The notes beneath the pieces are model-generated. The model did no database searches, had not been told where the DNA came from, and saw only the letters and a program-made list of their open reading frames with translations. Position numbers and translations under genes: made by a program. From a virus, in the IMG/VR virus record IMGVR_UViG_3300037315_000041, positions 1 through 42,104 of that record: a DNA stretch of 42,104 bases; one strand, 5' to 3'. Below are positions 1 through 42,104 of the stretch, piece after piece. The stretch's first letter is position 1; the number at the start of each line of letters is the position of its first letter.

Positions 1-1
1 G

Positions 2-508
2 CAACAACAACTGCTAGACCTAAACACGTTCAGAGGCTCGCAGGCGTCGAAGTACTACGCAGGGCTAGTACAACGACAACTCGTGTTTAGCGACCATTTA
101 ACGACGGCTCTGCTGCCCTATACTGGCTTATCAGTGGTAGCTTTCACAGCCTCCCTGATAGGCACGTATTCGGCTATCTCTCCTAGTGTTGATAACCTAC
201 CTGGGTTCGCTGTGGTTATTATCTCCCTGCTTCTACAGCTTGTCTTAACGACAACTCAGATGGAGTTTTGGAGAGGTGAGCGGACAATCGTGCCAGCTCT
301 GTCACTCGTCTTAGATTGGGGAACCAGCGCGTGGGGCTGGTATACATTCTTCGATTTACCTACAGGAGTAGGAGTAGGAGCAGGAGCAGTTGCGTCTATA
401 GTTCTTGGCTTCTTTGCAGCATACGCAGTAGAAGCCAGCTGGTCTTATATTCCACTCTCTATGAGATGGAATGCTTACGTAGACGATGTCCTACGAGACG
501 ATGAATAA
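2..508 (+). CDS. Multi-pass membrane protein, 5' truncated by window edge
   Basis: The frame is open from base 2 to the stop at 508, so the gene almost certainly starts outside the window. A GTG at 83 is possible, but no good ribosome binding site precedes it. About four hydrophobic segments are visible after a short polar region (around ALLPYTGLSVVAFTASL, FAVVIISLLLQLVL, IVPALSLVLDWG and GAVASIVLGFFAAYAV), with a charged C-terminus ending RDDE. I do not recognise a family. A phage gene upstream of small membrane-anchored proteins could belong to a lysis, superinfection or membrane-remodelling cluster, but that is inference only. Confidence 0.7.
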   Translation, partial: QQQLLDLNTFRGSQASKYYAGLVQRQLVFSDHLTTALLPYTGLSVVAFTASLIGTYSAISPSVDNLPGFAVVIISLLLQLVLTTTQMEFWRGERTIVPALSLVLDWGTSAWGWYTFFDLPTGVGVGAGAVASIVLGFFAAYAVEASWSYIPLSMRWNAYVDDVLRDDE

Positions 509-561
509 CGCGAGCGGCTACCACCAACCAAACAGCCACGCCGCCACGCCGCCGCGAGCTT

Positions 562-622
562 AAAAGTCGGGGGGATGTCTAGTAGGGCATCGCCCTTAAC
601 CCCACCCTGTGATAACGGAGGT
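562..622 (+). repeat. C-rich structured repeat, copy A
   Basis: This is one of five related intergenic elements (also 7050-7132, 17424-17495, 31469-31512, 32630-32682). It has the conserved order AAAGUCGGGGGG, GUCUAGU, GGGCAUCGCCC hairpin (585-595), C-rich stretch, CCUGUGAUAA. In this copy the downstream GGGGCGAU arm is replaced by CGGAGG, which serves as the ribosome binding site of the gene at 628. Function unknown; see the finding on this family. Confidence 0.7.
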
Positions 623-627
623 TTTTT

Positions 628-897
628 ATGACTATAAATATACCAATAACTACCGATAGCCTTATGATTGTCGGTTTACTAGTATTCGCTGCAATACTTA
701 TCCTAAGAGAGTTCCAAGTACGAAAGATGGAGGCCGAAGTCTTTAAGCAGAAACAGGAGCTTCTACAGATGGCGATGTTTCTAGCTGCTACTAGACCTAC
801 AACTGCTAACAAAAACGAAAAAGAAAGAGAAGAAGAGACAAGGTTAGTTCAACTGGTGACTAATCCTATACTAAATGGAGGGAAGTATGAAATATAA
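628..897 (+). CDS. Small single-pass membrane protein with coiled coil
   Basis: 89 residues. A hydrophobic segment at about residues 12-27 (LMIVGLLVFAAILIL) is followed by a charged, heptad-like stretch (about 28-50) and a very charged EKEREEE region near residue 70. The start follows GGAGG (618-622) with a 5-nt spacer. The layout, one N-terminal anchor plus a cytoplasmic or periplasmic coiled coil, resembles small phage lysis or membrane-tether proteins, but no family is recognised. Its 3' end overlaps the next gene. Confidence 0.7.
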   Translation: MTINIPITTDSLMIVGLLVFAAILILREFQVRKMEAEVFKQKQELLQMAMFLAATRPTTANKNEKEREEETRLVQLVTNPILNGGKYEI

Positions 898-1144
898 CAT
901 TCCAGGATACGGAGAGATTACAGTTCCAGACACCGTGCTGAGTCTTCCAAGTGACGAGGCTATTAGACAGGGAATCCTAGACGCTATGACTCCCGAAGCT
1001 GTGGAGGCTCTCCACGAAGCACGGGCTAACTCACCTCGCGTTAGCGGCGGATTCGACGGTACGGTAGTCGGCAGCGAAACAGATACGACTACGGCGGGGA
1101 AGGCCGTAGACTCAGTATGGGACTATATCTTTAGGAATATGTGA
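887..1144 (+). CDS. Small hypothetical protein
   Basis: 85 residues from the ATG at 887, chosen because GGAGGG (877-882) sits just before it; an in-frame ATG at 875 would overlap that site. The protein begins MKYNIPGYGEITVPD and contains an amphipathic middle part (EAIRQGILDAMTPEAVEALHEA) and a low-complexity Thr/Gly-rich stretch. It overlaps the previous gene by 11 nt, so the two are translationally linked. Last gene before a strong terminator. Function unknown. Confidence 0.65.
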   Translation: MKYNIPGYGEITVPDTVLSLPSDEAIRQGILDAMTPEAVEALHEARANSPRVSGGFDGTVVGSETDTTTAGKAVDSVWDYIFRNM

Positions 1145-1180
1145 GTTTTCCCCCTTTCTGAAACATAGCCTTTTAATCTG

Positions 1181-1227
1181 AAACATAGCCTTGACCCCAT
1201 TACAATGGGGTCAAGGCTATGTTTTTT
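1181..1227 (+). terminator. Rho-independent terminator
   Basis: Perfect hairpin of about 20 bp: arm 1181-1201 (AAACATAGCCTTGACCCCAT...) pairs with 1204-1224, followed by a run of T (1222-1227). It ends the transcript of the genes at 628-1144. The sequence CTGAAACATAGCC at the foot of the hairpin is also present about 20 nt upstream as a direct repeat (from about 1159). Confidence 0.92.
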
Positions 1228-1238
1228 AATTAACGGCG

Positions 1239-1267
1239 TTGGCAAAAACATCAAGATATGCTATAAT
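1239..1267 (+). promoter_or_regulatory. Sigma-70-like promoter for the resolvase operon
   Basis: TTGGCA (1239-1244) and TATAAT (1262-1267) with a 17-nt spacer, placed between a terminator and the GTG start at 1300. The -35 differs from TTGACA at one base. Expected start of transcription is near 1274. Confidence 0.82.
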
Positions 1268-1299
1268 ACACTTGTCCGCAGAAAGAGAGGAGAGAAGAA

Positions 1300-1770
1300 G
1301 TGCAAGAAGGCGATAAAATTCTAGCCATAGACCCTGGTAAAACCACGGGCTATGCCGTGGCAGTTGTAGTAGACACAAGGAACTACAACGGATATGAACT
1401 ACTACAAGCTGGACATATAGAGTGGACTCGCCGAGTACAGGATTTTCAATCTCTCCTCAGCGGATGTATAGGGACGGGACATCTCTACTTAGTAGTAGAG
1501 GAGTTCCGTCTCTATGCACATAAAGCGGAGGCTCAAATTGGTAACGAGTTTCCGTCTGTACGGTTTATTGGAATGGCAGAAACTTTATGGTATTTAGTTG
1601 GCCTGAACGAAGAAGATATAAGGTATCAACAGGCAGTACTACGTAAGAGTGCCGAAATCCCTAAGAGAGATAAGAATAAACTCACGGGAAAAAGGCACGC
1701 TCAGGATGCTTATAAACATCTGAGATACTTCTTTATTGTTCAGGCTAAGAAGAAAGGAAACAAGCGGTGA
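1300..1770 (+). CDS. RuvC-like Holliday junction resolvase
   Basis: 156 residues with a GTG start after AGAGGAGAGAAGAA. RNase H-fold signature: strand 1 with the first acidic residue in ILAIDPGKTTGYA (Asp11), second acid in LVVEEF (Glu67/68) and the C-terminal HxxD pair in KRHAQDAYKHL (His133, Asp136). This matches the catalytic layout of RuvC-type endonucleases, which cut four-way DNA junctions in a metal-dependent reaction. Many phages carry a short RuvC-like resolvase to debranch DNA before packaging. First gene of the operon. Assignment to the superfamily is good; substrate specificity is inferred. Confidence 0.82.
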   Translation: MQEGDKILAIDPGKTTGYAVAVVVDTRNYNGYELLQAGHIEWTRRVQDFQSLLSGCIGTGHLYLVVEEFRLYAHKAEAQIGNEFPSVRFIGMAETLWYLVGLNEEDIRYQQAVLRKSAEIPKRDKNKLTGKRHAQDAYKHLRYFFIVQAKKKGNKR

Positions 1771-2120
1771 TGAAGGTACTAAACTTCGCTCATCCGATAA
1801 CGGAGAGCCAGCTAACGGAATTAGCAACACTTCTCTATGAGGAGGTAGAATTTTTAGACGTAGTGGACATCTCTGTGCAGATTGATTTCCGCCAAGACAT
1901 CAAGGAGCAGATAGACCAAATCCTAAATAACTGCTCCGTGGAATGGGACGCAGAGGACTACGTCGTTAGGCTGCCTGGTATGAGCTTCGCTGCGGCTATG
2001 ATAGTCGTAGAGATTTATAAGCGTTCCGAATTCTTTCCACAAATCATTATCCTTACACGAGACGAGACATCTGCGGTTCCTGCATTTTACGTAAAAGAAG
2101 TAGTTGATTTGGAGGGTTAG
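1770..2120 (+). CDS. csx15: Csx15-like protein (type III CRISPR ancillary family)
   Basis: 116 residues. The start is ATG 1770 (a GTG at 1767 is equally possible), overlapping the TGA of the resolvase gene. The N-terminus KVLNFAHPIT, the middle LPGMSFAAAMIVVEIY, and the end FFPQIIILTRD...FYVKEVVDLEG follow the pattern I remember for Csx15 (LLNFSHPLT ... NPPG.APAA.L..E ... FP.I.R.R ... F.V.EI.NL). Csx15 is a small family found beside type III CRISPR loci, where cyclic oligoadenylate signals are made. A phage copy could act as an antagonist of that signalling. Family match is from memory; function is inference. Confidence 0.6.
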   Translation: MKVLNFAHPITESQLTELATLLYEEVEFLDVVDISVQIDFRQDIKEQIDQILNNCSVEWDAEDYVVRLPGMSFAAAMIVVEIYKRSEFFPQIIILTRDETSAVPAFYVKEVVDLEG

Positions 2121-2121
2121 A

Positions 2122-2388
2122 ATGTCAACGACAACGACTTACGACAAAATAGAGCAAGTTCTAACGGCGTACTTGGAGTCTCTCTTAGAAGAAATTGCAG
2201 AAGAGGGAGAAGAGTACGACGGCCCATATAACTACGACGAGATAGCTATTACTCTGGGGGAGATGAGTAACAGGGGAGACTTAGGTATATGGGATGTGTT
2301 CGCTGACCTAGAGATGAATGGAGGATTTACCTTCCGTGAGCTACGGGAGTTGATGCACATTATCGTAGAGCGAGCGAAGCAACTGTAA
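2122..2388 (+). CDS. Small acidic hypothetical protein
   Basis: 88 residues from ATG 2122, preceded by GGAGGG (2111-2116) with a 5-nt spacer; the in-frame ATG at 2104 lies upstream of that site and is less likely. Predicted mostly helical, very acidic in the first half (LLEEIAEEGEEYDGPYN), ending in a helix with LRELMHIIVERAKQL. Starts one base after the stop of the Csx15-like gene, so it is co-translated with it and might be a partner. No family recognised. Confidence 0.7.
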   Translation: MSTTTTYDKIEQVLTAYLESLLEEIAEEGEEYDGPYNYDEIAITLGEMSNRGDLGIWDVFADLEMNGGFTFRELRELMHIIVERAKQL

Positions 2389-2645
2389 TGGGTATTACAC
2401 AAGATATAAACGAAGACGGGAAATACAAGAGAAAAGACCTACACGTCTGGGAAGAATACGGTTTTTGGTACGCTTGTATTTCAGGGCTTACGTATGACGG
2501 CCTCTACTTTGAGAGTGAAGATATGGGGCCTATGCCCTCTCTCGCAGAAGCGGTAGACTACGGACTGCTAGTAGAAGACGGGGATGTAGACGTAGAGTAC
2601 GTCTACGACTTTGGTAGCAATAGTGAATGGATAATGGTTTATTGA
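2388..2645 (+). CDS. Hypothetical protein, HicB-like fold possible
   Basis: 85 residues; ATG shares one base with the preceding TAA. Tyr/Asp-rich and probably beta-alpha: VWEEYGFWYACISGLTYDGLYFES followed by SLAEAVDYGLLV. The pattern (an edge strand, a loop, then SLAEAV helix) recalls small HicB/UPF0150-like domains that read ...GLTYDG...SLAEA..., but no toxin partner HicA is seen next to it. Last gene before the hairpin region at 2644. Confidence in the fold is low. Confidence 0.65.
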   Translation: MGITQDINEDGKYKRKDLHVWEEYGFWYACISGLTYDGLYFESEDMGPMPSLAEAVDYGLLVEDGDVDVEYVYDFGSNSEWIMVY

Positions 2646-2709
2646 AAAAACACGAGAGGAGAAGCAAGCTTCTCCTCTCGTGTCTGGTACAGCTAGTACC
2701 ACCTAAGAA
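2644..2709 (+). ncRNA. Hammerhead ribozyme relic lacking the catalytic core
   Basis: A 15-bp hairpin (2650-2664 with 2669-2683, loop CAAG) is followed by C2684 and a second hairpin UGGUAC-AGCUA-GUACCA (2685-2701). These occupy the places of stem III, the cleavage-site C17 and stem I of the intact hammerheads of this window, with GAAA just 5'. Then the sequence jumps to CCUAAGAAAG where intact copies read CUGAUGAGACUUAGAAAG, so most of CUGAUGAGACU is missing. It should not self-cleave, but may work as a paired hairpin terminator or mRNA-end protector. Confidence 0.7.
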
Positions 2710-2724
2710 AGAAAGAGGGAGTAA

Positions 2725-3597
2725 ATGATTAAGCAACTAGAACTAGTAGCTTTTGACGGCGGTAACGGTACAGCGGCCATCAAGACGGAAAACGGTGAGT
2801 GGACAATGCCAGCGGTAGGACGTAAACTACAGACAGCAGGCAGAGTTAGGCCCTACAAGCATACGTACACCTTTGGAGATGGGGATAAGTGGTTGCTAGG
2901 CGACCCAGACGACCCGCGAGACACCGCAGCACAGATAGGGAATATTCCAGACCGTTACTACAACGGAACTACGCTGCGTTTCCTTTTGGCGTTACTTCGT
3001 AAATCTTGTCCAAACGAGACGAGCATAGAGATAGAGGAGTTGGGTATGTGTCTACCTCAATCTGTGTATAGCGACACGAGTAACGACGTTAAGATTTACG
3101 ATTGTTTTGAGAGAGAACACGTTGTCACTGGAACTAAGGTTAAAATAGAGAGTGTTCGTCTTTATGGGGAGGGAGAGGTAGCTTTATACGCTCTGCCTCA
3201 GTATATACGCGAAGCAAACACCCTTATTATAGATATTGGATTTAGTACGACAGATGTCGTATTAGCAGATAAGGGGAGCGTAGAGGCAAGGAAAGTGCTG
3301 TCCTATCCATTAGGTATAGGGGAATTACTCGCTGATAGGAAAAAAATAGTAGCGAATCCTAAGCACTACGCAAACAGATACGAGGTACAGATAGAAGCAG
3401 AGCAGCTAGTATCTGACCTGAACAGAAAATACAGTAAAGGTCAAATTGACTACGTAGTAGTCATAGGCGGAGGAGCATATATCTACGGAGAGGCTATAAA
3501 GGAATATGGGGAAAGCTTTCGTGGGGTATTACAGAACGCTCAATGGCTAAATGTAACTGACCCTGAGTTACTAAACCTTAGAGGGATGTATGCTTAG
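2725..3597 (+). CDS. Actin-like ATPase (ParM/Alp type), intact motifs
   Basis: 290 residues. Actin-fold nucleotide-binding motifs are all present: phosphate-1 loop VAFDGGNGTAAIK (8-20), phosphate-2 loop LIIDIGFSTTDVVL (167-180), and the adenosine motif VVVIGGGAYIYGEA (244-257). The C-terminus NLRGMYA is the usual ParM-like end. Such proteins polymerise with ATP to push or position DNA. No ribbon-helix-helix adaptor gene lies next to it, unlike the cassette at 27148. Its start follows AAGAAAGAGGG. A diverged tandem paralogue lies 30 nt downstream. Confidence 0.83.
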   Translation: MIKQLELVAFDGGNGTAAIKTENGEWTMPAVGRKLQTAGRVRPYKHTYTFGDGDKWLLGDPDDPRDTAAQIGNIPDRYYNGTTLRFLLALLRKSCPNETSIEIEELGMCLPQSVYSDTSNDVKIYDCFEREHVVTGTKVKIESVRLYGEGEVALYALPQYIREANTLIIDIGFSTTDVVLADKGSVEARKVLSYPLGIGELLADRKKIVANPKHYANRYEVQIEAEQLVSDLNRKYSKGQIDYVVVIGGGAYIYGEAIKEYGESFRGVLQNAQWLNVTDPELLNLRGMYA

Positions 3598-3627
3598 AAC
3601 TCACTAAATCTAAGAAAGAGGTAGGGA

Positions 3628-4416
3628 ATGACTAAATACCTAAAATTAGTAGCTTTTGATGGAGGGAGCGGTACAGCGTTTATTAAGACGGAAGACGGGG
3701 AGATAGGAATGCCAGCGGTAGGGCATAAACTATCAGGGAGTAACGTCTATACACTTCCGAACGCGGAGAAATGGCGTCTAGGGTATGAGGAGTCCCGCGA
3801 AGAGGCAACACGGTTCTACGACGGAACTACTCGCAAGTTCTTTCTTGCTCTATTAAGTAAACAGTACTCAGACGCTCTTAGGGTAGAGATAGAAATTCTC
3901 GGTATATGTTTACCTATTTCAGTTTTTATGAAGTACGAATACGATAGTATGATTAAGGAATGTTTTCTCGGTAAACATATCGTGAACGGTATCGTGGTCA
4001 TAGTAAACCGCGTAGTGTTGTATGGTGAGGGGGATGTAGTAACGTTCGAGCCGAGCACTTCTACTCTCATCATAGACGTTGACTACGATAAGACTGATAG
4101 TGTTATCTCTACGGAGAGAGGAGCACGTATTAGTACATACTACTCGTGTGTCATTGGAGTAAACGATTTAGTTAAATCTGTAGTCACGGACAGAATACTC
4201 CTACAGGAGTTAATTGATAAAATAGCAGCAAGGTACAGAGAGGAGCGAATTGACTCCATTGTACTCGTAGGGGAGGGAGCATATCTCTTACAAGAAGTTA
4301 TTAAACAATGTTTAGAATCTTCAAGTCTTAGTAGCTTGAAGCTTCTGGTTCCTCTGGAACCAGAGAAAGCGCATCTGCGAGGTACCTGGCACGATTTACA
4401 GCTTTTTAATGAATAA
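3628..4416 (+). CDS. Actin-like paralogue with degenerate nucleotide motifs
   Basis: 262 residues, clearly a duplicate of the gene at 2725 (shared LKLVAFDGG.GTA.IKTE, YDGTTRKFFLALL, LYGEG.V). The phosphate-1 loop is kept (FDGGSGTAFIK, 10-20), but the phosphate-2 glycine is lost (IIDVDYDKTD instead of IIDIGFSTTD) and the adenosine motif is VLVGEGAYLL instead of VVIGGGAYIY. About 28 residues are also missing. It may no longer hydrolyse ATP and could act as a capping or regulatory subunit of the first actin. Start follows AAGAAAGAGGTAGGG. Confidence 0.8.
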   Translation: MTKYLKLVAFDGGSGTAFIKTEDGEIGMPAVGHKLSGSNVYTLPNAEKWRLGYEESREEATRFYDGTTRKFFLALLSKQYSDALRVEIEILGICLPISVFMKYEYDSMIKECFLGKHIVNGIVVIVNRVVLYGEGDVVTFEPSTSTLIIDVDYDKTDSVISTERGARISTYYSCVIGVNDLVKSVVTDRILLQELIDKIAARYREERIDSIVLVGEGAYLLQEVIKQCLESSSLSSLKLLVPLEPEKAHLRGTWHDLQLFNE

Positions 4417-4419
4417 GAT

Positions 4420-4481
4420 AGTCGAAACACGAGAAGCCTTACCACTTCCCGTGTCTACCGCGTAGCGGTACTGATGAGACT
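4420..4481 (+). ncRNA. Type II hammerhead ribozyme 1
   Basis: Stem II is open: AGUC (4420-4423) pairs with GACU (4478-4481). Core GAA (4424-4426), stem III ACACGAGAAG with CUUCCCGUGU (one A/C mismatch), cleavage nucleotide C4455, stem I UACCGC-GUA-GCGGUA, core CUGAUGA (4471-4477). Predicted cut between 4455 and 4456. It begins three bases after the stop of the actin paralogue and ends 20 nt before the next start. Confidence 0.9.
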
Positions 4482-4501
4482 TATTAGTAAAGGAGTTAGT
4501 T

Positions 4502-4801
4502 ATGCTAACAAACACGTTTAAGGAAAATCTAGTAAACCGTGCGGGGCTAACCTCATACGAGGTAAGTTTCCACAGAGAAGACGAGAATTGTTTCCTGGTC
4601 ATCGTATCGGATGATGCGATGACAACCATTGTACGCGTTAAAGATTTTGGACTAATTCTTGCTCTAAGAAATATAGTGGTGTCTATTCACCACGATAATG
4701 GAATGCCTGCTAGTGGTTTGGAAATCCTAGAGGCAATTCGAGAGGCAGTTTCAGCAGAAACTACTGAAACAGGGAAGGGGGTTATAGTAATGAAGTCTTA
4801 G
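4502..4801 (+). CDS. Hypothetical protein between two hammerheads
   Basis: 99 residues; ATG preceded by AAAGGAG. Alternating beta and alpha: SYEVSFHREDENCFLVIVSDD, IVRVKDFGLILALRNIVVSIHH, then a helix LEILEAIREAVSAE. No family recognised. The gene is bounded by hammerhead 1 and hammerhead 2, so cleavage at both would give a 382-nt mRNA (4456-4837) carrying only this gene. Confidence 0.72.
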   Translation: MLTNTFKENLVNRAGLTSYEVSFHREDENCFLVIVSDDAMTTIVRVKDFGLILALRNIVVSIHHDNGMPASGLEILEAIREAVSAETTETGKGVIVMKS

Positions 4802-4803
4802 AT

Positions 4804-4865
4804 AGTCGAAACGTGGAGAGCCTTACCACTCCACGTCTACCACAAATAGCGGTACTGATGAGACT
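4804..4865 (+). ncRNA. Type II hammerhead ribozyme 2
   Basis: AGUC (4804-4807) pairs with GACU (4862-4865). Stem III is ACGUGGAG/CUCCACGU (8 bp, different bases from hammerhead 1 but fully paired), C17 at 4837, stem I UACCAC-AAAUA-GCGGUA with one mismatch, core CUGAUGA (4855-4861). Predicted cut 4837/4838. Starts two bases after the upstream stop codon. Confidence 0.9.
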
Positions 4866-4885
4866 TATTAGTAAAGGAGTCAGTT

Positions 4886-5467
4886 ATGAAGATTTTCACA
4901 GTTGGTAACGGTACGGTTGAAGAGGGAGCAACGGTTAATACAGTTACAATCAAGTCTGCTGACGTTCAAATCCCTGCTATTTGTGTAGGAGAAGAAGGAC
5001 GCGGCCGAAAGCTTTCCTATATCCCCATTAGTGGGGTTAGTGAACAGAAATGGGTAACGAATGTAAAGTTGGGTGAAACCCGAACGGGTAAGCCTAAGTT
5101 TAGGGCTATTACACTAGAAACCGATACAGATACGGAGGAATGTGTAATCGTATTCCTCCATACTGCGGGCTACCGTGGTAGAGCAGGCGTAACGGGAGAT
5201 ATACGTGAGGACTTAGACTGGGGGACACGGTCTCTCAATTTCCCTGGTAAAATATTAGTTGAAGGAGCAATCGCTCAGGGAGCAGCAGGACGGGCGGGGG
5301 GAAATCCCCAATATATCGCTAAGCTGAAAAAAGGCGATGTATTCCGTATTGCCCGTGGGGGGAGGTTGTACGGAAACCCATCAAACTACTTCGGTTGCTT
5401 TGATGGAGAAAAAGTTATTCTCGTTACTTGGAAGGAACGAGAAGCCCTAGACCTGTGGTTTGACTAA
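4886..5467 (+). CDS. Hypothetical protein, duplicated gene copy 1
   Basis: 193 residues, Gly/Val-rich and probably all-beta. Paralogue of the gene at 5593 (both start MKIFTVGNGT and end EREALDLWFD or DREALDLWFD; shared ICVGE.GRGRKL.YIPI, IAQGAAGR.GGN.QYIA, RLYGNPS.Y.GCFD-type blocks). No known family recognised. The repeated Gly-rich turns and the FPGKIL.EG motif suggest a compact beta-fold. It is preceded by hammerhead 2 with ribosome site AAAGGAG and followed by a truncated tRNA-Leu copy. Confidence 0.72.
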   Translation: MKIFTVGNGTVEEGATVNTVTIKSADVQIPAICVGEEGRGRKLSYIPISGVSEQKWVTNVKLGETRTGKPKFRAITLETDTDTEECVIVFLHTAGYRGRAGVTGDIREDLDWGTRSLNFPGKILVEGAIAQGAAGRAGGNPQYIAKLKKGDVFRIARGGRLYGNPSNYFGCFDGEKVILVTWKEREALDLWFD

Positions 5468-5511
5468 AAAGTAACTGTTAGTAGTTACTTACCAAACTAC
5501 TAACATCACGT

Positions 5512-5567
5512 GGATATGGCGGAATGGCATACGCGGTAGTCTTAAAAACTACTGAGAATAATATCAT
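5512..5567 (+). pseudogene. Truncated tRNA-Leu fused to a hammerhead-like tail
   Basis: GGATATGGCGGAATGGCATA and the following anticodon arm match the intact tRNA-Leu at 6195 up to the variable arm, including the UUAA anticodon loop. The T arm, 3' acceptor strand and CCA are missing. Immediately after the break the sequence reads AUGAGACU...UUAAGGAGG, like the 3' end of a hammerhead leader (AUGAGACUUAUUAGUAAAGGAG). It cannot give a functional tRNA. Confidence 0.8.
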
Positions 5568-5592
5568 GAGACTGTTTCGTTAAGGAGGGAAA

Positions 5593-6186
5593 ATGAAAAT
5601 ATTTACGGTAGGAAACGGTACAGCTAAACTAGGAGCGAAGGTATCTATTGTCGGGAATAACGTAGAGATATTTGCTATCTGCGTAGGAGAAGTAGGACGT
5701 GGGCGGAAACTAGGGTATATTCCAATCGGAGGAATACCCAATACGACAACTGTAACAACAAACGTTGTAATAACAAACGTTGTTATAAGTCAAACTCGAA
5801 TTGGATTTCCTAAGTTTACGGCCATTACGCCAGAAACCGATACAGGCACAGGCACGGAGGAATGCGTAGTCGTATTCCGTCACACTGGTGGCTTTCGTGG
5901 CGGCGCGGAACTAACAGGTGACAGAGTTGACTTCGATAATCCTGCCCTGTTTCGCGACTTTCCTGGGAAAATTCTACAGGAGGGAATAATTGCACAAGGT
6001 GCTGCGGGCCGAATGGGAGGAAACTCTCAGTATATTGCCCGCATTCGGAGAGGGCAAGTATTCCGAATTAAACGTTGGGGAAAGTTATATGGAAATCCGT
6101 CCTCTTATTATGGATGTTTCGACGACGGGAAGATTACTCTCGTCACTTGGGAAGACAGAGAAGCCCTAGACCTGTGGTTTGACTAA
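5593..6186 (+). CDS. Hypothetical protein, duplicated gene copy 2
   Basis: 197 residues, paralogue of the gene at 4886. It differs mainly by a short insertion rich in Thr/Asn/Val (TTTVTTNVVITNVVI) that contains a small internal repeat. Preceded by AAGGAGGG. As with copy 1, a tRNA-Leu sequence follows it, here intact, so gene plus tRNA were duplicated as one unit. The function is unknown; retention of both copies with divergence suggests different partners or targets. Confidence 0.72.
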   Translation: MKIFTVGNGTAKLGAKVSIVGNNVEIFAICVGEVGRGRKLGYIPIGGIPNTTTVTTNVVITNVVISQTRIGFPKFTAITPETDTGTGTEECVVVFRHTGGFRGGAELTGDRVDFDNPALFRDFPGKILQEGIIAQGAAGRMGGNSQYIARIRRGQVFRIKRWGKLYGNPSSYYGCFDDGKITLVTWEDREALDLWFD

Positions 6187-6194
6187 GGGAATAT

Positions 6195-6280
6195 GGGGAT
6201 ATGGCGGAATGGCATACGCGGTAGTCTTAAAAACTACTGAGAGTAATCTCATACGGGTTCAAGTCCCGTTATCCCCACCA
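6195..6280 (+). tRNA. tRNA-Leu(UAA), CCA encoded
   Basis: Acceptor stem GGGGAUA (6195-6201) pairs with UAUCCCC (6270-6276), discriminator A6277 and genomic CCA 6278-6280. The anticodon stem GUAGU/ACUAC holds loop CUUAAAA with anticodon UAA. A long variable arm (GAGA-GUAA-UCUC) and T arm ACGGG-UUCAAGU-CCCGU complete a class II leucine tRNA reading UUA. It probably supplements host decoding. Confidence 0.96.
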
Positions 6281-6297
6281 CTAGTTAAGGGAGGAAT

Positions 6298-6534
6298 ATG
6301 ATAGAACTGATTAGAAAACACTATAGAGGTACAGGCAAACGAGTTGTAGGGCATAAGATGTTAGAGGGGAGTGTTTTTGTGTATACCCTATCAGAACTAA
6401 AGAGTTTTTATGGGTATTACGCTCCTAAAAATAGAGATAGTGAGGAATATCACTTTGGTTGCGGCTTCTCGTGTGCAGGAGAAGCACTAGAGGCCCTGAG
6501 ATATGTACGCAAGATAGAGAGGTTTAACAAGTGA
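6298..6534 (+). CDS. Small tandem paralogue 1 of 3
   Basis: 78 residues starting after GGGAGG. Shares with the next two genes the block YGYYAPKNRDSEEYHFGCGF and a C-terminal helix with basic residues (LRYVRKIERFNK). The Cys in FGCGF and Tyr-rich surroundings are kept in copy 2. No family is recognised. The three genes overlap head to tail and are translationally coupled. Confidence 0.7.
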   Translation: MIELIRKHYRGTGKRVVGHKMLEGSVFVYTLSELKSFYGYYAPKNRDSEEYHFGCGFSCAGEALEALRYVRKIERFNK

Positions 6535-6794
6535 TAAATAAAGATAAAGTTAAACGGCTATTAGAAGCGTACCACAATAAAGATAAAACTATCTCAAGAG
6601 TTACCGTATACAAAGAAGGGTGGTTTAGTTACAGACTACGCTACCCTAACGGCGGGGAGGAACTGTACTACGGGTTCTACGTACCTAAAGTTAGAGATAG
6701 CGAGGGATACCACTTTGGTTGCGGCTATCTCTCACCGTATTCGGTGAAAGTGACGCTACACTATAAAAAAGCGATAGAGAGGATAAAGCTATGA
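6531..6794 (+). CDS. Small tandem paralogue 2 of 3
   Basis: 87 residues, GTG start inside a GTGA overlap with copy 1. Contains YYGFYVPKVRDSEGYHFGCG, nearly the same as copy 1, and ends in a basic helix (YKKAIERIKL). The N-terminal half (RVTVYKEGWFSYRLRYPNGG) aligns with FLTKRIFKYTLVYPN in copy 3. Function unknown. Confidence 0.68.
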   Translation: MINKDKVKRLLEAYHNKDKTISRVTVYKEGWFSYRLRYPNGGEELYYGFYVPKVRDSEGYHFGCGYLSPYSVKVTLHYKKAIERIKL

Positions 6795-7027
6795 CCGAAG
6801 AGGAAATAAAACGAATACTGTACCCGAAGCATTACGGGAGTGTAAGAGGAGTTTCGTTTCTCACGAAACGAATATTTAAGTACACCCTGGTGTACCCGAA
6901 TAAAGAGGCAGATACTCTTTACGGGTACATTTGGGATGAACTATTCGACTGTGGGTTCTTGCGGTATGAGATAGCAGCGGAGGAACTACGTCACGCAAGG
7001 GCTAAGAAACGGCTAGGATACACGTAG
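6791..7027 (+). CDS. Small tandem paralogue 3 of 3, shortened
   Basis: 78 residues, ATGA overlap with copy 2. The conserved middle block is reduced to LYGYIWDELFDCGF, so the RDSE.YHFGCG motif of copies 1 and 2 has been partly lost, while the C-terminal basic helix (EELRHARAKKRLG) is kept. Likely the most diverged of the tandem triplication. Function unknown. Confidence 0.68.
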   Translation: MTEEEIKRILYPKHYGSVRGVSFLTKRIFKYTLVYPNKEADTLYGYIWDELFDCGFLRYEIAAEELRHARAKKRLGYT

Positions 7028-7049
7028 CGGCGTCGGGCTGCTACAAAGT

Positions 7050-7132
7050 CGGGAGGGCAGCTAATCGACTATAAGGATAAGTCTAATGGGGCATCGCCCC
7101 CCCCCCACCTGTGATAAGGGGCGATTTCTTAT
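7050..7132 (+). repeat. C-rich structured repeat, copy B
   Basis: GUCUAAUGGGGCAUCGCCCC is followed by a run of ten C (7097-7106), ACCUGUGAUAA, then GGGGCGAUUUCUUAUAA. AUCGCCCC can pair with either the preceding GGGG or the following GGGGCGAU; the latter hairpin followed by UUUCUU resembles a terminator. It lies upstream of the replication block. Compared with copy C it has an insertion between GUCGGGAGG and GUCUAAU. Confidence 0.72.
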
Positions 7133-7147
7133 AATGTATGGAGGGAT

Positions 7148-7609
7148 ATGAAGAGTTTATTAGTACAATACCAGGAGACCGATAACCTTACGGGATTCGA
7201 CAGGGAGATACAGAAGCTACACATTCTTAGACTGGTTATTAACAACAGAAAAGATAACGACTACACGCCAGAGGAGCAGTCGTTTTTCTTTGTAGTAGCT
7301 TCGTCTATTCCTTCTGTGGTATCTCATAGCATTGCACTGTCAATGCTAACAAAGCTTGTAGAGGTCTCTAGTGTATTAGAGAACCAATCACTACAGCTTT
7401 GTGTGATTAACGCAATAAGAAGGTTTCTCGTTCGGAAGTTTATTGGAGAAGAGTCGAGAGCATTCTGTCGTTTGTTGACTACGCTAATAGACTTCTCGAT
7501 GACTAGCCCTAAGATTAACGAGCCTTCTGCTGATACCATAGCAGAGTGGCAGGAATTAGCTGATAATACGGTACAGAGACGGATAGCGGAGCAGCAGCAA
7601 CAACAATGA
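7148..7609 (+). CDS. Hypothetical helical protein upstream of the helicase
   Basis: 153 residues, predicted mostly alpha-helical with a polyglutamine end (AEQQQQQ). Starts after GGAGGG. Its stop overlaps the start of the SNF2-like helicase by four bases (ATGA), so the two are coupled and may interact. No motif or family is recognised. Confidence 0.7.
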   Translation: MKSLLVQYQETDNLTGFDREIQKLHILRLVINNRKDNDYTPEEQSFFFVVASSIPSVVSHSIALSMLTKLVEVSSVLENQSLQLCVINAIRRFLVRKFIGEESRAFCRLLTTLIDFSMTSPKINEPSADTIAEWQELADNTVQRRIAEQQQQQ

Positions 7610-9099
7610 AACAACTATACCCATTCCAGCTAGAGGCTGTAGAAAAAGGAATAAATAAAAATTTAGTGATTGCAGACGAGCCTGGTTTGGGGAAGACTGT
7701 TCAAGGACTCCATATTGCTTTAGGAGTCCTTGAAACAGTATCTTCTATGGAAGGAAAGCGTCCGTATAAGCACGTTCTTATTGTCTGCCCAAAGAGCGTA
7801 AGGTTTCAGTGGATAAAGGAACTGGAAGAGTGTGGTCTTCCATCTTTTGTGGTAGACGCAACTACACGAAAAAACAAAAACGAAATAAATCTAGCTGATA
7901 TATCTATAACTTTATTTGTTGTTACTCATTACGAAATTCTTCGTAGTTCAGACTATTTACTCAGTAATAGATGGGCTTGTGTCATCTTAGACGAAGTCCA
8001 TAGAATAAAAAACAAAAATACGAAGACTGCTGCGTCTGCCTTACGGTTGCAGGCGTATAGGAAAGTAGGTCTTACTGGCACTCCTATGGATAAATCTCCT
8101 GCGGAGCTGTGGTCTGTACTAAACTGGATGAACAAACGACGGTTTTCGTCTTATTGGTCTTTTTTCCGTTCGTATGTACGTACTCAGGATATTTATGTTA
8201 CTCGTACAGACGAAGACGGGAGAGAGTATGCTCAGACAATACAGAAACCAATAGGAGTAAAGAATGAAATAGCACTACAGGCAGATATTGCTCCATACTT
8301 TATTCGCAGAGAAAAGAAAGACGTAGCTCCACAACTCCCTGAACTTATATGGGAGGAGGCTTGGATAGAGCTACCTGAAAATAGTCCCCAACGGAAACTG
8401 TACAAAAAGGTTCTAGGGGCTAGAGATATGATTATTCCAGAAGAAGAGTTAATTAACCTTATTGACGACTTTTCTTTTGCAGAAGAGTTACAAGATTGGG
8501 ATGGGTATATGGCCGATGGGGATATACTTATTCATTCTTTAGTTACTAGATACATTTTACTACAAAGAGTGCTTAGTGACCCGCTGTCTGTGTACGAAAA
8601 GATTGAGCTGTCTAAAGAGAAGCAGAAAAAGATGTCCTCTGCTAAGCTTGATTATTTACTAGAGAGGATAACGAAAGACGAGCCTGAAAGCGTCTTTATT
8701 GTATTCACCAAGTTTCGTTCTACTGCCTATCGCATACGCGACACGTTATTAGAAAATCTGGTATCGTGTGTGCTGGCTATAGGTGGTCAGTCTGTAAATA
8801 AACGAGAGGAGCAGCTACAGAAATTTTTATCTGGTGAAGTACGTGCGCTAGTCGGTACTTACGGTACGATTTCTGAGGGGCTAAACCTTCAAATGGCCGA
8901 CACTGTTTATTTCTTTGATGTAGAGATGTCTACTATTAAAGAGAAACAAGCGCAGGACAGAGTTCATAGGATTACGGTTACGGACAATAAGAGAATTGTA
9001 CGTTTATTAGCGTTAGATTCTCTTGACGAAGATTTGTTACGTGGAAAGACAGAGAAACTTTCTACGGTGCAGATTATGATGGAGTTGATGAATGGCTAA
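7606..9099 (+). CDS. SNF2-family DNA helicase/translocase
   Basis: 497 residues with a full superfamily 2 set: LYPFQLEAV (Q-like motif), Walker A ADEPGLGKT (23-31), DEVH box in VILDEVHRIKN, motif III LTGTP, motif IV-like VFIVFTKF, motif V GTYGTISEGLNLQ, and motif VI QAQDRVHRI. The gap between motif Ia and the DEVH box is compact as in phage SNF2 proteins. These ATP-driven translocases act with recombination and replication proteins; here the nuclease at 9316 and Sak4-like ATPase at 10374 follow in the same operon. Confidence 0.93.
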   Translation: MKQLYPFQLEAVEKGINKNLVIADEPGLGKTVQGLHIALGVLETVSSMEGKRPYKHVLIVCPKSVRFQWIKELEECGLPSFVVDATTRKNKNEINLADISITLFVVTHYEILRSSDYLLSNRWACVILDEVHRIKNKNTKTAASALRLQAYRKVGLTGTPMDKSPAELWSVLNWMNKRRFSSYWSFFRSYVRTQDIYVTRTDEDGREYAQTIQKPIGVKNEIALQADIAPYFIRREKKDVAPQLPELIWEEAWIELPENSPQRKLYKKVLGARDMIIPEEELINLIDDFSFAEELQDWDGYMADGDILIHSLVTRYILLQRVLSDPLSVYEKIELSKEKQKKMSSAKLDYLLERITKDEPESVFIVFTKFRSTAYRIRDTLLENLVSCVLAIGGQSVNKREEQLQKFLSGEVRALVGTYGTISEGLNLQMADTVYFFDVEMSTIKEKQAQDRVHRITVTDNKRIVRLLALDSLDEDLLRGKTEKLSTVQIMMELMNG

Positions 9100-9319
9100 A
9101 TATGCACAGAAAGGGAGCGTACACTCTGCCGTGCTTTGTTTCGCTGTTTCTGAGAAACAGTACGAGAGAGTAAAAGAAGAGTTAGCACTACGTGGCGGTA
9201 GTGATGGGTTGTTATCTACAAGTAGATTTCTTTATCTTCTTGTGGAGTGTGCCACGAAGGAGTTTACGGATTTTTCGGTTTTAGATATGGTTATTCCGCT
9301 GAGGGAGGTTGAAGAATGA
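9092..9319 (+). CDS. Hypothetical small protein
   Basis: 75 residues overlapping the helicase by eight bases and the nuclease by four. Reads KYAQKGSVHSAVLCFAVSEKQYERVKEELALRGG-like beta-alpha with S.SRFLYLLVECATKE. It looks like a small DNA-binding or ribbon-helix-helix-like fold (a strand, then two helices), but this is weak. Its position inside the recombination operon suggests an accessory role. Confidence 0.65.
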   Translation: MAKYAQKGSVHSAVLCFAVSEKQYERVKEELALRGGSDGLLSTSRFLYLLVECATKEFTDFSVLDMVIPLREVEE

Positions 9320-10377
9320 TTCACGTAACGGATATAATTTCTTACCAGAAATGTCCTAGACGATGGTCTTTCGAGTCTAGGCTAGTCTGGGGAAAAGACC
9401 CAGGCTCTTATAGACCATACACTCTAGGTACAGCAGTCCACGACGGAATAGAGCGTCTGTTTCCCGTGGGCGGTAAGGTCTCGCGGGAAGATGCTAACAT
9501 ATTCATAGAGAACGTCGTAGACGAACATTTTCCTCCACAGGAATTGGTTATATCTGATGTACTGACAGACCCGCTAGAAGAAGATAGACAACTTTGTAGG
9601 GGAATGCTAAAGGGATACTACGATTGGAGAAACAGTCTTGTAGGGCCTTACTCGGATAAACTACTAGAGACTGTAGCTACAGAGTTTGGTTTCTCTGTAG
9701 TGTTCGGTGACGTAGTTTTGTCGGGCCGTGCGGATGCTGTAGTACGGTCTGAGGACGGTAGATATTACGTTATGGAGTATAAGACTGCTGGTAGTATACT
9801 AGAGCGGTCTAAATACATTCAATTTGAACTCCAACCGACATTCTACGCGCTGGCGGTTGGAATGCAAATGGGAGTGCATATCAACGGAGTTATCTACCAC
9901 TTACTGCGTAAGAAACTCCCTACCGTCCCAGAAGTATTGAAGGGGGGAGGGCTAACGCGCAGGAAAAATATAGATACGACTGTAAGTAAATATATCGAAA
10001 CCGCACGTTCCGTACATACGGAATGGAGTACAGAAAGGATACGTGAGCGGTACAGTGAGGTATTAGAGGCTTTGGAATTAAAAGGGAACACGTTTTTCTC
10101 TCTTAATTATATACCGAAGTTTCCTAATGAACTGAATGCAGCGAAACCTAAAATACATTCACTGGCGGAAACTATGGTTTCGTTAGCAGAGAATAAAGAG
10201 AAACATCCAGAGAAATTTGTAGAGAACGGCGGCCCGCATTGTCGTCAATGCCCGTTTCGTTCTCCCTGCCTTCTTGCTTTAGAGGGAGATTACGAGGGTA
10301 TGATGGATGAGCTAGACGAGATGCCAGACAGAGAGCCTCTGCGTGAGCACGTAGAGGAGACGGAGGAGATAGAATGA
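9316..10377 (+). CDS. RecB/Cas4-like PD-(D/E)XK nuclease with Fe-S cysteines
   Basis: 353 residues. N-terminus ISYQKCPRRWSFE has the first Cys (13); LGTAVHDGIERLF is the usual His-containing helix. The active site is in LSGRADAVV (Asp) and YYVMEYKTAG (E-x-K). Three further cysteines, HCRQCPFRSPC near residue 305-315, with Cys13 would bind a 4Fe-4S cluster as in Cas4 and AddB-type nucleases. It likely processes DNA ends for recombination together with the helicase and Sak4-like ATPase. Confidence 0.9.
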   Translation: MIHVTDIISYQKCPRRWSFESRLVWGKDPGSYRPYTLGTAVHDGIERLFPVGGKVSREDANIFIENVVDEHFPPQELVISDVLTDPLEEDRQLCRGMLKGYYDWRNSLVGPYSDKLLETVATEFGFSVVFGDVVLSGRADAVVRSEDGRYYVMEYKTAGSILERSKYIQFELQPTFYALAVGMQMGVHINGVIYHLLRKKLPTVPEVLKGGGLTRRKNIDTTVSKYIETARSVHTEWSTERIRERYSEVLEALELKGNTFFSLNYIPKFPNELNAAKPKIHSLAETMVSLAENKEKHPEKFVENGGPHCRQCPFRSPCLLALEGDYEGMMDELDEMPDREPLREHVEETEEIE

Positions 10378-11210
10378 AACGACTAGACTTGTCTTCTCAG
10401 AAGCTTCGTGCGCTAGTGTACGGGGTACCAGGCGCGGGAAAGACTACTTTTGCTGGCACTGCTGCTATGTTTGAAGAAACGTCTCCTGTCTTGTGGATAG
10501 ATATGGCAGGGAATCCAGAAAGCGCGTTTCGTCTACAGTCTAGGTTTGTTCATACTCCCGATGTAGTGATTGTAGAGTCTATAGAAGACCTAAATCGCGT
10601 GTATAAGTGGGTATCGGGAGGAATGAAGTCTGGTTCATTCTCTGAGAAATACGGTCTATTAGGAAACGGGCCGTATAAAACTCTAGTGATTGACGGTATC
10701 ACTGAGTTGCAACGAAAGATTACTAGTACTGTAATTGGAGCAGAGCAGTCTAGTGAGTTTATCCAGTACGGCACTAAGCTGAGCTGGGACGCTCACGGAG
10801 CTATTCTAGGTGTAATGCTTAGAGTTGCGAAAATGGCATATCTGGATTTACCAGATATGCACATAATTATTACTGCTTTAGAACAGACTACTCGTATAGA
10901 AGCGGATTCTGATGACTCGCGGTCTTTTCCTCGTCTATCAGGGCAAAGTCGCTCTGAGCTACCAGGATACGCAAATCTAGTAATGAGAATGGTTCAAGTT
11001 TCAGCCGCAACGTCTGATGTTAGAGCGTTTGCTGGAACTGAGAACCTTACGAAGTTTTCGTCTTCTACTCGTACTCTGGGGCTAGTTGCTCCCTCTACGA
11101 GATGGGAGGCGAAAGACCAATTTGGGCTACCGTTTAAGTTTATGTTCAACCCAACGGTAGAGCGGTTCGTTACAGCCGCCAGAGAAACCCTAGAGGTTTC
11201 CATAGATTAG
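10374..11210 (+). CDS. Sak4-like RecA-fold ATPase
   Basis: 278 residues. Walker A GVPGAGKTT (17-25), a Walker B-like strand YKTLVIDGITEL near residue 100, and a later IIITALEQ strand. Size and layout match the single-domain RecA-like phage recombinases called Sak4 (AAA_24 family). Such proteins promote single-strand annealing, usually together with an SSB, and an SSB-like gene follows at 11275. Overlaps the nuclease gene by ATGA. Confidence 0.85.
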   Translation: MKRLDLSSQKLRALVYGVPGAGKTTFAGTAAMFEETSPVLWIDMAGNPESAFRLQSRFVHTPDVVIVESIEDLNRVYKWVSGGMKSGSFSEKYGLLGNGPYKTLVIDGITELQRKITSTVIGAEQSSEFIQYGTKLSWDAHGAILGVMLRVAKMAYLDLPDMHIIITALEQTTRIEADSDDSRSFPRLSGQSRSELPGYANLVMRMVQVSAATSDVRAFAGTENLTKFSSSTRTLGLVAPSTRWEAKDQFGLPFKFMFNPTVERFVTAARETLEVSID

Positions 11211-11233
11211 GTAACACTCCCTTCGGGGGTTTA
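11211..11233 (+). terminator. Short hairpin, weak terminator candidate
   Basis: CTCCC-TTC-GGGGG lies within imperfect flanks GTAACA and GTTTAC just after the Sak4-like stop. A T-rich tract starts only about 15 nt later, so termination would be weak. It may attenuate transcription before the SSB-like gene, often needed in different amounts from the ATPase. Confidence 0.4.
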
Positions 11234-11274
11234 CATATAGTATACTTTTTTAGTTTTAGTGTAAGGAGACCGAA

Positions 11275-11865
11275 ATGACTAATGGAGAAAACGGATTGGT
11301 ACAGATGGACGAGCAGGGCAACGTAATCTTGAATCTGGATGAAATCCCATCAGGATTTAGCCCTATTCCCAGCGGGCAATATCTCGTAGAGATTACTGAA
11401 GCGGTGAAGCACGTATCTAAGGCAGAGCAGCGTAAGCCAGTAGACCAGCAAACTCCTGGTATGAAACTAACGCTGACAATCGTAGGACAGGGGTTTGCAG
11501 GACGGAAGCTCTGGACTTATCTGTCAGCTAAACCAGCCGCGCTGTTCAAGGTAGACCAGTTCGCTCGTGCTATCGAGAACCGACCGAAAGACCTGTCTCT
11601 TAGGGCAGAGCCAGAGACGGAAGAGGAGCGTCGTGAGCTGGAGGAGAAAGACAAGTCTCCTATGCGAATTACGTTTAAGCCTGAGTACTTTCTAGGGCAC
11701 ACCGTGGTGGCTAAAGTGGAGCACCAATTCGACACCACGGTAAACCCAAACACGGGTAAGCCCTACGGGGATAAGGCAGAGGTGAAAGATGTCTTTCACC
11801 CTAGTTGGAAGAACGTTTCGCTTACGACTGTGGATGAAGACGAAGACGAAGACGAAGACTACTAG
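11275..11865 (+). CDS. ssDNA-binding-like protein with acidic tail
   Basis: 196 residues. An N-terminal beta-rich part (SGQYLVEITEAVKHVS, GMKLTLTIVGQGFAGRKLW) resembles the OB-like core of phage ssDNA-binding proteins of DUF669 type, and the C-terminus is a run of Asp/Glu (DEDEDEDEDY), the protein-interaction tail typical of SSBs. Start follows GTAAGGAGACCGAA. The position directly after a Sak4-like ATPase and before the polymerase supports the call. Exact family not certain. Confidence 0.72.
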   Translation: MTNGENGLVQMDEQGNVILNLDEIPSGFSPIPSGQYLVEITEAVKHVSKAEQRKPVDQQTPGMKLTLTIVGQGFAGRKLWTYLSAKPAALFKVDQFARAIENRPKDLSLRAEPETEEERRELEEKDKSPMRITFKPEYFLGHTVVAKVEHQFDTTVNPNTGKPYGDKAEVKDVFHPSWKNVSLTTVDEDEDEDEDY

Positions 11866-11879
11866 TCGCTAGTCTAGTT

Positions 11880-11903
11880 TAAGTAAGTAAGTAAGTAAGT
11901 AAG
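11880..11903 (+). repeat. (TAAG)6 microsatellite
   Basis: Six exact TAAG units directly after the SSB-like gene, ending TAGGG. It is immediately followed by a long hairpin. Slippage could vary the unit number between isolates. Confidence 0.95.
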
Positions 11904-11910
11904 TAGGGTA

Positions 11911-11962
11911 TAAATCGGTTATCGTTAAGTTATTTCAGGTAACGATAACGATAACCGATTTA
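11911..11962 (+). other. 17-bp perfect inverted repeat
   Basis: TAAATCGGTTATCGTTA (11911-11927) pairs perfectly with 11946-11962. The 18-nt loop ends GTAACGA, so AACGAT occurs twice in tandem. The tail after the hairpin is TTATAGG rather than a T run. It may be a terminator, a protein-binding operator or a replication hairpin. Confidence 0.75.
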
Positions 11963-11975
11963 TTATAGGTGTTTT

Positions 11976-13076
11976 ATGATAGATAGATACTTTACGCCTG
12001 GTTACGTTACGCACGTTAGAGCCTCTAATCATCAGGAGTGGCAGCTAACAACTTTCACCGATATACAAGATAAAACTATTCCTCACACGGAACTAGAATT
12101 TTCCATCTGGCAGTTCTATAAAAAAGACAGAAGTCAAACAAAAGTTACCAGATTTATTGCTTATTATTTTACTGGTAAAAAATATCCAGATTTAGCTCTG
12201 CCGCCTTCGTTTATTTTATGGAAAGCGGAGCGAGAATGGATAATAGTATATGAACTAGAACTTTTAGTGGCCGAAGATAATTACTTAAATATTAGCAGAG
12301 CACTTGCTACTAGAATTATAAATACTCCTCTTTCTATTGTAGACTGGCTGCCTTGTGATTTAACTGTCTATAACCTCCGCTGGGAAGTACAGGCAATTCC
12401 TGTACGTACTCATATTCCACCTCTGAATGCTTGCTTATCTATAGTAGAGTCGGGGGGAGAAGTGGAAGACGATAGACTGAATGCTCCAGACTTCGTACCA
12501 TATAAAAACTCAGATATATCTATATATCTGAAAGGGAAATATAGCGGTACGACTCCCCCAGAGGGGATTAGCGACAAGTTAATATTTTTTATGGAAGCTG
12601 GTTTTAGTTTTGAAATGGCAGTCACGATACTACGTAAAGATAACAATTACGCTGTACACTTAGATGAAGTTGTTAGAGTCTACAAGGAGATGCGTGCTCT
12701 AATGTATGCATCTAAAATGTACGGCCCGCTGCGTCCTAAAGAGTTTATAGTAAAGGTTGTACAATCGATTATAAATGGTACAGCTAATTTCCTTTATGAG
12801 ATAGACGACAAAGGCGTCTATAGTTTACTAAAGATAGACTTAGAGGACGCTGTTCGTCAATTCTTTCCAGAAGCGCAAATGATGTACGTCGAAACAGAAC
12901 TAAAGAGATTGTCCTCTCCGTATCCCGTATGGATGGGAAACGGGTTTAAGTTATCGGCGTTCGGGGAATCGAACTACCGACTAGCTACGGCGTTTTTCTG
13001 TGATGGGTACTGGAAAGATGTAGCGGAATTAGAAACTGAAATGGATGCTTACGGGAGGAATAATGGAAAAAGTTAG
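11976..13076 (+). CDS. Large hypothetical protein before the polymerase
   Basis: 366 residues. No motif of a known family is visible. It begins with a beta-rich, aromatic part (ELEFSIWQFYKKD, PSFILWKAEREWIIVYELELL), then a central Pro-rich section, and finishes with helices. Its place between an SSB-like gene and a polymerase, with a 14-nt overlap into the polymerase gene, makes a replication role plausible, but nothing in the sequence shows one. Confidence 0.7.
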   Translation: MIDRYFTPGYVTHVRASNHQEWQLTTFTDIQDKTIPHTELEFSIWQFYKKDRSQTKVTRFIAYYFTGKKYPDLALPPSFILWKAEREWIIVYELELLVAEDNYLNISRALATRIINTPLSIVDWLPCDLTVYNLRWEVQAIPVRTHIPPLNACLSIVESGGEVEDDRLNAPDFVPYKNSDISIYLKGKYSGTTPPEGISDKLIFFMEAGFSFEMAVTILRKDNNYAVHLDEVVRVYKEMRALMYASKMYGPLRPKEFIVKVVQSIINGTANFLYEIDDKGVYSLLKIDLEDAVRQFFPEAQMMYVETELKRLSSPYPVWMGNGFKLSAFGESNYRLATAFFCDGYWKDVAELETEMDAYGRNNGKS

Positions 13077-15453
13077 AGGAGCACATTGTAGTAAGTGTCC
13101 GTACCAGGAGCAACCGTGCGTACAACCGACTTTAGTTTCTAATACTCAGATACTCGTTATCGGGCGGTCTCCTGGTGTAGAGGAACTAAACCAGGGAAAA
13201 ATGTTTGTCGGGGAGGGCGGTAGACTTCTTGACTATGTAGTATCTCGTGTAGGGGGAGACCCGTCTAAAGTTTCCCGAACAAACGTTATCTGCTGTCAAA
13301 TTCCTGCGGGGGAGGAACTCTCTCCGATAGCAGTAGAGTGTTGCCGACCTAGACTAGAGAACGAGCTACGTAACACTACTGGAACTATTCTAGCTTTAGG
13401 TAAAGAAGCGAATCGCGTAATGCAGTCGTACACCCCTACCTTTAATCCTGTTTATAGCGGCACCATTGGAAAATGGTCTGAGGCTGTAGTAGGAGATAAA
13501 GTAGTAGACTGGTTACAGACATATCAGCCTGCATTTATTCTTAGGTCTCCGAATATGGGACATATTCTTATTCGGGACGTAAAGAAAGCAGTGCTGGGAA
13601 GACCTAATACCCCACTTTCGACTCCACCTACGTTGATATATATAGAAGACGTAGGACAGCTACACTCCTATTTATCTGAACTCCCAGATAATACTCCTAT
13701 AGCAGCAGACATAGAAACATCAGGTCGTGTTTGGTACGACCGTCCTCACAAACAAGCAGACCTTATCGTAATGCTTGCTTTGTGTTGGACTCCTACGTAT
13801 GCGCTTATTCTTGATGACCAATTACTCTATGATGATAGTCGCGTAACTGAATGTCTAAACTATCACTTTTCTCGTTTATCTGTAACGGCTCATAACGGAA
13901 AGTTTGATGCAATCTTTCTACGTGTTCTAGGTATCGAACTAAACGTACAGTTTGATACCATTCTTGCTGATGCGTGCCTAAACGAACTAGGCCCGCACGG
14001 GCTGAAAGAGTTAGCTGTTCAGACATTCGGGATAGACAACTACGAAGACCATATTATACGAAAATATACGGGTTCAGTAAAGGGGGACTACTCTCTTATT
14101 CCGTTCGACGAGCTTGCTTTATATTGTGCCTGGGACGTAGCGTGTACGCTAGAACTTAGAAAGGTACAAACTGAGCAGCTAAAGAAAGAAGGACAATGGG
14201 AGTGGCCTTTCTCTAATCTAATGATGCAAGCGGATAAAATGCTACTAGACGCAGAGTGGAAAGGTGTCTACGTAGACCGTCCTCACTTAGAACGTCTACG
14301 TGAGTTGTTTTCGGGGTTAGCAGACGAATACGAAAAGCGTTGCTGGGAAATAGCTAACAGAAAACTTAACGTCCGTTCTTATATGCAGTTGTCTGATTTT
14401 ATTTATGGAGCGGAAGGGCTAGGACTAATTCCTATGGGAGGAGCAACAAAGAGCGGGCATTTTTCTACTGGAAAAGCCGCGTTAGAGGAGTATGCTTCCG
14501 TGCCGTTCATATCATCTCTTCTCTCATATAGAATGATAGCCCGTCGTAAGATGTACGCCGATAAGTTTCTGGATTTTTTGGGAACTGATGGCCGAGTACA
14601 CGCGACGTTTAATCAGCACGTAGCAGAAACGGGGCGGCTTAGTATGGACAGACCGCCGCTACATCAAATTCCTCGTGCCGAAGAAGGATGGGAAGAGTTG
14701 TCGTCTTATTCTGTATTTTCCGTTGCGGGCGCGTTAATTCGTAGCGCATTCTCCGCAGCAGAAGGGCATCTTCTTGCTTCATCAGACTACAGTCAAGCAG
14801 AAGTACGAACGCTTGCGCATTTAGCGCAAGAAGAGTTTTGGATAAATACGTATAGAGAAGGGGGGGATATACACTGGGCAACGGCTCGTGCTATTTACGG
14901 GCCAGACGCCACAAAAGAAGATAGGCAGAGAACGAAGAAAACAGTGTTCGGTAGGATGTACGGCGGTGGTGTAGCAGAATTAGCTAGACAAGCTGGTATT
15001 CCAGTAGACGATATGTCTAAGTTTCTTGATGCTTTTGACGCTGCGCTACCGAATGTTAGAGCGTGGTCTGATAAACAGATACACACGGCTCTTACGGAAA
15101 GTAAAGTACGTAGTCTATTTGGTAGATTGCGGCGGTTTGCTATTGTTCTACAGAATAACCGTCGTGACGTAGAGAAAGATTCTCTAAACTTTCCAGTACA
15201 GTCTACCGCTTCGGATGCGAATACACTCGCAGCTATACGACTATGGAAAAAAGGAGTAACTCCTACACTTCTCGTTCACGACTCTGTTACAACAGAAGTC
15301 GAAGAAAAGGACGCAGAAGAGGTAGCGGAGTTAATAGCTAGTACGCAAGTAGAAGTAGGACAGGACTATATGGATAGTGTTGTTTGGAAAGCAGACCCAA
15401 AGGCGTCGAAGTTTTGGGCACCTAGACCTGATTTAGAAAGGGTAACGAAGTGA
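13063..15453 (+). CDS. Fusion of UDG-like domain with PolA-type DNA polymerase
   Basis: 796 residues from ATG 13063, preceded by GGGAGG (an ATG at 13045 is upstream of that site). Residues 1-195 resemble family 4 uracil-DNA glycosylases: cysteines 9, 12, 19, 77/78 and 93/94, GRSPGVEELNQGKMFVGEGG, and TYQPAFILRSP. Residues 210-370 are a 3'-5' exonuclease (IAADIETSG; AHNGKFDA; YCAWD). The rest is family A polymerase: motif A SSDYSQAEVR (Asp575), motif B RQRTKKTVFGRMYG, motif C LLVHDSV (Asp740). In the UDG part GEAPG is GRSPG and the HPA His is Gln155; in motif C the usual HDE is HDS. Confidence 0.9.
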   Translation: MEKVRGAHCSKCPYQEQPCVQPTLVSNTQILVIGRSPGVEELNQGKMFVGEGGRLLDYVVSRVGGDPSKVSRTNVICCQIPAGEELSPIAVECCRPRLENELRNTTGTILALGKEANRVMQSYTPTFNPVYSGTIGKWSEAVVGDKVVDWLQTYQPAFILRSPNMGHILIRDVKKAVLGRPNTPLSTPPTLIYIEDVGQLHSYLSELPDNTPIAADIETSGRVWYDRPHKQADLIVMLALCWTPTYALILDDQLLYDDSRVTECLNYHFSRLSVTAHNGKFDAIFLRVLGIELNVQFDTILADACLNELGPHGLKELAVQTFGIDNYEDHIIRKYTGSVKGDYSLIPFDELALYCAWDVACTLELRKVQTEQLKKEGQWEWPFSNLMMQADKMLLDAEWKGVYVDRPHLERLRELFSGLADEYEKRCWEIANRKLNVRSYMQLSDFIYGAEGLGLIPMGGATKSGHFSTGKAALEEYASVPFISSLLSYRMIARRKMYADKFLDFLGTDGRVHATFNQHVAETGRLSMDRPPLHQIPRAEEGWEELSSYSVFSVAGALIRSAFSAAEGHLLASSDYSQAEVRTLAHLAQEEFWINTYREGGDIHWATARAIYGPDATKEDRQRTKKTVFGRMYGGGVAELARQAGIPVDDMSKFLDAFDAALPNVRAWSDKQIHTALTESKVRSLFGRLRRFAIVLQNNRRDVEKDSLNFPVQSTASDANTLAAIRLWKKGVTPTLLVHDSVTTEVEEKDAEEVAELIASTQVEVGQDYMDSVVWKADPKASKFWAPRPDLERVTK

Positions 15454-16148
15454 ATATAAGAGAGTTCAAGCCAACGGAGCGAGAGGGAGTAGGTAGTATG
15501 CTACTGTCAAATAGGGATAATTCGGGAGGGAATCCGCTACAATGTAGTTTCTCCTCAGAAACGTTTAAGTCGGTAGTTGATATAGTAAAAACTATTGACG
15601 ATATGATGTACGTGATAGATACGCTATCGGATTACATGGTAGCTTTGTTACGTGACTACGAGGCAGGGAGGCTGCTCTATATAGGGGAGCCAGGTATAGA
15701 GTATAATTCGATAGAGTTCTGTACTGCTAGTATTAAGCACGTATTGGATAAAGAAGATACTATGCTCTCTACGGTACTGTATGGAGTTATGGAGCGAGTG
15801 CGGGCAGCGAAAATAATGGAGGAAAGAGAACGTACCACAGCGTACTATTATCATCCCGAAAAGGTAGCTACAATCATTTACAGCTACCTGAGAAATACTC
15901 TGGACTATTGTTATGCGGAAGGTGAACGAGAGCCGAAGTCGTATATAATCCAGAACGGTGGTATCGCTTCGTCTAGTTACGGAGTGGGTACTCTGGCATA
16001 TTTTTCGGCTGCACTAACTCGCATTGACATTGTAGTAAAATCTATGCAACGAGAACAGATAGACGAAAACTCTTCTCTCGCTATTGGTCTCCAACAACTA
16101 CGGAAAGAGTTAGACGCTGCGAAAGGGAGAATAAATGAAGAGATATGA
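15450..16148 (+). CDS. Hypothetical helical protein
   Basis: 232 residues, GTG start in a GTGA overlap with the polymerase stop. Long amphipathic helices dominate (FKSVVDIVKTIDDMMYVIDTL, LRKELDAAKGRINEEI). No conserved motif is recognised. Because it is translationally coupled to the polymerase it may be an accessory subunit, but this is inference. Confidence 0.7.
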   Translation: MNIREFKPTEREGVGSMLLSNRDNSGGNPLQCSFSSETFKSVVDIVKTIDDMMYVIDTLSDYMVALLRDYEAGRLLYIGEPGIEYNSIEFCTASIKHVLDKEDTMLSTVLYGVMERVRAAKIMEERERTTAYYYHPEKVATIIYSYLRNTLDYCYAEGEREPKSYIIQNGGIASSSYGVGTLAYFSAALTRIDIVVKSMQREQIDENSSLAIGLQQLRKELDAAKGRINEEI

Positions 16149-16779
16149 TGCATTTGACACCGCTATACCATTGGTAAGAGCGGCAGCAAGAAGATATAAT
16201 GAAGTACAGGGACTAGCGTATCCTGACGCTCCGTTGCTAGTAATAGACGCAGGAGCAGGAGACGGAAGATGGGGGATAGAGTTTAAGCGAAACGTTCGGA
16301 ACGTTTGGAAGGTTGTCGCTGTAGATACAGGGCCTCTCTACGAGAGGTCAGAGATAGACACATTCCTCTACGGGAGGGATTTCCTTACTATAGGTGCTGA
16401 CGAGTTGGAGTGGTATATGAGGAGAAATAATGCTCCTTATGATACAAGAATCGTAGTGGTAGGAAACCCTCCGTTCTCTAAGTCTGTAAATATGAATACA
16501 GGTGCAGCGGAAGCGTTTATGCGCCACGGGCTAGAGTTAGGAACAGACATTTATATGCTCTTACGTCTAGCTATCCTAGAGTCGGCCAGCAGAAAGCCGT
16601 TCTGGGAGCAGTACGGGAATGATGTAATACAAATACATCCTCTCGTGGAGCGTCCTATATTTACTGGCTCCAACTCAGACCAGAAGACAGCTTACGCAAT
16701 GTTCTGGATTGGAGCTATACACGTAGAATACAGAATACCAGCGGTATATCCGCTGTCGTGGAAGGGAGAAGAAAAGTGA
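16135..16779 (+). CDS. SAM-dependent DNA methyltransferase-like protein
   Basis: 214 residues. SAM-binding motif I is LLVIDAGAGDGRWG (about 34-47), a strand with acid VVAVD follows, and catalytic motif IV is GNPPF (110-114), typical of N6-adenine methyltransferases. Short for a restriction-type enzyme and without an obvious target-recognition domain. It may protect phage DNA or mark replication products. Start after GGGAGA, 14-nt overlap with the upstream gene. Confidence 0.75.
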   Translation: MKRYDAFDTAIPLVRAAARRYNEVQGLAYPDAPLLVIDAGAGDGRWGIEFKRNVRNVWKVVAVDTGPLYERSEIDTFLYGRDFLTIGADELEWYMRRNNAPYDTRIVVVGNPPFSKSVNMNTGAAEAFMRHGLELGTDIYMLLRLAILESASRKPFWEQYGNDVIQIHPLVERPIFTGSNSDQKTAYAMFWIGAIHVEYRIPAVYPLSWKGEEK

Positions 16780-17063
16780 AAGTACGAGTAGACGGTGAGG
16801 AACTAACGGCATTACGTTCGATGAGGGATAACATTAGTCGTTCTTTTTTGACGACACAGATGTACATAGCAGCGGCTCAGTATCTCTTAGAAAACCCAGA
16901 AGAGATAAGTCGGGAGGATGTAGAAGCGTTTAGAGATTTCACTGTTCAGATGGGAAGAGTTACTGGAAGCGTAATAATTCCAAACGAGGTTATGATAAGT
17001 AGGTTTAGGGAGTGGGTAAAGACATTTGAGCCGCTGGTGAAACGAGAGGAGATTGAAAAATGA
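16776..17063 (+). CDS. Hypothetical small protein
   Basis: 95 residues from GTG 16776, which overlaps the TGA of the methyltransferase; a GTG at 16758 in frame is less likely because GGGAGAAG lies between the two. Helical with a basic start (KVRVDGEELTALRSMRDNIS). No family recognised; perhaps an accessory of the methyltransferase. Confidence 0.65.
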   Translation: MKVRVDGEELTALRSMRDNISRSFLTTQMYIAAAQYLLENPEEISREDVEAFRDFTVQMGRVTGSVIIPNEVMISRFREWVKTFEPLVKREEIEK

Positions 17064-17404
17064 GGGGAGCGTTATTAGTAGTAGTTACAGATGAAGAGAT
17101 AACAACTACTATAAAACGCAAGTATAACTGCTCTTCTATGGGAAACGGTAACTGGTTAGTACGTGTACCGATACGGTTGGAAGCTCCTATTAAATCGTTA
17201 GCGAAACTAGGGGTAGGAACAATCGGAGGAGTACCAGTACAGCAAATAGTTACGCATAGGGTAACTCCCGAAGAGCGTCGTGCAATAGAGAGGGCAGTCA
17301 ACAGGGAAGATGTATTAAAATCTACTCAGACTGGCCTTATCTACGACCTAGAGTTCTATACGTATGATACTCTAGGGAATATTGGTAGAAGAAGTAAGAG
17401 GTAA
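17060..17404 (+). CDS. Hypothetical small protein
   Basis: 114 residues, ATGA overlap with the previous gene, preceded by GAGGAG. Begins with hydrophobic strands (RGALLVVVTDEEI), has a central GVGTIGGVPVQQIV stretch and a basic end (GRRSKR). No family recognised. Last gene of this operon before a C-rich repeat. Confidence 0.65.
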   Translation: MRGALLVVVTDEEITTTIKRKYNCSSMGNGNWLVRVPIRLEAPIKSLAKLGVGTIGGVPVQQIVTHRVTPEERRAIERAVNREDVLKSTQTGLIYDLEFYTYDTLGNIGRRSKR

Positions 17405-17423
17405 GAGGTAGTCGAATCGGGAA

Positions 17424-17495
17424 AAGTCGGGGGGATGTCTAATGGGGCATCGCCCCCCCCCCCACCTGTGATAGGGGGGCGATTTCTTATAAGAT
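17424..17495 (+). repeat. C-rich structured repeat, copy C
   Basis: GUCGGGGGGAUGUCUAAUGG, GGCAUCG, a run of 11 C (17453-17463), ACCUGUGAUA, then GGGGGGCGAUUUCUUAUAAG. The C run can pair with three different G runs, so mutually exclusive hairpins are possible. It precedes the dUTPase gene. Confidence 0.75.
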
Positions 17496-17513
17496 ATAGA
17501 GGGATACACAAAA

Positions 17514-17933
17514 ATGGAAATATATAGAATAGATAAAAGAGTAGAGATACCGCGCCGCCGTAGATATGGTGACGCTGGAATGGATTTACAGATAACGGAA
17601 GATGTAACACTTACTCCTGGTAGCGTTGTGATTGCGGGTACAGGAGTAATGATATATAACCAACACGCGCTTATACGAGAAAGAACAAAGTGGGCGCGTC
17701 GTGGAGTGTTAGTGCTGGGAGGAGTTGTAGACAGTAACTATATGGGAGAGATAAAACTTATACTCACTACCTGTGGAGATACTGTCACTATTCCTGCGTT
17801 AGAACGAGTAGCGAATTACGTTCCGATTAGTGTTGTAGAAAAAGAAGGAGTGGAAGTTGACGAAGCCTATACAAGTAGAGGTTCAGAACGAGGAGACAGG
17901 ATGTTTGGAAGTTCAGACTTTCTGGACTCTTAG
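17514..17933 (+). CDS. dut: dUTPase
   Basis: 139 residues. Trimeric dUTPase motifs in order: motif 1 YGDAGMDL, motif 2 RTKWARRGV (the usual SGLA region is altered), motif 3 GVVDSNYMGEIKL with the catalytic Asp, motif 4 YVPISVV, motif 5 RGDRMFGSSDF. The enzyme converts dUTP to dUMP, keeping uracil out of phage DNA and supplying dTMP synthesis. Its 3' end overlaps the next gene by 77 nt. Confidence 0.88.
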   Translation: MEIYRIDKRVEIPRRRRYGDAGMDLQITEDVTLTPGSVVIAGTGVMIYNQHALIRERTKWARRGVLVLGGVVDSNYMGEIKLILTTCGDTVTIPALERVANYVPISVVEKEGVEVDEAYTSRGSERGDRMFGSSDFLDS

Positions 17934-18414
17934 AGCAATAGAAACTGAGTGGGGGATGGACAGAAAGTTACTTCTGCGTTTAGCAGAAGAAGGAATGCTA
18001 ACTATTCATTCAGACCCTAGAGGTAAGAAGAATAGGTATAAGTGGATTGAAGAAACAGAGTTAGGAGTATGCATAAACGAACTAGTTGAAGACCCAGAAC
18101 AAAGAGCGGTTAGTTTGTTCTGTAGGGTAAAGCACGTAGCTTGCCCGATTTGTGGTCGTGTTCGCCTAACCGTTCCATACGATAGTTCGTACTGTTCTGA
18201 TAAATGTGTAGAAGCTAAACGTCTTAGAGAGAGAAATGAAGTTTCTCTGAGAGATGCGGCTGAGAGATTAGGCGTAAGTCCCGCAAAAATTAGGTGGCTA
18301 CAAAGACGATCATTTCTGTCATATCCGATTACGGTTGACAGTTTTAATAGGTTTGTAACTCTTGTCAATCGTAGCGGTATGCCAGATAGTGAAAGTGAAA
18401 GAGAGGAGATGTAA
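17857..18414 (+). CDS. Zinc-finger plus HTH DNA-binding protein
   Basis: 185 residues. TTG start at 17857 with AAGGAG exactly six bases upstream; a later TTG at 17905 is also possible. Contains CPICG...YCSDKCVEAKR, a CxxC...CxxxC zinc ribbon, followed by a helix-turn-helix LRDAAERLGVSPAKIRWLQR. The same zinc ribbon plus HTH pair is seen at 25376. It likely regulates phage transcription or recruits the primase encoded next. Confidence 0.78.
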   Translation: MTKPIQVEVQNEETGCLEVQTFWTLRAIETEWGMDRKLLLRLAEEGMLTIHSDPRGKKNRYKWIEETELGVCINELVEDPEQRAVSLFCRVKHVACPICGRVRLTVPYDSSYCSDKCVEAKRLRERNEVSLRDAAERLGVSPAKIRWLQRRSFLSYPITVDSFNRFVTLVNRSGMPDSESEREEM

Positions 18415-20754
18415 ATGTCCGTGGACATTTCATATAAAGAGGGAAATATCCCTCAATCTCTAAAAGATATTCCCCAGTGGGTGTTATGGAGACCTATCTC
18501 TACCGATGGAGGTAGAGTGAAGAAGGTTCCTCACCATCCGTTTTCTCGTACTCCTACTAATGTGACTGCGCGAGACTCTTATACAGAGTTCCGAATGGTA
18601 AAGCTTATTGCCGAGGAATTTGACTTCGGAATAGGTTTTGCTTTTACAAGCGATGACCAGATAGTAGGGGTAGACTTAGACAACTGCGTGAACATGAAAA
18701 ACGGAAAAGTGGAATCTGTAACGGAAGAAGCGAAAACTATATTGGAACAGTTTTCGCATACGTACTACGAGATAAGCCCGTCTGGTACTGGAATAAAGAT
18801 TTTCGGTTTGATGTCCTCTTTACCAGATAATGGGTTTCGCCACGCAGACGTGGAGTTTTATCCACGAGGTCGGTATTTTACCGTTACAGGTAAACGACTA
18901 GGAAACTCTACAGAGTTAGCGGATGTTACTGAAGCTGTAGAGTGGCTAACAGAGAGATACGCGGTTCGTGCGGGAGACCCCAGATTCCTTCAACCATTTA
19001 GGTATGACCCGAACACGATTGAAGGTATTCCCCCTGAACCTATACCTGCTGGATTTTTAGATAGAGTGCATACTTTATCTACAAATATGTATAGCAGAAT
19101 CGTTTCGGAGAGCGATGCCAGAAAAGCGGGCGCAAATCTAAAACCAGAAATGACAGATGGAACTCCATCTGTAGACCGCTCTGCAAACGATATTACTGTG
19201 GCTATCTGGTTATTAAGCTCTGGATTCAAACCAGGAGTCGTGCTGTCTGTACTAATGCACAATACCTGGTTTGTCGGTAGTAAATATCGAGAGGTAGGGG
19301 AAAACTACGCAAGGCTAACGCTAAGGAATGCCGCAAGGACGGCAAAGAATCCTAACTTTACGGTTGATTTAACTAGTCAACCGTATACTGACTTCGGTAA
19401 CGCCGAACGTCTAATTGCTATGCACGGCGATAATATTCGATATACCAACGAGAACGGTTGGTATATTTGGAACGGGGTACACTGGCAAGAAGACACTACT
19501 TTTATGATATGCCAGTGGTATAGAATGATGGTAGGGCAGCTCAGTACTGCGCTTGTAGGAGACGACGTTATTGGAGAAGAGCAGAGAGCTGCTCTTAATA
19601 AATGGATTAAACGGTCTCAGACTGAGAACATAATGAAAGCTAGTATCAACGTAGCTAGGTCTATTCCTGGCATTACTGTTCCTTTGTCTACGTTCGATAC
19701 GTCTCGGTACTTCATAGCTTTTCAGAACGGAGTGGTAGACTTACGCTCTGGGGAACTATATCCTCACGAACGTAAATACCACTTTACTTCTGTTTCTAGT
19801 GAGGAGTATCTACCAAATAGAGAGTGTCCTAAATGGAAAGCTTTTCTTGACCAAATTTTCGGGGGAGATGAAGAGCTTATCCATTACTTCCATAAACTGG
19901 TAGGATACTGTCTTACAGCAAGCACGGAAGAACAAAAACTGTTTATGTTCTACGGTTCTGGGGCTAATGGTAAGACTACGGTCTTGACAGTCTTATCTCA
20001 TATCCTGGGAAACTTCTTTCGTAAGATTCCTACTAACTCTATATTAGCTAGTAGGAACGACGGTCTAGCTGACCAGGCGGCTCATCTTATGGTAGGCGGC
20101 AGAATGGTTGTAGTATCTGAGGTTCCAGCGGGCAGACGGATGAACGAGTCTGCCATAAAAGACATTACTGGCGGTGGTGAGGTAGCAGTGAAGAAGTTGT
20201 ACAGGGACTACGGGGTTGCTCCTGTTACAGCGAAACTAGTCATTGAAACTAACCATTTGCCTAGAGTGCAGCAAGGTATAGACTCCTCAGAAGTTAGTGC
20301 TCTGTGGAGACGTATCAGAATCATTCCATTCACCGTTACTGTACCGTTTGAGAAACAGGTACAGGGACTAGACAAAGAGTTGATAGTAGAAGAAGGGCCA
20401 GGAATAGCGGCGTGGGCAGTACGCGGCGCAGCTATATGGTACAAGGAAAGACTACTAGATACTCCTGCTCGTGTATCGGAATATTCTAGCGACTATCGAA
20501 CTAGAATGGATACGTTTGGTAGCTTCTTATCGGAGGCGTTAGAATATACGGGAGACAAGGCAAACTTCGTTTCAACGGGGGAGTTATTTAGAGCGTATAA
20601 GTTTTGGGCACATCAAAACGGGGAGAGTCCTATGTCCATGCAAAGCCTGAAAGCAGTAATGGCTGAAAGGGGATATAAGGAAACTCTCGTTGGCTCTCGT
20701 AGAGGGTACGTAGAGTACAGAACAGTATTAGATACCACGACAGTATATATCTGA
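18415..20754 (+). CDS. Primase-helicase (AEP-like primase, SF3 helicase)
   Basis: 779 residues. N-terminal AEP-type primase: IVGVDLDNC with the acidic pair (Asp87, Asp89), YEISPSGTGIKIF, and GRYFTVTGKR. C-terminal superfamily 3 helicase of D5/P4 type: Walker A FYGSGANGKTT, Walker B VVVSEVP, motif C LVIETNHLP, preceded by a D5_N-like region. Such proteins open the origin, make primers and unwind DNA. ATG follows directly on the previous stop. Confidence 0.93.
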   Translation: MSVDISYKEGNIPQSLKDIPQWVLWRPISTDGGRVKKVPHHPFSRTPTNVTARDSYTEFRMVKLIAEEFDFGIGFAFTSDDQIVGVDLDNCVNMKNGKVESVTEEAKTILEQFSHTYYEISPSGTGIKIFGLMSSLPDNGFRHADVEFYPRGRYFTVTGKRLGNSTELADVTEAVEWLTERYAVRAGDPRFLQPFRYDPNTIEGIPPEPIPAGFLDRVHTLSTNMYSRIVSESDARKAGANLKPEMTDGTPSVDRSANDITVAIWLLSSGFKPGVVLSVLMHNTWFVGSKYREVGENYARLTLRNAARTAKNPNFTVDLTSQPYTDFGNAERLIAMHGDNIRYTNENGWYIWNGVHWQEDTTFMICQWYRMMVGQLSTALVGDDVIGEEQRAALNKWIKRSQTENIMKASINVARSIPGITVPLSTFDTSRYFIAFQNGVVDLRSGELYPHERKYHFTSVSSEEYLPNRECPKWKAFLDQIFGGDEELIHYFHKLVGYCLTASTEEQKLFMFYGSGANGKTTVLTVLSHILGNFFRKIPTNSILASRNDGLADQAAHLMVGGRMVVVSEVPAGRRMNESAIKDITGGGEVAVKKLYRDYGVAPVTAKLVIETNHLPRVQQGIDSSEVSALWRRIRIIPFTVTVPFEKQVQGLDKELIVEEGPGIAAWAVRGAAIWYKERLLDTPARVSEYSSDYRTRMDTFGSFLSEALEYTGDKANFVSTGELFRAYKFWAHQNGESPMSMQSLKAVMAERGYKETLVGSRRGYVEYRTVLDTTTVYI

Positions 20755-20758
20755 TTCT

Positions 20759-20807
20759 CATAGAGCAAGGGTGAAACCGCCCTTGCTCTATGTAACGGTT
20801 TTTGTTT
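20759..20807 (+). terminator. Terminator after the primase-helicase
   Basis: Perfect 13-bp stem CATAGAGCAAGGG (20759-20771) with 20780-20792, followed after TAACGG by TTTTTGTTT. The T-rich part is shared with the second terminator-promoter module at 28265. Confidence 0.85.
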
Positions 20808-20823
20808 CCAGCTTGCCTATGGC

Positions 20824-20851
20824 TTGACAAAACACCGCAATATGTTATAAT
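20824..20851 (+). promoter_or_regulatory. Strong sigma-70-like promoter, copy 1
   Basis: Consensus TTGACA (20824-20829) and TATAAT (20846-20851) with a 16-nt spacer. Together with about 130 nt of flank it is nearly identical to 28335-28362. It drives the gene series 20936-26632. Confidence 0.9.
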
Positions 20852-20856
20852 ATAGT

Positions 20857-20925
20857 GAGGGGGCAAATGCCCTCGCTAAGCACGTGTTCTCTAGGCGTCT
20901 AGGGAACACAGAACTAAGAAAGAGA
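20857..20925 (+). promoter_or_regulatory. Structured 5' leader with start-site hairpins
   Basis: Two hairpins: GAGGG...CCCTC (20857-20875 region) and an 11-bp stem GTGTTCTCTAG-GCGT-CTAGGGAACAC (20884-20909, one wobble). They are followed by CUAAGAAAGAGAG, the ribosome site stretch also found downstream of each hammerhead. A hairpin at the very 5' end commonly protects mRNA from 5'-dependent decay. Confidence 0.75.
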
Positions 20926-20935
20926 GAAACTAATA

Positions 20936-21637
20936 ATGAAAACGGTGTACTATCCCCATTCCAGCGAAAATAACTTTCTCGTCTATCTTCACGACGACGT
21001 AACTGGTACGGTACAAAGATTTACTAATATAACCGCTGTACGCACCTACGATATGAGTCGATACGACTCTGTTACGGAGTCTTATCCTGTAACGTTAGAA
21101 GACGTTATGGGGTTTGACGATGAAGAAAACGAGTACACTTCTGTGTTTTTCGGTATACACCGCTCGTCTGGAGAGTTAGTAGCAGTATACCTCGGAGACG
21201 AGGCGACCGTCGAAGCTATGGCTCATTACTTTGCGCCTGTAGCGGTGGTCACTAAGTTCATAGTCGTTGACGAGATTCCCCGCCAAGTCGACCATATGGC
21301 CCCCCACGAAGGGTTCTACAGGATTGGAGACGCCAGTCTCCAACTACTACTGCGTAAAGAAGACAGCCTTCTTTTTCGTGCTTTCCCAATCGTAGAGTAC
21401 AAAGGGAGTATGTACTCCCTCTACGTATTATATCACGAGAATAACCCCACTAAAATTAAAATTTTTGTTGCTGATATTACGGACACCTCTACGAAGTACG
21501 TCGTAGAGGAGAGAAACGCTGCTATAGACGAGGTTTTTAGTAGTCGCGGCCGCAGCCGCTACTACTATCACGACAATCGTTTGATTGTCGACTTAGTGAA
21601 GAACACGCTGGAACGCAACGAAGTAGACTATCTCTAG
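20936..21637 (+). CDS. Hypothetical protein, first of the hammerhead operon
   Basis: 233 residues, start after AAGAAAGAGAGAAAC. Mixed beta strands rich in Tyr and Val (SENNFLVYLHDDVTGTVQRF, SLYVLYHENNPTKIKIFVAD) with several acidic loops. No family recognised. A hammerhead ribozyme follows 16 nt after its stop. Confidence 0.72.
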   Translation: MKTVYYPHSSENNFLVYLHDDVTGTVQRFTNITAVRTYDMSRYDSVTESYPVTLEDVMGFDDEENEYTSVFFGIHRSSGELVAVYLGDEATVEAMAHYFAPVAVVTKFIVVDEIPRQVDHMAPHEGFYRIGDASLQLLLRKEDSLLFRAFPIVEYKGSMYSLYVLYHENNPTKIKIFVADITDTSTKYVVEERNAAIDEVFSSRGRSRYYYHDNRLIVDLVKNTLERNEVDYL

Positions 21638-21653
21638 GCGTGGATAATGGTTT

Positions 21654-21719
21654 AGTCGAAACGTAGAGAGAACCTTGCTCCTCTCTACGTCTGTCGCAGA
21701 TAGCGGCACTGATGAGACT
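21654..21719 (+). ncRNA. Type II hammerhead ribozyme 3
   Basis: AGUC (21654-21657) pairs with GACU (21716-21719). Stem III ACGUAGAGAG/CUCUCUACGU (10 bp, loop AACCUUGCUC), C17 at 21691, stem I UGUCGC-AGAUA-GCGGCA with one G-U pair, core CUGAUGA (21709-21715). Predicted cut 21691/21692. Confidence 0.93.
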
Positions 21720-21736
21720 TAGAAAGAGGGAAACTA

Positions 21737-22153
21737 ATGGAAACAGTACTAGAGAAACTAGAAGCTAAGTACGATATCGTGTTCAAGTATATGATTTATG
21801 ACAGCGTCTATACCGTTTTCGGTATAGACGGGCCGAAGGTTCGTTTGGATGAGTTCGACTGCGATTACTACTTAGTAGTTCGCGAGCCTGACCCTATGTA
21901 CGAAACGTTCTACGCGGCTCTAGTCCTATACCCAGACGACGGGTATCTGGACTATATTCTTCAAGGTGAGGCGTGGACACTGCACGAAGCAGTGAACAAG
22001 TCGCTAGAGACTGCGGTCTCTAGCGTGCTAGAATGGAAACACATTCACCGAGATGCGATTACGCATCTCTGGGAGGGCCAGCTACTCCTCGGTACCGAGT
22101 ACACACCCGAACAAGTTTACTCAGATGAGTGGGTAAACTATCGGCGTGGATAA
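21737..22153 (+). CDS. Hypothetical protein between hammerheads 3 and 4
   Basis: 138 residues, acidic and Tyr/Leu-rich, with a final Trp/Tyr-containing segment (SDEWVNYRRG). No family recognised. Its last codons and stop lie within a repeat GGCGTGGATAATGGTTTAG that also occurs, non-coding, before hammerhead 3 (from 21637), so the downstream duplication has supplied the protein end. Cleavage on both sides gives a 504-nt mRNA (21692-22195). Confidence 0.72.
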   Translation: METVLEKLEAKYDIVFKYMIYDSVYTVFGIDGPKVRLDEFDCDYYLVVREPDPMYETFYAALVLYPDDGYLDYILQGEAWTLHEAVNKSLETAVSSVLEWKHIHRDAITHLWEGQLLLGTEYTPEQVYSDEWVNYRRG

Positions 22154-22159
22154 TGGTTT

Positions 22160-22223
22160 AGTCGAAACGTAGAGAGCCTTGCCACTCTCTACGTCTGTCG
22201 CAGATAGCGGCACTGATGAGACT
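22160..22223 (+). ncRNA. Type II hammerhead ribozyme 4
   Basis: AGUC (22160-22163) pairs with GACU (22220-22223). Stem III ACGUAGAGAG/CUCUCUACGU with loop CCUUGCCA, C17 at 22195, stem I UGUCGC-AGAUA-GCGGCA, core CUGAUGA (22213-22219). Predicted cut 22195/22196. Confidence 0.93.
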
Positions 22224-22240
22224 TAGAAAGAGGGAAACTA

Positions 22241-22777
22241 ATGGAAACAGAAAAAGGTAGCTGGATAGGAGACGGGTTCTTCGTGAGTGGAAACGGAACG
22301 GTTATACATATAACCCGTCTCCGTGAGGTTTTCGCGCTGGAGACCAGCGAGAACTACTCGCTGGTGTATGACAACTCTGGGCAGCTATACGGCTGTCCAA
22401 CGCCTTACTTACACGCCGACCTAGTCGGCGTATGGGCAGAGAAAGAGTTTCTCCGTCCGTTGAACTACGACTTTGTCGTGTTCAACGGAAAAACGTTTTC
22501 TATGCCAGAAGATTACATCTACGAACGGGTTCTAGGTGGAGACGGTGAGGACGTTCTGTTCGCTAGGAACAAAGAGGGAGAGATAGTGCTGGAAGAGCAA
22601 GTCGAAGAAGACTCCGAAGAGGCCAGTATTATTACTACTCGCGTTGACTTGAACGTGTATGAGCGTAAGGTATTCGGGCTAGAACTTAGCCACGAATACC
22701 AATATGGTGTCTACCAGAATGAGGACGGGTTCCTCTTTTTGGTGACATACCATAACGGTTCCGCGACCATAGAGTAA
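22241..22777 (+). CDS. Hypothetical protein between hammerheads 4 and 5
   Basis: 178 residues. Beta-rich with many Tyr and acidic residues (LEEQVEEDSEEASI), closing with VYQNEDGFLFLVTYHNGSATIE. ATG preceded by AAGAAAGAGGGAAACTA, the common leader. No family recognised. Cleavage gives a 621-nt mRNA. Confidence 0.72.
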   Translation: METEKGSWIGDGFFVSGNGTVIHITRLREVFALETSENYSLVYDNSGQLYGCPTPYLHADLVGVWAEKEFLRPLNYDFVVFNGKTFSMPEDYIYERVLGGDGEDVLFARNKEGEIVLEEQVEEDSEEASIITTRVDLNVYERKVFGLELSHEYQYGVYQNEDGFLFLVTYHNGSATIE

Positions 22778-22780
22778 TAT

Positions 22781-22844
22781 AGTCGAAACGTAGAGAGCCT
22801 TGCCACTCTCTACGTCTGCCGCAGATAGCGGCACTGATGAGACT
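22781..22844 (+). ncRNA. Type II hammerhead ribozyme 5
   Basis: AGUC (22781-22784) pairs with GACU (22841-22844). Stem III as in hammerhead 4, C17 at 22816, stem I UGCCGC-AGAUA-GCGGCA, so the G-U pair of hammerheads 3 and 4 is here G-C. Core CUGAUGA (22834-22840). Predicted cut 22816/22817. Confidence 0.93.
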
Positions 22845-22869
22845 TAGAAAGAAAGAAAGAAGGTTAGTG

Positions 22870-23304
22870 ATGGAAAATCTATGGAAGAGTACAGATGGAT
22901 GGAAAAGGGTAGAGAGTCTGTCTATATGGAGTGATTTTCAACCCCGACAGACCGAAAATTACTCTGGAACCCTATTACTAGTCGGCCCCACACCTCTATG
23001 GACTCAAAACGTAGAAGTATTTAACGGGTTTGAGCGAAAGCAGTACTATCCCGCTTACTTGACCAAAACGACTGGAAGCGGGTACCTTTATGGTTATAAC
23101 GGACAGAATAATGTGTTGATAAAGGGCTACGACAAGGTGACGCTAAAGGGAGAAATACTTACAGCCAAATTACTACACAACGGACGTGTGGAGAAGGTAG
23201 TAGTAACTACTACTTTCTTCCCGCGGTTTGGACACGCAGACTACGGCAGTGAGGTACTCCTCTCGAAAGAGGAGTATCTCCAAAGGAAAGAGGAAAATGA
23301 ATAA
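22870..23304 (+). CDS. Hypothetical protein
   Basis: 144 residues from ATG 22870, after AGAAAGAAGGTTAGTG. An earlier in-frame ATG at 22837 is inside the hammerhead core and is not a start. Contains LWKSTDGWKRVESLSIW and YYPAYLTKTTGSGYLYGYNG, suggesting a beta-fold. No family recognised. A 34-residue gene overlaps its end. Confidence 0.7.
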   Translation: MENLWKSTDGWKRVESLSIWSDFQPRQTENYSGTLLLVGPTPLWTQNVEVFNGFERKQYYPAYLTKTTGSGYLYGYNGQNNVLIKGYDKVTLKGEILTAKLLHNGRVEKVVVTTTFFPRFGHADYGSEVLLSKEEYLQRKEENE

Positions 23305-23401
23305 GAAACAAACCATTCAGCTTCTAACTCTCTTAAATAGAGGGTTGAAGTTGATAACTAGCGGAATCGACAAGCTCCTGTTGGAGCTTAAAGAAGAGTA
23401 A
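23297..23401 (+). CDS. 34-residue amphipathic peptide
   Basis: ATG 23297 lies just after AAAGAGGAAA and overlaps the previous gene by eight bases; stop TAA at 23399. The peptide (MNKKQTIQLLTLLNRGLKL...) is short, basic at the N-terminus and then Leu-rich, likely one amphipathic helix. Such tiny coupled ORFs are common in phage operons; without relatives its coding status is only probable. Confidence 0.5.
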   Translation: MNKKQTIQLLTLLNRGLKLITSGIDKLLLELKEE

Positions 23402-23420
23402 TAGTTTAACAGTCCCCGCG

Positions 23421-23464
23421 AAAGCCGCGACTACTTATTATAAGTAGTCGCGGCTTTTTTATTT
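23421..23464 (+). terminator. Strong hairpin with T run within the operon
   Basis: AAAGCCGCGACTACTTA (23421-23437) pairs perfectly with 23441-23457, followed by TTTTTT and ATTT. No -10/-35 pair is visible between it and the next gene at 23488, so either it is leaky or the next genes rely on read-through. Confidence 0.88.
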
Positions 23465-23487
23465 ACTAAGAAAGAGAGGAATAGACT

Positions 23488-24513
23488 ATGAGGTTCTATT
23501 TAGACGACGGCGGATGGGGAATATTTCAGGGAAGATTGCTGAAAGAAATTCCAGTAGTGCAGGTATATCTGTCTGCTGTAGGCAGAGATTCCAGTATATT
23601 CGGTAGTTACTCAGACACGAGAACTACCGAAGACGGAATAATGGTAGAGGTCGTACACACTGACTCGTTTGAGCCAGTAAACGATTTATGGTATTGGATA
23701 CCCGCAAGAAAGTCTCCCCTGTTTGTCTACAGGGGAGAGCTTGTATATACAGACCGTCCTATACCAGAATGGGCGGACGGACTAGGGGGTATAAACAAGG
23801 TAGAGCTTATCTCGAATTGGATAGAGCAGGGGGAGTATCTAACCCCTGCGGATATAATCGGTAATCCATTCGAGATAACAGAAAAACTACATACATATAT
23901 AAACTATAGAGCTACTAGAGCTGATAGCTCTATAGTACACTTATCCGAGCGAGAGTGTGCTACACTAAACACCCAAATCCCCTTTTGGAGTGTAAGTAGT
24001 GAACCGCGCCCTAGCCCGACGAGAGTAATAAAGACCGCTTCGGGGGAGCGGTACTTTGTTAAGAACTTACTGCGCACGGGAGAATATGTCCTATTGCAGG
24101 GCGGTGAGGAGTATATCTCCTCAGAAAGTGAAGTACTAAATCATAGATACGAATTACACGTACTAAAGTCCGTGTATGAGTCCTTATTTGAGAAATTGTA
24201 TATGGCGGACGTTACTCTTATCCCTAGCCCCTCGCTGCGGAGGGGAGGATGGATGAAGGTGACGGAACGTAGAGAATTGAAAGCTCTCTACCGTAGAGGT
24301 CAAGAAATACTCTACGAACAGAATACAAAGGGAGAGGGAAAAAACCGCGTATTTTATGTGTGGAATCTAAGCAATAGGACGGTAGACGCCTTTCACGCTA
24401 AAGAGGGTACTTGGGAGGAATACACCAGAACCTTAGTAGGGGCCTACAAGGGAGTAGATAACATTGTAGAGTGGCTGCGAGAGCAGCCAGATGACTTTGA
24501 GGGGGAACAATAG
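23488..24513 (+). CDS. Hypothetical protein after the internal terminator
   Basis: 341 residues, start after AAGAAAGAGAGG. Beta-rich at the N-terminus (MRFYLDDGGWGIFQGRLLKEIP), then mixed; several Trp and Tyr. No motif of a known family. Hammerhead 6 starts one base after the TAG stop region. Confidence 0.72.
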   Translation: MRFYLDDGGWGIFQGRLLKEIPVVQVYLSAVGRDSSIFGSYSDTRTTEDGIMVEVVHTDSFEPVNDLWYWIPARKSPLFVYRGELVYTDRPIPEWADGLGGINKVELISNWIEQGEYLTPADIIGNPFEITEKLHTYINYRATRADSSIVHLSERECATLNTQIPFWSVSSEPRPSPTRVIKTASGERYFVKNLLRTGEYVLLQGGEEYISSESEVLNHRYELHVLKSVYESLFEKLYMADVTLIPSPSLRRGGWMKVTERRELKALYRRGQEILYEQNTKGEGKNRVFYVWNLSNRTVDAFHAKEGTWEEYTRTLVGAYKGVDNIVEWLREQPDDFEGEQ

Positions 24514-24514
24514 T

Positions 24515-24578
24515 AGTCGAAACGTAGAGAGCCTTGCCACTCTCTACGTCTGCCGCAACTAGCGGCACTGAAGAGACT
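24515..24578 (+). ncRNA. Type II hammerhead ribozyme 6 (CUGAAGA core)
   Basis: AGUC (24515-24518) pairs with GACU (24575-24578). Stem III ACGUAGAGAG/CUCUCUACGU, C17 at 24550, stem I UGCCGC-AACUA-GCGGCA. The core reads CUGAAGA (24568-24574), changed only at position 7, the one free position of CUGANGA. Predicted cut 24550/24551. Confidence 0.92.
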
Positions 24579-24599
24579 TAGAAAGAAAGAAGGTTAGAT

Positions 24600-24704
24600 A
24601 TGGATAAGAAGACGAGAGAACGGACGGCAAAAATAGTCCAGATATTAGTCTGGGTTATAATGGTCTTATGGTTGCTACTAGAACTTATCTTTCTGTTCAT
24701 GTAG
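24600..24704 (+). CDS. 34-residue membrane peptide
   Basis: ATG 24600 follows AAGAAAGAAGGTTAGAT and stop TAG is at 24702. Basic N-terminus (MDKKTRERTAK) is followed by one long hydrophobic helix (IVQILVWVIMVLWLLLELIF), so it is a single-pass membrane peptide with its charged end probably in the cytoplasm. It is the only gene between hammerheads 6 and 7, giving a 199-nt mRNA. Size and shape fit a small toxin, holin-like or regulatory membrane peptide; the sequence cannot tell which. Confidence 0.7.
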   Translation: MDKKTRERTAKIVQILVWVIMVLWLLLELIFLFM

Positions 24705-24713
24705 ATTATCTCT

Positions 24714-24777
24714 AGTCGAAACACGAGAAGCCTTGCTACTTCTCGTGTCTGCCGCAACTAGCGGCACTGATGAGACT
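24714..24777 (+). ncRNA. Type II hammerhead ribozyme 7
   Basis: AGUC (24714-24717) pairs with GACU (24774-24777). Stem III ACACGAGAAG/CUUCUCGUGU is fully paired and like that of hammerhead 1 rather than its neighbours; stem I UGCCGC-AACUA-GCGGCA is like hammerhead 6. C17 at 24749, core CUGAUGA (24767-24773). Predicted cut 24749/24750. Confidence 0.93.
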
Positions 24778-24801
24778 TAGCTAGTAGAAAGAAGGTTAGA
24801 T

Positions 24802-25074
24802 ATGGACATCGATAGAAAACTGAAAGAGCTTGGAGCGGCGTGGGCCGTAACACGGTCTAAGACCGTTTTGCCTGAAGATGGATACGACGCAAAACCGTCG
24901 TACCATATTCATCCTGACGCGTCTAGTCCGCGCCAAGAGCAGATTAAGCGGTTTCCTAGCCTGCTGGCTGTAAGAAGCTGGATTGAGGCTAGTTTTGCAG
25001 CCAGGGAGATGGGAGAGGGATGGGTAGTCGAAACCTCTCCCGATGGGCGGACTAGTTGGATAAAGAAAGGATAG
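24802..25074 (+). CDS. Hypothetical protein
   Basis: 90 residues, start after AAGAAAGAAGGTTAGAT. Contains an N-terminal helix (MDIDRKLKELGAAWAVTRS), then LLAVRSWIEASFAAREMGEGW. No family recognised. First gene after the last hammerhead; the following genes run on without a ribozyme between them. Confidence 0.7.
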   Translation: MDIDRKLKELGAAWAVTRSKTVLPEDGYDAKPSYHIHPDASSPRQEQIKRFPSLLAVRSWIEASFAAREMGEGWVVETSPDGRTSWIKKG

Positions 25075-25076
25075 AT

Positions 25077-25331
25077 ATGGAAACGCTGAAAATGGCAATG
25101 TTCGATGGGAAAGAAGAGGATGAAGTGATAGAGTTAGTGAGGGGGCTAGTAAGCTTCCGCACGGACTCTAGTGTGACTACTATGAAAGAGGTAGGTCACA
25201 CGCCGACCGTTGGTGTGTACGTTCGGGAGCCGTACCACGCTATCGGATACAAGCCGAAGTTCTTTATAGACGAGTATCTTTGGAAGTTCCTCCACGACCG
25301 TCTGATAAAACCAGACTGGGTGAGAGGGTAG
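25077..25331 (+). CDS. Hypothetical protein
   Basis: 84 residues from ATG 25077, two bases after the upstream stop; a TTG at 25056 in frame has no clear ribosome site. Helix-rich N-terminus (METLKMAMFDGKEEDEVIEL) and a C-terminal part with FFIDEYLWKFLHDRLIKPDW. No family recognised. Confidence 0.65.
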   Translation: METLKMAMFDGKEEDEVIELVRGLVSFRTDSSVTTMKEVGHTPTVGVYVREPYHAIGYKPKFFIDEYLWKFLHDRLIKPDWVRG

Positions 25332-25375
25332 TTCCCGATAGCGGCGCGGTTTTATTTGTCTAAGAAAGAGGAGTA
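25332..25375 (+). other. Possible second hammerhead relic in a leader
   Basis: CGATAGCGGC (25336-25345) matches the stem I loop and 3' arm of the hammerheads (AGAUAGCGGC), and GUCUAAGAAAGAGG (25358-25371) resembles their 3' end. The 5' half, CUGAUGA core and stem III are not present. The match is short and could be chance. Confidence 0.35.
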
Positions 25376-25669
25376 ATGAAAGAGGTGGTTTGTAAGATGT
25401 GCGGAGTTACGTTCAAAGCTCCGTATCATCAAGAGCGTTTTTACTGCTCTCGGTCGTGTTCTGCTAAAGCTAGTAGAACTCCCTCTGGTATTCTCTCTAT
25501 GAGAGAAACGGGGAGAAGAGTAGGGTGCAGCGCGTCGACGATAAGCCGTCTCCAACGAGAAGGCTATCTACCGCTAACGCTCACCGAAGAGTCAGTAAAG
25601 GGATACTTAGAGAAGTACGGGAAATATGTAAAAGGGAAACCTGGTAGAAAGGTAGATACAGATGAGTAG
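25376..25669 (+). CDS. Zinc-finger plus HTH DNA-binding protein
   Basis: 97 residues. N-terminal CKMCG...FYCSRSCSAKA zinc ribbon is followed by a helix-turn-helix (MRETGRRVGCSASTISRLQR) and a basic tail. It is a shorter relative of the C-terminal half of the protein at 17857. Likely a phage transcription regulator. Start after AAGAAAGAGGAGTA. Confidence 0.75.
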   Translation: MKEVVCKMCGVTFKAPYHQERFYCSRSCSAKASRTPSGILSMRETGRRVGCSASTISRLQREGYLPLTLTEESVKGYLEKYGKYVKGKPGRKVDTDE

Positions 25670-25988
25670 AAAAGAGAAGAAGAAGCAGCTTAGGCAACAC
25701 TTGTCCAGAGTCATATATGGCTCTGCGACTGTTGGAATAACTTCGTTCCAAAGAAACACTCCTCGTCTACCAGAGTACGAGGCTATGGTCTTAGAAAATT
25801 TGACCGACGAGCAGTGTAAAGAAGTCTTTGACCACGCCTGGATAAGGCGTGACGAGGTAGACCCGTACATTTGGAGTTATCTGGCCGCCAATAGGAATAG
25901 ACGTGTACAACTATCGTACTCGTTGAAGAAGAAATACAAAAGGCCAGACTATACGGTGAATATTATTGCTATAGGGGAGGCATACTAA
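25662..25988 (+). CDS. Hypothetical basic protein
   Basis: 108 residues, eight-base overlap with the previous gene. Very basic N-terminus (MSRKEKKKQLRQHLSR) and C-terminal region (YSLKKKYKRPDY), so nucleic-acid binding is likely. No family recognised. Encoded between two HTH proteins. Confidence 0.65.
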   Translation: MSRKEKKKQLRQHLSRVIYGSATVGITSFQRNTPRLPEYEAMVLENLTDEQCKEVFDHAWIRRDEVDPYIWSYLAANRNRRVQLSYSLKKKYKRPDYTVNIIAIGEAY

Positions 25989-26222
25989 ATGAAGGTGAGG
26001 CCAGAAACGAACCAGCCGCTAAATAGAATACAGGCGGCTGCGCTGATGGGGTGTAGCCCCACAGTCATAGCTAACTGGGTGAGGCAGGGAGTACTCCACA
26101 AAGAGGGGAAATATATAATGTCTGAGACATTATATGAGTTCTCTCAGCGGAGAGATAAATACTTGAAGGTGTACGGTTCAAAACGGTGGCTGAAGGCTCT
26201 GAAAAGAGGAGAGTTAGAATGA
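25989..26222 (+). CDS. Small MerR/excisionase-like HTH protein
   Basis: 77 residues. LNRIQAAALMGCSPTVIANWVRQGVLHKEGKYIM is a winged helix-turn-helix as in MerR/Xis-like DNA-binding domains, including the turn GCSPTVI and the wing-like G-K-Y. The C-terminus is basic. Could be a recombination directionality factor or regulator, but no integrase lies in the window. Confidence 0.75.
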   Translation: MKVRPETNQPLNRIQAAALMGCSPTVIANWVRQGVLHKEGKYIMSETLYEFSQRRDKYLKVYGSKRWLKALKRGELE

Positions 26223-26632
26223 AACTATACGATATAATGAAGGTAGAGAGGTACCTAGTAGTTAGCTTGGAAGGCCAACTACTAGTAGTGAAGACGAAAA
26301 CTCCCCTGGGGGAGTTTGGCGCGACGTTCTCTGAAAAGAACTTTCTAGCGTATATAGAAATGGTGAAACCAGAGTATATATACACAAATAATGGAAGTGT
26401 GGAACGTGTACGGGAAATGATAGTAGACCTGTTTACGTCGAAGCCCATAGTCCTTCCGATAAATATGCCAGTAGACGGTCGCTTGTTTATTGCAATGCCT
26501 ACTGGTTCGGCTTGTGACTATGATGTATTCGTGTACACAGAGAACTTTACATTCTTTGTTACATTGTCTACTCATTCGCAGGCGTTACTACTAAAAGAGC
26601 TGGTACAGCCAGACATAGATGTAATTCTGTAA
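26219..26632 (+). CDS. Hypothetical protein, last of the operon
   Basis: 137 residues from ATG 26219 (ATGA overlap). Beta-alpha alternation (YLVVSLEGQLLVVKTKT; YDVFVYTENFTFFVTLS) and a helix with MIVDLF. No family recognised. Followed within 25 nt by a strong terminator. Confidence 0.7.
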   Translation: MKLYDIMKVERYLVVSLEGQLLVVKTKTPLGEFGATFSEKNFLAYIEMVKPEYIYTNNGSVERVREMIVDLFTSKPIVLPINMPVDGRLFIAMPTGSACDYDVFVYTENFTFFVTLSTHSQALLLKELVQPDIDVIL

Positions 26633-26653
26633 CGACTAGCAAGACCAGCAGCC

Positions 26654-26687
26654 AGCGGCTAGAGCTTTCAGCTCTAGCCGCTTTTTT
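26654..26687 (+). terminator. Rho-independent terminator
   Basis: AGCGGCTAGAGC (26654-26665) pairs with GCTCTAGCCGCT (26671-26682), followed by TTTTTT. Ends the long operon started at 20824. Confidence 0.93.
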
Positions 26688-26699
26688 ATGTCAAAAATA

Positions 26700-27060
26700 A
26701 AAACTAACAGAAATTATAGTTTTTGTTAAACTTAAAAACTAACAGAAATTATAGTTTCTGTTAGTTATTAAAAATTGGTAGAAATTATAGTTTTTGTTAA
26801 TTGTTAAAACTAACAGAAATTATAGATATAGTAATTTTCTGTTAGTTCTGTTAGTTTTCAGTAGTTTTCATTAGTTTTCAGTAATTTTTGTTACTTTTTT
26901 GAATAATTATACACATTTTTTGTCGAACACTACCAAATTTTACTGGTTTTCAGCGATTTTGTAAGTTTTTGTTAGTTTTTGTTAGTTTCTGTTAGTTTCT
27001 GTTAGTTTTTAGTAGTTTTTAGTAAATAATACAATTTTTCTGATTATAGTTTTTGTTATG
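26700..27060 (+). repeat. AT-rich iteron region, centromere-like site of the ParM cassette
   Basis: ACTAACAGAAATTATAG occurs three times exactly (26703-26719, 26738-26754, 26809-26825) with a diverged copy near 26777. The complementary motif GTTAGTTTTT/GTTAGTTTCT is repeated many times, densely at 26840-26880 and 26965-27020. It is the only gene-free stretch over 300 nt (26633-27147). Its position directly upstream of a ribbon-helix-helix gene and an actin-like gene matches a type II partition centromere (parC). Confidence 0.8.
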
Positions 27061-27080
27061 TTACGGATTTTTTGTTGATA

Positions 27081-27109
27081 TTGACAAAACATGTGATGTT
27101 TGATATAAT
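27081..27109 (+). promoter_or_regulatory. Promoter of the segregation cassette
   Basis: TTGACA (27081-27086) and TATAAT (27104-27109), 17-nt spacer. It lies at the end of the iteron region, so binding of the adaptor protein there would naturally repress it. Confidence 0.9.
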
Positions 27110-27147
27110 CTACAGAATATAAGATTAGTAGCGAAAGGGAGACTTCA

Positions 27148-27387
27148 ATGAGAAAGTCATCGAAGAAAGTGACGCGAGTGTCTAGGAGTATCAGCGTACC
27201 AGAATCAATAGACGAGTTAGTCATGGAACTAGCAGAAGAATGGGGAGGGATAACTGTATCTGCGATGTATACTGCTGTTATTACACGCGGTATACAAGCA
27301 CTACAGCAAAACCCCGCTAACTTACAAGTTCCTGGTACCAGTCCTGGCGGGGAGTGGGGAGGTACAGAATGGGGAGGTATAGAATGA
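27148..27387 (+). CDS. Ribbon-helix-helix protein, ParR-like adaptor
   Basis: 79 residues. VTRVSRSISVPESIDELVMELAEEW is a typical strand-helix of the MetJ/Arc/CopG type with a second helix ITVSAMYTAVITRGIQAL. The tail is Pro/Gly-rich (TSPGGEWGGTEWGG), a flexible end that in ParR-type adaptors contacts the actin. Start after GGGAG. Likely binds the repeats upstream. Confidence 0.82.
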   Translation: MRKSSKKVTRVSRSISVPESIDELVMELAEEWGGITVSAMYTAVITRGIQALQQNPANLQVPGTSPGGEWGGTEWGGIE

Positions 27388-28244
27388 GAATAGAAGTCTC
27401 GTTTGACCCTGGAAACGGCGTGTCATCTATCTACGACGGGAAGAATATGTACCATAGTATCTCCGCTTCTGGAAGAGTTCCTATGGGAGGACTACATATA
27501 CCAGACCGTCAAGTCTTAAAGATAAGACAAGACGGTAGGTACACGTTCGGGCCGACTGCACTAAAAGAGGCTCAGGGCCGATTACCCTCTCTAGGAGCAG
27601 AGGGTAGATACTACGATGGGTTTACCAGAAGGATGCTACTGTCCTTACTACATACTCACTATAGTGGTCAAGAAGTAGACTTGGCTACTATGCTACCGAT
27701 TCATTATTATAACGATAAAAACATTAGAACGAAGGTGAAAGAGTCTTTTATCGGGAGTCACCAGATAGAAGATAAACAGTTCACTATCAAAAACGTAACC
27801 ATAAAGCCCGAAGGGGTTACGGCTCTTGGGCTACTTATACCAGAAAGTGATACTTCGTTTTTAATAATTGACTGTGGTCAATTTACTACGAACGTAATTA
27901 GTGTATTCGACAAATCGGTAGCTCCTGACTCCTCTTTCTCTATTCCTATAGGAGTAGAAAGAATCGTTGAACTGGTACGGGAGTCTCAGGAGTGTAACTA
28001 TATGTTTGCACGAAAAACAGTTCGTAAACGGGAGTGTAAAGACGAAGAGACGTTTGCTGGTAAAGAGATACGCAACGCTCTCCAATCCAGACTACGTACC
28101 GCTGACAAATACGACCGACTAGTGGTCGTTGGTGGCGGTTCTTATTATTTCACGGAGTACTTGGAAGGATTTGCCTATCAAAGAATTCCAGTAAATGAGC
28201 CAGAGTACGCGAACGTGAAAGGTTTACATGCACTCACGTTTTAG
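27384..28244 (+). CDS. Actin-like ATPase, ParM-like
   Basis: 286 residues from ATG 27384, which overlaps the adaptor stop (ATGA) and has GGGGAGG six bases upstream; the in-frame ATG codons at 27354 and 27369 are within a duplicated ATGGGGAGGTAYAGA and are less likely. Motifs: phosphate-1 SFDPGNGVSSI (6-16), phosphate-2 LIIDCGQFTTNVI (160-172), adenosine VVVGGGSYYF (247-256). Forms filaments that would separate plasmid-like phage genomes. Confidence 0.87.
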   Translation: MRIEVSFDPGNGVSSIYDGKNMYHSISASGRVPMGGLHIPDRQVLKIRQDGRYTFGPTALKEAQGRLPSLGAEGRYYDGFTRRMLLSLLHTHYSGQEVDLATMLPIHYYNDKNIRTKVKESFIGSHQIEDKQFTIKNVTIKPEGVTALGLLIPESDTSFLIIDCGQFTTNVISVFDKSVAPDSSFSIPIGVERIVELVRESQECNYMFARKTVRKRECKDEETFAGKEIRNALQSRLRTADKYDRLVVVGGGSYYFTEYLEGFAYQRIPVNEPEYANVKGLHALTF

Positions 28245-28264
28245 CGGATAAACGACTAACCCTG

Positions 28265-28317
28265 TTGCACCTAGACATATCAGATGCGGTGATTGTCTAG
28301 GTGTAACGATTTTTGTT
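28265..28317 (+). terminator. Terminator after the segregation cassette
   Basis: TTGCACCTAGACA (28265-28277) pairs with TGTCTAGGTGTAA (28294-28306, one G-U), followed by CGATTTTTGTTT. The T-rich downstream part equals that at 20793. Confidence 0.85.
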
Positions 28318-28334
28318 TCCAGCTTGCCTATAGC

Positions 28335-28362
28335 TTGACAAAACACCACAATATGTTATAAT
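28335..28362 (+). promoter_or_regulatory. Strong sigma-70-like promoter, copy 2, with hairpin leader
   Basis: TTGACA (28335-28340), TATAAT (28357-28362), 16-nt spacer; nearly identical to 20824-20851 together with the leader up to about 28432, including the GTGTTCTCTAG-GCGT-CTAGGGAACAC hairpin. The first leader hairpin differs in loop sequence (GGCAAATG versus GCAGTGTG) while keeping the stem. Confidence 0.9.
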
Positions 28363-28447
28363 ATAGTGAGGGGCAGTGTGCCCTCGCTAAGCACGTGTTC
28401 TCTAGGCGTCTAGGGAACACAGAACTAAGAAAGAAAGAAGGTATTAC

Positions 28448-29587
28448 ATGCAAACCAAAGTCAACGTAAAAGGGTTCGGCGCGGGAGTGCTAGAAGCGGC
28501 ACAACCGCACGTCGGGATACCCGTAAAGCTGGTCACTGGCAGAGTTGTGTCCGTTCCCAGCGATATGGTAAGCCTAGACGCAGACGTAGGCGACTACGTC
28601 CGTTGCACGGACGTAGAGGGAGAAGTCGTCAAACGGATGGCTCTCCAAGAGTCAGGCGTATGGTTGGCCTTAGACAACGGATATGAGATCAACGCCGAAG
28701 ACGTGGAGATAGATGGAGAGAGGTACGTGCATAGGTATTGTGCGAACGATTTAGTGGTACTCGGAGACGAGTACAAACGCGCGACAGGATTCGATACTGT
28801 TAGCGGACTTGTAGAGGTAGAGGGGGTAGGAAAGATGAAGATTTGGTCTAGCGATTTCGCGGTTGCGGGCTTGCCCTGGCACCACGACCAGCTTACGGTG
28901 AATTACAACCCCTCGATTCGTAACCTGGTAAGGATTACGAACGAGCGAACAGTGAAGGTTGTGGATGTTCACGCTCCTATGAGCGGAAACATCCAAGAGT
29001 TGTGCTGGCAAGTCTATAACCGCTACTCCGTGTTCGAGGAGATAGTCGAACGGGGCCTGACTCTGTTGACTAACAGTCAGGACATTGAATCGGTGTTCGA
29101 CTATATGCCTGGAAATTTCCAGGCGCGGGAGTTATACACCGCTACGTCTATGTACGCAATTGAAGTAGCAGTTGGGGACGGCTACTACTTGGCGGTCTGG
29201 GCGGCTAAGTCGCTCTGCGATTTTCGTAGCAACAAGTTCGACCTTGTCTACCTAGAGGGAGACGAGCTGCTCCCAGACCAGCGGACGCACCCGCTTAGCG
29301 AGGAGCACATAGTAGACATCTACCCATTCGACGGGAAACTCTACGAGCTTGCAGAAGAGAAAGAAGTTCTCAAGAGGTTCCAACAGCATAATGGAGAAGT
29401 TTTGAAACTACAGGAGTTTCAAAACTTGCTGTATGGGTATCGTGACGACGAGATTGACGGAGAGGATTTCTTTGAAGTAGACGGGATAATCGTCTCCGTG
29501 ACGGAGGAACTCGGTAGTAAACGCCAGTTCCTTACCTTCGGGGAACTGGCCCTAGACTGGAACCAGTTTCTTCGTATGAACTTCTAG
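28448..29587 (+). CDS. Hypothetical protein under promoter copy 2
   Basis: 379 residues, acidic, mainly beta at the N-terminus (VKLVTGRVVSVPSDMVSLDADVGDYVR) with turns like a repeated small beta-barrel, and helical at the end. No family recognised. It is a one-gene transcription unit with the same promoter and leader as the hammerhead operon, so it should be made at the same time and in comparable amounts. Confidence 0.75.
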   Translation: MQTKVNVKGFGAGVLEAAQPHVGIPVKLVTGRVVSVPSDMVSLDADVGDYVRCTDVEGEVVKRMALQESGVWLALDNGYEINAEDVEIDGERYVHRYCANDLVVLGDEYKRATGFDTVSGLVEVEGVGKMKIWSSDFAVAGLPWHHDQLTVNYNPSIRNLVRITNERTVKVVDVHAPMSGNIQELCWQVYNRYSVFEEIVERGLTLLTNSQDIESVFDYMPGNFQARELYTATSMYAIEVAVGDGYYLAVWAAKSLCDFRSNKFDLVYLEGDELLPDQRTHPLSEEHIVDIYPFDGKLYELAEEKEVLKRFQQHNGEVLKLQEFQNLLYGYRDDEIDGEDFFEVDGIIVSVTEELGSKRQFLTFGELALDWNQFLRMNF

Positions 29588-29649
29588 CTCTACCTCTCTA
29601 AGACGAGTGACAGAACTGGCACGATAGTCCGCTGCTGCTGCTGCGCGAT

Positions 29650-29685
29650 AAGCCCCGCACATTAAATGTGCGGGGCTTTTTCTAT
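29650..29685 (+). terminator. Rho-independent terminator
   Basis: AAGCCCCGCACAT (29650-29662) pairs with ATGTGCGGGGCTT (29666-29678), followed by TTTTCT. The preceding bases contain a (GCT)n-like stretch (CTGCTGCTGCTGC). Confidence 0.93.
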
Positions 29686-29712
29686 TCTATTTTACGGAAA
29701 GGAACTATAGGA

Positions 29713-30174
29713 ATGATAAACAATAAAGCCAGACAGTATGAACTACACATGTATCAGACGAGAAATAGGTTTCGCGAGGCTCCCTCTCCCCCTCCCTCTC
29801 CTAAGAAACTTACGCTAATGGAAGCAATTACTTGGGTGATTGCTACGCTCACTATACTGCTCCTCTTGCTTCATATGTGGACTTGGGGAACGTCTATGTT
29901 ATTTGGAGTTTTAGATAATAGTACGATTATCGCTGAGAGAACAGATTTAGAGTCGGTAACTGCTGTAGTAGGGGATAGTCAGGTATATCTTACAGTGACT
30001 CCCCTCACTAGAGATATAGAACCCTACAGATTACCAGCTCCTTACATTTTTTCTGAGAATACTCCCTCTATTAGTATAGAAATCGAAGAGGGCGAGCTAC
30101 TGCTTATCGTAGGCGATAAAGCGGTGAGGTACGTGAGGGGAGAAGATAACAGATTCTACCTACAGAGCGAATAG
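29713..30174 (+). CDS. Single-pass membrane protein
   Basis: 153 residues from ATG 29713 (a longer frame from 29668 would start inside the terminator). Proline-rich N-terminal tail (APSPPPSPKK), one hydrophobic segment (ITWVIATLTILLLLLHMW) and a beta-like outer domain. Its last 19 nt overlap the end of the convergent gene at 30156. No family recognised. Confidence 0.7.
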   Translation: MINNKARQYELHMYQTRNRFREAPSPPPSPKKLTLMEAITWVIATLTILLLLLHMWTWGTSMLFGVLDNSTIIAERTDLESVTAVVGDSQVYLTVTPLTRDIEPYRLPAPYIFSENTPSISIEIEEGELLLIVGDKAVRYVRGEDNRFYLQSE

Positions 30175-30758
30175 AAGCTCTTATTGGTATGTTTAACTAC
30201 AAATTCCTCTAACGAATCCAAGATGCGGCTTCTACTAGATTTTATTTCTGGTGTAGAGCCGTATCTTTGTTCTTCTACAAGGTTTTCTATTAACCTTTGC
30301 TTTAACCCTTCAAACTCTGCACGAACAGAGGAATCATCGTATGGGAGTATCTCTATTACTCTGCGAAGACCTGCCTCATAGTCATTCCCGTTGCTGTCCT
30401 TAAAAGGTGAAGAATAAGGGTTTCGGTCGGTTATACGTACAGCGTCTCTAAACCTCCAATACAACTCTAAAGACTGTAAGTGGTCTATCTCTCTACGTGC
30501 TCTGTTTAGAGAATCGTTTAGCCTATTTATTTCTTTGCGGCTAAACTCTAGCTGACGTTTCTGCTGTTCTATTACTCCCTCTAACTCTGTACGTTTCTGT
30601 TTACTTGCTTCTAATTCTAACGAAGCTCTCTGATTATCTAATTCTAATTTGTGTAGTGTCGGCAAATGTCTGTTTACGTATCTTCCCCCTAACACTAGTG
30701 CGGTAGTGAATAGACTAACTGTCAGTAAAATTATTAAGGTCGGGGTGATATAGTCCAT
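30156..30758 (-). CDS. Membrane-anchored coiled-coil protein
   Basis: 200 residues: N-terminal membrane segment (LIILLTVSLFTTALVLGG, about 8-25), then a long charged coiled coil (about 45-100, KLELDNQRASLELEASKQKR...), and a globular C-terminal part. The layout resembles phage spanin- or tether-like proteins, but no defining motif is seen. Overlaps the upstream gene by 44 nt and the opposite-strand gene by 19 nt. Confidence 0.72.
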   Translation of the reverse strand: MDYITPTLIILLTVSLFTTALVLGGRYVNRHLPTLHKLELDNQRASLELEASKQKRTELEGVIEQQKRQLEFSRKEINRLNDSLNRARREIDHLQSLELYWRFRDAVRITDRNPYSSPFKDSNGNDYEAGLRRVIEILPYDDSSVRAEFEGLKQRLIENLVEEQRYGSTPEIKSSRSRILDSLEEFVVKHTNKSFYSLCR

Positions 30759-31140
30759 TGATAATCCGTAAGTAGTGAAATCCAGTAAAAAAAGACAAAA
30801 ACAGTAATACTAGTACATCCTCTTTTATTGCTCCATAAATTCCTACTACCTCCATTCTCATAACAAATAAACTAACGGTAGCAAAGAAAAAAGTAACAGA
30901 ATGTATTAAAGCACACGTTGTCTGTAAAGCTATATTTCTTGTTAAGCCGCCGTACAAAGTAAGTGCTCCTAGAATAATTAAAAACACTGACAGTACGACC
31001 GCGAATTCGTTTCCAGTAACTAAACGTATCTGAGAGCCGAGAAATAAACCTCTAACTCCGCAGGTTAAAGAGATATTTCCCAACAATATTTCAACGGAAC
31101 ATTTACAGTCTCTAACTAAATAAATGAACATGTTCTTCAT
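30715..31140 (-). CDS. Multi-pass membrane protein, holin-like candidate
   Basis: 141 residues with three or four hydrophobic stretches (AVVLSVFLIILGALTLYG, CALIHSVTFFFATVSLFVM, EDVLVLLFLSFFTGFHYL). Small size, position next to tail genes and a membrane-anchored coiled-coil gene are what one expects of a holin region, but no amidase or lysozyme gene is in the window. Confidence 0.65.
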   Translation of the reverse strand: MKNMFIYLVRDCKCSVEILLGNISLTCGVRGLFLGSQIRLVTGNEFAVVLSVFLIILGALTLYGGLTRNIALQTTCALIHSVTFFFATVSLFVMRMEVVGIYGAIKEDVLVLLFLSFFTGFHYLRIINGLYHPDLNNFTDS

Positions 31141-31142
31141 AT

Positions 31143-31451
31143 CTATAACCCTAATGCTTCTACAGTCAATACGCCGCCTTCTTCTACTACAATACTCCCA
31201 TTGTTAGGATGCGAATGACCAGTTGATACTCCTGTCGGCTCGCTGCCAGACGGGGTAAACGTGCCACAAGTAAAGTTCGTGTAAGTACTGCCAGTGCATA
31301 CGCGTATAGTACTGCCTGGTATTATCTTAAACACGTCGTCTGTGTTTACTGTAATTTCAGGTGCAGTAGTACCAGACTCCATCTCTTCTGTTTCCATTCG
31401 CTGTAGTTGTTCTTGTGTTTGTAATAGACGGTCTGCTATTTCTGTGCTCAT
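31143..31451 (-). CDS. Small tail-associated hypothetical protein
   Basis: 102 residues. N-terminal helix (IADRLLQTQEQLQRMETEE) followed by a Thr/Ser/Gly-rich beta part with STGHSHPNNGSIVVEEGGVLTVEAL, like small phage virion decoration or tail-tip proteins. Start after GTAGGAG on the minus strand. Confidence 0.65.
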   Translation of the reverse strand: MSTEIADRLLQTQEQLQRMETEEMESGTTAPEITVNTDDVFKIIPGSTIRVCTGSTYTNFTCGTFTPSGSEPTGVSTGHSHPNNGSIVVEEGGVLTVEALGL

Positions 31452-31468
31452 TATTTTTCTCCTACTCT

Positions 31469-31512
31469 AGTGGGGCATCGCCCTTAACCCCCCCACCTGT
31501 GATAAGGGCAGT
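31469..31512 (+). repeat. C-rich structured repeat, copy D
   Basis: GUGGGGCAUCGCCCUUAACC, CCCCCACCUGUGAUAAGGGC, in plus orientation although both neighbouring genes are on the minus strand. GCCCTT and AAGGGC form a hairpin. It fills the gap between the genes at 31143 and 31513. Confidence 0.68.
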
Positions 31513-32619
31513 TTATATTTCAAGGGTTACGTCTATACGCTCCTCACCAGCTTCGTACTGAACTGATACGGACGTAATATCTACGTCGTAATACTCTCCC
31601 TTATGGACTACAGTTACTCTATCTCCCCAACCCCAGTGTACTGCATATCTGGAAGACGGAATGTTTAGTACTTTTCCTTTTATTTTCACTTTACGTGCGT
31701 TTTTTGCTAGTTGTGCGTATCCAGCAGAAAGTAGTTCGGTAACGTTATCGCTACTTCTACTGTCATACGACATTTCCTTTCGGCCAAACGGGGACTCATT
31801 TACTGCACTGGTATCCTCAGTCCATAGCTGTAAACGGTCTACACCGTCTCCACTACCAGCTACAAACACAGCCGTTTTCTGTTTACTGTAGTCTTCTTCT
31901 AAAGACACGCCAGCAAGGTTTCCTAATTCACGTCCCAGAATAGTAGGATTTCTTGAATTAGCAGTACGAACGACTCCTCTTGCACCTAAATAGACACGAA
32001 ACTGTAGCTGCTTAGTAGTGTGATACACTACGTCGTATGTTATAACGACTCCTAATTGTTTACACTCTTTTACTATGTCGTCTAAGGAATCTTTTACGCT
32101 CTTTCTCGAAAACTGTTTCGTTATTTTTGGAGCAGTACCAGATACACTGGAAACACTAAATAGAGATTCAGGTAAATCTCTATAAGCACGCGAAGGCGAC
32201 TCAGAACTCCCTCCCAGAAAAGAGTTATACACTAGCGTCCGCATAACGGTATCCGCTTCAACAGACCGAAACTTAGCACGGGATGAGCCGCTCTTTTCAG
32301 CAACTACACGGTTGACGAGAAGGACATTAGCAGATAACGCTACTATTTCTAACGATTCTCTACCAGAATCGTCGGTCGTTTCTATAAACTTAACGATGAA
32401 CCATACAGCTTCCCCGTCAAGTCTAGTACCGCCTTCTATACTTCTCCATACATAGAGACGATAGTCTCTACGTAACATAGACCGATAAGTCGCAGGTACA
32501 ACGACTGACAAACTACCTATATTCCCCACAGTAAGCTGATATTGCAGCTTAGAAAAAGGTAGTATCGTTATCTTGTTACCTAGTGTATCTGCTGCGATTA
32601 CGGTATATTCCGCTTGCAT
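31513..32619 (-). CDS. Siphovirus Gp37-like tail tip protein
   Basis: 368 residues. N-terminus YTVIAADTLGNKITILP...SLSVVVPATY, VWRSIEGG, and the later EEDYSKQKTAVFVAG and RVTVVHKGEYYDVDITSVSV follow the pattern of siphovirus ReqiPepy6 Gp37-like proteins, which form part of the tail tip hub. Beta-rich throughout. Position next to Dit-like genes fits. Confidence 0.65.
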   Translation of the reverse strand: MQAEYTVIAADTLGNKITILPFSKLQYQLTVGNIGSLSVVVPATYRSMLRRDYRLYVWRSIEGGTRLDGEAVWFIVKFIETTDDSGRESLEIVALSANVLLVNRVVAEKSGSSRAKFRSVEADTVMRTLVYNSFLGGSSESPSRAYRDLPESLFSVSSVSGTAPKITKQFSRKSVKDSLDDIVKECKQLGVVITYDVVYHTTKQLQFRVYLGARGVVRTANSRNPTILGRELGNLAGVSLEEDYSKQKTAVFVAGSGDGVDRLQLWTEDTSAVNESPFGRKEMSYDSRSSDNVTELLSAGYAQLAKNARKVKIKGKVLNIPSSRYAVHWGWGDRVTVVHKGEYYDVDITSVSVQYEAGEERIDVTLEI

Positions 32620-32629
32620 TGTATACCTC

Positions 32630-32682
32630 TATATCTTATAAAAAATCGCCCCTTATCACAGGTGGGGGGGCGATGCCCCTAT
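32630..32682 (-). repeat. C-rich structured repeat, copy E
   Basis: On the minus strand: AUAGGGGCAUCGCCCCCCCA, CCUGUGAUAA, GGGGCGAUUUUUUAUAAG. It precedes the tail tip gene at 32619, as copies B and C precede operons. Here the AUCGCCCC/GGGGCGAU hairpin is followed by six U, the closest of all copies to a terminator. Confidence 0.75.
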
Positions 32683-34491
32683 CTACATAGTCCAGTAGTT
32701 CTCTCTAAATGTCATAACGCAGTCTACGTTTGTATCCGCATAGACTGTTATAATATTCTCTCCCTTAATTAAACGAAAGCTTGCCGAAGAGCCGTCTAAC
32801 ACAAAGCGGAAAAGGTTTCCACGAGCCGAAGATGTATAGATATGATTTTCCAAGTCTACTAATAAAGTTTCACCAGGGAATAACGTAATACGGAACAATA
32901 TTTCATCTCCCGTTGTTGTATTCTTTATCGAACGTAACTCTCCTGGCCCCGTAAATTTGAACGACGGAAACGTAGCAGCGGAAGCATAGTTGTCTACGAC
33001 TGTTTCTCCTGGTGAATATATCGTGCCAGAAGATGTACTTGAAATGAACAGAGTACTACTACCGTAAAACAAGTCTACAGTCATAGTAGTATCTATATCC
33101 ATAGCTGACCATTCAGTACCGTTCCATCTTAGTGGAGATGAAGACGTAATCGCTCCTGCTCCTATGTATGAGCCTGCAATATAAATGTTACCAGTATCAT
33201 CTGATACTACAGTGTCTACACTGGTACCGTTTACCCCGTTTCCTAACGGAATGAAGTTCATGCCGTTCCAAAGTACAATTAACTGCGCGTCTATTCCGCA
33301 GACTTCAGTAAATAGACCGCCGAAGTACACCCCTTTTTCGTCACTACAGACAGTACGTACTGTAGCATTAAACCCCTCTGGTAACTGAACATCGTACCAG
33401 CTATCGTATACGGGGTTGTAGGAGAAAGCATACTTATTTGGAGAATCAAACTCTCCGCAGAAATATAAAACCCCGTCGTCACCCATAACTGCGTCTAAAA
33501 TAGAACCGTTTACTGTAACAGGTGTAGGGCCTGTTGGGACTTTAGTAGAACTCCCGTCTGTAATATCTATCCGTAAAATACTAGTGCTATATCCGTCTGC
33601 ATTAGCAAAGTCTCCATAAATGTAAATGTACTCCACGTAAGATATACCACCTCTTACGTAACCGTCTATAGACGTACATACACTTTCCCAACTCAAACCA
33701 TTATATTTAGATATGTACGTAACGGACGTTCCATCTATAGCAGTAAATGAACCACAAGCATACAACGAGCTATGGCTGTCTTGAAAAAGAGAGAATACTT
33801 CTCCCCCGCTGGCCGTCCCCAACAATGTCCAGTTGTCTATGGTACCGTCTGGACTCTTGTATATCGAAACGTTATCTTCGTCTATTCGGTATAATCCAGA
33901 CGTTAGTACGTAAAGTTTACCTCCGTGAGAAGATGTATCTGAAAACCTTCCGTAGTAATCTTTCTGTACTGTCCTTACAGACGAGTGAGTAGTACGTACT
34001 GCTACATCTGTTATCTTAGTTTCAGATGTAGAAGTCCAGTATGGTTTATAAGCAACAAATCGCAACTGTATCTGAGATGTAAATTCGTTGTTACTTACTC
34101 CCTCTAGTCCAGATACATACCTTACCTCTAACTCCCTGTCTTCGTATCGAAGATGACAGGGTGCAATAGTTTTAGTAGAATCTCGTCTAGTTACTAGTTC
34201 CGCTAGTCTGGCTAGACTACTCTTTAGTTTTGGAAAGCTCGTAGCCGATAGAGTGCCCGTAAGAGTAATAATTCTGTCGCCTGTTACACTGGTACGAAAC
34301 ACTGTCCAGTCGGTTTCTGCAATCTTCGTCTCTTTAATTTCTACAGGAGCTACACCAGAGCCAGTAATTCCTGTAATAGATAAATTAAAGTCAGTGAAAA
34401 AATCGTATTCTATTCCCTCTGCTACTAGTTTTATTTGTTCAGTAAGAATATAGCCAGAGGGGATGTCTGGATAATTGTATTTAATTTGCAT
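32683..34491 (-). CDS. Dit-like tail protein with beta-propeller-like insertion
   Basis: 602 residues. Residues 1-155 look like the N-terminal part of a siphovirus distal tail protein (LTGTLSATSFPKLKSSLARL, VRYVSGLEG, LRFVAYKPYWTS). About residues 160-490 are kelch/propeller-like repeats (LYACGSFTAIDGT, VLYFCGEFDSPN, GVYFGGLFTEVCG, NIYIAGSYIGAG). The end (ELRSIKNTTTGDEILFRITL, LIKGENIITVYAD) resembles the second Dit domain. A paralogue is at 36659. Confidence 0.72.
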   Translation of the reverse strand: MQIKYNYPDIPSGYILTEQIKLVAEGIEYDFFTDFNLSITGITGSGVAPVEIKETKIAETDWTVFRTSVTGDRIITLTGTLSATSFPKLKSSLARLAELVTRRDSTKTIAPCHLRYEDRELEVRYVSGLEGVSNNEFTSQIQLRFVAYKPYWTSTSETKITDVAVRTTHSSVRTVQKDYYGRFSDTSSHGGKLYVLTSGLYRIDEDNVSIYKSPDGTIDNWTLLGTASGGEVFSLFQDSHSSLYACGSFTAIDGTSVTYISKYNGLSWESVCTSIDGYVRGGISYVEYIYIYGDFANADGYSTSILRIDITDGSSTKVPTGPTPVTVNGSILDAVMGDDGVLYFCGEFDSPNKYAFSYNPVYDSWYDVQLPEGFNATVRTVCSDEKGVYFGGLFTEVCGIDAQLIVLWNGMNFIPLGNGVNGTSVDTVVSDDTGNIYIAGSYIGAGAITSSSPLRWNGTEWSAMDIDTTMTVDLFYGSSTLFISSTSSGTIYSPGETVVDNYASAATFPSFKFTGPGELRSIKNTTTGDEILFRITLFPGETLLVDLENHIYTSSARGNLFRFVLDGSSASFRLIKGENIITVYADTNVDCVMTFRENYWTM

Positions 34492-34499
34492 AGACTATC

Positions 34500-36662
34500 C
34501 TATATCGGAGGTGCAATTACTGAAATAGATTGAGCGAAGGTACTAGCGAAACCGCTATCCTCATTTAATGTATTAACCCTGTACGTATACAGATATTCAG
34601 CGTCTCTCGGAGCACCGTAGTCCTCATAGCTAGTACCTATAGTCTGGCGGGTTACATATACCCATCCTTCTTGTTCTCTTTGTCGGTATATGTCATTATG
34701 AGTACCGTTACTTTCATTAACCCAAGTCAGTGTAATTTTAGCTACCGTTGAAGACGCAACTGCTACTAGATTTGTAGGGGGATTAAATTCTATTAGAATT
34801 GTATTGGAAATAACTACTGGATTTTCTACACTAGAATGTAGAAAAGACTTCACTCTATACGTATACAAGCCTCCCTCGTAGGATTCGGTGTCTGTATAGG
34901 ACGTAGTATCGTAAGATAACACCGCTATTGATTGAAAGTCACTACCCCAAACTGAACGATAAAGGTGAATACTATCGTAATAGGAATAATTATTTACCCA
35001 AGTTAAAGTAACATTTCCACTCAAATTTTCAGCAGTTAAATCGGTTATAGGGAGCGCGGGTTTTGTGATTACAGGTGTTCTTGCCCAACTAGAGAACCCG
35101 CTGTCGTCACTCTTTTTGTATCTAATTCTATATATGTAGTTTGCTCCTATGTACGCCGAAACATCTACATACCATTCATCGTTAGCAGAAGTAGTACTTA
35201 TTTCTTCCCAGTCACCTATTTCTCCCCAATCACCGATACCAAATTGTATTCTTTCTATAACAACTAACGTTACGTTGTTTGGTCTATCTTCCCAGTAAAG
35301 TGTCGTTACGTTTCCGTCATTCTCATAGGTAAGATTCATTGGAGGGTAAAACGGCATATCTACGACGGCTATATTACTAGGCTCTCCATCTAAATAAAGA
35401 TTTATGGGGTGTAAAGTGTAAGAGTATGTATACCCTAACTCTACTGTATCTGTATAACTAGTAGCCGTTGAATCAATATCGAATGTGTCGGTAGTATACC
35501 CATCTTCTCGCGTTACACCTATACTAACTGCTAAATCTGTTGTGTTTTGCCATTCCAATTCTACTACAGTATCGTTTAGTCTAGTTGCAGTAAGATACAT
35601 TATCGTAGTAAGTGTTGGAGCTACCTCTAAGACATTAGAGTAATCAGAGTACACGTCACTAGAGAAAGCTGCAATTTTATATAATGCAAATACTCCGTTA
35701 GTATTTGTATATGTACAAGATGTAGCATCTGGCGGTATACCATGTTTTGTTAATTGCCAGTCTGAGCCTACGAAAGGTTTGTAAAAAAGCCTGAACTCTG
35801 TAGCATCTTTTTGTTTGTAGTTCCATCTAAAAATAACGGTAGTTTTGTCTACAAGGTCATAGGATAGTTCGGTTGGAGCCGCAAAGTATGTCGTAACTGA
35901 AACAATAGAGGAGTGGTCTGATTCACCATACGTATCATTATACGCAACTACTACAAATTGGTATGTAGTGTATGCCATTAGATTTATAACGGTATAAGAA
36001 ACTGAACCTGGAGGAAAGGTTTCTATTACTACCCATTCCTCTAGGTAGGGATTCCAGTATTTTACTCTGTATTCAGTAGCATCTGGTGTACGAGAAGTCC
36101 ATCTAAGAACTGCATAATAACTACCGACATCTATAACAATAAACGGGTCTGGCGGCAAAAAAGCGGGGGTAGCACTAACTACGTTAGAGGGCGACTCTCC
36201 TACTACTACTACTACTCTGTAGTAATAAGTATCCCCTACAGATACCGTCGTATCTGTATACGTTTTTTTGTTTGTAGTACCTACTTCACTCCAATTTACT
36301 TCATCCGTAGAACGTTCTATAGAAAAATAGTCAAACGGATAATTACTCCCCCAAGTCATTGTTACTCTATCCGATAAAACTTCGGTTATCTCTAAGTTTC
36401 TAACTATCGGGTACGGAACAACAACGAGTACACTTTCACTTTCCATACCAGTACTCGTCTCTACCTTATACCAATACTTCTGTCCTTGAATAACAGAGTA
36501 GTCAGTGTACTCCGTTACATCACTAGAAACTGTTGTTAGTTTTTTCCAGTGCTTTCTGTCTAGTGACCTATAAACGGAGTACGTATTAGTAGTAGCGTAG
36601 TGGCTCCACTCTAATTGTATTCTATCGGAATACGGTTTTGCACTAATAGTAAAGCTACTCAT
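34500..36662 (-). CDS. Tail protein of eight fibronectin type III domains
   Basis: 720 residues made almost wholly of about eight FnIII-like units of 80-95 residues, each with a W in strand B (IQLEWSHY, VTMTWGSN, AVLRWTSR, VIFRWNYK, VELEWQNT, TLYWEDRP, VTLTWVNN, ITLTWVNE) and a Tyr-x-Tyr-x-V strand F (YWYKVE, YYYRVV, YTYRVK). No catalytic domain is seen. Such arrays decorate phage tails and may bind surface carbohydrates. Start overlaps the gene at 36659 by four bases. Confidence 0.88.
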   Translation of the reverse strand: MSSFTISAKPYSDRIQLEWSHYATTNTYSVYRSLDRKHWKKLTTVSSDVTEYTDYSVIQGQKYWYKVETSTGMESESVLVVVPYPIVRNLEITEVLSDRVTMTWGSNYPFDYFSIERSTDEVNWSEVGTTNKKTYTDTTVSVGDTYYYRVVVVVGESPSNVVSATPAFLPPDPFIVIDVGSYYAVLRWTSRTPDATEYRVKYWNPYLEEWVVIETFPPGSVSYTVINLMAYTTYQFVVVAYNDTYGESDHSSIVSVTTYFAAPTELSYDLVDKTTVIFRWNYKQKDATEFRLFYKPFVGSDWQLTKHGIPPDATSCTYTNTNGVFALYKIAAFSSDVYSDYSNVLEVAPTLTTIMYLTATRLNDTVVELEWQNTTDLAVSIGVTREDGYTTDTFDIDSTATSYTDTVELGYTYSYTLHPINLYLDGEPSNIAVVDMPFYPPMNLTYENDGNVTTLYWEDRPNNVTLVVIERIQFGIGDWGEIGDWEEISTTSANDEWYVDVSAYIGANYIYRIRYKKSDDSGFSSWARTPVITKPALPITDLTAENLSGNVTLTWVNNYSYYDSIHLYRSVWGSDFQSIAVLSYDTTSYTDTESYEGGLYTYRVKSFLHSSVENPVVISNTILIEFNPPTNLVAVASSTVAKITLTWVNESNGTHNDIYRQREQEGWVYVTRQTIGTSYEDYGAPRDAEYLYTYRVNTLNEDSGFASTFAQSISVIAPPI

Positions 36663-39187
36663 AGCGTATCAAACAACTCCTGAAATCTTACCGTTACATC
36701 TCCTTTACCGAATATAGTGATTTTATTTTCTCCTGGAAATAAAAACCAATCCGAAAGTCCGCTACCAGGAATTATACTTTTAATGACTGAAGGTCGTATA
36801 TTAGTATAGATTCTACGCTCATCGTGTAGTAACTTAATTGTAAGAACTTCTCCCTCTGTAAGCTTTAACAAGTCGTAGTTACACCTGGACATTAGCGCAT
36901 CACCAGTCTGTCTGTTATAAATACCAAAAAGGTAGCCGCTTCCAGTCCATTCGATAATAGGTCTAGTCGGGACGGTACCGTTATTCGTAATCGTGACTGT
37001 TTTTGAACGCCTTGCAGTAGTACTTCCAGTAAATTCCGCAAACAGCATACCGCCAGCTTCTTTTTGAGCGTAAAACCATTCGGTTTCTGGGCGGATTTTT
37101 GTCCGCTCCCATTCTTGATAACGTAAAATGGTGCCGCCGTTATTGGAAAAGTAATAGACTGCGTCTATAATAGTGTAGGTAAAATCACCAGACACATAAA
37201 GAGTGGTACCCTTAGATGATAAATCAACAGCCCCGCTATCTCCCAGCAGTATCAATATCTTTTTCCAATAAGAACCAGTATATCGGTAAAGTTCATTAGT
37301 AGCCCCGCCAGTCCCATCTATCTCTGTTGCGGCTATTATCTCGTTACCTTCCAGTACTGTCATAGCTACAGCTTTATCTGGAAAATCGGCATTAAACGTC
37401 TCCCATTCCCCTTCATTGTAGGATACTATGTATTTACCAGGAGAGGTAAAATCCCCGCCGATATACATACCGCCGTCCGCTCCAAGCTCTAAGAAAGTAG
37501 GAACCGCAGAAGGCCCACCAGCCACTTCTGTTAAAGTAGAAAGGTATATATCCCAAACCCACAGCCCATTGATATGGGTGCCTATAATGTAGAAATTAGA
37601 ATCCCAAGTACCAGCAAGTATACGTGTATATTCTCCATCAGAAGATGTATCGTTGTGTTCGATAGACCAGCCGCTACTGTCGTACATAAGAATTAGCGGT
37701 CTGGTAGGACTTGTGGAATGACATCCTACCGCGTAGATAATGTCGCTGTCTGCTCCGCTATCTTCATCCGTTAGTACAGATATTGAGTTAATAACAATAT
37801 TAGACAATCCTGTAGAAGAGATGTTTCCAACTTCTGTCCAAGTTTTAGTGCTGCTTTTATATTTCTTGACTACGTTTCCAAAAGAAGCAAATACGTTACC
37901 ATTTACACCTTCTACAATTGACTTTACTTTACACCCCTCTAATTTAGTCCAGTCCCCGTCTATGTTTTCGTACCACGTAGTTGCACTTCCATCTCCGTTG
38001 TCTTCTGGTATAAGCCCCTCTCCAACATCTATAGAAGTGTGTTTTATAGACTTAAAATATGGAAAGTGAGCACGTAGTACTAGTTTAAGTTGCATATGGT
38101 GTAGAGAGGAAATATCTCCCTCCAAACCAGATACGTAACTGGCTTGGAAAATCTTAGTTTCATCTTCTGGGGAGTTATAATCTCTCCAAAGAAAAGTAAT
38201 TTCTTCTGGTCTTCTGGTAAGGTGTGGGTTCACTAAATCTACAACGCTTTCCATTCTATCTCTTAATGACAGGAATGTATCAGCATCTAATGTACCCGTA
38301 ATCTGGAACACTCTGGGAGGAAATCTAGTTGATACGTAAACACTACCGTCTCCCAGAGCTTTAGCTGTAGTAGCGTGTTCTACAGTTGTGATTCCGTAAT
38401 TAGTTATCTCTTGTATAGACAATCCTACAATGTCGAACAGGGATACTTCTTGCCCGCCCTTCCGTGTAAACCTACGAATAGACCGACTTTGATGAGAAGT
38501 CGCTGCCCAATAACAACCGTCCTGGTCTCCATCACAGTAAGTCGTCAACCGTTCATCTTCTAACTGTTGACCGTCTAAGTAGAACTCTCCCTGAGAGTCG
38601 TAGCGAATCTCGTAAGTATCAGACGCAGGTAGATTGACTTCTGTAGACGCTCTCTTCCAATGTCTATACATGTTTTCGTTGATAGAATAGTACGTTTCGG
38701 ATGTAGATACACGCTTTACGGATAATGTCATCTCTGAGTCACCGCGCACTCCCTTATAGTAGACACTTAGAGTGTATAATCCTGAAGAGATTGCCTGAGA
38801 AATAAACACACCCCAGAAATTATCCGCGGGAGTAATAGATGCTGGTATATTTTCATCAGGTAAAACTTGTAAACCGTATCTTCCGAAGAATGAATGCTCC
38901 CTAGAAGCGACACGTGAACACGCTACGTCTACTGTACATACAACCTCAGACGGGATTTCTAGTACTACCCCTGCTGGTACTTCTAGTACTCCACGTACTG
39001 TTATATCCTCAGACAGCGTAGTAGTAGAATTAACTACTCTGGGGTATCTCGTAGGTAGTGACTCAGAAACCTCAAATGAAGGGTTCGTTATATAATTAAC
39101 AGTAGATTCAGGTAACACGACATAGAGGTTTCCAGTCGTATCGAGTATATGTTCAGATGTACTAGGGACTATTGTATAACTGTTCAT
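36659..39187 (-). CDS. Dit-like tail protein with N-terminal CBM-like and propeller-like parts
   Basis: 842 residues. The N-terminus VNYITNPSFEVSE with later AISSGLYTLSVYYKG is a carbohydrate-binding-like jelly roll. Then a Dit-like part (VFQITGTLDADTFLSLRDRM, ASYVSGLEGDISS, VLRAHFPYF), propeller-like repeats (IYAVGCHST, MYIGGDFTSPG, LYVSGDFTYT) and a C-terminal Dit-like domain (VTITNNGTVPTRPIIEWTG, FLFPGENKITIFG). Paralogue of the 602-residue protein with an extra module. Confidence 0.73.
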   Translation of the reverse strand: MNSYTIVPSTSEHILDTTGNLYVVLPESTVNYITNPSFEVSESLPTRYPRVVNSTTTLSEDITVRGVLEVPAGVVLEIPSEVVCTVDVACSRVASREHSFFGRYGLQVLPDENIPASITPADNFWGVFISQAISSGLYTLSVYYKGVRGDSEMTLSVKRVSTSETYYSINENMYRHWKRASTEVNLPASDTYEIRYDSQGEFYLDGQQLEDERLTTYCDGDQDGCYWAATSHQSRSIRRFTRKGGQEVSLFDIVGLSIQEITNYGITTVEHATTAKALGDGSVYVSTRFPPRVFQITGTLDADTFLSLRDRMESVVDLVNPHLTRRPEEITFLWRDYNSPEDETKIFQASYVSGLEGDISSLHHMQLKLVLRAHFPYFKSIKHTSIDVGEGLIPEDNGDGSATTWYENIDGDWTKLEGCKVKSIVEGVNGNVFASFGNVVKKYKSSTKTWTEVGNISSTGLSNIVINSISVLTDEDSGADSDIIYAVGCHSTSPTRPLILMYDSSGWSIEHNDTSSDGEYTRILAGTWDSNFYIIGTHINGLWVWDIYLSTLTEVAGGPSAVPTFLELGADGGMYIGGDFTSPGKYIVSYNEGEWETFNADFPDKAVAMTVLEGNEIIAATEIDGTGGATNELYRYTGSYWKKILILLGDSGAVDLSSKGTTLYVSGDFTYTIIDAVYYFSNNGGTILRYQEWERTKIRPETEWFYAQKEAGGMLFAEFTGSTTARRSKTVTITNNGTVPTRPIIEWTGSGYLFGIYNRQTGDALMSRCNYDLLKLTEGEVLTIKLLHDERRIYTNIRPSVIKSIIPGSGLSDWFLFPGENKITIFGKGDVTVRFQELFDTL

Positions 39188-39212
39188 CTTTCATCTCTCA
39201 TCTCTCATCTCT

Positions 39213-42104
39213 CTAACGTCTATTCAACGCTGCCATTGTAGCGAACTCTGTTTCTACCTGAGCACCAGGCGGCCTGGAAACGGAAAGATTATAGTTGTTT
39301 ACCACGGATGTATCCCCTGCCCGCGGAGGAGCAGAAGACATTATTTGCGATGGAGTAGGGGGAGGAGTGGCTCTAGTATTCGATGAAAGAGATGGAGATG
39401 GAGCTTTAGCTACGGAGTTAGCTTTAACTGCAATATCTCCTACGGATAGTTCTACCTTCTTTTTCAGTTCTGGTATACGTTTTGACCATCCCTCTTCTAC
39501 ACCTTCGGCCGAAGACTTGCCTATAGGAATGAGAGCTTTTGCGGGAGATGAAATACCTAACTTATCTTTTAGCCACTGTGGAAGCCTTCCAGCTAAGTCG
39601 TCTACCTTATCGTGAAGCCAGTCGTACCAATGGTCATGAAGCCCTCTCCATAACCCTTCTACTATAGCCTTACCAGCAGCTACGACATCACTGTTACCCT
39701 CCACGAGTCTGTGAATTGAACCTGCAAACCCGTCACCCCATCCTGTAATAACCCACAAGTAGTTCTTTATCTCGTTCCATTTATTAACGATACCGTCGAA
39801 GAACGAGTCTACTAATCTTCTACCAGAGTGCCAGACATCAGAACCTATTCCAACTAGAGAATTTATTGTATCTTTTAATAGATTGAGGTTTCCAATTATA
39901 AGCCAGGACACACTACCAGCCCATTTCTCGCTTATACCATTAAAAATAGAATCTGCAATGGTTCTCCCTACCTGTAGTAAGCTGGCATTAAAGGTAGATA
40001 TATGATATACAAGCCTTCCCCCGTTACCAAAAATACTACTTGATAAATTTAGCAGTTCTTGTATTTTACCTTCGTCTGAGAAGCCGCTCGCTATCCAACT
40101 AAATATCTGTTTACCCGCATTCTTTGTCGTAGCAGTTAAAGTATTTATCTGTTGACGTAGTGCTCCCCCTTCCCCTAAGAGAGTAACAACTGTATCTTTT
40201 AGATACTGTACTTTGTCCTCAGACTTTATGCCGTTAATTAACCACGTTGCGATATTTTTTCCTGCGTTTATTGTCGTAGTGGTTAAAGCATTTATTTGTT
40301 GACGTATCGCTCCTCCCTCTCCTAATAGAGCAACAACCGTGTCTTTTAGATACTGTACTTTGTCCTCAGATTTAATTCCATCGGCCAGCCAGTTAGATAC
40401 TTGCTTTCCATATCCAACGATAGTATCTAGCGAACTGTTTACCGCGTTAGCTGTAGGGCTTCCCTCTCCAAATAAACTACTTACTGCTGACTTTAGAGTT
40501 TCTATTTTCTCCTCATTAGCTAACCCATTTGTTATCCCTTGAAGAACGTTCATCCCGAAAGTAATAGATGTATTGAGAAAACTTGTCATTGCTCCATTTT
40601 TAAGTTCTAACAGAGCAACTCCCCAACTAGCTAAAGAAATTTTTGCTAACTCTACTTTCTCTCCTAGTGTTACTCCTAACCAGGTTGATAGTTTTGTAAA
40701 AGCGGTAGCTAGTACATTAACCGCTGGAACTATACCAGCTAGTACTTCTCTAACGATAGTAAATGAAGTTGTGAATAATGTTACTGCTCCAGTAACTACG
40801 ACTGATAACCAGTTCGTTATTAGGTTTAGAGCGGGCAGAAAAATATTCTGAATGAATACTTGTACTGCAACAAGTGTATTCTTAAAGACGGCACCAAACA
40901 ACGTTACCGCCGCCGTAATAATGGGAGGCAGCACAACTCCTAACCAATCAGTAATCTTTACAAGAGTGGGTACTACCTGATTAGATATAAAGTTAGCTAA
41001 TATAATAAGTATATTCTTCAGAGAATCGGTAGCTCCAACCGCGCTTGCATTATTAGAAGAAAATGTACCAGCTAGAAACGACCCAAACGAAGTTATAGCA
41101 GGAAAAATTACATTCGTAACTACGTCACTAACAGCAGTAAATGCAGTTCCTAGTACGTTTTTTATTAGGTCAGAGATACTACTCACTAGAGGAGAAAACG
41201 TACTAATAATCCAACTACCAATAGTTTTCATAGTACTAAAGAATCCGCTATTAGCTTCATTGCTTGTATTAGTAAACGCACTAGCTAACGCTCCACCGAT
41301 AATGTCAACTACTGGCTGTATCACTGGAAGTGCTGTACCACCAAACCAATCAGATAAATTAGACAGGATTTTTAATGCAACCCCTACACCAGTTTCAACT
41401 AAATCGAATGCTTTTACAAGGCTCTTACCTAAAAAATCTGCTACTGGAGCCATAGCTGGCAGTGCTACGTTAGTGAACCAGTTAGAGATTGAAGTAAAAG
41501 CGTCTCGTATTCTACTAGCCGCAACAGACACTTTTACTTCTAGGGCCGAAGTGTCTACTCCAAATGCAGTTAGAACTGTCTTGATTGAGTTCCATCTCTC
41601 TTTCATAAGCACTACAACTAAATCCCAAGCACCTGTAAATATGCTCTTAAACGACTCCCAAACAGAAGTCCAGTTTCCGTGTATAAGCCCAGAAATTAGA
41701 CTTATAACTCCCTGAAAGACAGTACTTATCAGCGACATCTTTTGTTGTACGCTATTTATAGCGTTTGTTACCGTATCTTTCAATGAACCGAAAACGGACT
41801 GTAGAGGAGAGAAGTCTGTAGAAGTTATGAAGTTTTGTATCCAAGTTATCGCAGAACCAAATACGGAAGATAAGGAACTGACAGCAGTAACACTAAAATT
41901 TATAGCCGAAGGTAAGACAGCTTGTAACCATTCAGTTAGTTTCGGGCCATTCTCTGTAACAAAAGGAATAACAAAGTTGTCTACAAATCCTCTAAGCACA
42001 GGCAGTAGTTCCTGAGCAATAGAAATTTTTACTCCCTCTACAGCAGACTGTAGTTTTGTCATAGAGCCTGAGAAGTTGTCCAGACGAACTTCTGCTTGCT
42101 CTGC
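39213..42104 (-). CDS. Tail tape measure protein, 5' end beyond window
   Basis: 963 codons visible and the frame is open to the right edge, reading AEQAEVRLDNFSGSMTKLQS; the segment GVKISIAQELLPVL is the typical end of the conserved tape measure core. An internal ATG at 42062 is not the true start. Long helical and hydrophobic repeats follow, including six units of about 49 residues (39645-40526), and a Ser/Pro-rich tail. The protein sets tail length and enters the tube before DNA. C-terminal region LGISSPAKALIPIGKSSAEG is common in tape measures. Confidence 0.9.
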   Translation of the reverse strand, partial: AEQAEVRLDNFSGSMTKLQSAVEGVKISIAQELLPVLRGFVDNFVIPFVTENGPKLTEWLQAVLPSAINFSVTAVSSLSSVFGSAITWIQNFITSTDFSPLQSVFGSLKDTVTNAINSVQQKMSLISTVFQGVISLISGLIHGNWTSVWESFKSIFTGAWDLVVVLMKERWNSIKTVLTAFGVDTSALEVKVSVAASRIRDAFTSISNWFTNVALPAMAPVADFLGKSLVKAFDLVETGVGVALKILSNLSDWFGGTALPVIQPVVDIIGGALASAFTNTSNEANSGFFSTMKTIGSWIISTFSPLVSSISDLIKNVLGTAFTAVSDVVTNVIFPAITSFGSFLAGTFSSNNASAVGATDSLKNILIILANFISNQVVPTLVKITDWLGVVLPPIITAAVTLFGAVFKNTLVAVQVFIQNIFLPALNLITNWLSVVVTGAVTLFTTSFTIVREVLAGIVPAVNVLATAFTKLSTWLGVTLGEKVELAKISLASWGVALLELKNGAMTSFLNTSITFGMNVLQGITNGLANEEKIETLKSAVSSLFGEGSPTANAVNSSLDTIVGYGKQVSNWLADGIKSEDKVQYLKDTVVALLGEGGAIRQQINALTTTTINAGKNIATWLINGIKSEDKVQYLKDTVVTLLGEGGALRQQINTLTATTKNAGKQIFSWIASGFSDEGKIQELLNLSSSIFGNGGRLVYHISTFNASLLQVGRTIADSIFNGISEKWAGSVSWLIIGNLNLLKDTINSLVGIGSDVWHSGRRLVDSFFDGIVNKWNEIKNYLWVITGWGDGFAGSIHRLVEGNSDVVAAGKAIVEGLWRGLHDHWYDWLHDKVDDLAGRLPQWLKDKLGISSPAKALIPIGKSSAEGVEEGWSKRIPELKKKVELSVGDIAVKANSVAKAPSPSLSSNTRATPPPTPSQIMSSAPPRAGDTSVVNNYNLSVSRPPGAQVETEFATMAALNRR

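Follow-up and report, generated by a model that had tools for sequence, protein, structure and literature searches.

Do phages carry Csx15, and what would such a copy do for them? This question was raised by a gene at positions 1770-2120 (+ strand) of the IMG/VR virus record IMGVR_UViG_3300037315_000041, of which we analysed a stretch of 42,104 nucleotides, referred to here as the window. Csx15 was characterised in April 2026, in the only biochemical study of the family, as a dimeric member of the CARF superfamily that forms head-to-tail stacks of dimers around cA4; PfCsx15 acts as a cA4-specific sponge, and CliCsx15, a slow ring nuclease, neutralises immunity driven by cA4 in E. coli (PMC13148439). 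The same study classes about 25% of the Csx15 found in cells as orphans and suggests dampening as the cellular role of the protein. It also states that phage genomes lack Csx15, uses this absence to argue that the family may not serve as an anti-CRISPR, and remarks that sponging is perhaps not a good way to counter type III signalling (PMC13148439).

Profile comparison places the window protein in the Csx15 family beyond doubt. The NCBIfam model NF040560 (CAS_Csx15) matched it with 76.7 bits (E 1.8e-21), far above the curated cut-off of 35 bits, over profile positions 2-115 of 125, and the PADLOC Csx15 model matched it as well (E 1.2e-12). The NF040560 score also ruled out a chance open reading frame at 1770-2120. 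Pfam returned no family up to E 10, and the PHROG scan gave a weak match alone (E 0.03). The initial annotation had called a Csx15-like protein from three motifs, LNFAHPIT, PGMSFAAA and FPQIIILTRD...VKEVVDL, and all three align with true Csx15; what it overlooked is that the last 10 profile positions, which form the arginine tail, have no counterpart in the window protein. The reading frame is intact and encodes 116 amino acids from the ATG at 1770, or 117 from an alternative GTG at 1767, beginning with MKVLNFAHPITE and ending in VVDLEG directly before the stop codon. The product is very acidic (pI 4.14, net charge -14), while ten other family members ranged from -5 to +1 in the same measurement, and this acidity is not common to its nearest relative, the Csx15 of viral contig L065 (9 K+R, 11 D+E).

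An AlphaFold2 model, built on an alignment that included the two phage relatives found first, was confident (pLDDT 89.1, pTM 0.80) and showed the secondary structure order β-α-β-α-β-α-β-β, with five strands and a terminal β4-β5 hairpin. The predicted fold thus fits the five-stranded CARF-like fold described for Csx15. An earlier model, built on a shallow alignment, had a low pLDDT (61.7), and its fold search was disregarded. In Foldseek searches with the confident model, no PDB entry matched under E 0.001, but CARF and ring-nuclease structures recurred among the top matches and lend weak support to the predicted fold; a viral model, A0A1S5Y369 from an uncultured archaeal virus, matched at E 9.8e-4. 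By sequence, the best PDB match was the Csx15-like domain of CbCash (PDB 9ylu, E 1.2e-4).

The window is a genuine tailed phage. It encodes tail proteins (tape measure, Dit-like and minor tail proteins), a polymerase A with an N-terminal uracil-DNA-glycosylase domain, a D5-type primase, an SNF2 helicase, a dUTPase, a PD-(D/E)XK nuclease, a Sak4-like annealing protein and primase families, and it carries a tRNA-Leu. The phage setting claimed for the gene was therefore borne out, as was the claimed lack of cas genes: no protein in the window matched Cas10 (Csm1-type profile TIGR02578), the 25 best-ranking PADLOC families reported for the 45 window proteins included no cas model besides Csx15, and repeat searches of the window returned no CRISPR array. 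Linkage to a type III CRISPR locus, a feature of the family, is accordingly not seen for this csx15, which lies on a phage contig that gave no Cas10 match. No integrase was found among the genes identified in the window.

Within this phage, csx15 is probably the second gene of a four-gene operon (1300-2645, + strand). A strong intrinsic terminator with a 20-pair stem (1181..1224, +) lies upstream of the operon, and a putative sigma-70-like promoter, TTGGCA-17-TATAAT (1239..1267, +), recognised by consensus match only, precedes it; the promoter agrees with the consensus at 11 of 12 positions, and a TG stands before its second hexamer. The first gene (1300..1770, +) encodes a RuvC/Holliday-resolvase-like phage protein according to its sequence and its PHROG matches, which comprise two families of unknown function (phrog_1981, E 6.8e-7; phrog_5202, E 1e-6) and the resolvase family phrog_1770 at E 0.07. 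Its stop codon overlaps the csx15 start, and the two genes are likely to be translationally coupled. Directly 3' of csx15 follows a small, very acidic protein (2122..2388, +; about -13 charges per 100 amino acids) and then another small protein, putatively the last of the operon (2388..2645, +); for neither did Pfam, NCBIfam, PADLOC and PHROG scans return a family.

Several other elements of the window were recorded alongside. Three ParM/actin-like genes are present (2725-3597, 3628-4416 and 27354-28244), of which two, the first and the third, have matches in the PHROG partition family and the second, without a PHROG match, is a clear sequence paralogue of the first. An A/T-rich array of TTTTxGTTAGT-type decamer repeats at 26698-27046 is possibly a replication or partition site. 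Seven hammerhead-ribozyme-like elements lie between genes on the + strand (4420-4481, 4804-4865, 21654-21719, 22160-22223, 22781-22844, 24515-24577 and 24714-24777) and follow a type-II pattern, AGTCGAAAC ... GTC|T ... CTGATGAGACT, which has six exact matches in the window and none in 100 shuffles; the copy at 24515-24577 has a variant core. Against Rfam RF02276 the elements score 19-20 bits, under the threshold of 37, and two copies fold with z of about -4. A duplicated gene (MKIFTVGNG...; 4886-5467 and 5593-6186), not assigned to a family, has a homologue (36% identical) at 5813-6487 of viral contig L037; there, too, some 2 kb separate it from csx15.

Having placed csx15 on a phage, we looked at how far the family extends among viruses. 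Searches with mixed alignments recovered it on six further viral contigs (L037, L038, L049, L050, L065 and L067), and all six proteins exceed the NF040560 family cut-off. Phage terminase genes are present on every one of these six, several of which also carry portal, capsid, baseplate or tape-measure genes; together with the tail and replication genes of the window, this ruled out host contamination. Among all seven records, which are metagenomic and may be fragments, none gave a Cas10 match and two contain integrases; the lack of Cas10 argues against these copies belonging to type III loci that the phages carry. On L050 a baseplate gene is found some 1.8 kb away from csx15. On L049, genes for a C5-cytosine and an N6/N4 DNA methyltransferase are found at 797-3374, shortly upstream of csx15, which lies within 1.6-4.2 kb of both, and such surroundings are a usual neighbourhood for counter-defence genes. 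Other searches came back empty: single-sequence scans of the viral contigs (with the window protein, CliCsx15, the cellular Csx15 protein of L032 and the phage DNA polymerase), a two-sequence alignment search of the same contigs, a plasmid search with three Csx15 queries, and tblastn against 50,697 GenBank phages with the window protein, the CbCash domain, CliCsx15 and the L032 domain. The published negative for phages is explained by the fact that the copies sit in uncultivated viruses, as the GenBank phages were likewise negative in our hands. That phages do carry Csx15 is a stronger general result than any function assigned to the window copy.

In cells, we found Csx15 in Chlorobiota and allied genomes, in a comparison sample that consists mostly of Chlorobiota. 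One cellular protein, L032, is a fusion of a Schlafen AlbA_2 domain to Csx15, and its Csx15 part is similar in sequence to the PDB chain of CbCash. Both L032 and CbCash hold their Csx15 domain inside a larger effector-like protein, unlike the stand-alone window copy, and no cas genes adjoin the Schlafen AlbA_2-Csx15 gene (L032 901-1881; L073 8523-9419).

What the phage copies could do depends on which binding-site residues they have kept. In the crystal-based model of PfCsx15, the bottom dimer contributes S9 and H11 to the cA4 site and the top dimer H82, R116, R120 and R123; H11A abolishes binding and R123A weakens it, and in CliCsx15 H13A abolishes cleavage and H90A abolishes cA4-induced oligomerisation (PMC13148439). 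In our alignment, five phage copies (L037, L038, L049, L050 and L067) have the complete published residue set, in the form of NF[SAG]HP, ELHGR, RLR and an RD-x-AR tail. The Motif-I histidine (H11 in Pf, H13 in Cli) is present in 7 of 7 phage copies, although Motif I is one residue shorter in the window and other phage proteins (N-F-A-H-P) than in Csx15 (N-F-S-G-H-P). The window protein retains this motif as N5-F6-x-H8-P9 (LNFAHP) along with R85, F106 and E110, and the F/Y flanking the adenine is kept as well. It differs at the second conserved histidine (H82 in Pf, H90 in Cli; ELHGR), where it has Y83 (EIYKR), at the RLR arginines, which are I94 and T96, and at the C-terminal arginines (R116, R120 and R123 in Pf), before which the protein ends. 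Since the second histidine and the arginine tail are both published conserved features of the family, we filed the window protein as a divergent variant. L032 shares the short Motif I with the window protein but retains H90 and the arginine tail.

The Csx15 of L065, 34-35% identical to that of the window, likewise lacks the H90 equivalent, the RLR arginines and the arginine tail. The tree joins the two proteins as sisters (97/92), a grouping that may be partly an artefact, as both branches are long, and by their shared residues they form a short, tail-less subtype of phage Csx15. On L065, a peptide resembling the Csx15 tail (NLQTLRDQ, 5847-5900) lies out of frame 12 bases behind the csx15 stop, where it begins the next open reading frame, and it ranks first among 27,622 six-frame positions at the locus. 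It suggests that the short form arose through loss of the tail. Its score alone is not proof, as shown by a chance match of the window that scores higher. Behind the stop of the window gene, no such read-through tail was found: the downstream frame scores 5.6, compared with 18.1 for the best chance site in the window.

Given its lineage, its place on a phage that lacks cas genes and what has been published on the activity of the family, the leading explanation for the window protein is that it counters cA4-signalling type III CRISPR defence through binding and not catalysis; we give this roughly an even chance. The short phage Csx15, a CARF-like protein predicted to bind cyclic oligoadenylates, would be made by the phage and would sequester the signal or dock on Csx15-type sensor surfaces, so that cA4-driven type III immunity would be blunted to the benefit of the phage. 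We infer action on cA4 signalling, binding without cleavage and benefit to the phage as the most likely course. Conservation of the Motif-I histidine in all seven phage copies, a residue that is catalytic in CliCsx15 and essential for binding in PfCsx15, supports this explanation. The blocking of the host signal that the initial annotation proposed by analogy to AcrIII-1 is therefore supported at the level of the family, through the published activities of CliCsx15 and PfCsx15, but the AcrIII-1-like ring-nuclease mechanism does not carry over well: H90 is needed for normal CliCsx15 activity, and with Y83 in its place and no arginine tail, catalysis by the window copy is unlikely. Whether it would bind cA4 is uncertain, as the loss of H90, RLR and tail together with its acidity should weaken binding of a tetra-anion, which counts against the explanation. 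The role of a classic cA4 sponge, or of a slow ring nuclease, would fit the five full-length phage copies better than the window copy.

Known viral antagonists offer a partial parallel. AcrIII-1 (Crn2, DUF1874) resembles the window protein in the proposed phage role of removing the cA4 signal but is a fast in-line ring nuclease of unrelated fold and sequence, and the window protein matched no Pfam family, DUF1874 included, up to E 10. AcrIII-1 itself is disputed as a natural anti-CRISPR in a Nature 2025 paper, as cited in PMC12751052. In AcrIII-2, a virus carries a cellular type of cA4-binding module as a separate protein, which encloses cA4 in a head-to-tail sandwich (PMC12751052), and the window protein would at most work in a similar way; AcrIII-2 differs in being a viral SAVED ring nuclease of 230 amino acids with demonstrated cA4 cleavage (PMC12751052).

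The main rivals to counter-defence start from the same losses. H90, RLR and the arginine tail are gone from both long-branch sisters, and the window protein is extremely acidic, as might be expected if cA4 binding had been lost and the CARF-like scaffold had taken on a new ligand or partner, be it a different cyclic nucleotide or a protein of phage or host. We consider this unlikely, though likelier than the other rivals: the Motif-I HP persists in both proteins, the family score of the window protein is well above the cut-off, nothing positive points to another ligand, and the grouping of the long branches is perhaps partly artefactual. The missing key residues could also mark a former full-length phage Csx15 that is losing its active site and tail and decaying without function, and the out-of-frame tail-like peptide just behind the L065 stop resembles a recent breakage. 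Decay has only a slim chance of being right, given that the window frame is intact, overlaps the upstream stop and belongs to a compact operon that has a promoter and a terminator, that similarity runs along its whole length, and that the L065 sister is an open frame too.

The losses are one-sided in both short copies and fall on one of the two faces of the cA4 sandwich: the bottom face with its Motif-I histidine is kept, and the top face with H90 and the arginines is lost, as assigned by the published bottom-dimer and top-dimer model (PMC13148439). For this reason, a capping mode is conceivable, in which a protein that cannot form filaments itself could cap filaments of host Csx15 or of Schlafen-Csx15 effectors. 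The cellular Schlafen AlbA_2 fusion and the close sequence match to CbCash speak for the existence of such partners; the pattern comes from two sequences, though, and the Schlafen-Csx15 gene found does not adjoin cas genes, and we regard capping as improbable. The more specific proposal that the protein acts as an anti-CRISPR by docking on Csx15-domain proteins of the host, at the top face with its bound cA4, and halting filament growth, we rate slightly lower still. A similarly small probability falls to a regulator that protects the host, in which a phage or prophage copy would dampen stray cA4 signalling and spare the infected cell or lysogen. This would extend the dampening role suggested for cells (PMC13148439) and agrees with the integrases in two of the seven records, but the genes identified in the window include no integrase, its own polymerase, primase and Sak4 suggest a lytic life, and the distinction from an anti-CRISPR is partly semantic.

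For the family as a whole, the argument drawn from its published absence in phages falls away: seven viral contigs carry Csx15, in at least five cases with an intact binding site, and these phage copies can be taken up directly as candidates for another family of proteins that counter type III defence. Lacking one half of the binding site, the short form yields a clear prediction on how filament-forming cA4 binders work.
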